Shown here: one piece after another, positions 1-64,000 of the stretch
Layout: the number at the start of each line of letters is the position of its first letter
How positions within the stretch are numbered: position 1 is the first letter of the stretch
Source of the DNA: Strobilurus pachycystidiatus
Lineage: Eukaryota > Basidiomycota > Agaricomycetes > Agaricales > Physalacriaceae
NCBI GenBank assembly: GCA_019915135.1
Contig: JAHLMK010000008.1
Location: 1,612,001 to 1,676,000 of the forward strand
Direction: 5' to 3'
Length of the DNA: 64,000 bases
Translations under genes and position numbers: made by a program
Notes under the pieces: model-generated
The model's input: only the letters and a program-made list of their open reading frames with translations
Told to the model about the DNA's origin: nothing
Database searches by the model: none

Positions 1-385
1 TTTTAGGCCCCGGGCTCGCCCACCATCGTTCCGGCGGACGTAGTATGGGATCTGGATATCGATGCGGGTGCTAGTCAAAGCCGCATTGTTAGAGACACCA
101 ACAGCTGATACTGACTTGAACGATCTGGGAAGTTATCACCTAAGTATCAAGCAGAGGCTGGTATCCCCAGTGGCAGCGCTGTGCTGGACACTATCAGCCC
201 TTCTACTGGAGTAGAATATCTCGGTCGGTCATAGAGATTGAAGTACCCCTGTTTCTAACCTCTCAACTGAAGGGCACGGTGAGCATGTCGCTCGAGCTCA
301 TCACAACCAAACAAGTGAGCCGAACCTCCTTCCTGTGATATTTAGTTCATCGAGTCATGTTTTGTACTTCAAATAAGACATTCGG
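1..385. other. Non-coding left edge
   Basis: No supportable gene is seen on either strand. This stretch lies downstream of the VIT/VWA gene and should hold its 3' untranslated region. Confidence 0.5.
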
Positions 386-3301
386 TCACTGCACTATCAG
401 CACCGCTCTCTCCAAAAGAACATCGACATCAACCTGATCTTTGAGGAACTCAAACGCCTTGTTTAACAAGTCATTCCTCAAGTCCTTCTGTTCCATATGC
501 TTCTGCAAGAAAGCGATGCAGAGAATGGTGGCCCAGATATGTCGATCCACGCCCTGTAACACACCCTCTTCAACAGCACGTTCTCCTACAATAGCCTGAA
601 GAGCATTGTTCAGCGGGAAAGATCCATCGGCCTTCTGCAAACTCAGAACTTCAGAAATTTCTGGTGAAATGCGTGCCGGTTCCCCGAGGTGTAAATCTCT
701 CTCGTTGTGGGATGGACGCGCAGCGGGATTGGTCGGGACTCTCCCAAATTGGGGAGACGGGCTGCGCTGGAGCTCCAAATCCTCCTCCGACGGTTCATCT
801 TCGGCCTCTGTCCAGTAGGATTGATCGGTCGATGATCCCTCCAAGGAACTCATGGTTGAGTATGAGTCGGAGGTACCATCACTGTCATCCGTGTCCTCTC
901 CATTTCGCCTAGACCGATGCCGACTATCGCGACGAAGGTTTCTTGTCGCTGGTATTGGCGATCCAGGCCATCCGCCGGGGATCAGCCTGCTGATATTCAC
1001 TGACTCGTCACGGTTTCGCGTAGTGGGAGACACTGGGGTATCAGCGGTTTGCCCTGGCCTAGATCCCCCTAGGACGCTCATGAGGGTCCCGAGCAGACCA
1101 CCGGGGCGAGAGGGCTCAGGCCTATGTTGTTTTCGTGTAGGTCTCTCCACGGCAACGAATGATGTGTGTTCGCTGACAAGTTGATAATGGGTACCAAGAT
1201 ACACAATGGCCTCTTTGTGGCCTTCAGCAGGCGCCGCGACAGCAGATTCAGGAAGTGGAGCATGACCAGCTTCATGCTCCCGTATCAAGTAATGGGCAGC
1301 CAGTGTGTGAATAGGTGGAATCTGAGGGTCGAGATCCGCGAGCTGGACGCCTCGAATGGGAACAGTCAAAAGAAAAGGTTGACCCGTCTCTTCGATTTGA
1401 CCTCGTAGAGTCACTTCTCGTGGGGTGAACGGTTTCCTGAGCTGGAAGATGGCATATATGACAGTGCGGATATCCGCATGGATGTCATGGATCGCCGTTG
1501 GCGCCTGCTGAAAGTTTGGAGGAGAATATGCCGTGCTAGGAGGATTCGACTGAGTAGACGCCACCACTGCATTGTCAGGGATACCCCAATCAACGCTGAC
1601 GTTGCGAACGAATGGGGTTCGTCCAGCGCGTAGTAGACGTGCACACTTTCCTGTGATATCCTCTGCGCGCGTAGCCAAAAGGCATACACCATTGCCAGCA
1701 TTAGCAATACCCTCGCACATCGCGGTCGAGACTTGGTGACCAATTCCCAGTGTATACACACGGAGCGGCGCCGATGGAGTCGCTTCATTCACGGCTTTTC
1801 TGACCAAGCCCACGACAGCTTGTACGTTGTGTGCCTACACAGAAAGTATTAGAGATAGAGATTGCAGACGTGTCAAATTACTCACCTCGCCGTCTGTCAA
1901 CATGAAGACCGCGGTCGGCAATGCAGTGTCGCGCTGTCGGTGTACGCGGTCCAGAGCAAGATAGATGTCCGTTCCACCATAATTCGCAGTCATTGTACGG
2001 ACATGCTCAGTCTTTTTGAGTATTAGCTCGATCTCGTCATGTATGAAATGACGATACTCACTGCAAAATCCAAGTGGTGCTGGTCGTAACTATTGCTCCG
2101 AGCCCAGATGCTATCGGTGTGATCCCCGAAACTGAATAAATTGAAGTAGGTTCCTTGTTTCGGTAACATTCTTAATAGGAGAATCAATGTTCTCTTTGCA
2201 GTCTCTATCCGATCTCCGTCCATGCTACCACTTCGGTCTACAACGAAGATGTATTCCTGAGAACGGATGGGAGGCATGTTGAATTTTGGCACAAGCGTCA
2301 ACTGGACAGCAAGAGTATCATTGGCTTGCCGGTCTCTGTATATCTGAGCGAAGCAGCGTGGCGCATCGAGTTTGTCGGCTTCGATAAGCAGGATGAAGTC
2401 GTCTGCAAGAAAGCTGCCCGAGCTGAAACTGACCGTTGCGCGGCGACGAGAGGGTCTGCCTAGATGCGTCTTGTAGTTCTCGACTTTGATTGTGTGCGAT
2501 GGACTGGTTAAGCTTCGGATCGTTCCACTGGTCTGCACGTCAATCTTGATACGGATGCGAGTCTGATTGCTCGGTAGAGATGCACTTTTGATGGCTTCTG
2601 GGACTTCACCATAGCGTTGACCTGTGCAGCGCAAGGCACCGTCAGCACGGTGTTCACAGTGAAGGCGAATCGAGACACACCGACAGCCATCGGTAGATGG
2701 AAACGAATTCGCTCGCTCATAGGCAGAGTCATGACGAACTAGGGTATGTAATTAGTTATGCTAGGATGAAAGATACCGTTCCTGCGACCTTACCGATAAC
2801 TTGACATAGACCGTCTCTTTAGCGGCGATTGAGCCCACGGAAATAGTAAATACTAGGAAGGGTGTTGGTCACTGTTGGGCATCGAGGCAGGGTGCATACT
2901 GTCATCGGAGACATACTCCAAAAGACCAGTGTATTGTCCAGTGGCAATGGCCTGCTCGTGCTCCTCGCGGGCCTGTGTCTTTTCCTTGCATGTACCATAT
3001 ACGACTTTTCCTGAAGTCCTCAGTTCGAATGAGCATATAGCTGCACGCGCAGGCACCGGAAAATAGTAGACTGCCCGACTCGTAGGATGATCTGACGGAT
3101 TGTAATATCGCTGTGTTAGCGACACTCGACTGCCGACTGCAAATCGTGCCTCGTCATCAATGTGCTATCTTCACGGAATAATAAGCTTGACATACCGTCC
3201 AATATCAAAACACGCGCAGAGAGCTGTTCCAAAGGGAGGTGAATACGCGGACCACTTGGAACGCCACCGTTGTGGATTATGCCATTGGGTGTCGCTGCCA
3301 T
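386..3301 (-). CDS. VIT and von Willebrand factor A domain protein
   Basis: Multi-exon gene starting with MAATPNGIIHNGG at 3301 and ending with TGA at 386. Exons 1 to 3 encode a VIT domain (SLTQRYYNPSDHP, AVYYFPVPARAA, then IRFHLPMAVG spliced to QRYGEVPEAIK). A VWA domain follows with the MIDAS motif DRSGSMDG near 2220 and the segment HVRTMTANYGGTDIYLAL spliced to TAVFMLTDGE. The C-terminal exon (386 to about 1813) has a Ser/Asp-rich linker and ends in a helical tail that begins GSFPLNNALQAIVG, as in fungal relatives of inter-alpha-trypsin inhibitor heavy chains. Apparent frame changes are all explained by short GT-AG introns. Such proteins are thought to mediate metal-dependent protein contacts; the partner and exact role here are unknown. 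It is divergent from the carrier gene across 338 bp. Confidence 0.88.
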
Positions 3302-3639
3302 ACTGTTACTATTAGCGAGGGTTCAAGAGCTGTATTGCGATTGGAGGAAGCGTTGGGTTCAGCCTCGTGTTTCCCCACGTCATGGGGCCCACTCTAAGTG
3401 CGATATTTATGCCTGCGATATGCGGCAAATACGTGTCTGCTGTGCTCAAGCTGGCGGGGTTGACTTTGACTTTTGAGGTGATGAGGGTTAACTTCAAAGC
3501 AGGAGTGGAAGAACATCGGGCCGCCGTTCCGACAGGCGGAAACTCCTTTAGCCTCGGCCAACCCCCCGCTTGGCTGCGTCTCCTTCGTTCCCCCAGGTTC
3601 CACTCGGCCAGTCGACCATCGTAGAGATAGTGTCCTGCG
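3302..3639. promoter_or_regulatory. Shared upstream region of two divergent genes
   Basis: The starts of the VIT/VWA gene (-) and the mitochondrial carrier gene (+) face away from each other across this interval, so it should contain both promoters. No specific binding motif is claimed. Confidence 0.45.
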
Positions 3640-5114
3640 ATGCCTTCCAGTACTTTTCCATTCTGGTGTGTAGCAAAACCCTCTTTGCCTCCGCAACTAC
3701 TAATGCTCTCATTGTGCACTGAAAAGGCTCGGAGGCACGTTATCGTTCATTTTTCGTCTCGCTATCGGGAGCTAACCTGTTGGCTTTTCCTCCCAAAGGC
3801 GTTGCGGCATCCAGTGCGTATACATGCTGAATCTTGTCCTTCCTCCATCAACGGCTCTCCCAGTGGCCGCATCATGCACCCATCCGCTGGATGTAACCAA
3901 AGTGTCAGTATCATGAGTCCTCGCGTAACCCATGTATTCACGCGTGTCCCATGTCTTCACATTTACATAGGCGCATGCAGACACTGGAAAACGTCCCGGG
4001 TGCCAAACGACCTTCCACTATCGCTGTGATACGAACGAGCATACAAGAGCACGGAATAAGGAGCCTCTACACTGGATTGACCGCGTCCCTGCTCCGACAA
4101 ATGACATATTCTCTCGTTCGGATAGGCGCTTACGAAGAGTTCAAATCCCGTTTGGCAGAGGACGGCAAACCATCTACCCTTCAATTGCTCATGGCTGCGA
4201 CGGTCGCAGGCGGCCTAGGTGGTGTAGCTGGGAACCCTGCCGGTATGTTTTGTGGGCTTCGCGTATGGCTTATTTCAATGGCTCGGCATAGACATTCTAC
4301 TGGTCCGAATGACGAGCGATATCACCAGACCTCCAGACAAACGATACGGTTATTCCAACGCTATTAGTGGATTGGTACGATTGATTCGAGAAGAAGGCGT
4401 GAAAGGACTCAGTAGAGGACTCGGCACGAATACGGTATGTATGTCATTCTGTTTGATCATCCGATGCTTATCCTCTATATCAGACACGGGCTATTCTCAT
4501 GAATGTACGTATATGTCGTTCATCGTCCGCCGCCTGACTTACTTGCTATGAGTAGTCGTCCCAAGTATGGTCGTAAGTGCGATATCACATCTTGAACATT
4601 CGCTGAAAGAAATTTCTTTGGTCGACAGTTACGACTATTTCAAGGAAACATTCCTTCGAAATGATGTTCCTCTCATAGACTATAGATTCCATGACGGTCT
4701 CGCTCTGCATATAGCAGCCAGTGTCATGGCAGGCACTGTCGCTACTAGTACGCTTCACATTGACCGCATCTTTTGTATCACTGATTTATTTTCAAGCCGT
4801 CTGCTCGCCTGCTGATGTTATAAGGTCGCGACTCATGTCTTCCGTCAGTGATCCCACTCACCTCCAGCAGTGTGCTTACTTCTAGTAGACATCTGGTGAT
4901 ACATTCCTACATGTGTTGACATCTTCTCTGCGTGAAGAGGGTCCGAAATTTCTCTTCAAGGGCTGGACGCCTGCCTTCATTCGGCTCGGACCCAACACTA
5001 TCTTCTTGTTTGTGTTCTTTGAGGTCCGAAACATATCAATGGTCGACTCGTCCATGTGTAATTCTAACACTTCGACAGCAACTGAAAAAAGGATGGGTAC
5101 ACCTCAAGTCATAG
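3640..5114 (+). CDS. DIC1: Mitochondrial dicarboxylate-type carrier (SLC25 family)
   Basis: Inner-membrane carrier that most likely exchanges dicarboxylates for phosphate. Three mitochondrial carrier signatures are recovered after splicing: HPLDVTKVRMQ (joined across an intron ending near 3970), GNPADILLVRM (near 4240-4310) and CSPADVIRSRLM (near 4800-4850). Between them lie typical repeat sequences such as GIRSLYTGLTASLLRQMTYSLVR, shortened here to GIRSLYTGLTASLLRQ, and GVKGLSRGLGTN. The last exon reads FLFKGWTPAFIRLGPNT and then QLKKGWVHLKS with stop TAG at 5112-5114. The order and motifs resemble yeast Dic1. The N-terminus is uncertain: MPSSTFPFW at 3640 fits a start, but the next one or two small exons were not resolved with confidence. 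Substrate specificity is inferred from family resemblance only. Confidence 0.86.
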
Positions 5115-5528
5115 ACCTCGCCGCACGATACACTACAGGGTATAGAATGCTTTGCATATTACTCGCCATTCTCTGCCACACCCGTTCCACATACTTACTT
5201 ACGTTCAGTAATACTGTAGATGTAGATTTTTAGACCATCTTCTGAATCGATTACAACAAACTTCATTAGATTGTAGACAGACACACTATCACGCACTGCA
5301 TATCATTATTCACGAAAAGCTCTAATGGGCTGTGCCTCATGCACTCAGAAGCGGCCGACACGGATATGAATGGTTCCAGCGTGTTGGGCGCGTTGTGCGT
5401 GGCTCGGGTCCGTGCGAGCGGAGGCTGTGTTTCAATTTGGTCAGGCTTACCCAATCAGGCTGTCGCGTTCGTCTTTTGCCTCCTACCTCCATCATCTCGC
5501 TGCTTGACTGTCTCTTTCATCTTCAAAA
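5115..5528. other. Intergenic region and likely SUB2 promoter
   Basis: No gene seen. A pyrimidine-rich stretch lies directly before the SUB2 start codon, as is common upstream of highly expressed fungal genes. Confidence 0.4.
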
Positions 5529-7548
5529 ATGAGCGCACACGACAACGAAGATCTCATTGACTACGAGGATGAACATGATGTTGTTCCCAACGGCGCCTCT
5601 GCCTCGGCCACAAACGGCGCCGCGGCTGCTGGTGGCGCGGATGGAGACGACAAGGACAAGAAAAACTTCTCCGGCATCCATTCGACTGGCTTCAGGTATG
5701 CATTCAACTAGCCCTCCACTTTGGCACGGGCTGATGGCTTGCCTTCTGCAGGGATTTCCTTTTGAAACCTGAGCTCGTTCGTGCCATCTCCGATTTGGGT
5801 TTCGAACATCCCTCGGAAGGTAAATATCAGCCTCCTTCATGCACTCCCCTTTCACTCATTGTAATTTCCAGTGCAGCAGGAGTGTATTCCTCAGGCTGTC
5901 TTGGGGATGGATGTCCTATGTCAAGCAAAGTCCGGTCACGGAAAAACTGCTGTCTTCGTCCTCGCCACCCTCCAGCAACTGGAACCCACTCCCGGACAGG
6001 TCGCCGTCCTCGTTCTCTGCCACACACGTGAACTCGCTTTCCAAATAAAAAACGAATATACCCGCTTCGCCAAGTACATGCCCGACGTACGAGTCAGCAC
6101 CTTCTACGGCGGCACCCCCGTCTCCAAAGACGCCGAAACCTCCGCGACAAGAACAAATGTCCTCACATCGTCGTTGCCACCCCGGCCGTCTTAATGCCCT
6201 GGCCAGGGACAAAGTCTTGGATGCAAAGAACGTGAAGCATTTCGTTCTCGACGAGTGCGACAAAATGCTGGAACAGCTTGGTTAGTCATACGAATTTCGG
6301 CCACATCATCCACCCCTACTTTACCTTCGTCTTTCCGCCCCTTCGGGCATGGCTTCGACCTGGCGCGCGATCCGCATTGCTCTTGTCAATTGGCTGTTGT
6401 GGTTAGGGTGTGGTTCATGTTTGATGGACATGGTTTATTGGTCGGAGAGAAGCGGACGCAGTGGAACACGGACCCGGTCATCTCGAGGACGTCGCCGATA
6501 CGATCAAGCCATTTTATGCTACGGTTTCGTCACCCTCTGGGTGCTTTGTTCTCCATTTTTTCATCTCCACACACCCTCCCCTCCATTCTCGACGATGTCA
6601 TCTAACTGCGACACCATCCACTAGACATGCGCCGGGACGTTCAAGAGATTTTCAGGACCACACCCCATCACAAACAGTTAGAGTGTTTAGCGCGACATTG
6701 GCGAAGGATATCCGGGTTACTTGCAAGAAGTTCATGACCAACGTAGGCAATGTTGTAAATATGCTGCGTCATGCTCATGCTCTCCTCACAGCCACTGGAA
6801 ATCTTCGTCGACGATGAGACGAAGTTAACGCTACATGGGCTCCAGCAACACTACGTCAAGTTGGAGGAGAACGGCAAGAATAGGAAATTGAATGATCTTC
6901 TGGACACCCTCGAATTCAACCAGGTATGTCCTGGCATATTTTCTCGTCGCCAACGTATACAACCAACCCTGCAAACACTCAGGTCGTCATCTTCGTCAAG
7001 TCTGTAGCACGTGCTATCGAGCTTGACAAGCTGTTGGTGTCGTGCAACTTCCCCAGTATCAGCATTCACTCTGGCTTGCAGCAGGAAGAGCGGTATGTAT
7101 AACGTCCCATCTTTTCTCGCTTCAGTGCTGATCGGTGTCGTCAGTATCAATCGATATTCCGCCTTCAAAGCCTTTGAGAAGCGTATTCTCGTTGCCACTG
7201 ATATCTTCGGCCGTGGTATTGACGTAGAGCGGGTTAACATCGTCATCAATTACGATTCGCCTGCTGATGCTGATAGTTACCTGCACCGCGTGGGGTAAGT
7301 CCAATTTGTGTCAAGTAATACACGGTGTCCTTATTATATTCCAAAGTCGTGCTGGTCGTTTCGGTACGAAGGGTCTTGCTGTGACGTTTGTCTCTTCCGA
7401 CAGCGACCAGCAAGTCCTGGAGTCCATCCAGTCGAGGTTTGAAGTCGCTATTCCTGAGCTGCCCGACCACATTGACCCCGCTAGTTACAGTGAGTCTCCC
7501 AGGTTCCTTTTCGTCGTAGTCCTCTAACGTGTTGCAGTGACCTCGTAG
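5529..7548 (+). CDS. SUB2: ATP-dependent RNA helicase SUB2/UAP56, frame broken by indels
   Basis: DEAD-box (DECD) helicase for spliceosome assembly and TREX-mediated mRNA export, acting in the nucleus. Start [17 protein letters not shown] at 5529; stop TAG at 7546-7548 after the final intron. Motifs seen in order: Q-motif region [15 protein letters not shown] (spliced), Walker A AKSGHGKT, Ia [10 protein letters not shown], Ib [51 protein letters not shown]. Three apparent single-base losses shift the frame: near 6140 (before [15 protein letters not shown]), near 6184 (ATPGR needs an extra G) and near 6677 (between HHKQ and VRVFSATL). Everything around them matches the family, so these are either consensus errors in short homopolymers or genuine lesions in an otherwise essential gene. 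The intron after MLEQL is about 344 nt, far longer than its neighbours. Confidence 0.9.
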
Positions 7549-8264
7549 TGTACTTGTACATATATATGTTTGTTTCTCGTTGCACGCCCTCGACCTCCTT
7601 TGTATACCATCATATTAGTGAGGCAATTTACTAAACTGAGCACAAAATGTGCTTTACTCGCCACCTCCCGATGGCCCATCGCCCGCTGAGTAATTGAAGG
7701 AAGCTGGGTGTGAGGTGATTACTGCGGCCGGCCGATGTCTGTTACAGGTTAGAGTCATAGATTTGAACTAGACTCCGAAGCGAAAGGTTGAACCAGATTA
7801 CCACGGGAGGACCCGGGGGAGGCATTCATCAAGCTCCGCAACATTGCAAAGACTGAATACAACAGAATACAAGCAACCTCCGGTCAAGCTAGGTAAGCAG
7901 TGGTGAGCGTCATTGCGTAAGCAGTGCGTCAGCGCCTCAGATTTCAATTTCAGGCCTCAGGAACGGTAAAAGCGAATCACTGTGCCTCGCGGCTTTTTGC
8001 CGTCCCCATTTGGGATTGGATTTGTTGACTACATTGAAACTCACCGGGCCAGACCACCGTCATTTTACACTTTTCCGTCTGCTGGCAGTGGTGGTCATTT
8101 CGACACCTGCACGCCTTCTCCTCCCACCGTGGTCCGTCGTCCGCGGTATCGAAGAGGGGCAGGCCTCGAACAGGCCGCCGCAGATATTAGGAGACCAATG
8201 AGACGGAAATTCGGACAGCCGACGCTTCCCAATCTTACTTAAGCACACTGACGGGATACTGTCT
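7549..8264. other. Intergenic region after SUB2
   Basis: Short open frames occur here but none resembles a known family or has convincing splice structure. The promoter of the histidine kinase locus should lie in the right part. Confidence 0.4.
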
Positions 8265-11200
8265 GTGCCAGGGTACACTTTTGACAAGTACGCGTTTGTC
8301 TCGCGCACGAATCCTCCAATAACGATCACGCACCAGGCGCACAGCCATGGCACGATCCGGGCAGCATGGACCTACCTCGCCGAGGGAAGCGCGTCAAGGA
8401 CAGCTAGAACGTGCTGGCCAAGATTTGCGGTGGCCAAGTCAAATGGCTCGATGTTGCTTTGGAACGCGAGGCCCACATGTGCGTTGTGTCCCGCAGCTCT
8501 CCTTGTCGTCCACTCAACGGTGTCGTTTGTCAAGCCTCGGCCGCATCAGAGCATCCTCAGAAATCCCTCCCTCGCACCATCTGACTTCATCCCATACCGA
8601 AAGAGAACGGAGACGTTGTGGTTCTCCTGCTGTTCCATCGCGGCCCCAATTTGCGCGGTCGATATCTTCCCCAGTGAAATCAAACGAGCTCATGCTTGCC
8701 GACAGCATGGCCACAGCACGGGCGCCGCCCAACAAGGACATCTACCATGCTTTGGGATGGAAGAGCCTGACCTGGAGGAGATCGAGGCCTTCGATATCAT
8801 GGACTTGGGCTTCGTTCTTTAGAGTGTGTCTCTCCCTTTTTCGCGCAGGAATGTATACTCATCAGCACAAAGATTTGCAATCAAGCCAGCACTCTTGAGT
8901 CCTCACACAAGGCGGCATCATCCATTCGATGAAGTTCGCGCCAACGAGGTCCATCTGAGCGCACACACGGCATCGTTAGATTTGTTCATTTCTGGAACAG
9001 AGCAATATCCCTTTGAGACCGCCTGGATCACCTTCTACACTTGTCCTCAAGGCCTCGACGATCAGAAAATCAAGGTCAAAGAGGGCGTGGTGCTATCTGG
9101 GCACCCGAGCAAAACGGGCAGCATTGAGGACTATAGCACAAGATCACCGTACGGATTGGACTCATTGGGAATCTGTATTTTGCGCTCCTTGTCGGACGAG
9201 GGCCAGCTTTCCATTTTGAAGGCGGTCCCTGGAACTGCTGCATCTATCGTCCAGAAGACAACGATATTGGTCCAGGATGTTCGGGCGAAGATGTGCCCGA
9301 GGTTCTCAGGTTCAATCATTGACAAGGTTCGTTCCCTTTGTGGCAGGTACAATCGACTCAACAGCATCCAGCTTCTCGTCAATAACACCCGACACTCGGT
9401 ATCAGAGTGCTTATGGGTGAAGGCCGATCTCTTGGAATGCCAAACGCGTTTACTTGCTTCTGATCCTCTGAATCTTTCGTCCGAAGTCAGGTTCAACTGA
9501 TGTCAGTCTCACTCGTTTTGTGAACTTTTTTTTGGATTCTCACTCACAAAAAACTTGGCAGCTCATTCCAACTTTCGAAATCGCAAACTTCAGGATAGCT
9601 ACACGGTTGCGAGCTATTGATCATTCTATTCGAGCATCGTCCTAAAACGTGCCAGGAGTCTACTTTGCCACTGGCTTTGGTTGCTTACATCCTCATTCAT
9701 TTGTATTCTTGCTCAAAATCTAGCCAGTTCGGACGCGCAAAAAGAGATCAGAAATGATAAGGAACGTCAGTAAGTAGAGTCCCCAAACAGTCTGCATTCA
9801 CGGACTCCTCATAGTCCGAAACACTCAGACAAGCTTTTCTCGACATTTTCTGCAGCAAAGGACAGTTTACTGAAAACTAGTCAAGTGGTAGTCAAGGCAC
9901 CTGTACTGGAATGGTGATGATCCAACGGACGATCTCTTTCCAACAGCGGAAACTCATCCAAGTCAATATGGAGGCACACAAAGACAGCCTCAATCAAAAC
10001 GTCAACCTCCGAGCAGAGCATTTTATCTGGAGGAAGCGGTTGTTCTTCGTTTGGGACGTTTGCGTAGATCAACTTTGCGACCGAAGCGAACACCACTCGT
10101 ACACAACTGTCATCGTACTGGGGTCACCGGTGTATTTTCTCTCCACCTGTGTTGCAAGAACGCCGAAGAATGGATTTGTTCATAGGCTGAAAAAGTTGGT
10201 CGCTTGCCAAATCAGGCGAAATGGAAGTACGCGCCATCTCCTACTTTGACAGAGTAACTGACAGCACATGTAGGTGCTATGGACATTGGGGTCACGCTAA
10301 AAATTCCGAACGTCGACGCGGCGCCATTTTCGGCAATGGTATTCGACTGCTTGAGTTTTGTACCGTTTCTTACTATGGTGAATTGACCGGCTTGTCGCTC
10401 AGCTGTCTATCCTCTGTCCTCCGACAGCTCATGTGTTCCACACCGAGGTGACATCGTTTTTGTCAATGCACTTCAGGAGAAGCGTGGTCCTCAGATTCAG
10501 AATGCACCGTTACTCTATCAAGGAGCACCTGAGATGCAGGAACCATTCTGGGCTTGCTAGACTTGCACTTGAACCTCCTCGTGAACGGCTCACACGGAGA
10601 GCTACGGACGCACGATTTCAGACCCTTGCGAGACTGTTTTCACGTTCGTTGCTGGTAACCCGAATGCTGGCATTCTTTCTGGATGATCTACAAGAGCGAA
10701 TGATTCGTCGTCTTGTTCTCATGTTGAATCACGTCCACGATGTTCGATAGAACGCCTCGATCTGATATTCCCTGATTAACTCCAAGGCAGGAGGGTTGTG
10801 ATTCGTTCTGTTGTCTGCTCTACACCCAGTGAATTCGTTAGCTCATTTTCGCGGACAATCCGTTCGGACAGGACGATAGGTTCTCAATCTTTCATTCAAA
10901 GGAAATAACATTAGACAAGTTCTCAGTCGACGTAGTGACCGCGTCCGTCGCTCTATGGTTCAAGCAACCAAAGCGAAGCCGTTATGGATGGCGTGGAATC
11001 GATGTCCTATCTGGCGCTCTTTCAATGAGTCGGCAGGCGCTTCGTCGTGAAGGCGGGAGTGCTCGTGTTGGTCGACTATCTACGAAGTGTCTTCTGGCAA
11101 CGCCTTCTCCGCGCGCAACCTTCTCAGTACCTTTCATCGAACACGGCTTCGTGAGTTCCTTCGGACTTGGCTCACGCGTTCCGAGTTTGTTGATGCACAT

Positions 11201-14119
11201 CATGAGTAGATCACCTTCGATTGCTCAAAGTAACAACTGGAAGTCGTGTGCCGTTCACAACTGTTGCCTTCGCTCCAGCTGATGCTTTCCGATAGAGGTC
11301 TGATATTGCCTGCCATCGAGGCCACGCTAGCGAGTGCAGGAAAGTGTCAGATCCCCACAGATCTGACCTTCCCGTCTCTCAGTGAAGGGTGGCCTGACGA
11401 CGCTCAAAAGTATCTGATGGTGGGCAGGTTTCTTCGGGGAGAGGTGAGTGTCAACGCAGGTCGTTCTCGTCGCGATCCACTCCAGCGACAGTTTCACAAG
11501 TCACGGAGGTCGCTCTCATGATGACGTGACGATTCCAGCGGCAGCAGCGGTAGCGAAAGCGAGAGTGAGGAGAATGGAAGGCCGTGACACGGATAGTAGT
11601 AGTAGTAGTCCTCGCGTGCATCGTGGCCTCCAGAAAGCATTAGATGAGGGCTGGGGGACTCATCAGCTGTGCTCGTGATCTGTGTAGCTTCTACTCACGA
11701 TCGATATCGTCAAGCAGCCCAATCTGCAGCGCCAGCCTACCTGAAGAAGTAATAGCTTAAGATGTCATCCGGGGTTGAAGTATACTTTAGTCCTTGAGTG
11801 CTCCAAATCCTCAACATCGCCAGAGGGTGTCATTATGTGTCCACGAGAGTCCGGTGGATGTATACGAATATCCCGAACATGCCAAACGGTCAGTCCATTT
11901 TATAGGGCTATCGGAGCTACCCCATCTAACCCATGAAAGGTGCATACCTCTACTTCACGGCACTCCAAGGAGAAGAGTTGCTTAATGTTCTCATGGGACG
12001 CTGGAGAAGAGGCTAGGAATCGAGGGCGCACAACGAGTTGAGGTCACACAATACGTACGATCTGTCGGCTTATCAAATTCCAGCTCGCCCATTCGGAGCG
12101 TTCAAGCAGCGCAAAATCTCTCTACAGAGACCGGGTCTGAAACATCCGCACAGAACTTTCGCGTTATATAGCGCCTCGCTTCGTTACGTCTGCCTATTTA
12201 CGGTTTCGGTTACTATATTTACTGCGATGACTTTCAGTCTCGCAAACTGGCAAGGTATAGTCTATGAATTCGGAAGCTCTCAATCTCTGACACGTAACAT
12301 TTCAGGGGACCTTTGTGGGACAAATCCAAGGCTAGCAATCGAGAAGTTGTTGCATGCCCTGAGAGCATGAAGAGAGAGGGCAATCTAAACTACGTTTAAC
12401 GCTCCCGCAATCATTGGAGCGTGGGAGTTCAAGCTGCGCTAGAAGATACACTGCTTGCCTTGAAGCACTAGGGGTTGAGGTTGACGCTGCCTTCGGCACG
12501 AAAGGCTGAGCGGTTGTTCACCGAAGTGGGGAAAACGAAATTCTCGCTGTCGGTCACATGGAGATTCTACACTGACGAGGGCAACCGATCCTAGGCACCT
12601 TCTGCGATACAATAGTGCACGATGCGGGACTAATGCTTATTGGAGTCCCGCTTCGAATTTCTCAGAAAATTTAGGGACTCACCGTAGTCATCTTCGCCGA
12701 CTTGTTTCGCATTCTGATGGACGGCATAGACCATCAGCAGGCGCTCCGTAGGTGAGACAATGCATGACTGGATTTGGTGCTCATCATCAACCAGGCAGGA
12801 GTTAGCACCAGGTACTGGTTTAGGGTTTTTTCTGGAGCACTAGGAGTAAATGGCCACCTACTTGAGGAGAAGCTATCTAACCTTCCGAAGGTGCCGCTGA
12901 GAATCGGAAAAAGTACAGCTTCGCATTGATCGGTCCAAGCTGGCTCTACGCATCGCTGAACCGTTACGGGACAAGTAGCGGAGACAGGTAGCCCAACCTT
13001 TCTACCTCCACTCTCGGCGTCTGATCTCGTTTCCTCAGTCGCGCCCGAGTGTTGTACTGTGACTTGGTTCGGGGTATAAAAACACACATATTCGGTACCA
13101 GAGTTCCTCAACTTGAAGAGGCTGTGAAATTCGGAGCGGAGTGCCGGTGACGAGTGATTGTCGGCATCTTTCTTTTGTGTCGTCTTGATGCTTTGTTGCT
13201 TGCAGAGTCTACACTCGTTTTGCAAGCCCCCACATTGTAGTGACGCGGCTCTTTGTATGCGATCATCGTACGTTCATCATGGCCTCAAGTCTCGGGATTC
13301 ACTTCTAACGTTGTGCCTCAGTGAGTGAGGTGGTGTGTGCTTGCAGAAGAGGTTCGTTGTGTCACCTGCTACTCAGGTAATGATCGACCTTGTCAGTCGT
13401 CAACGCATGTTGAAAATCAGCGTCTGAAGAGATACTGTGCCCTTGCAATAGGTAATGATAACAATGTCGGAGGCTCTAAGTCTCACTGCGTTTCAGCGTT
13501 CTCAACTGCATCGTCGGCTTGGGTGGCTACACAGACAAGTAGTTCCATTGAGGACCGTCTCTCGGACGCCGAAGATTTCAAGGAGAGTGAGTATGTACAA
13601 CAGGAATCATGCCAATCGGGGAACGTCGAGTTGATCATGATTGGTATAAACTCGTTCAACGTTTGTCCATTTCGCGTCTTAGAGTTGGGTATCCATCCTA
13701 ATGCATACTAGCTTGTTGCCTAACTGTCTTGGGTACTTGAGAAGCCGCAAAACTCGGTTTCTATGTTTATAACACCCGAAGCAAGCACCCGAAGTATGAA
13801 AATCATGACTGCACATTCTCTTTGACTCACGACTCCCCGCAGTCACCGCCACGTTCGATATGCTTTGTTTTTCCACAGTCTATCCATGATAGCTTGCTTG
13901 CGAAAAAAAGAACATTGTAGAGGATGTTCGTGCCCGGTATTTGAACCAGATCAACATCAATCAAGCGTACATCGAAGAGTACGTGCGATTACGCAGTATT
14001 GTGACATTATCCTCACTCTGATAGGTGGCTCTCTCCTGGCCCGGTGAACACCAACGTATGGGTAGTTCTGGTGGTACGTCGTCGTGACATCCTTGACTGC
14101 TCTTGCCAATTCATGAATA
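8265..14119 (+). pseudogene. Decayed N-terminal half of a CHK1-type hybrid histidine kinase (Ser/Thr-kinase-like and AAA modules)
   Basis: Fragments of the fungal protein-kinase/AAA/GAF/histidine-kinase architecture appear in the right order but in changing frames. Near 8268 there is PGYTFDKYAF. At 8910-9470 come GGIIH, EVRANEVHLSAHT, KVKE, then QDHRTD in one frame and GLDSLGI in another, and VKADLLECQTRLLAS. At 9560 LIPTFEIA follows a plausible intron. At 10200-10700 come NQAKWK, NVDAAPFSAM, SVLRQLM, GPQIQNAPLLYQGAPEM and FFLDDL. The AAA P-loop position is eroded and no intact GxxxxGKS/T is visible. Frame changes and internal stops are too many for introns to explain. From about 10.8 to 13.9 kb little can be aligned. 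The family assignment rests on recognition of these short conserved strings. Either the N-terminal half is a relic, or this stretch is badly assembled. Confidence 0.65.
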
Positions 14120-17100
14120 GGAAGCTGAACTGAAATCCTTGATGAATGATCCTGAGGCCATCAAGTCGTATGACAAAGCGATCCGGTACTGTTCTACCCT
14201 GGTGGCCTTCTTGCGCTCATCTCGTCATAGTCTTGCCATCGAGCACGATTGGCTCATGGAGGAGGGCTGGGGCCACTATCTTGTGGGTCTCCGATACGTT
14301 GATGTCGCAGTCAACTGATATGGGTCATACAGGAGGGTTGTCATTTCAGTCGTGTTGGCGTCATCGGACTTGGTGGCGAGCTTCAACGCCGCGGAATCTC
14401 GCGGCACTCGCAATGGGGTGCTCAAGAATTGTGTAAGTGCTGTGTCCTTTGCTGAAACGACGTTTCAGCTTACTGTAATTGTGATACAGGAATTACCTGA
14501 ACTCTGTCATCGGTCTGAAGCCTCTATACTCCGCCAAGCGCCCAACGTTCACCGCCGATGTCGCCGTTCAGACTTCTCCTCCAATAGAGGAGAACAGGCT
14601 GCTATATCACCGGGACCACAATATTCACGACGATACCAACGATTCAACTCTGCGAGCTTCGGATCTCGATTCCATCTTGAAGTGGAGCACAGACATATCC
14701 AGCAACATCAACTTGTTCTCAGGCAAGGCCTTGGCGTCATCCTGTGGTCTTCTTTCCTCACCCTATCACAGCGCTGCAGAGATTAACTGAAATAGCAACG
14801 GGTCGGTTCCAGTCGTATCACAATCTCCTTAGCTGACATTTCTTCTTCAGAGATATCTGGATCGCAGAATACGTGTGGTACTGCTCATTTCGAAATCGAC
14901 AATGATGTGTAGGTTGACATGATTTAGTGGTTATTGTCGAAGACGGTGATTATACGGTCGCGACAACTATGCAGCCCCGGAGGAATGCAAGGTTTACGAG
15001 TACGTCGAGCTTACTTGGACTGTCCACTTTTGACGGTTCTGTAGGCACCACAAAGCTGTACGCTCTTTGGAGGACCCGCTACAGCAAGCAGTCATTCGAC
15101 ATTGTGAGTACTCATTTCTCTTCCTGCACTCTATTCTCATCGTGCTATGCAGCCTTGAACTCCAAGGATAGAGTAGTTTTCCGTGACGACAGAACGGTCC
15201 AGGATCCTCGATTTCTTACCGAGTCGGAACAGAGTCAGGCCAAAAAACGTCATCTGCCTTCCTATATTCAGTAACCGCGGGCAAACGTTTGGGGTTGTCT
15301 ATGTTTCAACAAAATACTCTTTTCCCGAGAACACCCTGACTATGCTCACGCTCTTGTGTCAACAAGCAAGTATCAGTGTCTCTAACGCGCTGCTGTTCCG
15401 CTCTGTACAGGCAGGCACTAAGGAGAACCTCAAAATGATCTCCGCACAACGCGATGCCCTCGAGACAGCTCGGAAAAGTAGAGAGGACGCCCTAAAGGCC
15501 ACAAAGGTACTATTCCTGTAGTCTACGCTTTCATCCTTTGACACGTCCTGTAGATCAAGAGCAACTTTCTGGCTTCTATGAGCCATGAACTGCGGACGCC
15601 GTTTAGGTACGAACCCATCGCTATCCCATATCTAGTCTTTGACCATCGTCCTCTAGCTCGTTCTACGGTCTTCTCGACCTTTTGACTTCAACCCATCTAG
15701 ATTCGAGTCAAAGCGAAATCGGTAGACATCTGCTCAACCGTAGCGAACTTCCTTCTGACGACAACCTTACAGTTCAAACCGCTAAACAGTCGTGCGAGCT
15801 GCTATTGAAGGTAGCTTAGAATATGCGTGATGTGTTACAGCTCAAAGTTTGGTAGATCATCGACTCCATTCTCGATTACAGCAAGCTCGAGGCCTCCGCC
15901 CTGAAATTGGAAATGAATGGTTTTGCTGTGGAGGTGAGTGTAGTGAAATAATTTCTCTTTCCTGGTTGACGCATTTCTGCAGAATATAATCGCTGTAAGC
16001 ACTTCATCACCATCCTCCGACACGCAACTATATCAAGTCCGCAGGACTGTATGGAACTGCTGTTACCTTTGGCTGCGAAGAAGCTCGATCTATCATACAA
16101 CATCGAGGCCAATGTACCTCCATGTACGTTGCCGAGTATCGCTAAAGCTCTACCCCTACTCATCCAATGGTTCAGGGGTATTCGCCGATGACGCTCGTAT
16201 TCGTCAAGGTGTGTCAAGCACATATATCCAATCAGACAGAGCCCTAACATCTCGTAGTGCTCATGAACTTGATCGGTAACGCTGTCAAGTTCACTGAGCG
16301 AGGTTTTGTCCAAGTCACATGCTGCATTGTGAATACAGGCTCTATGTCTTCACCTGATGAAGTCAACCTCAAGATTGTCATTCAGTGAGCTGAAGCTCCA
16401 TACTTCCAACGCATCTCACCAATAATGGTCACAGAGACACTGGTATTGGTCTTGCACCGAGCGATGTCGAGTTGCTCTTCGTACCTTTCCAGCAAGCGGA
16501 CAACTCATCTACCAGGCGTTTTGGCGGCACCGGTCTCGGTCTGTCGATATCTCGGCAATTAGTCAAACTGATGAATGGTGCCATCGGCGTTGAATCGGAG
16601 CTTGACGTTGGCTCGAAATTCTGGTTCACGATCCCTGTCAAAATCTTCCAGTCAGACGAGTCAAAACGTGTAGGTTCATCGCTTGGCCCTATCCTTGGGT
16701 TTACTGAGGAGACCGTCGTAGCTTGCTGCAGAACAGGAACACTTGAAAACAAATCTGCAGAATATGAACATAGTGGTTTGCTCTGCCTCGGACGTTACTC
16801 TGTCGCTTCTCCAGACGTTCTTCGCCGGTTTCAATGTTACACCTCTAGCCACTATACAGGACGTCGAAGCGCACCTTCGAGCATTCAACGGCATGCAGCC
16901 CTCCCTCGATTTCATCATACTCGACGACCAGTCTGACGATCGTGCAAACGCGCTTGCGAGGTTTCTGAAGTCTATGAATGTTGGATCCCTGGACGATACT
17001 AAGGTGATACATCTGTACACACCTATCACGCACGTTTCGCGGCCGATATTCGGGACGACTATGCAGGCGTGGTGAAGATGACGAAGCCTCCGCGTCAAAT

Positions 17101-17813
17101 GAGAATCTTACAGCTTCTCGCCAAGCTGAAGAATGTCGCACCAAGTGCCCCGAGCTCCTCCCCGTCATCACCTCTGAAGGACGTTGCTCCGCCAACCCAG
17201 CGTACACTATTTGGGAATGTACTGATCGCAGAAGGTGACGTTCCACTCTACTAGCACTCTTCCATCGTCAGCTCACTCTGTATCAGACAATCCCATCGCC
17301 CAACAACTTCTGGTCAAGATCCTGCAGCGCGCGAACCTTACCGTAGTCGCAACGTCCAACGGCAACGAAGCGATATCGGAGTGGGAATCAAGGGAATCGG
17401 GGTACTTTACTGTTGCGCTCTTCGATCATCGTCAGTACTTCAGTGCGAAAAGCGACTTTTCACACCTGACATATCCGAACAGATATGCCTATATGTGATG
17501 GCGTTGAAGCCGCGAAGCGAATACGACTATTGGAGAGTAAGCGCATGTCCGCCTACACGCTTCCAAGTGAGTGTCAAGCAACGCGCGCATCTCCAAGTGT
17601 TGACTGGTTCGCAGTTGTTGCTCTTAGCGCCGATTGTCAAGAATCGACGAAGCAGTTGTGCTTGAGCGCTGGGATGAATGCGTTCTTCAGCAAACCTCTC
17701 AAACAAGGTGCGTGCAATTCGACTCTATCGGTAACTCTTCCTTCTCATGCCTCCCCTCTGTAGTCGACCTCACCGCGTTACTATCTATGTTCAGTCCGTC
17801 CATACCATTATAA
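14120..17813 (+). CDS. Hybrid histidine kinase, GAF-HisKA-HATPase-receiver half
   Basis: Sensor kinase of a multistep phosphorelay, presumably cytoplasmic because no membrane segment is seen. Well preserved exons encode a pre-GAF helical region ([13 protein letters not shown], near 14660), a GAF domain ([55 protein letters not shown]), the H-box [15 protein letters not shown] with His at about 15584, the N-box [13 protein letters not shown] boxes DTGIGL and [14 protein letters not shown], and a receiver domain ([15 protein letters not shown], acceptor Asp in LFDHHMPICDG, Lys in FFSKPLKQ). The last exon ends FSPSIPL with TAA at 17811-17813. Splice junctions are mostly clean. One has a GC donor (near 14727), and a one-base excess in a six-A run near 15242 breaks the frame. 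This is the same locus as the decayed upstream half. Where translation would start is unclear. Confidence 0.82.
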
Positions 17814-17943
17814 CCTTGAATTTTCTAGTACATACGCTATGTATACACGCCTACGCCACAACTACTGTATCATCATCATGTATAATGCCATGCTGGAGAC
17901 ATCACACTCATAAGAATAAATATCTAGCATACAGATTCCAGAA

Positions 17944-19422
17944 CTATTTGGACATAAGAGAACAGTTACATACAGGGTCATTGCCGGTTATGGGGGCATA
18001 CTGGTTGAACTGGTATTGTGGCTGTGCGAGTTGCGCTGGGTTGTGCTGATGCACGGGTATAGTCTGCTGACCGTGCTGACCGAAGACTGGCATGACTTGT
18101 GGTCGCTGGTACGCCTGTGGCTGGGTGTTGATTGGAATCTGCGGTGGTTGCATTTGACCTTGCTGGGCGTGAGGGTGAGGGAAGTTGAAGGCAGGGGAGC
18201 CATTGATCCAGGGGCGGGGTTGGTGGCGAAGGAGTTCGTGGCGGTTGAGAAGTAAGGATGGCGCAGTGCTTCCGATGCAGAGATTCGCTCGTTAGGATCG
18301 AACTTGAGAAGCTTCTCGAGGAGATCAAGAGCTGAGATGTGAGATCAGATAAACGTGCTATCTCGTAAAGTCTCTTGAGTGCCTACCTAGTGGTGACGCT
18401 TTGGGAAGAACCTGAGCAAAATTGATCTTGGGATAGCTTGGAAACTGCTTCTTGTCAATATCAGGCTGTTCAGCTTGTCAGCACATATGGGGTTGAGACG
18501 AGATAGGGAAGCGCACTATGTCCTTGAAGACGGTTCTGAGCTGCTGTGGTGTGGGCGTGCCGACGATCCTCATAATATGAAGCAACTGATCCTGGTTATC
18601 CCTTCCTCGGAACAAGGGCACACCCGTTATCATTTCGGCAAAAATGCAGCCACACGACCAGACATCAATGGAAGTGCTGTACGTTCTCGAGCCAAGAAGG
18701 ACATCCGGTGCACGATACCACAGGGTGACAACCTTGATGGTCAAGTCAGTTACCCGGTATTGAGTGTATCGTCTGAGCCGTGACTAACCTCGTTCGAGAA
18801 TGTGTTGACAGGAACACCAAAGGCCCGCGCCAGACCGAAGTCACCCAGTTTGAGCTCGCCTTTGCGGTTGATGAGAAGATTTTGCGGTTTGAGATCACGA
18901 TGAAGGACCTGATTCTCGTGGCAGAACGCGGTGCCCTTCAGAAGCTGGTACATGAAGGACCGGACGGTCTCGGGATTGAGCGCCCCACGCTCGCCGTTTT
19001 TGTCCATGTATTTTTTCAGGTCCATCTCGCAGTACTCAAAGATGAGAACGAGCTTGGTTTCAGTGTGGATGACATCATGTAGGCGAACGATGTTAACGTG
19101 CTTGAGCTCCTTCATGAGCGAGATTTCGCGGATGGCGGTGGATGGGGTGCCTTCCTCGGCATCGAGATGGATTTCCTTGAGAGCCACGATCTCGTTGGTC
19201 GTCCTAGAGCGACCCTGTGGCACAATGAGCGGCGTGCTGTAGAGATGGATAGATGCGCACCTTGAAGACTGTGGCATAAGTACCCTCGCCTATGGGTAAG
19301 CAGTCAGTAGCGTTGGCGGTGTCGTTCGGATGCGGATTCACCGAGTTTCTCAAGCTGAACGCGAGATCATCAGCCAGCGCACGCAGGCTGCTATGAATGT
19401 GGCTCACCTGGATATAGTTCAT
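17944..19422 (-). CDS. PHO85: PHO85-type cyclin-dependent kinase
   Basis: Ser/Thr kinase of the Pho85/CDK5 branch, which couples nutrient and phosphate state to the cell cycle and metabolism together with Pcl-type cyclins. After splicing the start reads [20 protein letters not shown] (ATG at 19422; an in-frame ATG lies at 19434). Seen in order: glycine loop [13 protein letters not shown]-anchoring Lys in VALKEIH, the PSTAIRE helix, catalytic [16 protein letters not shown], and [21 protein letters not shown] with the APD variant typical of Pho85. The kinase core ends in [21 protein letters not shown]. The C-terminal tail is ambiguous. One frame continues as a Ser/Thr/Arg-rich tail ending near 17988. 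A frame one base away is Gln/Pro-rich ([16 protein letters not shown]) and ends at 17944. One base may be missing in a C run near 18212. It converges with the histidine kinase, 130 bp away. Confidence 0.92.
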
Positions 19423-19638
19423 GGCGTCGTGCAAGCACTGGAGATGGGGGTGGGAATGGAGATTCTCGCTGGATCGTGCTGAATTTGTAGGGAAAGAGGC
19501 GTTGAAAGGCGGTGGTGGTGGTCGGAAGGAAAGAGGCGATGCCGGAGGACAGTGGTTCGCGGGGATATTGATCTTGTCACGTGCAGGGTCCTTTTTTCGG
19601 TTTTGATCACTTCTCTGAGCTCAATCCCATTCACTCCG
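19423..19638. promoter_or_regulatory. Divergent promoter between PHO85-like and UTP5-like genes
   Basis: The two start codons are 216 bp apart and point away from each other, so both promoters must share this interval. Confidence 0.5.
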
Positions 19639-22020
19639 ATGGCCTCTCCGAAAAAGGGCTCTGCAAAGCCGCCAAAAAGTCGACCGGCGGCGACGTCGGC
19701 CATCTCCCAGCCGGCCGTCCAGGACAGCACCAACACCGCCGCCCTTTCCTCCTTCTCCGCCAACAGCAACCTTTTTGCCTTCCTGTCTCTTGCCGTCGAC
19801 AAACATCGCCTTCGTGTATACGACACTTCATCGGGGAAGGCTGTTGCAGAACATGTCTTTGACTCTGCACGGGTCACAGCCCTTCTTTGGGCTCAGCTCG
19901 TCGGTGCAGACGGTGCAGATGACTCTCCGAGCAAAAAGAAACGCAGAAAGAAAGCAGAAGATCAATCGGGCGAAAAACAAAAGAGTGAAGCAATCTTATT
20001 GGGCATGTCAGACGGCTCAGTTCTTGTCTTCTCGCCTACCCACGGCCGGATAATACGTACTCTCTCCAATTCAAAGAGCACGGCCGCTGTACTGTCACTT
20101 GTGGTTGACAGGCATAGATATATCTGGACCTCCAGCTCAGACGGTACTCTGCGTCTGTGGGATTTGGACTCAGGCGACATCACTCGCTCACTAAAGTCTG
20201 ACGGCCGGATACCGTACTCATCCCTCGCTATACGCCCTTCCGACACGGAAGACAGTTCCACGGTCCTAGCTGCCCACCACTCCATCCACCTTCTCTCCCT
20301 CGACCAAAAGATCTCCGAATCAGCGTCCTTCCCCGGCCATGCTTCTTCTATCACAATTCTACAATGGGACGCCTCACAAACACCAGCAAAACGTTTCGTT
20401 TCAATGGCTGAAGGTGACAGAGTCGTTTCAATCTGGGAAACACCTCGAGATGGCGCAAAGGAGGGAAAGCTGGTCGCGTCTGTACAGCTAGATGCCGATG
20501 CGCGTCTCGTTGGCTTGAAAGACTCAGAGTCTTCTGGCCGTAACCAAACTCTCCTAACCCTCTCCGCATCCGGACGGATATCAATATATCCTATCCCTTC
20601 TGAACTTTCCTCAGCATCGAAATCTGCTCAGAAAGTCTCAACCCTGCTACCGCGCTCAATCCTCTCCGTTTCCCCCTCCAAAAACGCATCCGGTGCCCAA
20701 CTCATTGGCGCAGCTTTTGCCTCAGGCTCCGGTGGGAGCATACATGTCGTCCGCCTAGTCGGGGGTGTCCGTCCCATATTTGATCTTGTCGTAAGTTCCC
20801 ACTTAGCGGAGGCACAACATGCTCACGATGTTTGCAAAGTCATATCTTGAAGATGGTTCCGACACATTCATCGCCGACGTGTCCATCGAAGATGTGTCCC
20901 TAGACGTTGCAGCGGAGAAGGGCACGGTAAATTGATTCATTATCGGCAACGACATCTATTCTAATGGTTACACAGGTACTGGCGAACAAGCGCTACGCTG
21001 AAACAAACAATGTCGCGGTTGGCTCAGGAGTGGAGCGTGGTCATGCGGGAGAGCTGGAAGAACTGGCTAGACCGGAGGGTGAACTCGATGTCGAGTTGGC
21101 AGAGCTCAGCCTTGGTCAGAGGTTGACGGTTCTCACAGGCGCTGAGATTGCGGACGCCAGCGAAGATGAAGATGGTCCTAATGGCAAGACTAGCAAGAAA
21201 TCGCAGAACGATATCTCCGTCGTGCCTGCTGCCTCTCTTACGCGCACTTTGCTGCAGGCACTCCATTCATCGGATTCGCGGTTGATGGAGACATGTTTGG
21301 CTCATTCGGATCCAATATTGATTCGAAACACGATTAAAGGTCTTCCGCCGCAACTCGCCGTTCCGTTATTGATGGCTTGTATGGATCGCCTGAGTAGGGG
21401 TGCTCGTGCCGGTAACATGAAGGGCGGTGGCGGCGGTGCTAGCTCACAGCGCGGTACAGGCTTGATAACCTGGGTGAAGACGGTGCTTACCATCCATAGC
21501 GGCCACCTCATGACTGTGAGCCTCGTATCTGATTACCGGCACGGAAAATTACTGACGAGCCATCTAGATGCCAGATCTCGTGGCACGATTATCAGGTCTC
21601 CATGCTACCCTGACATCCCGATTGGCGTTGCAGGAAAATCTGCTATCACTTAGTGGCCGGTTGGACATGGTACTATCCCAAATCGAAATGCGCTCGTCGA
21701 CTGTACCTGCGCCGCTTGTGACAAAAAAGAACCGCCCTGCGAAGGACAGAAGCGTCAAGCGGTACGTCGAAGGAGAAAGCGACGAGGAAGATGCAAAGAT
21801 GGACGTAGAGGTGGAGGTTGATAGTGATGATGGTAGCGTTGAAGACGTGAACCTCGGTGGGGATACCAGTGATGAGGACTCAGAAGGGGAAGCTGAGGAC
21901 AGCGATGACGACGAAGACGAGGATGAGGATGACTCTGAGGATGAAGGTCCAGCCTTGAATGGCTTTGTTGACGACGAGGCAGAAGAATACAGCGACGAAG
22001 ACAGCGACGAGAGTGAATAG
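19639..22020 (+). CDS. UTP5: U3 small nucleolar RNA-associated protein UTP5/WDR43 (WD40, Utp12 domain)
   Basis: Component of the small-subunit processome acting in the nucleolus on 18S pre-rRNA. ATG at 19639 (MASPKKGSAKPPKSRPA), stop at 22018-22020. Residues 1-380 or so form WD40 repeats (for example HRLRVYDTSSGKAVAEHVF, YIWTSSSDGTLRLWDLDSGD, VVSIWETPRDG). A basic stretch SKKKRRKKAED is inserted in the first blade region. Two introns (near 20791-20840 and 20930-20977) split the middle, and a third sits near 21515-21568. The C-terminal half has the Utp12-type helical domain (SLTRTLLQALHSSDSRLMET, LVARLSGLHATLTSRL) and ends in a very acidic tail of Asp/Glu/Ser, as in WDR43/Utp5. The frame is intact. 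Assignment to UTP5 rather than another Utp12-domain protein rests on domain order and the acidic tail. Confidence 0.82.
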
Positions 22021-22432
22021 TACAGTACGTACACCATTGCGAAGGTACATGTGCTATCATTATTGCGTTCTGTTTCGACTATACTTACATCAAGGTGTGA
22101 AACTTGCGTGAAACGCGCTGACAATCAGCCATGTTGACAAAGATCGAGTGATCGACTAAAGGGGACAACCACACAGCCACCACGGAATCTTTAACTCTGA
22201 CCACCAGTGCATCCTGCTGCTTCCGTCGCGATCTGCAGACGACGAAGCAGACCAAGCGCTGGTAGCTTTGCACACAAGCTGCCCTCAGACATCCATCCCT
22301 TCCTGCTCCGTACGCTGCCAACAGGACACCTTGACAGACGACGACCAAGTGTCAAATACTTGTGTGGCGGTCCCTAAAGTGAGTCGATCTATGGTCTTCG
22401 ACAACGCATTCTGATGTCTCATCACCGAAAGC
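22021..22432. other. Intergenic region between UTP5-like gene and unknown gene
   Basis: No gene recognised. It should include the UTP5 3' end and the promoter of the next gene. Confidence 0.4.
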
Positions 22433-23928
22433 ATGAGCCGAACATCATATCCATTGCCTGCGTCTTCGCTAGACATGGAGACGGGGGTAGCGCCTATATC
22501 ATCTCTCCCACTTTCCCCCAGCGACCATTCGCTCGCCCGCACAAGACAGTCCCTGCAATCCATCAGGCGCAGCCTCCAGTGCGTTCAAATACACCCATCT
22601 TCTATCCATCTTACTAATAGCATGCTCATCCGACCAGGGAACGGGATCAGGACTTCGCCCCCAGGCATAATGCAATTCTGCTCACCGGCACAGACCCCAC
22701 CTTCAGCCGCGAGAACACATTCGACACAGAACGAATGCGATCCTCACTTCCCGAAGAGCTTATATACAACCTGTCCCACCTCGATTCTATCAGCGAGTCA
22801 AGCCCCGGAACTACACCACCTCCTGCCCCGTTGTTGTCCACTCGGTCCCTGCAGTCTCCCGTGAGCCCTCCTGCATTGCGCATCCCGCGGCGGACAATGC
22901 TCGAGACCAATCTCCGAAGACGTGATTTTGCCGCTGAAGAACCAAGTGGCAACCGACGAGCCCCCACAAGGGAATTTGTTGAATCGCCTGTCCAAGAGTC
23001 GGAGCACTTTGACTTCTTCCCTCCTGCTCCTCGAGCTCCGAGGCGCCTTCCTATCGCAGTAAGAGAGCGTCGAAGCGCTCCAGAGCGTATGAGCCCGGCT
23101 GCCATGGATCGGCTCGAGGAACGGTTCAGTCGAAGTGTTGACGAAAACGCCCGTCGTGCCAGCCAGGCTGATCCCCGTGTTCCTCTCCCCGCAGAAGCAC
23201 GCTCTCGTCGGAGTTGGAGGCAGTCTGTTCAATCTACGTCGTCAATGTTATCGGCTCTGTCAGGGTCTCTGGACGTCCAGAATTTCTCATCCCCTTCCTC
23301 GTCTATCCTTCCTGGAGTGACTTTGTTTGAGGAGCCAGAGCCTGTAACCTTTACACATCCAGAGGATGCCAACTGGGGAAGGGACCCGGAGACTAGACCT
23401 TATGATCCTCGCAGGGATGGTTCATGGTATGGCTACGCAAGGAGTCGCCGAGATGGCACTCTACCTAGTTCGTCTTCCTTACTCGAATCGACAAGTAACT
23501 CGCGTCGTAAGTCCATTCCTCCGCCGTTTGTCTCCGTGGACTTACATCCACTAGAAAACGACCGGGGCATCTCATGGGAAGAACAACGTGCCGCCGCCGA
23601 ACCGTATAGGCGTTGGCGCTACACCAGAGATCTAGAGGCGGATATCTTCATGCCAAGCCGGGTGCCCGAGCTTGTTCCCGTAACAAGGGAGGTCATGGAA
23701 TTGCATGATGACTACGACGACGAATTTCTTGAGCCGGATCAGCTGCCCAGGCCTGTTGTGCGGCTCAATATTTCTCGGTGTGATTGTGACTCCCAGGAGA
23801 GCAAGTACTACGGCTCCTCTGTGCCCTTTTACGTCGACCCTCTACCGATGCCCATAGAGGATATGATCCCTCAGAAATCTCCGCCCAAGGAGGTGCGAGT
23901 TGGTAACGCCGTCGTAGCAGGACGATAA
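22433..23928 (+). CDS. Unknown Ser/Pro/Arg-rich protein, probably disordered
   Basis: Two exons join cleanly. Exon 1 is 22433-22578 (MSRTSYPLPASSLDMETG to RRSLQ). A 59-nt intron with a TACTAAT-like branch site follows, and exon 2 is 22638-23928, giving about 478 residues. The product is rich in Ser, Pro and Arg with low-complexity stretches and no signal peptide, membrane segment or catalytic motif. The C-terminal third is more ordered-looking: WEEQRAAAEPYRRWRYTRDL, VPVTREVMELHDDYDDEF, RLNISRCDCDSQESKYY. No family is recognised. The intact 1.2-kb second exon and the clean intron support a real gene. Confidence 0.7.
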
Positions 23929-24143
23929 GGTGATCACAGTTGGGTTCATGGGCTCCTTAAATTATGTCGGTTATTTCAAGCGTTTGTATTGTTGTGTGTA
24001 TTTGCAGTCTTGTTGTACACGTTCATCTACGTTCATGGCGATCTGGATTCAACTGGTTTGAGTGTGGTAATCAAATGTTGATGACATGATTTTGATGACG
24101 CTCCAAAATATTTTCTACCTAGCACTTGCGATCATCATATTCT

Positions 24144-26262
24144 ATGGAGGCATTCCAACTTTTGGCCCGTGGCGGCGTCCAATTCGACAAGAGGCGGTTC
24201 AAGAAGGATGTTGAACGATTCAACGTGCGAGGACCTTCTCTCTATCCTGACATCTTGCTTAACGCGGCAGGTTTCTTAGAAAACAACCAGTAGCACCGAC
24301 GCAGGCAAGAAGTCTGCGGAAGCGATACCCAACGAACTGGATTTTTTCAAATACGCTCAAGGGGGGACTGCGAAGCGAAAAAGTGACCAGTCTGATGCTC
24401 AACACAGCTCCAAGAAGCGCAAGATCGACGGTGAAAGTGGATCTGAAGACGAGGAGGTGGAGGAGGCCGAATCATCAACGCTAGCCCAGTCGAACCCTGC
24501 CCCGAAACACCGAGTGACATGCAAAGGCGACGACGTGCCGGAAGCGGCGGACACTTTCCAAGCATTGGCGGCACGCTATCATCTTTCGTCACTCCTCATG
24601 TCCAACCTTTCAAAACACGGTTATTCGTATCCTACTGGTATTCAGTCACAAGGAATACCAATACTCCTTGAGGTTTGTCGCGTTCTTATTCTCGTGAATT
24701 TGCGCTCACTTGGCTTGTCTAGTCGCGAGATCTTGCAGCAATATCACCTACAGGAACAGGAAAGACGCTCTCGTACCTTCTACCAGTCATCTCTGCCCTC
24801 GGTGCGCCCATATCGAGTGCTACCACAGATTCCAATGAAACGGGACTCGGTGTACGGGCCATAATACTCGCTCCGACCAAAGAATTGGCCCACCAGATCC
24901 ATAACGAGTGTCTGAAGCTCTGTCAAGGTCGTAAATGGCGTGTCGTCTTGTTCAGTAAGGCAACGGCCAACACCCTCGCGGACAAACGAGCGCGCGATAA
25001 AGTTGGTAGGTCTCTCTTGCTGATTCGATTCTAAGCCTTGCTTTGTAACACCTTGCCAGACCTCATCATTAGCACTCCTCTACGCTTAGTGTCTTCACTG
25101 CAGTCCAAGGGGCTGGAATTAGACAAGTAAGTTTTCTTTCGCCGTGTGCGACCCCGACTCAACATTTTGTAGCGTTCGTCACCTCATTCTCGACGAAGCC
25201 GATCGCATGCTAGACGCGGAATTTCACTCCCAAGTCGCAGAGATCGTAGAGTCATGTACACACCCAAAACTACAAAAAGCCGTTTTCAGTGCAACTCTGC
25301 CCGCAGGTTCAGAGAAGATTGCGATGTCAATGTTGCAGAATCCTATTCGTGTTGTAGTCGGCATGAAGTTCGTGTCTTTTTTGGTTGCCTATCAGCCATC
25401 CTGACGCTTCTTTTCAGAGATACACCCCTTCCCCTTATAGCACAATTTCTAACCTACGTCGCGGACGATCCCTCAAAACTTCCCAGTCTGTTGACACATC
25501 TTGCCCAGCCATATAATCCTCCGGTGCTCATCTTTACCTCTACGCAACCTCGAGCGACGGACTTGGCACAGGAGCTAGTGCTCAACAGTATCCCTAACGT
25601 TGACTGTCTTCATGCGGGCATGACGAATAAGGAACGAGAGGATGCCGTCAGTCGCATGCGAAGAGGTGAGAGTTGGGTAATGGTCTCGACGGAAGTCATG
25701 GCTCGCGGTATGGACTTCAAAGGCGTACGAGAGGTCATCAATTATGATTTTCCTACGAGCGTGCAAAGCTATATTCATCGTATAGGTGAAATCCACGTCC
25801 ATTATCGCACCAACCGTTCCTGACGTATGATGTTGTCTAGGTCGTACAGGACGAGCTGGCAGGGAGGGCAAAGCTGTAACGTTTTTCACTGATGAGGACG
25901 CCCCATACCTGAAATCGTGAGTTCTGCACCTCTCTATGGTAAGTACGGTATATCCTGACGTCGGCGACAGTATTGCGAATGTCCTGCTGCAATCCGGATC
26001 TACCGTGCCCGACTGGATACTCAAACTTCCAAAACCATCCAAACTCAAGCGAAGACAGATGGGAAAGATAGCTCGTGAAGATACTGTCAATGTCGCTCGC
26101 AAAGCTGGACGCAGGGAGGCTCTTAAGAAGCGGTAAGGAAGTATTTCTCCTTCGATGCCCTCCGCTAATGATTATTGTTCTAGGGATATGATAGCTGGCT
26201 CAAAACGCCGCAAAGCCAAGAAAGAAGAAGATGGCGGAAACAATTCCGCGTCGGATTCATGA
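24144..26262 (+). CDS. ROK1: ATP-dependent RNA helicase ROK1/DDX52
   Basis: DEAD-box helicase of 40S ribosomal subunit biogenesis, nucleolar. Start MEAFQLLARGGVQFDKRRFKKD at 24144. A charged N-terminal region (residues about 30-120) contains SKKRKIDGESGSEDEEVEE. Q motif YSYPTGIQSQGIPILLE is followed by motif I SPTGTGKTLSYLLPV, Ia APTKELAHQI, the ROK1-type VLFSKATANTLADKRARDKV, Ib STPLRLV, II LDEADRMLD, III FSATLP, IV VLIFTSTQPRATDLA, V STEVMARGMDFKGV, and VI YIHRIG spliced to RTGRAGREG. The tail is basic (SKLKRRQMGKIARED, SKRRKAKKEE) and ends with TGA at 26260-26262. All changes of frame coincide with short introns, so the gene appears intact. The SKATANTL segment separates ROK1 from other DEAD-box families. 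Confidence 0.92.
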
Positions 26263-26744
26263 TATAGGTAGCGCACGTAGTTGACCTTGTCGGAATAGAT
26301 CAACGCTTCAGATGACTTCATGACTTATCGAGGATGCCAGGTCTGACTCTTATCCACTCGGGTTCGCCTGCAGGTTGATAATAGCGGGAGGTCCGTGACC
26401 ATCGTGACATTCACTAACCAGCAGCGTGATAATAAGAAACAACCCTGGAGAACAACACGACCCTTCCAGACAGAATTTGTACAGAATGTATCCCAATCCG
26501 GAGGACTTCCTGGAAAAACACGTTAAAAGTGATCGAGTTTTCATGGATTGACGCCTCATTGTTGCCACGCCTTGTGCTGCCATCGAGGGAAAGTTCCTAC
26601 GCTCTTCATTAAGGAAAAACCGCGTTTTCGCGTCCATGGGCTCAAAAGCGCGCTCGGAAATGGGCCCTCTCATCCTCATCCCCAGCTACGCTCAGCCCAA
26701 AAATCCTTTCCTGCCTACTGCTCCTCCGCCTTTGCGCTCGCAAT
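26263..26744. other. Intergenic region upstream of the HMG-box gene
   Basis: No gene recognised. Short open frames on both strands lack support. It should include the HMG gene promoter and 5' leader. Confidence 0.4.
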
Positions 26745-28009
26745 ATGCACCCTTACGCATCTGCATCTGGACGCCGATCTCGGCGTCTATCCCAGCAGGA
26801 CACTGCTGCCTATGATGGTATTTCGTCTGCTCATCATACGCAGTTCCTTCATTGACTTCGGCTTCAGAACAAGAATGGGAATCGGAATACAGACTTGTCG
26901 ACAGTCCGACCATCAGTGCGCCATCACCGGCGTCCTCGGCATCATCGTACTCGACGGCTCCCGGACCAACGCGTCGCCGCACCAAGCGGGATGAAACCCA
27001 TGTCCCGCGTCCGCCGAATGCCTTCATGCTCTACCGTTCTCACTTCTGGAAAGAGATGAAGGATATCATTGCCGAGCGGGATCATCGAGAGATCAGCCGG
27101 ATGTGTGGTGCGCAGTGGAAGGCGCTCTCCATCGACGAGCAAGGTCACTTCAAGCATCTCGCGCAGCAGGAGAAGAAGCGCCATGCGGAGAAATACCCCG
27201 ATTACAAGTACGCTCCCGCGAGTCGCGCTGGAAAGGCACAGCGGAAGAAGACGAAGAAGGGCTCGGACGAGGAACAGGTTCGATGCCAGCTCCTTGCTGA
27301 TATGATCATGCGCGGCGTTCATGGCGATGATCTCGAGGGAGCGGCGCGGGATATCGACGACCATGCTCAATCACCTATGCCCCGCTCGGTGCCGCCCCTC
27401 CGCTCGGAACTCACACGCGACGCTCAGGGGCCGACGTTCTCCACACCGACATCCTACCATGAACCGCAACTTGTCCACTCTTCCGAATCATCATTTATCC
27501 CGACCGAGCACATACCTGCTCTCGACTTGACTGAGTCCTCACTGGTCGAGGTTGGTCCTCTTTACCGCTTTCATCCTCCACTTACTGACTCTCCATCTCA
27601 GAACGCATTCATGTCAAACGCACCGATGATGACTACGGGTTTTGATCCACTGCTCTCGCAGATGTACTCTCCCCAGGAGACCGTCGAGCAATCCTACTCC
27701 TGGTTTAGCCCGACTGGGGAGTATGCCCCAGAGGCCTCGACGGCGGGTCTGTCGTACTCTTATGAGCCTGAGTTGCAAGGCACTTTCCCCCAATATACCT
27801 CCCATGTGGCCTACGTCAACCAGCCATTTCTCGACGGTCATGTCGATGGTTACTACTCCAGCGATGGTACTTACACCAACTACGGTAGCTGGCCATATGA
27901 CTCTTCAGCCAGTCTGTCAGCCTACCAGTACCCAACGCCAGTGGACCCCACCACCGCTCAGCCCATGTTTCCTTTCGCCTGCGTCGAGACTCCCCCAGAT
28001 TTGAAGTGA
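26745..28009 (+). CDS. HMG-box transcription factor (MATA-HMG type)
   Basis: Nuclear DNA-binding protein with one HMG box. The box starts HVPRPPNAFMLYRSHFWKEM (near 26996), continues REISRMCGAQWKALSIDE and ends at HAEKYPDYKYAP, about 70 residues. The signature PNAFMLYR is that of the mating-type/Ste11/Rox1 class. A basic stretch KAQRKKTKKG follows, then a long region rich in Ser, Pro and Tyr, probably for activation. The main exon is open to TGA at 28007-28009. It has no ATG near its 5' end, so a short upstream exon is needed. The best candidate starts MHPYASASGRR at 26745 and is joined across an intron of about 59 nt ending near 26840; a 26-nt alternative is less likely. Role in mating or development is inferred from class only. 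Confidence 0.83.
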
Positions 28010-28143
28010 TGTAGTAGGCTTAGCTCACCCACCCTCAGACCCCCTCCCCCACTGTTGTATTATAGTCGTAGCACATCCATGTCGTGTACTTCATGTACAT
28101 CTCCTTTCCGTACTAGCTTTTGTCGTCCTAGAGAACCGAATAG

Positions 28144-30414
28144 CTACTGCCTTCGAGGTTTTTTACGCGCTGGCTCCGCCGCTTTGAACTCCACAAGGAT
28201 CTCCCCTGCTGCATGAGCATCAACCAACCACTGAGAGCATGCCTCTTTCGAGCCCTCGGGATTGTCGAATTGCCACTCCATAACTTGAGTCAGAACTCGG
28301 CCTGTCCATGGTCCAGGCTTGGCACCCAGAAGCTTAACAACTTCTCGACCCTAGAATGATTCTGAGAAATGATAGCAGTACGAAATCCGAGCGACGTACA
28401 TCTAACAAGGGCTTGGCATCTGCTGCACCGACAAGATCTAATTGTTCAACTTTGATCATGAAGTCGTTCAACAATTGTACGATTTTCGCGGCACTGTCTA
28501 CTGTCGATAGATTAGCTTGATGTATCCTTGTAGACGAGAGTGTTTACCATCGATTTGATCAGACAGCGGATCATATAGAGGGCTCAATTCGCGTATCAAA
28601 GAGAAGAGCAGAGAACTCGTCCAATGGGATCCAGTGTTGTGGTTATGAACGACCTTTTCTCGCAGAAGCATCGCTACGATAAATGATTGATGTGAGAAAC
28701 CCACGCTTGCTCAGAGCTCTGTGAAAACTCACCAATCGCAACGCGTTCAGACTTGCTTTCAAATCTTTCACCCGTCAACAGTTCCGATGATTTTAAGATG
28801 TCGGAGGCGGCGAATAGCACCGGCACACCGTCGAGAAAATGATACTGCGCTCCTAGCTTCAACGACTCCTTGATTGCAGCAGTAACCGCAGGTACAACTT
28901 TCTTCTTCGCATCCAGGTAATTAATCCCAATGAATGGTGACAGTGTGGCAGCAAGGAAGAGACGGTATCTACACGATGGGTCTTCAGCTAGCGCAGATAG
29001 AAGTCTTGGGTGTAGGCGTGGTAGGATAGCCGGTAGTCTGTCGTCAAGAATGGTCTGCAAGAGAGCAGCGTAGGAGAGAGAAATCGCTGAGCTGGCCAAG
29101 GGGCCCGTAAAAGTCGCTTTGTACTGCTGTGGGAGGGCGCAAAAGATGGACTCGTATAGGCCGGAGTCATTTATCATGCTGAGGGCATACAGTGGACTGC
29201 GACCTTGATGAGAACTGGTTAGCGGCTCAACATGGGAACAGGACGGCCAGACCTTTCATCATCTTCGATAGTTCTTCACCGACTCGTTCTCCGGATACTT
29301 TTGAGACAAGTGCTTCCTAAACTGTGATCAGCTAAACCCACAAGTTCAACGGGTAGTAGTGAGATATCACCTGTATTTCTGGTTTCTTAAGACAGTCCAT
29401 CAGTTCGGGCACCATTTCAAAGCCGAAGCGACTGGCAAATCGCATGCATCGCAGAGCACGAAGTGGATCGTCCAAGAAGGTTTCTTGGGGTGCGAGCGGT
29501 GTTCGAACGATGCCTTTCCGAAGGTCATCAAGTCCCTAAGAAGGTGGATGAGTCGAGACGGAATGACTCGAAAGAGGATGCGTGCCATTTCCGTAAAGTC
29601 CTCAACAGTGCGAGAGTGAACGTTGTAGAAGAGAGCATTTATTGTGATGTCACGTCTCAAAGCATCTTGGAGAGGCGTGCCAAACGTCTGGTAGCCACAA
29701 TATACTAGTGAGTGTAAGCTCACTGGAAGGACAAATACTTACGACTCCAGTAGGGATTCGGCTATTGGCGGCGTACTCTTCACTTCTCAAGTTCACGAGA
29801 TCTAGCTCTCGGCCAAGAATTTTGAAGGTTGCCGTTTCAAGATGTTTCGACTGGTCCGGGTTTTGTTCTATTTTGCTGATAGTGCCAACCGGAATGCCTC
29901 GGGAAGACGCAAAGTCGTTCAGATGCTGAGCAAAAGGGTATCCCATGATATCTGACAGAGCGATGTCGATGTCATTGCTCTGAGAGCCCAAGAGCTGTAG
30001 AGTGATCTATAGCGGTCTTGTTGATCGGAGTAGAGCCATACGAACTTTGTCCCGGACCCATCCACCAGCGATCCTACAGGTGGTGTTGATGCCCTTTTCA
30101 GTTTTGAGATAAGTCGTGCATTCGTCAAGTAGAGTACACAGTTGATCCTCCGTCTCAGTAAGTTGGATGGTAAGCTCGGCCGGAAGCTCGATGCGGGAGG
30201 GAGCCAAGGCGCCCAGTTGAGCCATGTTCTGCGAGGCGAACGGCCGGGTCTGTAAGATAACTTTCTGGCAGCACGTCAGCCGTCGAAGGGTTAGCAGAGT
30301 CATACACGGCGTCGATAAACGCGACGGCAACACGCGAACGCTCGACGTCACAGCCACCGCGTGATCTGGAGGCCTCGGCAAAGGCCAGCATTTTTGGCAC
30401 TGGGTCTCAGCCAT
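28144..30414 (-). CDS. CCA1: CCA tRNA nucleotidyltransferase
   Basis: Adds the CCA 3' end to tRNAs in cytosol, nucleus and mitochondria. Seen in order: TCRIAGGWVRDK then SNDIDIALSD (nucleotidyltransferase head with the DxD-type metal site), DLVNLRSEEYAANSRIP, the neck motif ALRRDITINALFYN, VEDFTEGL(D/R)DL type sequence, FLDDPLRALRCMRFASRFGF, and VSGERVGEELSKMM. A C-terminal region ends in GPWTGRVLTQVMEWQFDNPEG and a basic tail PARKKPRRQ, stop at 28144-28146. Two in-frame starts are plausible. MAETQCQKC at 30414 adds about 63 Ser/Thr/Arg-rich residues ending RPFASQN, which look like a mitochondrial presequence. MAQLGALAP at 30225 would give a non-mitochondrial form. Dual targeting from alternative starts is known for yeast Cca1. 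The gene is intact and divergent from VAC8. Confidence 0.92.
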
Positions 30415-30484
30415 TTGACACCCCCTCACCCCCGCCCTCCTCGACGTCACCTCCCGTCCAGCACACCTAGTAGACCCCGTCGTC
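30415..30484. promoter_or_regulatory. Very short divergent promoter between CCA1 and VAC8
   Basis: Only 70 bp separate the upstream CCA1 start codon from the VAC8 start codon, or 259 bp if CCA1 starts at 30225. Transcription start sites of one gene may lie within the other's 5' region. Confidence 0.5.
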
Positions 30485-32802
30485 ATGGGCAACGTCTCCA
30501 GCTGCTGTGATTGCGGTGAGCGCGACGGCTGTCATCCATCCCAACATCACTGACCCAACTGTGCAGTCTCGTCCAGAAAGTCGCAGGCATACGAGCCGCT
30601 GCTGCTCGAGAACGAGAGAGAGGCCGTCGCCGACCTGCTCCAGTACCTCGAGAGTGCGTCTATATCGCCGTATCCAGCGCAGCGGGCCCACTGACAATAT
30701 GCAGACCGCACAACGACCAACTTCTTCTCCGGCTCGCCGCTCAACGCATTGACTACACTCTCCTTTTCCGACAATGTCGATCTCCAACGCAGTGCCGCCC
30801 TTGCTTTCGCTGAAATCACCGAGAAAGAGGTCAGGCCCGTCGGGCGCGACACACTGGACCCCATCTTGTTCCTCCTCAGCAGTCTGGACACTGAGGTGCA
30901 GCGAGCGGCAAGCGCTGCGCTGGGCAACTTGGCCGTTAACAGTACGTTGCTCAGCCCTCGTTCTGCGCTTCCACCACTCATATGTACAAGCTGAAAACAA
31001 GCTTCTCATCGTCAAACTTGGTGGCCTGGAGCCCTTGATCCGGCAAATGTTGAGCCCAAATGTAGAAGTCCAGTGCAATGCTGTTGGGTGTGTAACGAAT
31101 TTGGCGACACACGGTACGTCGTTCTGTTCATGCCCCTTCTACATCCTCGGCTTCAATTGTGTCGATTTCAGATGACAACAAGACCAAGATCGCCAAGTCT
31201 GGTGCTCTCGTTCCTTTGACACGTCTCGCCCGGTCAAAGGATATGCGTGTCCAGCGTAATGCAACTGGAGCCCTTTTGAACATGACCCATTCTGGTGACG
31301 GTTGCTTCTTGTACTATTCGGTCCATGGTCTCATCCTTCGTTAGATGAGAACCGACAGCAACTGGTCAATGCTGGCGCCATCCCGGTTCTCGTGAGTCTC
31401 CTGAACTCTCAGGATACTGACGTCCAATACTACTGCACCACCGCCTTGAGCAACATCGCTGTAGACGGTTCGTGAATCTGAGGTCCCGCCTTCTCCTCTC
31501 AACTGAACTTTTTTCCCATAGGTGCTAACCGCAAGAAGCTGGCGCAGAGCGAGCCGAAGCTTGTTGCGAGTTTGGTGCAGTTGATGGACAGTCCCAGTCT
31601 CAAGGTTCAGTGCCAGGCGGCATTGGCCTTGCGGAACCTTGCTAGTGACGGTAAGATGATAAGCTCGTCCGATATCCTTATCACTCCCACTCACTGTACA
31701 TACAGAGAAGTATCAGCTGGAGATTGTCAAATCCGACGGCCTCGCTTCACTGCTTCGTCTTCTCCAGTCGACGTATCTCCCCCTCATATTATCGTCTGCA
31801 GCTTGTGTGCGGAACGTCTCCATTCACCCTTTGAATGAGTCGCCTATTATCGAATCTGGATTCCTGCAACCTTTGATTGGGCTCTTGTCCTTCAAAGATA
31901 ACGAAGAAGTGCAGTGCCACGCTATTTCCACTCTTCGTAATCTGGCTGCTAGCTCGGAAAAGAACAAGACGGCTATAGTGCTTGCAGGGGCTATACAGTC
32001 CATTAAGGATCTGGTCCTGCAGGTCCCCATGAATGTGCAAAGTGAAATGACAGCTTGTGTCGCTGTCTTGGCTCTCAGTGGTATGTGCACTTGCTGTTCC
32101 GCCTTTCTTATGCTCACGATGCGGTCCAAGACGACCTGAAGGGGAAGCTCCTGGAAATGGGCATATGCGAAGTCTTGATACCTTTGACCAACTCCCCGAG
32201 CTCCGAAGTCCAAGGTAACAGTGCAGCTGCCCTTGGAAACCTCTCCTCGAAGGGTAAGTACCTTTTTGCCGCTCACGTTCCTTTCTCATCCTGACGAATG
32301 AACAGATGGGCGCCCTCAGCAAGATGACTATTCGGCTTTCAACGATGTCTGGGACTCTCCCGAAGGCGGCATGCACCAATATCTCTATCGGTTCCTGACG
32401 AGCCCCGATGCCACCTTCCAACACATCGCAGTCTGGACAATTGTCCAACTGCTTGAGTCGGGAGACCCGCAACTCATCAGCAATATCCGCTCCTCCAACT
32501 CGCTGCTCCCCAACATTCGCAACCTCGCCAACTCTTCAGCTTCTTCGCCTTCGGAGTCCATGGACTCTCGTCATTCGCATAACCAGATGTACGACGACGA
32601 GGACGAGACTGGAGACGGCCAAGGCGAAATCCAGCTCCTCTCGCGACGGATTGTGCAGTTTGTTGACGGGGATGAGGGGATGATGTTGTCGTCTAGTGTG
32701 CCTGCCTCTCATATGCAGCCGGGTTCCTCGGTGAACAGCTCTCGGGACGATGAGCTGAGGCGGAGCTTACGGGAGGCGTTCGCACCGGGATCCCATCGCT
32801 AA
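30485..32802 (+). CDS. VAC8: Vacuolar armadillo-repeat protein VAC8
   Basis: Peripheral vacuole-membrane protein for vacuole inheritance, fusion, nucleus-vacuole contact and autophagy. The first exon reads [10 protein letters not shown]: Gly2 fits N-myristoylation and Cys7, Cys8 and Cys10 fit palmitoylation, as in yeast Vac8. Around eleven armadillo repeats follow across many short introns, each with strings like [60 protein letters not shown] and [15 protein letters not shown]. The C-terminus has an acidic stretch ([14 protein letters not shown]) and ends [11 protein letters not shown] with TAA at 32800-32802. Exons join in frame throughout and no lesion is visible. Confidence 0.95.
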
Positions 32803-33490
32803 ACTCCCGGCGTAACTTCCCCGTCTTCTTGCGTCTCCTCTTTGGTTCATTCGGTGAAGTGCAGCATTTGTTCCAGTGTACAGGCTGGCACTCTTGGACG
32901 ATAATTTGATTCTCTTAACGTTATTATGTGGTGATGATGTTCGATGCTGCTACTAGTACATACATACTACTATTTGCATTCTCTATGACTCTGTTTCCAA
33001 GACCTTTCGAATTCTATACATATGTGCTCCATAGTTGTTTTTGTTGGCACGAAAGACATGTGCTCGACCGGTGAGAACTAAGCCAGGTTGATGTCTATTT
33101 TTGAACCGTGTTTGTTGCTTCCACGCATCTGACTGTGGTCGCAGTCTGTAACAGCCTGGTGGCAGGCAAAGGTGAGTTAACCACGACTTCTCAACAGACC
33201 TGTGCAGACCAAGCAAAGTGCAAGGGTCCATCAAGGTTTGATTACATCTAATCACCAAGAGCCTTCACCTCGTGGGTCCGGAGACGTGGAAACTTGTTTC
33301 CGGAACATACATCCACTACATCTCGTAAAGACCAGACGGCCGGCCGTTCTCTCTCGTCTTCTCTCTCTTGGCCTTCACACGACTATCCACGACTTAGACG
33401 GAGCGCTGTATCCACTCATCACTCCACAAAAGACTTACCGTCGCCCCATTCTCATCCTTTCGCGCCACCCTCGCCTTCATTGCCTCCAGC
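32803..33490. other. Intergenic region between VAC8 and GH16 genes
   Basis: VAC8 3' region and promoter of the secreted enzyme. A pyrimidine-rich tract (CTCTCGTCTTCTCTCTCTTGG-like, near 33350) lies in the presumed promoter or leader. No gene recognised. Confidence 0.4.
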
Positions 33491-35105
33491 ATGCGGAATC
33501 CATCCCTGCCCCTCCCTCTCCTTCTTCTATGGGCATCGGTAGCATCCGCCTCCATTGTCTCCCGGCTTCATGATGTGGCCTCACGCCACACCAAATCCCT
33601 GGCCCGCGACCTCCAGACGGCCTTCGGACCGGCCGTCATTGCGCGACGGAGCGACCAAGCACAGCTCACTTACTGCAGATTGAACGAGAACGGGCTCTCG
33701 AGCTCTGGGTCCGGCTCCAGTCCGGGAAATGGCTCGGGGAGTGGCTCGGGAAATGGCTCGGCAAGTGGCTCGGGTTCGAGTAGCGTCAGTAGCACGCGCA
33801 CACGCACACGCACCAGCACTCGCACCACCACTGGACAGAGCGGAGCACCGACGGGATCGACGACTGCGTCGCCTTGGTCCTTAGTGGAGACTCATGTGCG
33901 TGGCTGGATCTTCATTTTGCCTAATACTCTAACTGACAATGCATGCACAGTCCGGGAGTGACTTCTTCGATGGCTGGACCTTTTGGACGTCGGCAGACCC
34001 AACGAATGGTTTGTCATGCCCACAATTCCCCTCGCAGCCACTCATCGAGTCATCCAGGAAACGTTGATTATGTTGACGAAAACACCGGGGTAAGTGCGTT
34101 TAACGCTTGGCATCGACTTGGTCAATGACATATCACATTCTCAGAGAAGTAATGGTCTAGTGGAGGTCAACTCCGATGGCAACGCTGTTATGCGTGTCGA
34201 AACCACACAGACTGTCCCCGCCGACAGGCAAAGTATACGCATCACTACGAAAAGTTCATACAACACGGGCACACTGGCCATCATGGACTCTGTGCACATG
34301 CCTACCGGATGTGGTACTTGGCCGTGCGTCCTTTCGTTCGCGGGTCATGTATGCTTGCTGATACTCAGGCAGTGCTTGGTGGTCAAACGGTCCTAACTGG
34401 CCCATTGGAGGCGAGATAGACATTGTGGAAGGCGTCAACAATTATACCAACAACCAGTTCACCGTCCATACCGACTCTGGCTGCACGATATCCAGCGAGA
34501 ACTCTGCCACACTTGGAATAACGGGCGATGTGATTGGCGGGACCAACTGCGCTGCGTACGAAACAGGAAACCAAGGATGTGGCATACGTAGCGACTCGGA
34601 TGTGTCGTTTGGAAGAGCTTTCAACAACAACGGTGGAGGGGTCTATGCCAGTAAGATGACTTCCTTGATCCTCAGATGACTTCTGATCACTCTCAACAGT
34701 GCGATGGGACGACGATGGAATCTTCATCTACTTCTTTCCTGCTGGGTCTGTGCCCGCAGATATCACGGCAGAGAAACCTGTGCCAGACACCTGGGGCAAA
34801 CCCATGGCAGCATGGCCCTCATCGGGTTGCAATCCCTCCAAGTACTTCTATGACAACACATTCATCTTTGACACCACACTCTGTGGCGACTGGGCCGGTT
34901 CCGCCTGGACTGGGACAGGTATCCCTGGACAAGACCAAAGCTGTGCGACTCGGACGGGTTACTCAACCTGTGCCGCTTTTGTTCAAGCTAGTGGCTCGTC
35001 TTTCGCGGAGGCCTGTAAGCCATTCCACTTGCTCTATTGAGACAATGCATTGATCGATTCGTAGATTGGGAGGTTCAAAGCGTCAAATTCTACACGCTCA
35101 AGTAA
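33491..35105 (+). CDS. Secreted glycoside hydrolase family 16 beta-glucanase
   Basis: Start MRNPSLPLPLLLLWASVASA at 33491, a clear signal peptide. A low-complexity linker follows with Gly/Ser/Asn runs (GNGSASGSGSSS) and Thr-Arg repeats (TRTRTRTSTRTTT) from a short CACACG-type microsatellite. The catalytic domain begins at FFDGWTFWTSADPTNG and is spread over several exons. The GH16 active-site motif GGEIDIVEGVNN (nucleophile and acid/base Glu, with the Asp between) lies near 34410-34440, preceded by WPAWWSNGPNWP joined across an intron. Conserved downstream strings are HTDSGC, WDDDGIFIYFFPAGSVP, and the end WEVQSVKFYTLK with TAA at 35103-35105. It resembles fungal endo-1,3(4)-beta-glucanases acting on cell-wall glucan. 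Exact linkage specificity is not determinable here. Confidence 0.9.
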
Positions 35106-35542
35106 CGATTGGACATGATGCACATTACTAGATAGAAGATATGTTATGGGCTTATACAAGCGGGATGATCCATGTATCGGTAGATTTTTGACTTACATAG
35201 TGCTTACTGGAAATAATATTACGGTTCTGGTTGTAATTGTGATCGAAACCCTCTTCGTTCCTCACACCCGCCCAATACTGACGAGAGCAGCATCTCAAAA
35301 TTTGGTTGTGTTGGCTGAGGCTCAAGCCAGTCCTTCAAAGAAGCTTCATCACATGCGAAAACGGAGGGTATGGCCGGCGACTGGTCGAAGCCGAATGTGA
35401 GTTGGTATTCAATGCAGCGTCAGCAGCGTGGCGTAATTCCATTCTGCCAGATAGTCAACTGCAATGTATTCTACTACTGAATAAGATCATCCCTGATACT
35501 TGATTGCGCGTAATGTTGCGTGAATTACGAGGTTTGATGAGA
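35106..35542. other. Intergenic region between convergent GH16 and ATP11 genes
   Basis: Two short plus-strand open frames here have no family resemblance. The region should hold the two 3' ends. Confidence 0.4.
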
Positions 35543-36637
35543 TTAGATGATTTTGCTGTAGAATTTCAAGAGATCCTCCCAATTGAACTCTTCAGGCTTC
35601 TGGTGGAAGGCTGTCAGTAGCCTTTCTCCCTCGGGCTCCCCGTCCTTTTCGCCCCACAAGTAGAACTTTTGGATCCCCATAGCCAACATCTGAGCGTCCT
35701 CCTGGCTCAGCATGAAACTTCCGTCCGCGCTGGTACCCGCAACAGTGGGTGTGATTTCGGCCCGCAACAAAACGACGCCGTGGCTCTGGGCGAGGTCGGT
35801 GTAATGTGTTAGAATCAAGTACGGAGTCGCGAAGGAATTCCGCATTTTGTACTCCTGGAGAGGCGTGAATAGCACTGTGGACACTCGTGGGTTAGGGGTG
35901 GTCTGGTGTTTGGACGAGGCGGCAGCGAAGGGATCATCGTTTGCAGAAGGAGGCGGTGGTGCGTGATGGAATCCCCACTCCATGAAGAAGAATTCATGGT
36001 TTATCTTCTCCGGGTTCGCGGGCTCTTCGGGATCTGGACGCGGCAATGGTACAACAAAGCAAGGATGTTTCTCGCCAACCGCGGCCATCTTGTTGTAGAT
36101 GTCATTGGGGATGGCAGCGCATAGGTAACCACGGCCAGTGCCTTCCGAGCGGGATGCATGGTAAGCTGTCCATAGCGCAGATACTTGTTCGGTTGTGGCG
36201 GTCGCAACGCGGGACAGACGAAGAATATCAGACAAAGGCTAAGCAAGGGAAGGTCAAACAAGTTAGTGTAATGTTGTACATGGACTGACCTTGACAGGCG
36301 GACCGTCCTTGCGAGACCCCGAACGCGCCTCCGGCTTGTCTGGGGCACCAGTGGATGTTGGAGGTTTCTGGAGGCCAGGAAGCGATGCTGCTTGAGCGCG
36401 TTGTTCTTCCTTGAGCCTTTCTAGCGATTGTTTCCGCAGTTCCTCGGCACTGAGTCCCGTCCTGAACGCGACCGCATGAGCCTCCGGCTTGTCCGAATGA
36501 AAAGAGTGCCATTACTGAAGAGCTTTCTGCCGTATTTTTTCTGCGTACACTGCCTCATAAGACTTGAAGCGCCGTGGAGATGAGCCCGGTACACGGCGGA
36601 AAGAGACGCGGGCGATAGACTGGCCCACTCTGTACAT
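35543..36637 (-). CDS. ATP11: F1-ATPase assembly chaperone ATP11/ATPAF1
   Basis: Mitochondrial matrix chaperone that binds the F1 beta subunit during ATP synthase assembly. ATG at 36637 (MYRVGQSIARVSFRRVPGSS) gives an Arg/Ser-rich presequence lacking acidic residues. Exon 1 joins exon 2 at ALQ|TGLSAEELRKQSLERL, then a third exon begins PLSDILRLSRVATATTEQVS. Family strings are GYLCAAIPNDIYNKM, HPCFVVPLPR, FFFMEWGF, VLFTPLQEYKMRNSFATPYL, LILTHYTDLAQSHGVVLLRAE and MGIQKFYLWGE. The end is LLKFYSKII with TAA at 35543-35545. An insertion rich in Pro/Ala/Ser (HHAPPPPSANDDPFAAASS) sits between two conserved strands. The gene looks intact and starts about 100 bp from the tRNA gene. Confidence 0.9.
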
Positions 36638-36739
36638 GTCGATGAGAAAGCGAAAGCAGGAAAGTCATACTTACGGAAGTCCAAGTTCATTATGCAAGCT
36701 GTATGTGTCCTTAGCTAGGCACAGGCCAATTAAGACACC

Positions 36740-36823
36740 GCCCGCCTAGCTCAATCGGATAGAGCGTCAGACTCTTAAAGCTAGGCGATCTGAAGGCTGC
36801 GAGTTCGACCCTCGCGGTGGGCT
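36740..36823 (+). tRNA. tRNA-Lys (anticodon CTT) with 10-nt intron
   Basis: Full cloverleaf: acceptor GCCCGCC pairs with GGTGGGC (one G-T), D arm GCTC/GAGC, anticodon stem TCAGA/TCTGA, anticodon CTT at 36774-36776, T arm GCGAG-TTCGACC-CTCGC. A 10-nt intron (36778-36787) sits at the canonical place after position 37. The transposon cluster begins about 80 bp downstream. Confidence 0.95.
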
Positions 36824-36827
36824 AACA

Positions 36828-36832
36828 TTTTT
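36828..36832 (+). terminator. RNA polymerase III terminator of tRNA-Lys
   Basis: A run of five T residues begins four bases after the mature tRNA end. Confidence 0.75.
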
Positions 36833-36895
36833 GCTCGATACCCTCTTTGAATACCGTGGTCCGTCAGTCTTCAAAGTTCAGAGTCAACTTTCAAG

Positions 36896-36903
36896 ATTCT
36901 TAG
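36896..36903. repeat. 8-bp target duplication of hAT-like MITE, left copy
   Basis: ATTCTTAG immediately before the left terminal repeat; an identical copy is at 40031-40038. Confidence 0.9.
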
Positions 36904-36922
36904 TAGGGCTGTGGAAAAAAGT

Positions 36923-37256
36923 CCTAGGGTAGGGTGGCGCAGTAAACCTCGGCCGTCGGTTTGTAACTGTTACTTACCGGCCCTCATTTTCGGCTAGGTT
37001 TCCATACCGTTACTAACGGTTTCGATACTGACACGTGATCTTTTCACGTGAGGGGCGCGCCGCCCTCCCGCCTCATCCCCGCCCTCTTGTTGGCGGTGAC
37101 TGGTCCCAGCAGCGCGGCGGCCCTCACGTGAAGCATTCATGTGCTGGTATCGATACCGACCGCTGAGGGTTTCGATACTGTATCAATACTGTTAAAAACC
37201 GTCATAAACTCTAGGTGTATCAAAACGTAGGGTTCACTGCGCCACCCTATCCTAGG
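36923..37256. mobile_element. Short MITE with CCTAGG termini nested in the hAT-like MITE
   Basis: Inverted termini of about 26 bp face each other (start CCTAGGGTAGGGTGGCGCAG, other end CCTAGGATAGGGTGGCGCAG), with two mismatches in 26. The interior has CACGTGATCTTTTCACGTGA-like palindromes and repeated TTTCGATACTG and TATCGATACC motifs. No coding capacity. The target duplication is not certain. A TA duplication inside the CCTAGG ends is possible, which would point to Tc1/mariner or a similar superfamily. Confidence 0.7.
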
Positions 37257-37263
37257 GGGTGTA
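37256..37263. repeat. 8-bp target duplication of element I, left copy
   Basis: GGGGTGTA directly before the left terminus; an identical octamer is at 39625-39632 after the right terminus. Confidence 0.85.
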
Positions 37264-39624
37264 TTGGCGATATACTGTAAAAAAATTGTTTTTGATTTCA
37301 CTACTCACTTTTTTGGCGGGGAGCGCCACAGATTGACCCTGAACACACTTTCTTGACCTTTTCCCACTTGTGAGTTCTTTGTCTCACTTTGGCGGCAAGA
37401 TTTTTCACTTTGGAATCCTATTCCGCACTTTGACGTCGGATTACCACTTGACGTGTTGATTCGGCACTTTGGTTTGTCGCCACATCACATGATTCGGTCA
37501 TCGGCTTCCTGTGTCGGGATTTGCCCGGCACAGTCCTCTTAGGATATCCCGACAAGCACGCTATGGGACGGCGATGTTGCTGCCAACTCTACTTGATACC
37601 AAGAGATCTCCTCAATTGGACTTGCTTAACTTCCGGTCCCCTTGTCTTATTAAGTCTTGAGGATGCAAACGGTGTATGTGTCAAGCAAGACCTTTAGTCT
37701 AGCTAGAACACATAAGATTGGAGGCTTTTATGGTCAGTGTCTCAATACTGGAGTATGTTGATGACTGTATATGTTATATGAGCAGTCACGTAGATGTCCG
37801 TGGTATGTATAGACAGTATGATACTCAGTAGCACTGCCGAAAAAGATATGCTATGGCTATCGACAGAGTACCAAGAGACTACACTTCACTCACGATAATC
37901 ACCTCTGCCCAAACTCACACTTGTTGCCGCCGTATTTGCCTATTGTTACCTGGATCTCATTATTGTGGCTGTTGTCCTGTTGACTTCCTTCTTGCAAACG
38001 CTGGCCATGCCCGTTATGCCTGTGCTCATCGTTGCCGGGTCAGCGCTCGTCGTTGCGTGGTAGGTCGGTCTGATCATCAGATTCCCGTCTTTGTTGTGTC
38101 TTCTTCGAGATGGTACGCGCAGGCGTTGTCACGTTGGTGCCCATCAGTATCATCGGTGTCATTGTCAGTGCCCGCCATTGTTGTCGAGCTTGCGCCCTTT
38201 GCCATTGTTGAGCTCGTGCCAGTCCTGGGGCATGGTAAACGTAGGTAGTCGAAGTCACTGTATTTCAATCATTTGGCATCCTCCTGCTTGATGATCGCGT
38301 CCATGGCCGACGTTGTGTCAAAAAATGGGGCCACGAAGAGGTGGTCCATGGTCGATGTTGGGAACAGCGCCCAAACGCGTGGTCTCGTGCGTGCGGAAAG
38401 TCTGTGGTCGACATGTGGAAATACTTGTCACCGACGCTGAGTCTAAATTGAGGCACGAGTACCCAGTCAGAGTGTCAGACAGAAAGAAGACAATGCACGA
38501 GAGGTGATGCACTCTCCAAAGCCAAGCGCCATTGATGGAGGTGAGGTCAAGGTCGCCTTGCCGTCGACATTAATGGCGACTGACTCTGGGGAACGCCGGA
38601 AGAAAGGAAGAAAGGAAGGGAGGATATAGTAGGAGATAAACATACCTTTTGGTTTTGGTATAACTGCCTGGGCCGGGGCTGTCTGGGCTGCGCTCAACTG
38701 GGCTCTTCTGCACAAAAGTTAGTTGAAGACAGGGCGAAGAGGAGAGAGTTCTTCATTCGAGTCAAGAAGATTTGTCACAGCGACATGACACAGTGTGATT
38801 TGCGCTACATGGGCACGACCAGACTCGTTGCGCTACATGGGCACGACCACGCCGTCGAGGTCGAACTACCGATCAAACGGCAGCAAAGACAAGGCGGGCT
38901 TCACTGAATCACTGTCAAGGACAGCCTGAATGGGGTTCTCTGGATTTCGCAGTCGTGAACGTTGCCGTTGATGTTGAGGGGGTGCACAGGAGGCGCGATG
39001 ATCCACTAAGGCCAAGGATACTTGAGTCACGGATACACTTGTTCAGTAGAGCGTAACTCACCAAGATTAGCAAGCTTTACACAGCACTAGGGGTCATCCA
39101 GCTGCACATTAGTCTCATTAGTGTCTATACAAGTCACCATGTCGGGATGTTGAGGGTACCGTCCGCCAGACGTCGAATGGAAACAGCTACGTTACTTGAG
39201 GCCAGAGGCGAGTTCCGAGCCGATGTCTCACATCCCAGAAGAGATTTCGAAGAATGACCGTATATTCCGCGTCTCCTGGAGACGCCATACGAGCTCATGA
39301 GGGCAAGAAGAGAGCGAGAACATACGGCATCATGTCTCGATCACTTCCCGGAAGGACACGAGGACCGAGGTAATGCCGGACAGTGCCCATTCCGGACACC
39401 GCCCTGTTCCGCCAACCTCGGAATAGAAGCTGCGCCACTGTCAGGTGACGGCGTCTTGAGAAAGTGGGATTGACATCGCTAAGTGGGGGGGTAAGAAGGC
39501 CAAAGTGCAACGGTGCATTGTAAAGTGAGATTGAGAGATGCAAAGTGGGACGAAGAATTGAAAGTGAAATAGCGCAAAGTACAAGTGAGATAGCAAATAG
39601 TTTTTTTACAGTATTACCACCAAA
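37264..39624 (+). mobile_element. Non-autonomous DNA transposon, element I
   Basis: A 2361-bp insertion flanked by the octamer GGGGTGTA. The left end reads TTGGCGATATACTGTAAAAA and the right end, inverted, TTTGGTGGTAATACTGTAAA, so the termini are homologous but not identical. Subterminal regions carry many CACTTTG-type motifs in both ends. No transposase is recognisable. Near the right end is a coding relic shared with element II. The 8-bp duplication is compatible with hAT or with KDZ-type fungal transposons; the superfamily cannot be settled here. The element lies inside the hAT-like MITE. Confidence 0.8.
39276..39473 (+). pseudogene. Transposon-encoded protein tail, copy in element I
   Basis: An open stretch begins LETPYELMRARREREH, continues with FPEGHEDRG, CPFRTPPCSANLGIEAAPLS and stops at 39471-39473. 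It matches the tail encoded in element II in the same frame and same position relative to the end of the element. A stop lies just upstream, so the rest of the reading frame is missing or separated by an intron. No known family recognised. Confidence 0.55.
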
Positions 39625-39632
39625 GGGGTGTA
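39625..39632. repeat. 8-bp target duplication of element I, right copy
   Basis: GGGGTGTA, identical to 37256-37263. Confidence 0.85.
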
Positions 39633-40030
39633 ACTTACCGATTTTTACCTGCCCCGCCGCGGGGGCGCTGTATTTACCGGCACGTGACATATCCACGTGA
39701 TCCCGCCGCCCGCCTTCCCGCCCAATTCTGTTATTCTCTCTGTATTCCAAATTGAGCTGAAAGTCCTCATTCCAAGCATTATCTTACTGCAGCTATGACA
39801 CATGGCTCTTGTTTAGCTTGTGAAATCAACCATCGTTAGTTCAGCCAACCATGTTGCGCCACAGAACAACAGCGGACGCCGGAGAAGGTGTGCGCTCATC
39901 ACGTGAATATATCACGTGTAGGTAAATTACCTACCCTCTCCCGCCCTCGAGGTAAAATACAGTAAATTACCGGTAAATAACCGGTAAAAAAGGGTTCCGG
40001 TAAAAAACAAGAGTTTTTTCCACAGCCCTA

Positions 40031-40038
40031 ATTCTTAG
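40031..40038. repeat. 8-bp target duplication of hAT-like MITE, right copy
   Basis: ATTCTTAG, identical to 36896-36903. Confidence 0.9.
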
Positions 40039-40231
40039 ACTCAGAGTTCCGAGTCTCAGACTGAGGCAGACCCGTCAGTGGTCTACCGTCTCTCCAGAGC
40101 TCAGAGACTCAAACTCAGACTTTAACGGTGTCTCTCGAGTCTAGATCTCAACTCTCTCAAGAGAAGATGCTGGCTGAGCTTCTAAGACTACAATCTAGAG
40201 TCTCATAGCCTGTCTCTGGAGTTTGGAGTCT
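40039..40231. repeat. GAGTCT/AGACTC-rich low-complexity stretch
   Basis: About 190 bp crowded with imperfect GAGTCT, AGACTC, CAGAG and CTCTC motifs in both orientations. Similar motifs occur left of the hAT-like MITE near 36865-36895, so this appears to be the original host sequence interrupted by the insertions. Confidence 0.55.
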
Positions 40232-40239
40232 TAGGTCTA
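40232..40239. repeat. 8-bp target duplication of element II, left copy
   Basis: TAGGTCTA before the left terminus; an identical octamer is at 42903-42910. Confidence 0.9.
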
Positions 40240-42902
40240 TTTGGTGGTAATACTGTAAAAAAATTCCTTGCAATTTCACTCGTACTTTTTGCTATCTCAC
40301 TTTCATTTTTGCTATCTCACTTTGCACAATCTGAAATCACTTTGCAATATGCCGCTGCACTTTGACCTTCTCATATCTCACTTTGCTACATTAATCTCAC
40401 TTCCTAGAGGCCGTCACCTGAGGGTGGCGCAGCTTCTATCCCGAGGCTAGCGGATCGGGGCGGTATCCTAAACGGGTACCGTCCGGGCTTACCTCGGCCT
40501 CCGTGTCCTTCCGGAAAGAGATCGCGGTATGTTTTGGCCTGTTCTCGCTCTCTTTTTGTCCTCATGAGCTCGCATGGCGTCTCACGAGGAGGCGGAATTC
40601 GATGCAGACCATTCAAACTGTCTCTTGAGTCGTGACATGAGATGGAACCCGCATCTGATCCTCAGTCCAACGTCGCTATGTTCTTTCGGCCTTCTTGGTA
40701 TACTCGCGACAGCTGGGACAAACCATATGTTCGAACATTCAACACTACTAGTGTTGACTATTCTTTCATTGATATCCGACTTATGTCTCTATTTCCAGAA
40801 GGCACGCGAGTATGCTTGTTTTCTCCTTGCTTTAGGAACATGATGTCTACTTATAAATACGCAGGTATCATCAGAATTTGGAGGAGCGGATCCCACGCGC
40901 TGCCTACCACGCTCATTGCACGACTGCGGTGTCTCGCGCAAAACGAAAGCATGGCCCAGTACATGCTCAGACTCACCGGTGGTGCGCACAAATTCCAATA
41001 GCAACATCACTGGCAGAGATATCGGACGCTCATCCATAAATCCTCCGCATGCGCCCAAGCCACCCGCTGCTCCAGAAGGTTCACCAGTTACTGAGGAGAC
41101 GGTATGTGGCGGGCGGTACGCTGATGTGGATGGGATCTATTTGCCTGGTGCGAACAAGCGCCCGTGACTTCAAGTCGTTTGAGCCTCCGACAGTGGTGAT
41201 TCACTCCTTGCTCCCCATACCTCATCTGGGCTGAACCTGAGCCCAGTCGGCTTGCGTGCACCTCGGGTGTCTTCTGGCCGTCGTATGTGTTGACGGTCAC
41301 GTCTTTCGAACGTTCCTCGAAAGGTCTCTATGTTGCTACTGCCGTTGGACTCGCCGCTTTTTGTGGGTTTGTTCCTTTCTTCATGGAATGTCAGTCGTTT
41401 TCTAAGTCCAAGTGCTGTGCTCACTGCCCTAAGCCTCCAGGTCATTGCTTAGTCTGACGACAGTCCAGCTCGCGAAGTACATGCATTTACGCCTCCTATT
41501 TTGGCGCTGCTGGCGCTTCACTGCCGTGGTAGTACTCATTTGTGTTATGCTGTTCAACGCTGACGATTTGTATGACTCTAGCTCAACGTTGACAGTGACC
41601 GTCTAGCGCCATGAGTCCCGTCGTCATTGTGATCTTAGTATGTGTTTGTTTGATGTTTCTATTTCTCATGCTCTCGCTTCAGTCCGGCGTACATTATCTA
41701 TCTGGCCGCTCCTTGCTGGTGCGCCCTGCCCGTCATGCTGTTTTCGGGATCCAGTTGAACTCATGAGTTAGGCATTCGATCCGTTGCTGTCTCATCACAC
41801 GGTCCGTCGACGTACTACGCGCTGGTTCTGCTAGCGTGTAACGACCAGCATTGTTCAAGCTGGGTTCACAGTTCCACCGTGCGTTGCTTACGTTCCCGTT
41901 AGCCTACCGAACTGACCTTTACTAGCACGCCGGACCGTGCAGCATGATACAAGGCATTCGAAGTCAATGGCAAAGACATGGCAAATTGTGCGCTCTTGCA
42001 TAAGATGCGCTCTCTGACTTTGTGCTTGATGGAAGATCGTGCGCGTGAACCCTCGCCCATTTCTCAGTCCGGGTCATGCGATGGCACAACATTCGGTCAT
42101 CAAATTTACGCCGCCCTGCGCCTCTAGTCTCGTAGTATCTTCGTAGGGTCTTGCCATACTTTCAATGCATGTAAGATGCAACTGTTTCTGAACGTTCACG
42201 GACGCCAGTTTGTGTTCTCGGACCTGTTTCATCAGCCATTCTGGGGGCAGAAATAGCAATGAGAGAGTAAGGTGCTTAATTTGCTTGGACATCAGGCTAC
42301 AAGCAAGCGTCCAACGTATGCAGTATATGCGCGGTGTGAGTCAATCCGGAAGATGCAATACCTCCATCCAGATTGTCTTCTCACAAAGAAATGACAACGT
42401 TATCTATTCCCCAGACCTAAAACATCAACCAAGTTACGAGCTCTGACTGGAGCCTTCCACTCCGTTATCCTATATGCGCTAGCAAACGCCTCGTCAACAT
42501 TCTCTGGAGAGAAACAAGTGAAGTGTTGACGGAAACATTATCATTCCGGTTGATGCGCACAGTGCCCAGGCCTTCTGGAAGACACGCCCACATCGGGATG
42601 TCTTGATTGAGATCCCGACCAAGTCCTGACAGAAGTTCGATGGCCCAATCAATCATGTGATGTGGCGTCAACAAAAGTACGGAAGCGGCGGGCCAAAGTG
42701 GGAATCTGATGTCCAAGTGTGAGATATGGTGTTCAAAGTGGGATTTCAAACTGTCCGAGTGTGTGAGAGAGATTTCAAGTGAGGAAAAGAAATTCAAAGT
42801 GGGAAAAGGTTTCAAAAGTGCGTTCAAGGTTGATCTGTGGCGCTCCCCGCCATAAAAGTGAGTAGTGAGATGAAAATGAATTTTTTTACAGTATATCGCC
42901 AA
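40240..42902 (-). mobile_element. Non-autonomous DNA transposon, element II (relative of element I, inverted)
   Basis: A 2663-bp insertion flanked by the octamer TAGGTCTA. The left end TTTGGTGGTAATACTGTAAA matches the right end of element I, and the right end, inverted, TTGGCGATATACTGTAAAAA matches the left end of element I. The two elements are thus the same family in opposite orientation. Homology continues inward, for example GGCGGGGAGCGCCACAGAT beside the second type of end in both, and CACTTTG-like motif arrays in the subterminal parts. Several middling open frames in the interior have no family resemblance. Confidence 0.82.
40404..40616 (-). pseudogene. Transposon-encoded protein tail, copy in element II
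   Basis: Minus-strand open frame MNGLHRIPPPRETPCELMRT, then KREREQAKTYRDLFPEGHGG, and SASLGIEAAPPSGDGL with stop. It shares most residues with the copy in element I despite clear nucleotide divergence, so it was probably part of a real protein of this transposon family. Function unknown. Confidence 0.55.
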
Positions 42903-42910
42903 TAGGTCTA
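42903..42910. repeat. 8-bp target duplication of element II, right copy
   Basis: TAGGTCTA, identical to 40232-40239. Confidence 0.9.
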
Positions 42911-43042
42911 CTCAACCCAAATGTTGCCATCTCCAAAGGACCCTCAGTCACTGACATACGATGTTTCAACGAAACAATGCTGAAGATTAATTTATTGCGT
43001 TGCTTGATTGCGATGCGATACTAATACATATGTGACAATGCT

Positions 43043-43855
43043 CTACTTGCGAACTTCTTTCTCAAAGTCTTTCTTCGCCTCGCGTGCACCGGCTTTCGCC
43101 TGCCATGAACGTCAGATAGATTCGACAGAAGGGCTATGTCGACCATACCTGGTTCACTTTCTGTCCACCTACGTTGGATGCTTCTGATGCCTTCTCCTTT
43201 GTGGATTCAGCGGCAGAACCTACGCTAATCAGCAGCCATTGGGAGTCACATGGTGATATGCGACTCACCTAAAGCGTCAGACGCTTCTGATGCCTTTTCT
43301 TTGGTGGATGCAGCAGTAGAGTCTGCGCCAGTAAGCGGCCGTTGACAGTCAGAAGGTGAATGGACTCACTCATCGTCTGTTTGGTAGCTTCAGATGCTTC
43401 AGACGCCTTCTCTTTGGTTGATGCAGCAGTAGAGCCTACGACAATTAAGCGGCCGTTGAGAGTGACGAAGTGAATGGACTCACCTAACGTCTCTTTGGTA
43501 GCTTCAGATGCATTTGATGCCTTCTCTTTAGCTGATGCAGCAGTAGAATCTACGCCAGTAAGCGGCCATTGACAGTTACAAAGTAAAAAATGGCGACTCA
43601 CCTAAGGTTTCTTTGGTAGCTGCACTCGCCTGTTCTCCAGTCTCCAGCGCCGACGCGAGACCCTTTCCAAGTTTCTTGTTGACCTGCAGGAAGACGCGTT
43701 TAGTACGAGGGACAGGACGGCACTTGACAACGCACAGCGCCTGCGACCTCGGAGACCTTCTCCGTCATTGTCTTGCGCGCGACCGGGGTGGTGTGGAGGG
43801 TCCGGAAGGCGGCGGGGCGGGCGCGGATGGCATTCTGGAAGGCGACTCGGTGCAT
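43043..43855 (-). CDS. Mitochondrial LEA-like repeat protein
   Basis: Seven exons (43736-43855, 43602-43683, 43484-43549, 43370-43435, 43269-43322, 43149-43219, 43043-43099 in transcription order) total 516 nt, or 171 residues, and join in frame. The N-terminus MHRVAFQNAIRARPAAFRTL is Arg/Ala-rich with no acidic residues and fits a mitochondrial presequence. The body consists of repeats such as STAASTKEKASEASEATKQT, an amphipathic 11-residue pattern (TxxxxKEKAxE) like group 3 LEA proteins, which protect membranes and proteins during desiccation or cold. Three consecutive exons of 66, 66 and 54 nt each encode one repeat. Introns of 47 to 52 nt between them also resemble each other, showing exon-intron unit duplication. 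The C-terminus is REAKKDFEKEVRK. Function is inferred from repeat type. Confidence 0.85.
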
Positions 43856-44611
43856 GATGATGATGATGGATGTGGGTGGGTGATTGTGAGAGACATCGCG
43901 ACCAAAAGACTTTATATAGCGACTGGGAGGAGGAGCCTGACGTAGGTGGTCCTTCGTCACCTGTGACGAAGGATTTGCGCGCCATCCGTGCTCGTGATGC
44001 ATAACTTATCCGCGATCTGCGCGTCACTGTTGGCAGTGTTCAAAGTCAACGTCCACCTTCTGCGTTGAATCTGCGTTCAATGTTTCCAGTTATCTGTGGT
44101 AGTATGTCTGCGCTTTGCTGGGCATTGCGCTGAAGAGTAGGGCCGAGCTTTCGTCTTGCCCAACCGGGTATACCGCCAATCGCACCTCTGCAAAACCAGG
44201 GCACAGATAGTCCACTCCATAGGCGTCCCCCGCGTTCGTTGCTTCCAGTGTCTCTGTGAGCCTCCGACCTTCAATACTGCGGGGTGCCCTCACTGTATCT
44301 GAGCGCGGAGCTGCCAGTGTCACATTTGCCCTGGGATCATTTGGACATCAGCCGCAGAGCAGCCTGGTGGGTCTGGTCTACAACCCAGAGCTGGCCATCA
44401 ACGAAAGATGGCGGGCGCACGCGGCGCATCTGGGCAGAAATGGATTGACAGCCATTGGCCGTGCGTTGCCGGCGGCCGAGCAAATACTTGCTTATGCAGA
44501 CTTGATCAGAAAAAGAAAAAGTCGTGCCACTGCGATTATCCCTTCTTGGCTTTGTCGGCACTACTTGAACGCCCGGCCTCACCTTCTTTCCAACGGTCCC
44601 TTGTTCCCTCC
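43856..44611. other. Divergent upstream region of LEA-like and CYP61 genes
   Basis: Open frames on both strands between 44077 and 44600 match no family and lack convincing splice sites. The interval should hold both promoters. The start of the minus-strand gene is preceded by a GT-rich tract around 43860-43880. Confidence 0.4.
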
Positions 44612-46412
44612 ATGGCACTCGACAACGCCTCCCACTCAGCCGGCACGCCGTCCTCGTCCGGCGCGCCGCTCTACTCCCTCCCGGCCCTCTTCCCCTTCGC
44701 CTCCTCCGAGTCATTCACTTGGCTCTACACCACGGTCGCCGTTCTCGCCTCTCTCCTCATCCTCGAACAGTCCGTCTATCGATACAAAAAACGCCATCTC
44801 CCTGGCTCGGCATGGACTATTCCCCTCATCGGAAAGTTCGCAGACTCAATGAAGCCAACGATGGAAGGCTACATGAAGCAGTGGGAGTCTGGTGCTCTCA
44901 GTGCAATCAGCGTTTTTAACATGTCCGTTTCACGCGCTATGGCTGTCAAGTCGTCACTCATACCCGCTTAGCTTTATCGTCATGTCCTCGACGACAGAGT
45001 ATTCCCGCAAAATCCTCAACTCGCCTACATACGCCGAGCCCTGCCTTGTTCACGCTGCCAAACAGGTTCTTCTCCCGCAGAACTGGTAGGGCATCACCAT
45101 ATCCCGCCCGTTCTCATGCTCACCGTGATCGACCAGGGTCTTCTTGACTGGCAAAGAGCATGTCGACTACCGCCGTGGTCTCAACACTTTGTTCACCCGG
45201 AAAGCCATGGGGTACGTTTGGTTTAGGTTCCATGACTCTGCCGTTCTCTAATCATCTTCAGTCTCTATACCTCTGTCCAGGATGCTGTCACGCGTAAGCA
45301 CTTCAAGGTCTGGCTTTCTGAAGCTGCCAAGTCCGATGAGGCACAGCCAATCATGATGCCCGCCCGTTTCCTCAACATGGACACCTCTTTGCGCGTCTTC
45401 TGTGGCCAGTACCTTCCCGATCACGCCACAAAGGAGATCAGCGACAACTACTGGCACATTACTGTCTCTCTCGAGCTCGTTAACTTTCCTCTGGCTCTTC
45501 CTGGCACCAAAATCTACAAGGCCATTCAGGCGAGAAAGGCTGCCATGATCTGGCTGGAGCTCGCTGCCAAGAGAAGTAAGGAAGCCATGGCAGCGGGTGC
45601 CGAGTCGACCTGCCTCCTCGACGAATGGGTACGCGTCTTCTCGGATCCTTCGTGGAAAGGCAGGCGGGATTACAGTGACACTGAGATGGCTATGGTCGTC
45701 TTATCCTTCCTGTTTGCTTCCCAGGACGCCATGAGCAGTGGTCTTATCTACGGTTTCCAGCATCTTGCCGACCATCCAGAGATCTTCCAAAAGGTCCGCG
45801 AAGAGGTGGAACGCGTCCGTGGGGGCGACACTGAGGCACCCTTGACGCTTGAGATGCTCGACGAGATGGTCTACCTCCAGGCTTTTGTGAAGGAGAGCAT
45901 GCGACTTGTTCCCCCAGTCACCATGGTTAGTCCGACAACGTCGTTCCTTGGCATGTGGCTGACAGACCTTTAGGTACCTTACAAGACGACTAAAGCATTC
46001 CCCATCAGCGACGATTACACCGTACCTGCCAACAGCATGGTTATTCCTTCCTTCTACAAACCTCTGCATGATCCCGAAGTGTACCCCAATCCCGACGTCC
46101 TCGTACCTGAACGGTGGTTAGACCCCAAGAGCTTGGCCAACTCCAACCCAAAGAACTATCTTGTCTTTGGTGCTGGTCCCCACAAGTGCATCGGTCAGGA
46201 GTATACTCTAATGAACATTGCATTGGTACTGGCCAGCGCCGTTGGTACCTTTGATTTCAAGCACGACGTGACACCATTAAGCCACGAGATTGAGTAAGTC
46301 CTCCCCGAACTATCGGGCTGCTGATGTGCTGACTCTTTTGCGCAGGATTATCGCAACACTATTCCCTAAAGATGGATGCCGACTGAAGCTCACGCCTCAC
46401 GCGAAGCCCTAG
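44612..46412 (+). CDS. ERG5: Sterol C-22 desaturase, cytochrome P450 CYP61
   Basis: ER-membrane P450 that introduces the C22-23 double bond in ergosterol synthesis. Start MALDNASHSAGTPSSSGAPL at 44612. One membrane segment, FTWLYTTVAVLASLLILEQS, lies near residue 40 and is followed by the proline-rich hinge LPGSAWTIPLIGKF. The I-helix reads FLFASQDAMSSGLIYGFQ, where CYP61 has FASQDA. K-helix ESMRL carries the ExxR motif, and PERWLD is present. The haem-binding loop FGAGPHKCIGQEY has the axial Cys near 46189. The stop is TAG at 46410-46412. Exons join cleanly across introns near 44920, 45090, 45215, 45930 and 46300. All diagnostic CYP61 strings are present, so the gene appears functional. Confidence 0.94.
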
Positions 46413-46701
46413 GAAGAGCAAAAAACTGTGTCATATACCAAATACCCAGACGATTCATCATTGCTACTACCTTAGAGCTTTCGTTATCTCTTATTTAGGC
46501 ATGAAATTCATCCATTAATTCATCATTCGGCCTGTGTTCCCGCCGACTTTCTCTCAATTTCTGATATTTCAAGACTCTTATACAGAACGTGCCATTGATT
46601 GCGCCTCAAACCTTCGGCTGACGTGCGCGACCGCTGGGAGCGACGATCGTGGAAATTGCTACTGATGTATTATTGCTACTAATGTATTCTTCGAACAGCG
46701 T

Positions 46702-49700
46702 TCAGATTCTACGGACAGTCAAGGGTAAGGAGCTCGGACCCTCTCCCTTCACTCGAGGTCTTATTACAAAACTTTGGAAAGGCTCGATGTCACGATGACA
46801 TGTGAAGGCAAACTGCCTCAACAGTGTAATCACAAGTGCCTAGGACCCTTGATCAAGAACCACCACCATGTGGGGTTCGGCGTTCAGCCATTGCAAGACT
46901 GGCTCGAGGGATCTAACTCGACGACTGTCGTTTTGGATAATTGGACGTTCCCGCACCTTTGCTGGTCGGGAAAAGTAGTCTGAAGTCGCAGGCTACGTCG
47001 GGACTCCCGACCCAGGCTAAGAGCCACTCTACTCGTTCCATAGAGGAGAGTCTACAAGCTCTAGAATACCCACAATGGATAACTACGTGTTCTCTTCTCA
47101 AGTCCGAGGGTGAACAGAGTCGGCGCCCAACGCCAAACAACCCCGTCCGCCAACAAAGAAGCGCGACCAGTCGGGTGGCCCAAACGGGACCTCAACGCGC
47201 TCAGCGCTGAGATGACTCAGCTGTGCATCGACTCGTGACAAGTCGATGCACAGATGACTAAGCCCAGACTTAACCTCCTGCCTTCGCTGCGTACGACGAC
47301 TCACTGCATCGGCGGGGAGTGCGTGGCAGCTTTTGGCCCGCGCTCCCCTCAAAAGCTGATCAGGAGTCCATGACCGAGAGTAGCGGCGACTTTCGGCCCA
47401 CTTTCAATCCTCCGGGACATGGTCTCAACTCGCACCGCACCACTGGAAGCAACAGACCGCGCAGGGAGCGCACACCGTAGCCCGCGGTCATACGCACGCG
47501 TCGCATAGCGGAAAACATGGCGTCATCACAAGGCAGGACCCTTCGCTCTTTGAATGAACAAAGAAGCAGCTAGACAAAGAACTCAGTGAGCCTTTTAAGC
47601 CGTCGTGGTGTCGTTGCATCGCTCATCACACCCACCCAGCTGCCCATCCTGTCGTCCCCTTCGCCAACCGCGCAACCGTCCAATCCCTCGAGCAAGAAGC
47701 ACAAAGGAGCTTCTGGTCAGGCCAACCCAGTGGTGCGTGAATAGTGTCTCACTGCTCGCCTTTCCTTATATCCCACATAGAACAACGAGCACGAAGAGAC
47801 CGACGACGAAGAGACCCGCCCCCGCAAAACCCCTAGACCCTTCCAAACCCCCATGCCCTTCATTCTTCCTGATCCTCGCGACACAACGGGGCTCCCGTCC
47901 TCGACGAAACCGTTCCCCTATGACCTGAATGCAGCATCCGACGATGACAAACCGTCCATCATGCCCAACCCGCCCTCATCCTGCTACAGCGAAGGCTCGT
48001 ACCCGAGGATCTACATCCCATGGAACCACCTCACTGCAGGCTTTCCTGAAACCCTGCGCAAATCCATCGCAGAGAGCCCGAAGAAGTTCATCGCTGCCGT
48101 TCCCTTCGGCGCAGGCGCTAAATGGAATGCTGATAACCGACGCGCCCATATCACCCTCAAAGATTTTCTAGAGGGCTTCGACTTCCCTGATAAGGGAAAA
48201 CCCATTGTCTTCTTCCCAGTCGAGCCAGACGGCGAACGCCCCAAAAAGGACGACGGCGACAACAAGAAACGTCGCAGTGCCTTCGACAAGCCATGGCCAC
48301 TCATTGTCACCGGCATCTCCGACGACTTCATCTCCTTTCTCGCATGGCAACAGACGTTTCCCGTTCCCTCTCGCGAAGTGTGGAACTTCGTAACCTTCGA
48401 CCCCGAGCGGGTTCCATGGATCATCGGCGCATACCGCGGCAACGTGGTGGTCAACGATGCCGAAATCATCGCAGAGGCTCTGGCATGCCTCAAGACCGAG
48501 GTTTGGAGGAATAACGCGATCCAGAACATGGTCAAGCGAATCACCCAGGAGCAGGGCAAGTCGGGTCAAGCCACCGAGCTCACGGTGGACATGACCAAGT
48601 CGTGGCGACTGGTCTACGTCGAGACCAAGAACCTCACCGACGACAAAGGCCCAGTGCTCATGCTCATGGGCGAACCCATCTCCACCTCCATCGACCACTT
48701 CCGCGCCCTGGCAGCGCTTATTCGCAACATCAAGGTGCGAGTCAACTACCAACTCCTTCTCGGTGTCGACAAAGTTATCGGCTGTGACTGGTGCAAGAAC
48801 AGTACCCATCCAAGCCATGACTGCCCATTCCCGAACATTGACGAGGCCTGGTACGGCCCTACCCACACCGAGCTACGCCTTCGCCTTGAGAGAGCTAACG
48901 CCTCCAACAACCCCAAGCAGAAGGATGTCAGGTCAGAGGGTGGGAGTCGCAAGAAGCAGAAGCGAAGCGCAGAGGGCGGCTCTGGATGGACTGAGGTTCG
49001 TCGCAGCAGGAAGTGATACGCGCCAAGTTCCCAATACATAATACGAGCAAATTTCATTCTCATTTAAACCCACTTCCCATCGCTCGAACATTCCCATGTT
49101 AGTAAGTGGTCCCAATGGTGAGATTGGGGGATAGAGAGTCTGCGGGAGTTTCCCGCCTCTATCAAGCATTCTGGAGATGGATCTACTGACGATTTGAAGA
49201 GGTAAAATTGGACAGGTAAGCGAAGGAAGGCTATACAAATTCTAATACCCACAGGACTTGGTGCAGCCTGCGACGACTCCCAGCGTCTCCCTTCTCACTA
49301 AGGGAGGCCGAATGGGAGTCGAACCACCTAGCGCGCCTTGGTCCGGCAATCCGGGCGCGCGAAACTAACCCTGCTACTAACAGTTTTTCTAATAGATCAG
49401 ACGAAAACTCCAGCACGCCTCAATCCGGTACAGGCCTCGCACTCTCTAGTCGGGGCTCTGACGCACCCGTTGGTCACCCTCAGCAAAATGACGGAGGTGC
49501 GAGTAACTTCAATGGGGACCCAGCCTCGGAACTCTCGGAGGAAGGGGTCGTACCGTTGACGTCTCAAGGTCCCCCGGACAATGAGGAGAGTATACGGGCT
49601 GCATCTCAGACTTCATCAGGTGAAGATCCAGAGAATACCACGCAAGTCCGCGTTGGTAGTCGGCGACGTCGTACTCGACACCGCCGTCAGTCGAGCATCT

Positions 49701-52700
49701 CGACACACTCGCATGACTCTCGTCCATCCCAAGACGAGTCCTCACAGATCGAGAGTGGCCAGGCCACGAACCAAGTAGAGGACGGGCCAGGCTCATCCTT
49801 GAACGGTTCCATGACACCAAGCTCACAAGATATGAGCGAGACCCCCTCCACCCAAGCTGTGGTGGAAAACAGACGCAACAAACGAGCTCAGACAGCCAAG
49901 TTCTTGAAGTCGTCCATAATGGTAGCATGTCTAAACCTAAACGGATTCTTCCATTCGGGGTCAGGTAATAGCCTACAGAGAAGCAAATGGACCCATGTAA
50001 ACCAGCTAGTTCGAGACAAGCGCATGGGGATCCTGGTGGTTTCTGAGGCGCACATGACAGAACAACGAAGGAGTGATCTTGAACAGCTATTTGGCAAGCG
50101 GTTGAAGATCCACTTCACCTCTGACCCAAACGAACCAACGAAGAGAGCCGGGGTGGCAATAGTTCTGAACAAACAATTAACGAGATGGCAAGAAGCTAAA
50201 ACCAAGGTGATCATCCCTGGTCGAGCTATGCTTCTTAGGACACAGTGGCGAGATAGTACACCTGTTACAATATTAGGCATCTACGCCCCAAATGTCAGTG
50301 AATCCAACGCCAGAGAAAGTGCCGAGTTCTATAAGACAATTCGAGAATTCCTTGCCGCTCACCCGAGATGGAAACCAGACCTGCTAGGAGGAGACACAAA
50401 CTTTGTAGAAGATCCCCTGGATCGCCTTCCAATGCGCTCCGAGGCTGGAGAGGTACTGCGAGAGTTCGACGATCTCAAATCCCAGCTCGGTCTTCGGGAT
50501 GGATGGCGAGAAACTTACCCAGACCAAAGAGCCTACACATTCCAAGGCACAAGATCCAACAAAGACGCGGAGACAGGAATCACTACTACAATGGCGTACC
50601 ACTCACGTATTGATAGGATATATGCCACCAGCAAGATTCTTGACTCAGCAAGACAATGGAAGATCACACCGGTGGGAATCCCTGGAGTCGACCACGATAT
50701 GGTCTCGGTACAAGTCGTTCACGAAGATGCACCCATAACAGGCAGAGGCAGATGGGCATGTCCCGATAGTATGACGAAGGATCGTCCTCTGGCCAAGGTC
50801 TGGAAAGCACTAGGTATCGAGGCCCAGTCCGAAGTCACCTCTATCAAGCAAGCAGGTCGCACGACGGCTAAAAACCCTCAACGAGTGTACCATAAGTTCA
50901 TAACAGCTGCCATGGAAGCAGCCAAAGACCGAGAACGTGTGGTGAAGTCTCAACAAAATAAAAAACAGGCGGATCTCGACAGAAAACTCACTGAAGTTTC
51001 TCGGAATAGTATCCTCTCAGATATAGACCGCGCCACAAAGATGGCCGGACTGAAATCAGAACTTCGTGCAATTGCGAGATCCAAACACGAAACATCACGC
51101 AAGTTTATAGCGGCTAGAAATCGCCTGGAAGGGGAAACAGTATCAAAGTACTATTTCCAAGCAAACAAGGAAGCTAAGCCCCGCGACATAATCAGAGCCG
51201 TAGAGATCCCACATACAGACACGCCTCGGGATGCGATCCAACCTCAAGCAGAGCCACGCTACGAGAAGTGGTCACCCAACATGGCTGAGAGGTTCAGAGA
51301 CTATCATAAAGACCTACAATCGGAAGAGCTAAACATTGATGAAGCTGAGCGGGAGCGCATCATGAACGAGATCCTCGATAAAACTACAGTCGAGCCTACC
51401 GAGGCAGCGAAACAATCAATGCGCGCAAGACTGAGCTACGAAGAAGTCCTTAAACCAGTCAAACTCTCAAAGAGCGACTCAGCTCCAGGAATCAACGGCG
51501 CCACGAACAAGTTCTTCAAAGTACTTAACGATCGATGCCTCGAGGACCAAAGAAAGGAAGCACCCGCCTTCGACATAGTTCAGCTCCTACTAGATGTCTT
51601 CAATGACATCGAAGAATTTGGGGTTGAAGAAGCAACCCACTTCTCAGACGGATGGATGTGCCCGATCTACAAAAAGAACGACAGGTGTAGAATAGCAAAC
51701 TACAGACCTATCACTCTCCTCAACTCAGAGTATAAGCTTATGACCAAGGCTCTCTCAATCAAGCTCGTAACAACGGCGCCGGAACTGATCCACAGAAACC
51801 AAGCTGGGTTCATTCCAGGACGCCACATCACAGACCAGACTCAGCTCATTCGAATGATCATAGAGCACGCCGACATGACAGAACAGAACGGAATGATTGT
51901 GGCCCTTGACCAAGAAAAGGCGTATGATAAAATTCGTCATGACTATCTGTGGACTGTCCTCAAGACATACGGTATCCCGAATGAGTTCATCTCGACAATT
52001 AAAACTCTATACCAGTATGCGGAGACAAGAGTAATGGTCAACGGCTTTTTGAGCAAACCATATCTCGTCACACGAGGTGTCAGACAGGGAGACCCACTAT
52101 CCTGCCTGCTGTTTGATATCGCAATTGAACCATTGGCAGAAGAGTTACGACGTTCGAATCTGAAAGGTCTATCAGTGCCGGGATCAGAAGAGCGACTCAT
52201 AGCTAACCTATTTGCGGATGACACTACAACGTTCCTCCATGAAGACGATGACTTCTCCGAACTCATGAACATTCTCGACAGGTGGTGCATCGCAAGCGGG
52301 GCACGATTTAACGTTGCAAAGACACAAATCATCCCGATCGGAAAACCAAGCTTCCGTGCGCAACTGTTAGAATCAAGACGAATGAAACCGACGCATGCTC
52401 CAATCCCACACAACATTCAAATTGTGGATGAAGGGGATGCAATTCGAATTCTGGGAGCGTGGTTTGGCAATGAAATCCCTACAGAGACAGCATGGGCGTC
52501 AGTCATGGAGAAAATAGACAAGAGCTTAGAGCACTGGGAATACTCACATCCGTCCGTTCCTGGTCGCAGAATCATAGTCCAAGTTGTCATTGGTGGTTTC
52601 ACGCAGTACCTGACAGCGGTTCAAGGTATGCCAATGAGTATTGAAGCTCAACTCACAAAACGTATGAGAAAGTTCATATGGGAGGGTAAGACGAAGAACC

Positions 52701-55006
52701 TAGTCGGACTTGACTACCTCCAAGCCCCCAAATCACAAGGCGGTCTTGGCATACTTGATCTAAAAGCGCGTAACAAAGCAATCAGTGTGATGTGGCTCAA
52801 GTCAATGTTAGCGGAAACAAAACCTACTTGGGCCGCCTTCGCACACGACATCATAGCACGCTCTAAACTAGCAGCTGAGAAACACATCCCTCACGAAACC
52901 AAATCGAATATATTCCTGCAATCATTCAGCGTCAAGAAGGCTGTCCTGCCAAAAGTGCTGGCCGACTTAATGGAGACAGCGAAGGAGACAGGCCTGCGCC
53001 CCGAGGGTAGAGCTTTCTCGAGGGAGATCATCAACCAGCGACCCATATGGTATCACGCAGAGGCGAACCCAAAAATACGCCTTCTGGTGCACTCGGCGGC
53101 AAGTAAGTGTCTTCGAAAAAATCATAACGTGATGACAGTAGGAGACGCCGTAGATTTGGCAGAATGGCTAGACGATCCTAATCACAACTCAGAACACAAG
53201 CCTCACCTATGCACATGTTATATATGCGAAGCCTTAAAACAGAACCGGGCCTGTAAGACGCCACATGCGTGCATGATGCGCGCAAAGGATCTCCTCGACA
53301 CACTACCACCCAAGTGGGACCCAAGATTCCTCCTCCCCGAAGACTACGAAGAGGAACCGAAGAGTCAGGAGGAGGGGTTCGAGTTTGATAGACGAGTGAC
53401 AACTCACGGTAACCTGTCTGATATATTCCGAATCTTCACAGAAGGCAAGACATGTAATCGCCTTCCGGACATGAGAATGGATGCCGAGAACCGCAATACA
53501 GCCATCGTTGCAGCAACGGATGGATCTTGTCTCGAGAACGGCTCTGATGAAGCAAGAGCGGGAGCAGGAGTCTATGCCTACGGCTCGGAGTCAAGCTTGG
53601 AAGTTGCTCTCCGGATACCAAACAACCTAGCACAAACGAACCAAGTAGGTGAGGCAGCAGCAACAGCAATCTTGGCTGAAAGGGTAGACTTGAAAACAAA
53701 GCTACACAACGACACGGACTCACTGTACGTCCTAAAACACCTATCCACATCGCTCCGGAAAATGGAGGATGCAGGCTATATTGGGGTGCCAAACAGAGAG
53801 ATTCTCCAGACGATGGTGGCGCGCCTACGTCAGAGAAAGAACACAACCACCCTGAAATGGGTAAAAGGCCATAGCGGGCATGAAGGGAACGAAATGGCAG
53901 ATATGCTCGCAAACGAAGGAGCCCTCAAGGACTCCGGCGACGAAATTGATTTGTCCATACCAGAAACACTGAAAGTGTCAGGTGCTTCACTGGCAAAGAT
54001 GACGCAGAAGCGAGCATACACGGCATTCCGACAACGGTCACTAGCAAGCCTCTCTAAGCGCAATCGAACAGAAATCAACATGAGGCTTACTCAAGACAAA
54101 GCAAAAGAGATATTCGGGGAGCGCCCTACAGAGCAAGCTGTCTGGAAATCACTCATGCACAAGGACCTAGACCGAAACGCGCGATACTTTCTCTGGATGC
54201 TGATGCATGAGGCGTACAAAGTAGGCCGAAAATGGCTAACTGCCCCGCCTGAATATCAACCCCGAGCGTTGTGCGCGCACTGCAATGACGAGCTAGAATC
54301 AATGGAACACATACTCATTCGGTGCAACTCACCTGGCCGGGAGCTGGTATGGAATATGGCCCGAGAGCTTTTAGACCTGAAATTGATCGAATGGCATGAG
54401 CCCTCGATAGCGTCTATTCTCAGCTGCGCAAGTCCCTCGTTTAAAGCATGGAATGGAAAGCGCGAAGCAGGGAAGGAACGATTCTATCGTATTGTGATGT
54501 CGACAGCAAGTCATCTGATATGGAGTTTGAGATGTGAACGAGTGATCCAAAAAGAGAACGCACCCTTCACGGAGCAACAGATCCGGAATCGCTGGCTGAA
54601 GAAGATCAATGATCGGATAGAGAGTGATTGCAGGATGACGCACAAGTCGTTCGGGAAGAGAGCAATCCCTAAAGGCGTGGTATTAGACACGTGGAAGGGA
54701 TCGCTGAAAGACGAGCACACACTTCCTCCTGACTGGACGGAAAAGAGCGGGGTTTTAGTGGGTACAACGTCACAGGCATCAACGACGCAAGGTGAGTATG
54801 GGGACGGCGATGAAGGAGGATGAGGTTGATGCCAAATTGTGATCGGTCTTGAGTCCCACACGGATCAGTGCGAAAAGCATTTCCTCGCGGTGAAATATTA
54901 TCTTTGAAAGGAGTACTAACATCGGTTCGGTTCAAATCCCGAGCCCCTCTATGCTGCACGTTGGAAGCGACTATGTCGCCGGACCGCCTCTGCACTAGCA
55001 TCCACC

Positions 55007-55038
<32 letters not shown>

Positions 55039-56918
55039 CAAGTGCCTATTGCGTGGCGCGTAAGTTGAATCGATCTAGCAGGGAGTATCAATCCGAGTAC
55101 GTACTTTAACCTCGCACAAGGCAAAGGCCTTCCCGACGCAGGAGCGTGGTCTGTCGCTCAAAGTTAGGCGGCCGGGGAACACGGAAGACGGATGTGAGAC
55201 GCACCCTTCGCTGAACGCAAAAATCTCGCGTTGATGTCTGATCCCGTATCGTTTGCGTTCCAGCCACCGGTTGGGTCGGAACTGCTCTGAGTCCGAGCCC
55301 CAGACTTGGGGATCCGTCTGGATGATGTTCACGGGAATTTCTAGTATGGTGCCCTTGGGAATGACAAGACTTCGTTCCGAAGTACCAGGAATGGGCTCCG
55401 AGAGCGGGACGGTGATGGTTTCCTCTGCCTATGAAAAGGTTAGTCTCAATCGTAAAGTGTTATAAGTGAGCTTGACACGCACCTGGTGATGGTTTTCTAG
55501 TATGGGTGGGTGTAAACGAAGCGTCTCCTTGATGACAGCGTCCAAGAGAGGGAACCCGTTGTTTAACGAGTCAAATGAAGGATCATCAACAGAATCTGTG
55601 ACTTCTTCGCGAAGTTGACGCTGAACGTCTATGTTTTGAGCTAGCTCGTAGAGGACCCACTTGAGAATCAATGAGACTTTAAGACAAGCGAAAGCGAAGA
55701 GAAACACTCACGGAAATGGTTGCTGAAACGGGTTCGTACCCCGCAGAGATGACTGTACGCATCTGGGAGACAATTTGTTCCTCGCTCATCGAGTCGCTAG
55801 ACTTTACTGTTGAGAGATTGGGGTGAGCGTACATACCTATAGTGACAGAACGAACTTACGCATGACGGACAGTATATTCTTCCCTTCTTCCCCCACAGTC
55901 TTTGCATCATTCCACATCTTCTTGGATATCGCACCCATCTCCTGTTTGGTCTTCCTAATCATTTTGCCTTTCTCGCCTATCGTTAATATCGCTGGAAAGA
56001 TCCAGAACAGCGCGCGCATATAGAAAGACGATAGCTTGTTCTCGTTGTTTGTTAGCCCGTCAAATGCCTCGGCTAGTGAGTGGGGCTCTCCGTCAAGACA
56101 CTTGAAGTCATGCGAAAAGGCCGCGCGACCGACTGTATCGAGACTAGGAAGAGATCAACACCGTGGTGCAAGGCTGACATTGAGACTTCCTTACGCGTAT
56201 CGACCGGCCCAATTGGTGACTTCTATGTCGACCTCTTCTCGTGGACTTTGGTCAAGAATCTTAGCCCACTGGGACGCCAATCTGGCAGATGTCTCATAGA
56301 AGACATGTGTCATATCTCGGACGGATTGCGCGCTACACAGGGATCGCGTCAGTCAGGGCCAACAGAGCGCCGTCAGACGTACTTGAGTGCTGGAGCTACA
56401 CATCGTTTTTGCTTCTCGTGGGCCGCCTTACCTTAACATGTATGTCAATACAATCATGCTCGCCGGTCTCAGAATCACTAACCTTCAATCCACAGGATGC
56501 CCTCACCAGTCGTGGCCTTGAACCATTCCCGAACACCCCGTGGCTTGGGGAACTCGTAGATGCCGTCGCCAAGAATATAGCTCACGGCAGACGGGTCAGT
56601 GATCGACAAGATTTGATGCTAATGCCAAGCATTAGTTATGAATACCAAGCGGAGAACGAGGGAACTGGCTACCCCAAAAGCCCCAGTAAACTTGACGACT
56701 TTGCCGTACTGACTATGCCAGTTGACATAGTGAGAGCCTGGTCGACTGTTGTATAGAAGCCATTCTTCACCCCACAATAGCGAGGACGACCGAGGACCAG
56801 GAATGTGCTTCAACGTCCTGCGAACGGAGAGCAGGTGGGAGACTGATCGCACAAGTCGAGCGAAGAGGAATGCAGCGCAGAGATAGAACGCTCGGTTCAA
56901 AAGCAAGGAGGGAGACAT
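46702..56918 (-). CDS. Cytochrome P450 with its last intron occupied by an 8.2-kb LINE
   Basis: ATG at 56918 (MSPSLLLNRAFYLCAAFLFA, membrane anchor). Exons join cleanly: hinge IPGPRSSSLLWGEEWLLYN, EGKAAHEKQKRCVAPALK, WAGRYA|LDTVGRAAFSHDF, I-helix ISAGYEPVSATISWVLYELA, K-helix IKETLRLHPP, PNRWLE, and the haem loop FSEGPRSCVGKAFALCEVK with axial Cys. The last exon, 46839-46702, encodes ALVITLLRQFAFTCHRDIEP and ends LPLTVRRI with TGA. It lies on the far side of the LINE. Before insertion the last intron was 59 nt (55046-55104). The LINE target site covers the acceptor TAG, so a copy remains at each side. Splicing to the distal copy (46840) would restore the exact protein with an 8265-nt intron. 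All other exons are intact, so the insertion is probably recent. Clan is that of Agaricomycete P450s near CYP5150/CYP512; the substrate is unknown. Confidence 0.88.
46830..46842. repeat. LINE target-site duplication, 5' copy (contains P450 splice acceptor)
   Basis: TCACAAGTGCCTA, identical to 55036-55048. On the minus strand it reads TAG followed by GCACTTGTGA, i.e. acceptor plus the first ten bases of the last P450 exon. Confidence 0.93.
46843..47852 (+). promoter_or_regulatory. LINE 5' leader with presumed internal promoter
   Basis: About 1 kb without a convincing gene. Full-length LINEs carry an internal promoter here; no specific motif was identified. Confidence 0.45.
47853..49016 (+). 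CDS. LINE ORF1, nucleic-acid-binding protein
   Basis: 387 residues from MPFILPDPRDTTGLPSSTKP. The central part (IYIPWNHLTAGFPETLRKSI, VPFGAGAKWNADNRRAHITL, TFDPERVPWIIGAYRGNVVV) is typical of basidiomycete LINE ORF1 products. A retroviral-type zinc knuckle CDWCKNSTHPSHDC (C-X2-C-X4-H-X4-C) lies at residues 311-324. The C-terminus is very basic (RKKQKRSAEGG, RRSRK). Such proteins coat the element RNA. The frame remains open upstream of this ATG but offers no better start. Confidence 0.88.
   Translation: MPFILPDPRDTTGLPSSTKPFPYDLNAASDDDKPSIMPNPPSSCYSEGSYPRIYIPWNHLTAGFPETLRKSIAESPKKFIAAVPFGAGAKWNADNRRAHITLKDFLEGFDFPDKGKPIVFFPVEPDGERPKKDDGDNKKRRSAFDKPWPLIVTGISDDFISFLAWQQTFPVPSREVWNFVTFDPERVPWIIGAYRGNVVVNDAEIIAEALACLKTEVWRNNAIQNMVKRITQEQGKSGQATELTVDMTKSWRLVYVETKNLTDDKGPVLMLMGEPISTSIDHFRALAALIRNIKVRVNYQLLLGVDKVIGCDWCKNSTHPSHDCPFPNIDEAWYGPTHTELRLRLERANASNNPKQKDVRSEGGSRKKQKRSAEGGSGWTEVRRSRK
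49811..54823 (+). CDS. LINE ORF2: endonuclease, reverse transcriptase, RNase H
   Basis: Multifunctional retrotransposon protein. The frame is open from 49220 to 54823, but its first ATG is at 49811 (MTPSSQDMSETPS), giving 1670 residues. Domains in order: endonuclease (VACLNLNGF, VVSEAHM, LLGGDTNF, SRIDRIYAT, GVDHDMVSVQV); reverse transcriptase (IYKKNDRCRIANYRPITLLN, GFIPGRH, ALDQEKAYDKI with catalytic Asp, GVRQGDPLSCLLF, active-site FADD at 52211-52222); RNase H (ATDGSC, QVGEAAAT, NDTDSLYV, WVKGHSGHEGNEMAD, with the D-E-D-D residues present); and a C-terminal CX2C...HX4C finger (CAHCNDELESMEHILIRC). FADD rather than YADD is seen in L1/Tad-type elements. No stop or frameshift interrupts these domains. 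How ORF2 is translated after ORF1 (stop at 49014-49016) is unclear. Confidence 0.95.
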   Translation: MTPSSQDMSETPSTQAVVENRRNKRAQTAKFLKSSIMVACLNLNGFFHSGSGNSLQRSKWTHVNQLVRDKRMGILVVSEAHMTEQRRSDLEQLFGKRLKIHFTSDPNEPTKRAGVAIVLNKQLTRWQEAKTKVIIPGRAMLLRTQWRDSTPVTILGIYAPNVSESNARESAEFYKTIREFLAAHPRWKPDLLGGDTNFVEDPLDRLPMRSEAGEVLREFDDLKSQLGLRDGWRETYPDQRAYTFQGTRSNKDAETGITTTMAYHSRIDRIYATSKILDSARQWKITPVGIPGVDHDMVSVQVVHEDAPITGRGRWACPDSMTKDRPLAKVWKALGIEAQSEVTSIKQAGRTTAKNPQRVYHKFITAAMEAAKDRERVVKSQQNKKQADLDRKLTEVSRNSILSDIDRATKMAGLKSELRAIARSKHETSRKFIAARNRLEGETVSKYYFQANKEAKPRDIIRAVEIPHTDTPRDAIQPQAEPRYEKWSPNMAERFRDYHKDLQSEELNIDEAERERIMNEILDKTTVEPTEAAKQSMRARLSYEEVLKPVKLSKSDSAPGINGATNKFFKVLNDRCLEDQRKEAPAFDIVQLLLDVFNDIEEFGVEEATHFSDGWMCPIYKKNDRCRIANYRPITLLNSEYKLMTKALSIKLVTTAPELIHRNQAGFIPGRHITDQTQLIRMIIEHADMTEQNGMIVALDQEKAYDKIRHDYLWTVLKTYGIPNEFISTIKTLYQYAETRVMVNGFLSKPYLVTRGVRQGDPLSCLLFDIAIEPLAEELRRSNLKGLSVPGSEERLIANLFADDTTTFLHEDDDFSELMNILDRWCIASGARFNVAKTQIIPIGKPSFRAQLLESRRMKPTHAPIPHNIQIVDEGDAIRILGAWFGNEIPTETAWASVMEKIDKSLEHWEYSHPSVPGRRIIVQVVIGGFTQYLTAVQGMPMSIEAQLTKRMRKFIWEGKTKNLVGLDYLQAPKSQGGLGILDLKARNKAISVMWLKSMLAETKPTWAAFAHDIIARSKLAAEKHIPHETKSNIFLQSFSVKKAVLPKVLADLMETAKETGLRPEGRAFSREIINQRPIWYHAEANPKIRLLVHSAASKCLRKNHNVMTVGDAVDLAEWLDDPNHNSEHKPHLCTCYICEALKQNRACKTPHACMMRAKDLLDTLPPKWDPRFLLPEDYEEEPKSQEEGFEFDRRVTTHGNLSDIFRIFTEGKTCNRLPDMRMDAENRNTAIVAATDGSCLENGSDEARAGAGVYAYGSESSLEVALRIPNNLAQTNQVGEAAATAILAERVDLKTKLHNDTDSLYVLKHLSTSLRKMEDAGYIGVPNREILQTMVARLRQRKNTTTLKWVKGHSGHEGNEMADMLANEGALKDSGDEIDLSIPETLKVSGASLAKMTQKRAYTAFRQRSLASLSKRNRTEINMRLTQDKAKEIFGERPTEQAVWKSLMHKDLDRNARYFLWMLMHEAYKVGRKWLTAPPEYQPRALCAHCNDELESMEHILIRCNSPGRELVWNMARELLDLKLIEWHEPSIASILSCASPSFKAWNGKREAGKERFYRIVMSTASHLIWSLRCERVIQKENAPFTEQQIRNRWLKKINDRIESDCRMTHKSFGKRAIPKGVVLDTWKGSLKDEHTLPPDWTEKSGVLVGTTSQASTTQGEYGDGDEGG
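55007..55035 (+). repeat. LINE poly(A) tail
   Basis: 29 uninterrupted A residues directly before the 3' target-site copy. The uninterrupted tail suggests a recent insertion. Confidence 0.95.
55036..55048. repeat. LINE target-site duplication, 3' copy (contains original P450 splice acceptor)
   Basis: TCACAAGTGCCTA, identical to 46830-46842. It keeps the original acceptor, 59 nt from the donor. Confidence 0.93.
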
Positions 56919-58044
56919 GGAGGGGTACACAAGCAGGGGAGGTGGTAATGAGATGGTCCTAGGATGCACCCTTTTAAATGATTTGTGGCTGCAGGCAAGA
57001 GTCAGGACCCGAAGTGCCATCTGTCGCAGTGTCTTTCGAGGATCAGGGAGGAATGAATCACTCCAGCTCTTCCAGAAGTACCGGCCGCCTGTGCAGCTGC
57101 ACGGACGAAAATTGATCGATAATCTAAGCGCGCCTGACGAATTGTGACATGAGAAATGTGCATGCAACCGAGAAATTTCATTCCGTGAAGAGCTGAGCTA
57201 TGCGAGGTTTTGATGAAGACCCTTGGAGGCGTTTCCGGTGAACCGTTATATCGATATCGACGCATCATTATCTGGAGGAGTGCCCTGACATTTCATGACC
57301 GGTTCATAGTTAGTGTCAAGCAGTGCCGGACTTGATCAAGTTCCTTTACCGTGTTCGTCACCGCGGGCATTCGAGAGCGAGGAACGCGATACACGATACC
57401 TAGTAAGGTTCTGCGAAGAAAATTTCAGATGGCTGATAGCTCAAGGAAGACATCATCATGCTTAAATTAACATTGACACCGAGTAGCAAGCTATAAGCTC
57501 CGTGCAGTGATAGATTGCTTTTTTTTATGGTGGATCAGCCCGAACTGTATGGTATACATAGCCACTGTCCTTCAGGACATAGCGGTAGCCGACGTTAGAT
57601 GCTCCACTCAGAGCGTTGGCCTCGGGAAATGTCAAGAATGAAACGTGAAGAAATAAGCAAGCTCGGGTCCAAGAAAGTAGATTCGGCGAGAGCAGAGGCG
57701 GTCGAGCGAGAGACAGAGGCGATCCCGGGTGGCGAGGTACCGGATGGACGCATACTGTCCACAGAAGGACCCACAATGAGGTGATGCACAGTGGAACATT
57801 GTAGGCGCCACTGGAAAGATAGCGAGGGCAAGTAGATAGCAATAGCCAGATTCAAGAAAAGAGAACATGGCTGCACAAGGGAGCTAGAGTTGAACGCGCA
57901 GAGGCACAGGAAAGTCGCAGTACCAGGTTTTGATCCGGACACGTGGCCTGCATCATCCACGACTTCGCGGCATTCGCAGCTTCTGCTTAGACTACAGCTT
58001 GCATTTCGACCTTTTTCTTTCTTTACCAGTCTGCCCCGCGTTGC
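56919..58044. other. Divergent upstream region of P450 and acetyl-CoA transporter genes
   Basis: Several open frames of 60 to 120 codons overlap between 57525 and 57960 in different frames and strands, none with family resemblance or splice support. The interval should include both promoters. Confidence 0.4.
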
Positions 58045-60455
58045 ATGCCAAAACGTAGCAGCTCAAAGAAGCCAGCTTCGCCCCGGAGACTCGCTACCAA
58101 AAAATCCCGGGAAAACGGGGACATGCGACCTGCTTCGAAGGATTCCATGGCTCATTCCTCATCTCTTCTCAGTGCTCAGGTCGACCCCAGGACACCCATA
58201 TCAGCCCGATCCTATCACGCTGCCGACCGACTGGAAAATGACGCGGAGGAAGGTCTCGAAATGAGTCTTCTCGGTGACGAGGAGCGTAGACAGGCGTCCC
58301 GCGGCCTCGACGGCTACGGTGACGATCACAATGACATGACCAAGCCGCCCATGTCGGACAAGGACAAGCGGTCCATGGTCCTTTTGTGTGTTCTATGTGC
58401 GTCCTCATTCGGTTCAGCGTGACGGCCCGCTGACTGGCCCGCTAGACCTTATCCAAGGAGTTCCCGTGCGTTCATTTTCGTGTCACTCGCGGGTTACGTG
58501 TTAACAAGACGTTCTACAGTTGGGCCTCGCGTTGGGTGTGTCGTGTCGTGTCAGCCTTCCAGTCGGCGCCTCCTAACCCGACTTGTTCTCCAGGCTCCGT
58601 TCCCTTCCTTCTCAAAGATCACCTGTCATACTCCCAACTAGCCACCTTCGCTCTATCAAGCTACCCGTATTCTCTGAAGCTCCTCTGGTCACCTATCGTC
58701 GACTCCGTCTATTTCGTTTCCATCGGGCGACGCAAGTCATGGATCATCCCAATGCAACTGACAGTCGGGACACTGATGCTGTACATATCCTTCAACGTTC
58801 AGCGGCTCATGGACAATGTAGGGGCTGTATCTCCTCCTTGTCAATTGCGTCTCAACTTGTCGCGTCAAGGCTGCCGATTATGTTTACGAACTCACCTTCG
58901 TTTTCACTTCCCTCGTCTTCATCTCTGCCACCCAAGGTTCGTTCTTTCTGTCTGTATCAGTCCCTCTCAGTCACGCTTACTTAATTTCTGTCTAGATATC
59001 GCCGTTGACGGTGCCGCTATCATCGTTCATTTTTCAGCAGAGCTCTGATGTTTTGATTTGCACAGGTTGGGCTCTTACTCTATTATCGCAAGAGAACCTA
59101 TCGTACGCGTCGACATGCCAAACTATCGGTCTCAATACCGGCTACTTCGCTTCTTTCACCGTGTTCCTCGCATTCAACAGCGTCGAATTCACGTATGTGT
59201 CTCCGAACATACTCCGCCTTCGAACTGATCGTATTCCGGTAGTGAGCGTTGGGGTGTCCCGCATCTAACATTGAGCGCGTATCTCAAGTTCTGGGGTGTG
59301 GTGTGTTACATAGTCACACTGTGGCTTCTTGTCTTCAAGAAAGAAGTACGCGATCTTGACAGAGTCGATGTTAACTATCGTGACTGACCCTCGGTACAGG
59401 ACAAGGAACCAGCTAACGACGCAGACATGACTATAACTGGAGTCTACAAGACTATTTGGTCTATCTGCAAGCTTAAACGTGAGATTGCAGGAACGCGCGT
59501 ACATACCAGTGCTAAACCTCTCGCAGATATTCAATCACTCATCATAATGCATTTCTTCGCGAAACTGGGTTTTGCGGCTAATGATGCGGCGACGTCGCTC
59601 AAGATGGTCGAAAAGGGCTTCAAACGTGAAGAGCTGGCTGTAGCGGTTCTTATAGATTTTCCGTTCCAGATTGCTGGAGGATGGCTCGCTGCAAAGTGGT
59701 CTCGCGGAGACAAACCCTTGCGGCCGTGGGTGTATGCGTTCCTCCCTCGTCTAGGGTTTGGCTTGATCGCCACTGCCATTGTTTACTGGTTCCCGACACC
59801 TCCGATTTCCCGAGCTTTCTTTGTGTTCTTAATCGTGCACACCATATTGGCCTCCTTCTCAAGGTATTCAACTCTGCCGATATCCCCGCTCACTCTGACG
59901 GTAACCACAGCACTGTACAATTCGTCGGTATATCTGCCTTCCACACGCGTGTCTCGGATCCTCTCATTGGAGGCACTTACATGACTGTATGCGAAAGTCA
60001 AGTCCCCGATACCTTGAACTGACTTTTGCACAGTTATTGAACACGTTCACTAATCTCGGAGGAACATGGCCGAAATATTTTGTTCTCAAGAGCGTCGACA
60101 TGTTTAGCGTGGCGACGTGCAAAGTCACCGAAGCCGGAACCGAAATTGTTGTTAAAGGTCAGGAGAACTCATCTTTACACTGTTGCGTTTGCTAACATCC
60201 GATGCAGCAGCGGAATGTGTCTCTGACCACGGTAAAGCTATGTGTGCGGATTTGAACGGCCAATGCCTGACAGAAACGGATGGATACTATTCTGTTTCTT
60301 TGATCTGCGTGATCTTTGGTGTCATCTTTCTGTTCGCATACACCATTCCAACAGCGAGGAAGCTTACAGGTCAGTTGTGTGCTCGAGACGCCATTGCTTG
60401 CGCTGATTATCATCCAGAACTACCATTGTCTGCCTGGAGGATCAAGATGGAGTAA
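58045..60455 (+). CDS. Acetyl-CoA transporter (SLC33A1/AT-1 family)
   Basis: Multi-pass membrane protein of the ER/Golgi that imports acetyl-CoA for lumenal acetylation. Start MPKRSSSKKPASPRRLATKK at 58045, a cytosolic Ser/Lys/Arg-rich tail of about 110 residues. The core starts MVLLCVLYLIQGVPLGLALG (joined across introns) and contains PFLLKDHLSYSQLATFALSS, YPYSLKLLWSPIVDSVYF, GRRKSWIIPMQL, FVFTSLVFISATQDIAVDGW, IMHFFAKLGFAANDAATSLK, FQIAGGWLAAKWSRG, VGISAFHTRVSDPLIGGTYM and LLNTFTNLGGTWPKYFVLKS, all characteristic of the family. Around 10 to 12 hydrophobic segments can be counted. The end is LSAWRIKME with TAA at 60453-60455. Introns are short and phases agree, so the gene appears intact. 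Confidence 0.92.
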
Positions 60456-60688
60456 ATGTTCATAATAGATTATCGTATCTACTGGTGTACTGGCGAATGT
60501 ACTGGATGAAATTGGGATGACTCCAAGAGTCAAGTGAACAAGAACAAGAGCCATTGCGGCATCGGCATGAGCGTGGGAATGCCAAAACAAATTTGTACAC
60601 CGGTTTCTCTCCCAGGAAAATAAGAGCGACGCTTTGTACGCCTTATCCCGCCGCTACCGTCGCCGTGAAATTACTCGATACCGACGCC

Positions 60689-63600
60689 ATGAGCACCTTA
60701 CATTTTGGACCCGAATGGATGCGGGCGAAACCAGCTACACCAAGGACCCTGGCGCCAGAGCCGACGCCGCCAGCCCAGCTCAACGCGTCTACCTACTCAG
60801 CACTCGTCTCCCCAGCAGCGCCGTCGCAGCCGGACGATCGCGATGATGCCCGTCCCTTCCGATACTCCAAGGACGAATTGCTGCAGATTTTCCGGGATGG
60901 CGCAGGCCACACTGGGCTTGGCCTCGAAGTGGAGCGCTGGGACGGCGTCGTGCGGGAAGTCGGCGCGGAGCCGACGTCTCTACGCGAAATGGGGGAGACG
61001 GAAAAGAAGGTGCGTGCGGCCCGTCGACGAGCTTTGACTGTCGCGTTAGCAGCACGGTGGCTGACCTCGTGCTGTCCAGCTCTTTTCCGGCTCGTTGAAT
61101 TCTGACCTTCGCCGCCGCCAATCAACGGATTATCTTTCCCCGTTATCCACTCAGAATCTGGCCTCCGAGCGGCCGCGGCTCAACCATTCCACGTCCGCGA
61201 CAGCGAGCAGTCCTCTTCGAGATCGCTTTGGGCAGCTGGGGCGAAGACGAGGCGAGAGCACAGGTACGCCGTTTTCCTTCTCATTTTCTCCGACAGCCAC
61301 CGAGACTTGTCTGCTGCAGATCAGATACCTGGCACCCTGCCCCGAAAGCTCTCGCTGTCGTCCATCCAGTCTCCGATGTCCCCACGCGATCCCGGAATGC
61401 AATCCCCTCGGGTGGCGCGGATGGGCTCTGGCTTTGACGGTGGTGTCTTGGGCGGTGGCGGTGATTCGTGGTCTGCTCGGCGGCGCGCTTCCGAGGGCAT
61501 TGTCAAGACGCCCGGAATCGTGCATCGCGATCCCATTGGCGACCTCGCAGATGAAAAGATCAAAGAGGAGGACGAAACCTCAGTTCAGCCCTCTGACAAT
61601 CCCCACAAGGCCGAGAACAGTATCCCTCATCATAATCTCCACTCCGCGGCCTTGTACGAACCTGCCACTCAAGCGAGCGCGAACAACGCGCAAAACATCG
61701 AATCGTCCATGTCGCACCTCGCTTTGAGCCACGAAGTCAATCACAGCTCTTCTGCTTCTCCCGCGAATAGCTCAACAGGTTTCGGTCCACCGGGCATTCA
61801 GGACCTGACAGGCGTAGAGTGGTCTTATCTTGACCCACAAGGAAATATTCAAGGTCAGTTCAGTCATGTATTACCTTTGCCAGTCACATCCAAACGCACA
61901 TCCAGGTCCTTTCAGGGCCGATCTTATGCAAAAATGGTCTGACGATGGATATTTTACGGATGATCTGCTCATGAAGAGGACACGACTGGATACTGAGTGG
62001 ACTAGGGTGGCAGATTTGAAGCAAAGAGCAACAGGGCCAGTGTTCTTGACTCCTCATAGACCACCCCTTCCCCCCGGACTGCAACGTCATGATTCACCCA
62101 TGTTCTCCCCGGCTGAGGCATTCACACCGTTCCAACCCGCACCGATACGCTCGCTGCGCAGCTCAACCTTGGATTCGTTCCTCGGAGGTTCCAATCCGTC
62201 TGACTCTCCCTCCTCGTCTCTCGGTGCTGGCCGGTACAGTAATGGTTCTCCAGATCCCAGCGCATTCGGAGGACGTGCCTCCACCTTTGCGTCAGGCCCC
62301 GAACCAATAGGACGTCGAAATCTGTTTTACGAACCTTCCGGGCCACATTCCCAGCCCATACCCTCCCGCAGTGCTACCCTTGACAATAACTTCTCCACCT
62401 TCAACCAAACACCATGGCAGCAGCCTTCCAATGGTGTGATTGGCTCTGGGTTCGACCCTTCAAACTCGGGACGAGGCTCTGCCGACGCGATGCAGTACAT
62501 CCCATACCATGATGCGCGTATCCCATCGGGCTCACTGGGTGGTCCGCATGCTTTTGGGTCGCAAGATGGCCTTCAAGGGAATCACTACGATCCAGGGCGC
62601 TTCGATGAGAGGCGGATACCACCAACCGTGCAAGATTCATTCGCATCACAAAATCTATTCCCTGTGCAACCCACGTCTCATACTGTCCCTTCGCCTTTCC
62701 CGGTGCGAGTTCCTTCGCAGCCAGTCGCAGAGGCTACTGCCACTAGTTCACCATGGGGTAATGTCCAAGAGGCCACTCCCCCTCGTCAGCCTGGACCGTT
62801 CGACTCTAATTATCCAACCGCCTCAAATACCGTGGCCGATACGCCTTCACCCTGGGGCAACCCCGGCTCTCTCCCTCGCGCAGGTGTACCGAAACCCGTC
62901 GAGGCATCGCCTTGGGGTGCACCTCGTCCTTCTGCGGAGTCGCGTACCAATGCTGAAGGCATTCCCAATATGAATGGCAAGACAGATGCCGCGGCCCAAC
63001 CGCTTTCCTCGGCGCCTCCACCTGATGCTGTAGAACAGGCCTCCACCGATGCCTCAGCTTCCGTCAAAAGGTCCCGTGTGAAGGCCTCCCCTGCGCCCTC
63101 CAAACCTACACTCTCTGTACCTCAACCTGCAGTAGGACCGGCATCACCCGCGTCACCAGCTATTGCTGAGCCGGCCAAACCCGCATGGGCGAAGGCTGAT
63201 GATGCCAAGCCCTCCGGAGTGTCGTTGAGCTTGAGAGAGATTCAGGAGGCAGAGGAGAAGAAGGCAGAAGCTCGTAGAGCTGCGGAAAAGGAGCGGGAAC
63301 GCGCTCGGGCTAGTGCTGCTCCCCTCACACCTGCAGAGGATACCACACCCTTTACTTCGTCTTGGGGACTTCCCACTTCTCAGGTGGGTGTACGGACTCC
63401 CGCGAAGGAGACACCTGGATCAGCCGCAACTTCTACCGCACCCCCGGTATGGACTACTACTGCTAAGACACCTGTCACCAAGAAGACCATGAAAGAGATC
63501 CAGGAGGAAGAAGAGAAGCGGAAGAAACAAGCGGTGAAAGAAAGTATTGCTTCTGTAGCAGCGCGCCGAGGCTACGCAGAGACCACGTTCAAGGTTTGCC

Positions 63601-64000
63601 TAGCGTTTTCTCTACTATTCATCGACATTAATCATTCTCAGCAACCCGTACCTTCTCCTCAAATGGGTGGCGCCTGGACGACTGTTGGTCCTAGTGGAAA
63701 GACAACCCCATTGACCCCAGCTACTGTCCGACCAGCAGCACCTCCGACACCTGCAGCTGCGACACCTGCTCCTACTCCTCGTACGAATGGTACCACGGTG
63801 GCAAGTCGACCTCCTCCAGCGGCGCCAGCTCCGACGAAGCCCGCCACTCCCAAAATCGAAGAATACCCGGCAGCACCTTCCCACGACTTCCTCAAGTGGC
63901 TTAGCGAGTCCCTCCAGGGTCTGAACAAGACAGTCAATGGTACGCTGCAGAAACTTTGTGCCCATCACCAAATATACTCATGGTCGCTGTCACAGTCGAG
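60689..64000 (+). CDS. GYF-domain protein (Smy2/GIGYF-like), cut by window end
   Basis: Start MSTLHFGPEWMRAKPATPRT at 60689. Exons join at KK|LFSGSLNSDLRRR, EST|DQIPGTLPRKLS and NIQ|GPFRADLMQKW, all in frame. The N-terminal motif FRYSKDELLQIFRDG is seen in Smy2-type and GIGYF proteins. The GYF domain itself reads GVEWSYLDPQGNIQ then GPFRADLMQKWSDDGYFTDD, ending near 62010; this domain binds proline-rich PPGΦ ligands. A long disordered Pro/Ser/Ala-rich region follows, open from about 61908 to 63593. It includes charged coiled-coil-prone segments SLREIQEAEEKKAEARRAAE and KKTMKEIQEEEEKRKKQAVK. A further intron starts near 63940, and the last five bases of the window open another exon. Role in translational repression or ER-Golgi traffic is inferred from the family. 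Confidence 0.86.

Follow-up and report, generated by a model that had tools for sequence, protein, structure and literature searches.

The window analyzed here is a 64,000-nt stretch of contig JAHLMK010000008.1 of Strobilurus pachycystidiatus (positions 1,612,001 to 1,676,000 of the forward strand). It contains a P450 gene on the minus strand (56918-46702) that is split by a LINE. Without the LINE, the gene is 2,011 nt long and has ten exons and nine introns, whose borders were read by hand from the DNA sequence alone. Exons 1-8 (56918-56673, 56618-56483, 56431-56383, 56332-56195, 56143-55860, 55806-55712, 55659-55483, and 55428-55205) and introns 1-7 occupy 55205-56918, and are followed by exon 9 (55105-55150) and the original last intron (55046-55104). 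The original last exon (46702-46839; 138 nt, 45 codons plus a stop) lies beyond the LINE, just after an acceptor reading CCTAG. The nine introns measure 54, 51, 50, 51, 53, 52, 54, 54, and 59 nt; in two of them (56482-56432 and 55711-55660), the acceptor as read by hand is AAG.

Exons 1-9 form an open frame of 465 codons that ends in FALCEVK, and match Pfam p450 (PF00067) with an E-value of 1.5e-60 across profile positions 15-422 of 462. The gene also encodes the heme-cysteine motif FSEGPRSCVG, which spans intron 8; this 54-nt intron (55204-55151) interrupts the motif as FSEG|PRSC, with the remainder in exon 9, and was missing from the earlier description. The initial annotation took the gene to be intact through FALCEVK and the donor GTACGT at 55104, and the last exon to be intact to its stop. 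Both statements hold, with phase 0 at the last intron and the last exon in phase. A paralog on contig 19 (L018) supports the position of the last intron. It carries a phase-0 intron of 58 nt there, following FAIIEFK, and its final exon can be aligned with the exon on the far side of the LINE (12 of 47 residues identical; pairwise E-value of 0.001). In another paralog (L017), there is no intron at that position and the reading continues. A genome search with the heme-region exon gave 14 matches including itself; the others share 29-56% identity with a part of the query, and no close paralog was seen among them.

A second P450 gene (44303-46411, plus strand) ends 432 nt before the 5' end of the LINE. 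It matches Pfam p450 in 45236-45970 (E-value of 4.7e-23) and has a FGAGPHKCIG motif, recognized by eye; a search of solved structures with it gave no match at 1e-10. We take it to resemble a sterol C-22 desaturase (CYP61/ERG5). Other open reading frames in the window have matches to HMG box (26816-28006, plus strand), ATP11 (35546-36238, minus strand), acetyl-CoA transporter (59388-59981, plus strand), and GYF (61818-63998, plus strand) domains.

The LINE, a non-LTR retrotransposon of 8,193 nt (46843-55035, plus strand), is antisense to the P450 gene and bounded by a target-site duplication and a poly(A) tail of 29 A (55007-55035, plus strand), which is read as 29 T on the P450 strand. The direct repeat TCACAAGTGCCTA occurs at 46830-46842 (distal copy) and 55036-55048 (proximal copy) with 13 of 13 bases alike; its length is 13 nt, or 15 nt when the count includes two A's that run into the poly(A). 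On the P450 strand (minus), each copy consists of the acceptor TAG and the first ten bases of the last exon, and the proximal copy then continues into the 29 T. The 13-bp duplication claimed initially, including its acceptor and ten exon bases, is thus present as described. In the assembly (51,781,917 bases in 61 contigs), the 13-mer TCACAAGTGCCTA is found twice on the plus strand and never on the minus strand. Because these two occurrences are the LINE flanks themselves, there is no empty allele carrying TCACAAGTGCCTA in the 51.8-Mb assembly. The tail and the 13-15 nt duplication are those of a non-LTR retrotransposon, as are the duplications of 16 and 17 nt in sister LINEs. The perfect duplication, unbroken poly(A), and open reading frames suggest that the insertion is recent.

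The coding content agrees with the identity and orientation that the initial annotation gave to the element. ORF1 (47781-49016, plus strand) is 411 aa from stop to stop, with a first ATG at 47853 (387 codons) and a CX2CX4HX4C knuckle recognized by eye; it has no match in Pfam or NCBIfam. ORF2 (49220-54823, plus strand) is 1,867 aa from stop to stop, with a first ATG at 49811 (1,670 codons), and has endonuclease-like, reverse transcriptase, RNase H, and zf-RVT regions. Pfam matches are to RVT_1 (E-value of 2.8e-34), RNase_H (3.7e-18), and zf-RVT (2.2e-6), and the best PDB match is human L1 ORF2p, in an alignment that covers residues 262-1188 (E-value of 1.1e-40). The RVT_1 and L1 ORF2p matches identify a reverse transcriptase of the LINE kind, and an RNase H after the reverse transcriptase is usual for Tad1 elements. 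At the N-terminus of ORF2, an apurinic-type endonuclease is supported rather than strong: the alignment to L1 ORF2p starts at residue 262, the match to an exodeoxyribonuclease III model reaches only 19.1 bits, under that model's cut-off, and there is no Pfam endonuclease match at 0.001.

The LINE family appears to be single-copy within a wider LINE group that is rich and partly intact. In searches of the assembly that skip very common words, the first 600 nt and last 600 nt of the LINE found no other long copy. Besides itself, the 5' query has seven matches of 41-80 nt, all to one stretch (query 347-424), and the 3' query has one other match of 70 nt. The stretch in the 5' region (47189-47266, plus strand) is a short palindromic repeat that matches itself in reverse; further copies with 78-88% identity are present in both orientations on contigs 1, 3, and 9. 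A genome search with ORF2 gave at least 26 matches including itself, an undercount of copies as 25 of 89 candidates were scored. Among the other matches listed, the best shares 43% identity with this ORF2 across residues 162-1853, and the highest identity is 47%, for a part only. Single-copy LINE families that act as a source of new insertions are described in a report on Marasmius oreades (PMC9674265).

Sister elements share the structure of the window LINE. Of the 25 other listed ORF2 matches, six were examined at their 3' ends, and each of these ends in a poly(A) run, 10-39 nt in length. A duplication partner was found for two of the three sisters tested (on C1 and C9; 16 and 17 shared nt), which puts these elements at about 8.46 and 8.66 kb versus 8.19 kb here, while the third (C1:5,480,052) has no partner nearby at 12 exact bases. 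The 5' ends of the two delimited sisters, CCCTTGGACAAGGACCACC and CCCCTTGGAATAGGACCACC, resemble that of the window LINE, GGACCCTTGATCAAGAACCACC, when compared by eye, suggesting that the copy in the window is probably full length. In one antisense frame, the sequence to the left of the C1 sister (L053:1-316) has no stop in any of its 104 codons, so this LINE may also be within a gene. Two other LINEs on C1 and C9 (L050 and L051) have 3' tails that are identical over 120 nt, a sign of recent activity in what would be another family of the same LINE group.

A SINE-like element of 288 nt (L012:1475-1762, minus strand; C6:1741768-1742055) lies between perfect 15-nt repeats and has a run of 27 A. 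It has matches to an A-box and a B-box 51 nt apart (four such pairs, including this one, occur in a 400,000-nt sample), and its 70-nt 3' tail is 86% identical to the 3' end of the window LINE. ARAGORN and Rfam reported nothing for it, and a genome search listed no matches besides the element and the 3' tail of the window LINE. It has the appearance of a SINE partnered with this LINE and, judging by that search, is apparently single-copy too.

The two copies of the acceptor differ in their upstream context. All nine P450 introns contain a YTNAY motif whose A lies 12-18 nt before the end of the intron. In the last one, which is 59 nt long and intact, the motif is CTTAC with its A at 16 nt, upstream of the proximal acceptor AATAG. 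The initial annotation had placed the original branch region next to the proximal acceptor, and both this motif and the 59-nt spacing are indeed kept there. Near the distal acceptor, it had seen only a weak GCTGAAC. That sequence is there, but TTGAT, whose A lies 14 nt before the end of the intron, was missed; it is the sole YTNAY in the last 60 nt and slightly favors the earlier idea of distal splicing. TTGAT may be a functional branch site and deserves to be kept as a candidate because intron 4 of the same gene likewise has no other YTNAY close to its end.

To describe branch motifs more widely, we used 444 intron-like units of 46-60 nt from a 264-kb sample, against 381 and 426 units in two controls; the sample is noisy and the comparison is one of frequencies without a significance test. 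CTTAC is commoner in the sampled units (4.7% vs. 1.0% and 2.6% in controls), CTGAC occurs in 9.2% (vs. 4.5% and 6.3%), and TTGAT is not enriched (3.8% vs. 4.2% and 5.9%). Among CTRAY motifs, 80 of 107 in the sampled units place their A 10-19 nt before the end, versus 35 of 75 for the acceptor control. Lengths of 48-55 nt exceed neighboring lengths but hardly exceed the acceptor control. Branch statistics from this pattern-based sample are usable but weak. A codon-based genome-wide intron set was set aside, as its first version had one unit and a stricter version had 45 units versus 12 and 36 in controls.

The initial annotation proposed that the LINE is possibly tolerated as an intron, and this is not supported. 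An intact last exon is expected after any recent insertion and the proximal acceptor is still complete. We rejected the intact exon as evidence of tolerance, since the perfect duplication, unbroken poly(A), and open reading frames are those of a young insertion. Fungi are concluded, in the work we cite, to use mainly intron definition (PMC2397502). With the donor, branch-like site, and 59-nt spacing kept, and introns recognized over a short distance, the proximal acceptor is expected to be used. After proximal splicing, the predicted reading (54995-55045, minus strand) is ALVI-FFFFFFFFF-GGC-stop, where the stop TAG (54997-54995) is also the first YAG downstream. This frame, ALVIFFFFFFFFFGGC-stop, keeps the heme cysteine and replaces the last 45 residues with 16; only the first four of these are original.

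We propose that a LINE from a group with many members in the genome inserted recently, and antisense to the gene, through target-primed reverse transcription. Nicking and priming would have occurred at the acceptor of the last P450 intron, where staggered nicks would have duplicated 13-15 nt and placed the acceptor and ten exon bases on both sides of the LINE. Splicing of the old 59-nt intron in primary transcripts would most likely still use the proximal acceptor, and the transcripts would continue into the antisense LINE. The protein would then end in ALVI-F9-GGC-stop, without the last 41 residues of the normal tail. Proximal splicing and a broken P450 after a recent LINE insertion is the most likely reading, and one that we hold with reasonable confidence; the allele is probably loss-of-function or strongly reduced.

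It is unlikely, although conceivable, that the duplicated acceptor instead allows a choice in which some or most P450 transcripts are spliced from the donor at 55104 to the distal acceptor at 46840, using TTGAT as a branch in the antisense 5' end of the LINE. A 59-nt intron would have become one of 8.3 kb in a single step, and would harbor an intact retrotransposon although introns in this genome are very short. As the initial annotation worked out, frame and lengths agree with an unchanged protein and an intron of 8,265 nt, for the frame and last exon are exactly preserved. There is also a precedent in Bassia AUX/IAA16, where a 3,466-bp retrotransposon is described as being spliced, with only a small change to the protein (PMC12277486). 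But the proximal acceptor is undamaged and first in line, and the distal intron would be ∼140 times longer than the introns of this gene (50-59 nt). The position of TTGAT, 14 nt from the distal acceptor, and its occurrence in intron 4 argue for a branch there, against which stand its lack of enrichment in the sample and rough arithmetic that gives a ∼15% chance of a YTNAY within a 10-nt zone. Moreover, YTNAY is absent from the 5' ends of both sister LINEs examined; therefore, the branch is not a family trait of the LINE group. A similarly doubtful outcome is that neither acceptor dominates and transcripts end in the antisense LINE or are spliced to a cryptic site. An antisense poly(A) can act as a pyrimidine tract, as in antisense Alu exons, and the YAG at 54995 is the first downstream of the proximal exon start, 51 nt on and after the T29. 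The proximal AG, however, comes before this YAG and follows the branch-like site with normal spacing.

Two explanations concern the insertion itself, and both are far less probable than the alternatives on splicing. A preference of the LINE group for splice acceptors, so as to be spliced out, could be read from the present insertion and from one of six sister sites (L049) that has a YAG in the 13 nt after the poly(A). But YAG is absent from either strand in the other five, and uniform insertion in the 2,011-nt P450 gene would place a YAG with exon sequence in 4.5% of 13-nt duplications and some exon-intron border in 10.8%. Therefore, one acceptor duplication among many LINEs needs no special cause, and acceptor targeting was set aside as having little support. 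An assembly artefact is the least probable of all, as the assembly searches gave no second long copy of the LINE ends that could have led to a repeat misjoin, and the expected duplication and tail are found at the two junctions.

The locus as it stands is a good example of a young insertional disruption, and shows that a target duplication can imitate tolerance on paper. Distal splicing, if true, would offer a snapshot, taken before decay, of a long intron arising via a retrotransposon on an existing acceptor. It would also be a natural test of acceptor choice between two copies that are identical over 13 nt, one with a short intron and the other 8.2 kb away. In a limited literature search, we found no report of a LINE that duplicated an acceptor and was spliced out, and we make no claim of absence.

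Among known systems, the window LINE is likened by domain content, rather than by tree, to fungal Tad1-type and L1-like LINEs. It shares with them an ORF1 with a zinc knuckle (by eye), an ORF2 with endonuclease-like, reverse transcriptase, and RNase H regions, a poly(A), and duplications of 13-17 nt. It differs in being without a close copy in the assembly, the identities of other listed ORF2s being those given above (43% for the best, none over 47%). Tad1 and Inkcap LINEs, some of them single-copy and active, are described in a mushroom (PMC9674265). Introners are reported with median lengths of 30-654 nt and from 5 to more than 2,000 copies (PMC9860276). Here, conversely, the intron pre-existed and the insertion is one full LINE of 8.2 kb; the many near-identical copies by which introners are recognized are missing, since searches of the assembly with the two LINE ends gave no second long copy. 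Outlaw in Bassia AUX/IAA16 exemplifies retrotransposon insertions that splicing largely removes; it is an LTR-type TRIM of 3,466 bp whose transcripts have been sequenced (PMC12277486), whereas the window LINE is known only as DNA, which also sets it apart from introners. Nevertheless, introners are likewise mobile elements with splice-site bases in the target duplication, and some are described as co-opting both splice sites from the insertion site (PMC9860276). Outlaw (PMC12277486) resembles the window LINE in being a young insertion in a gene, with a perfect duplication and altered splicing, the latter being a prediction for the window LINE.
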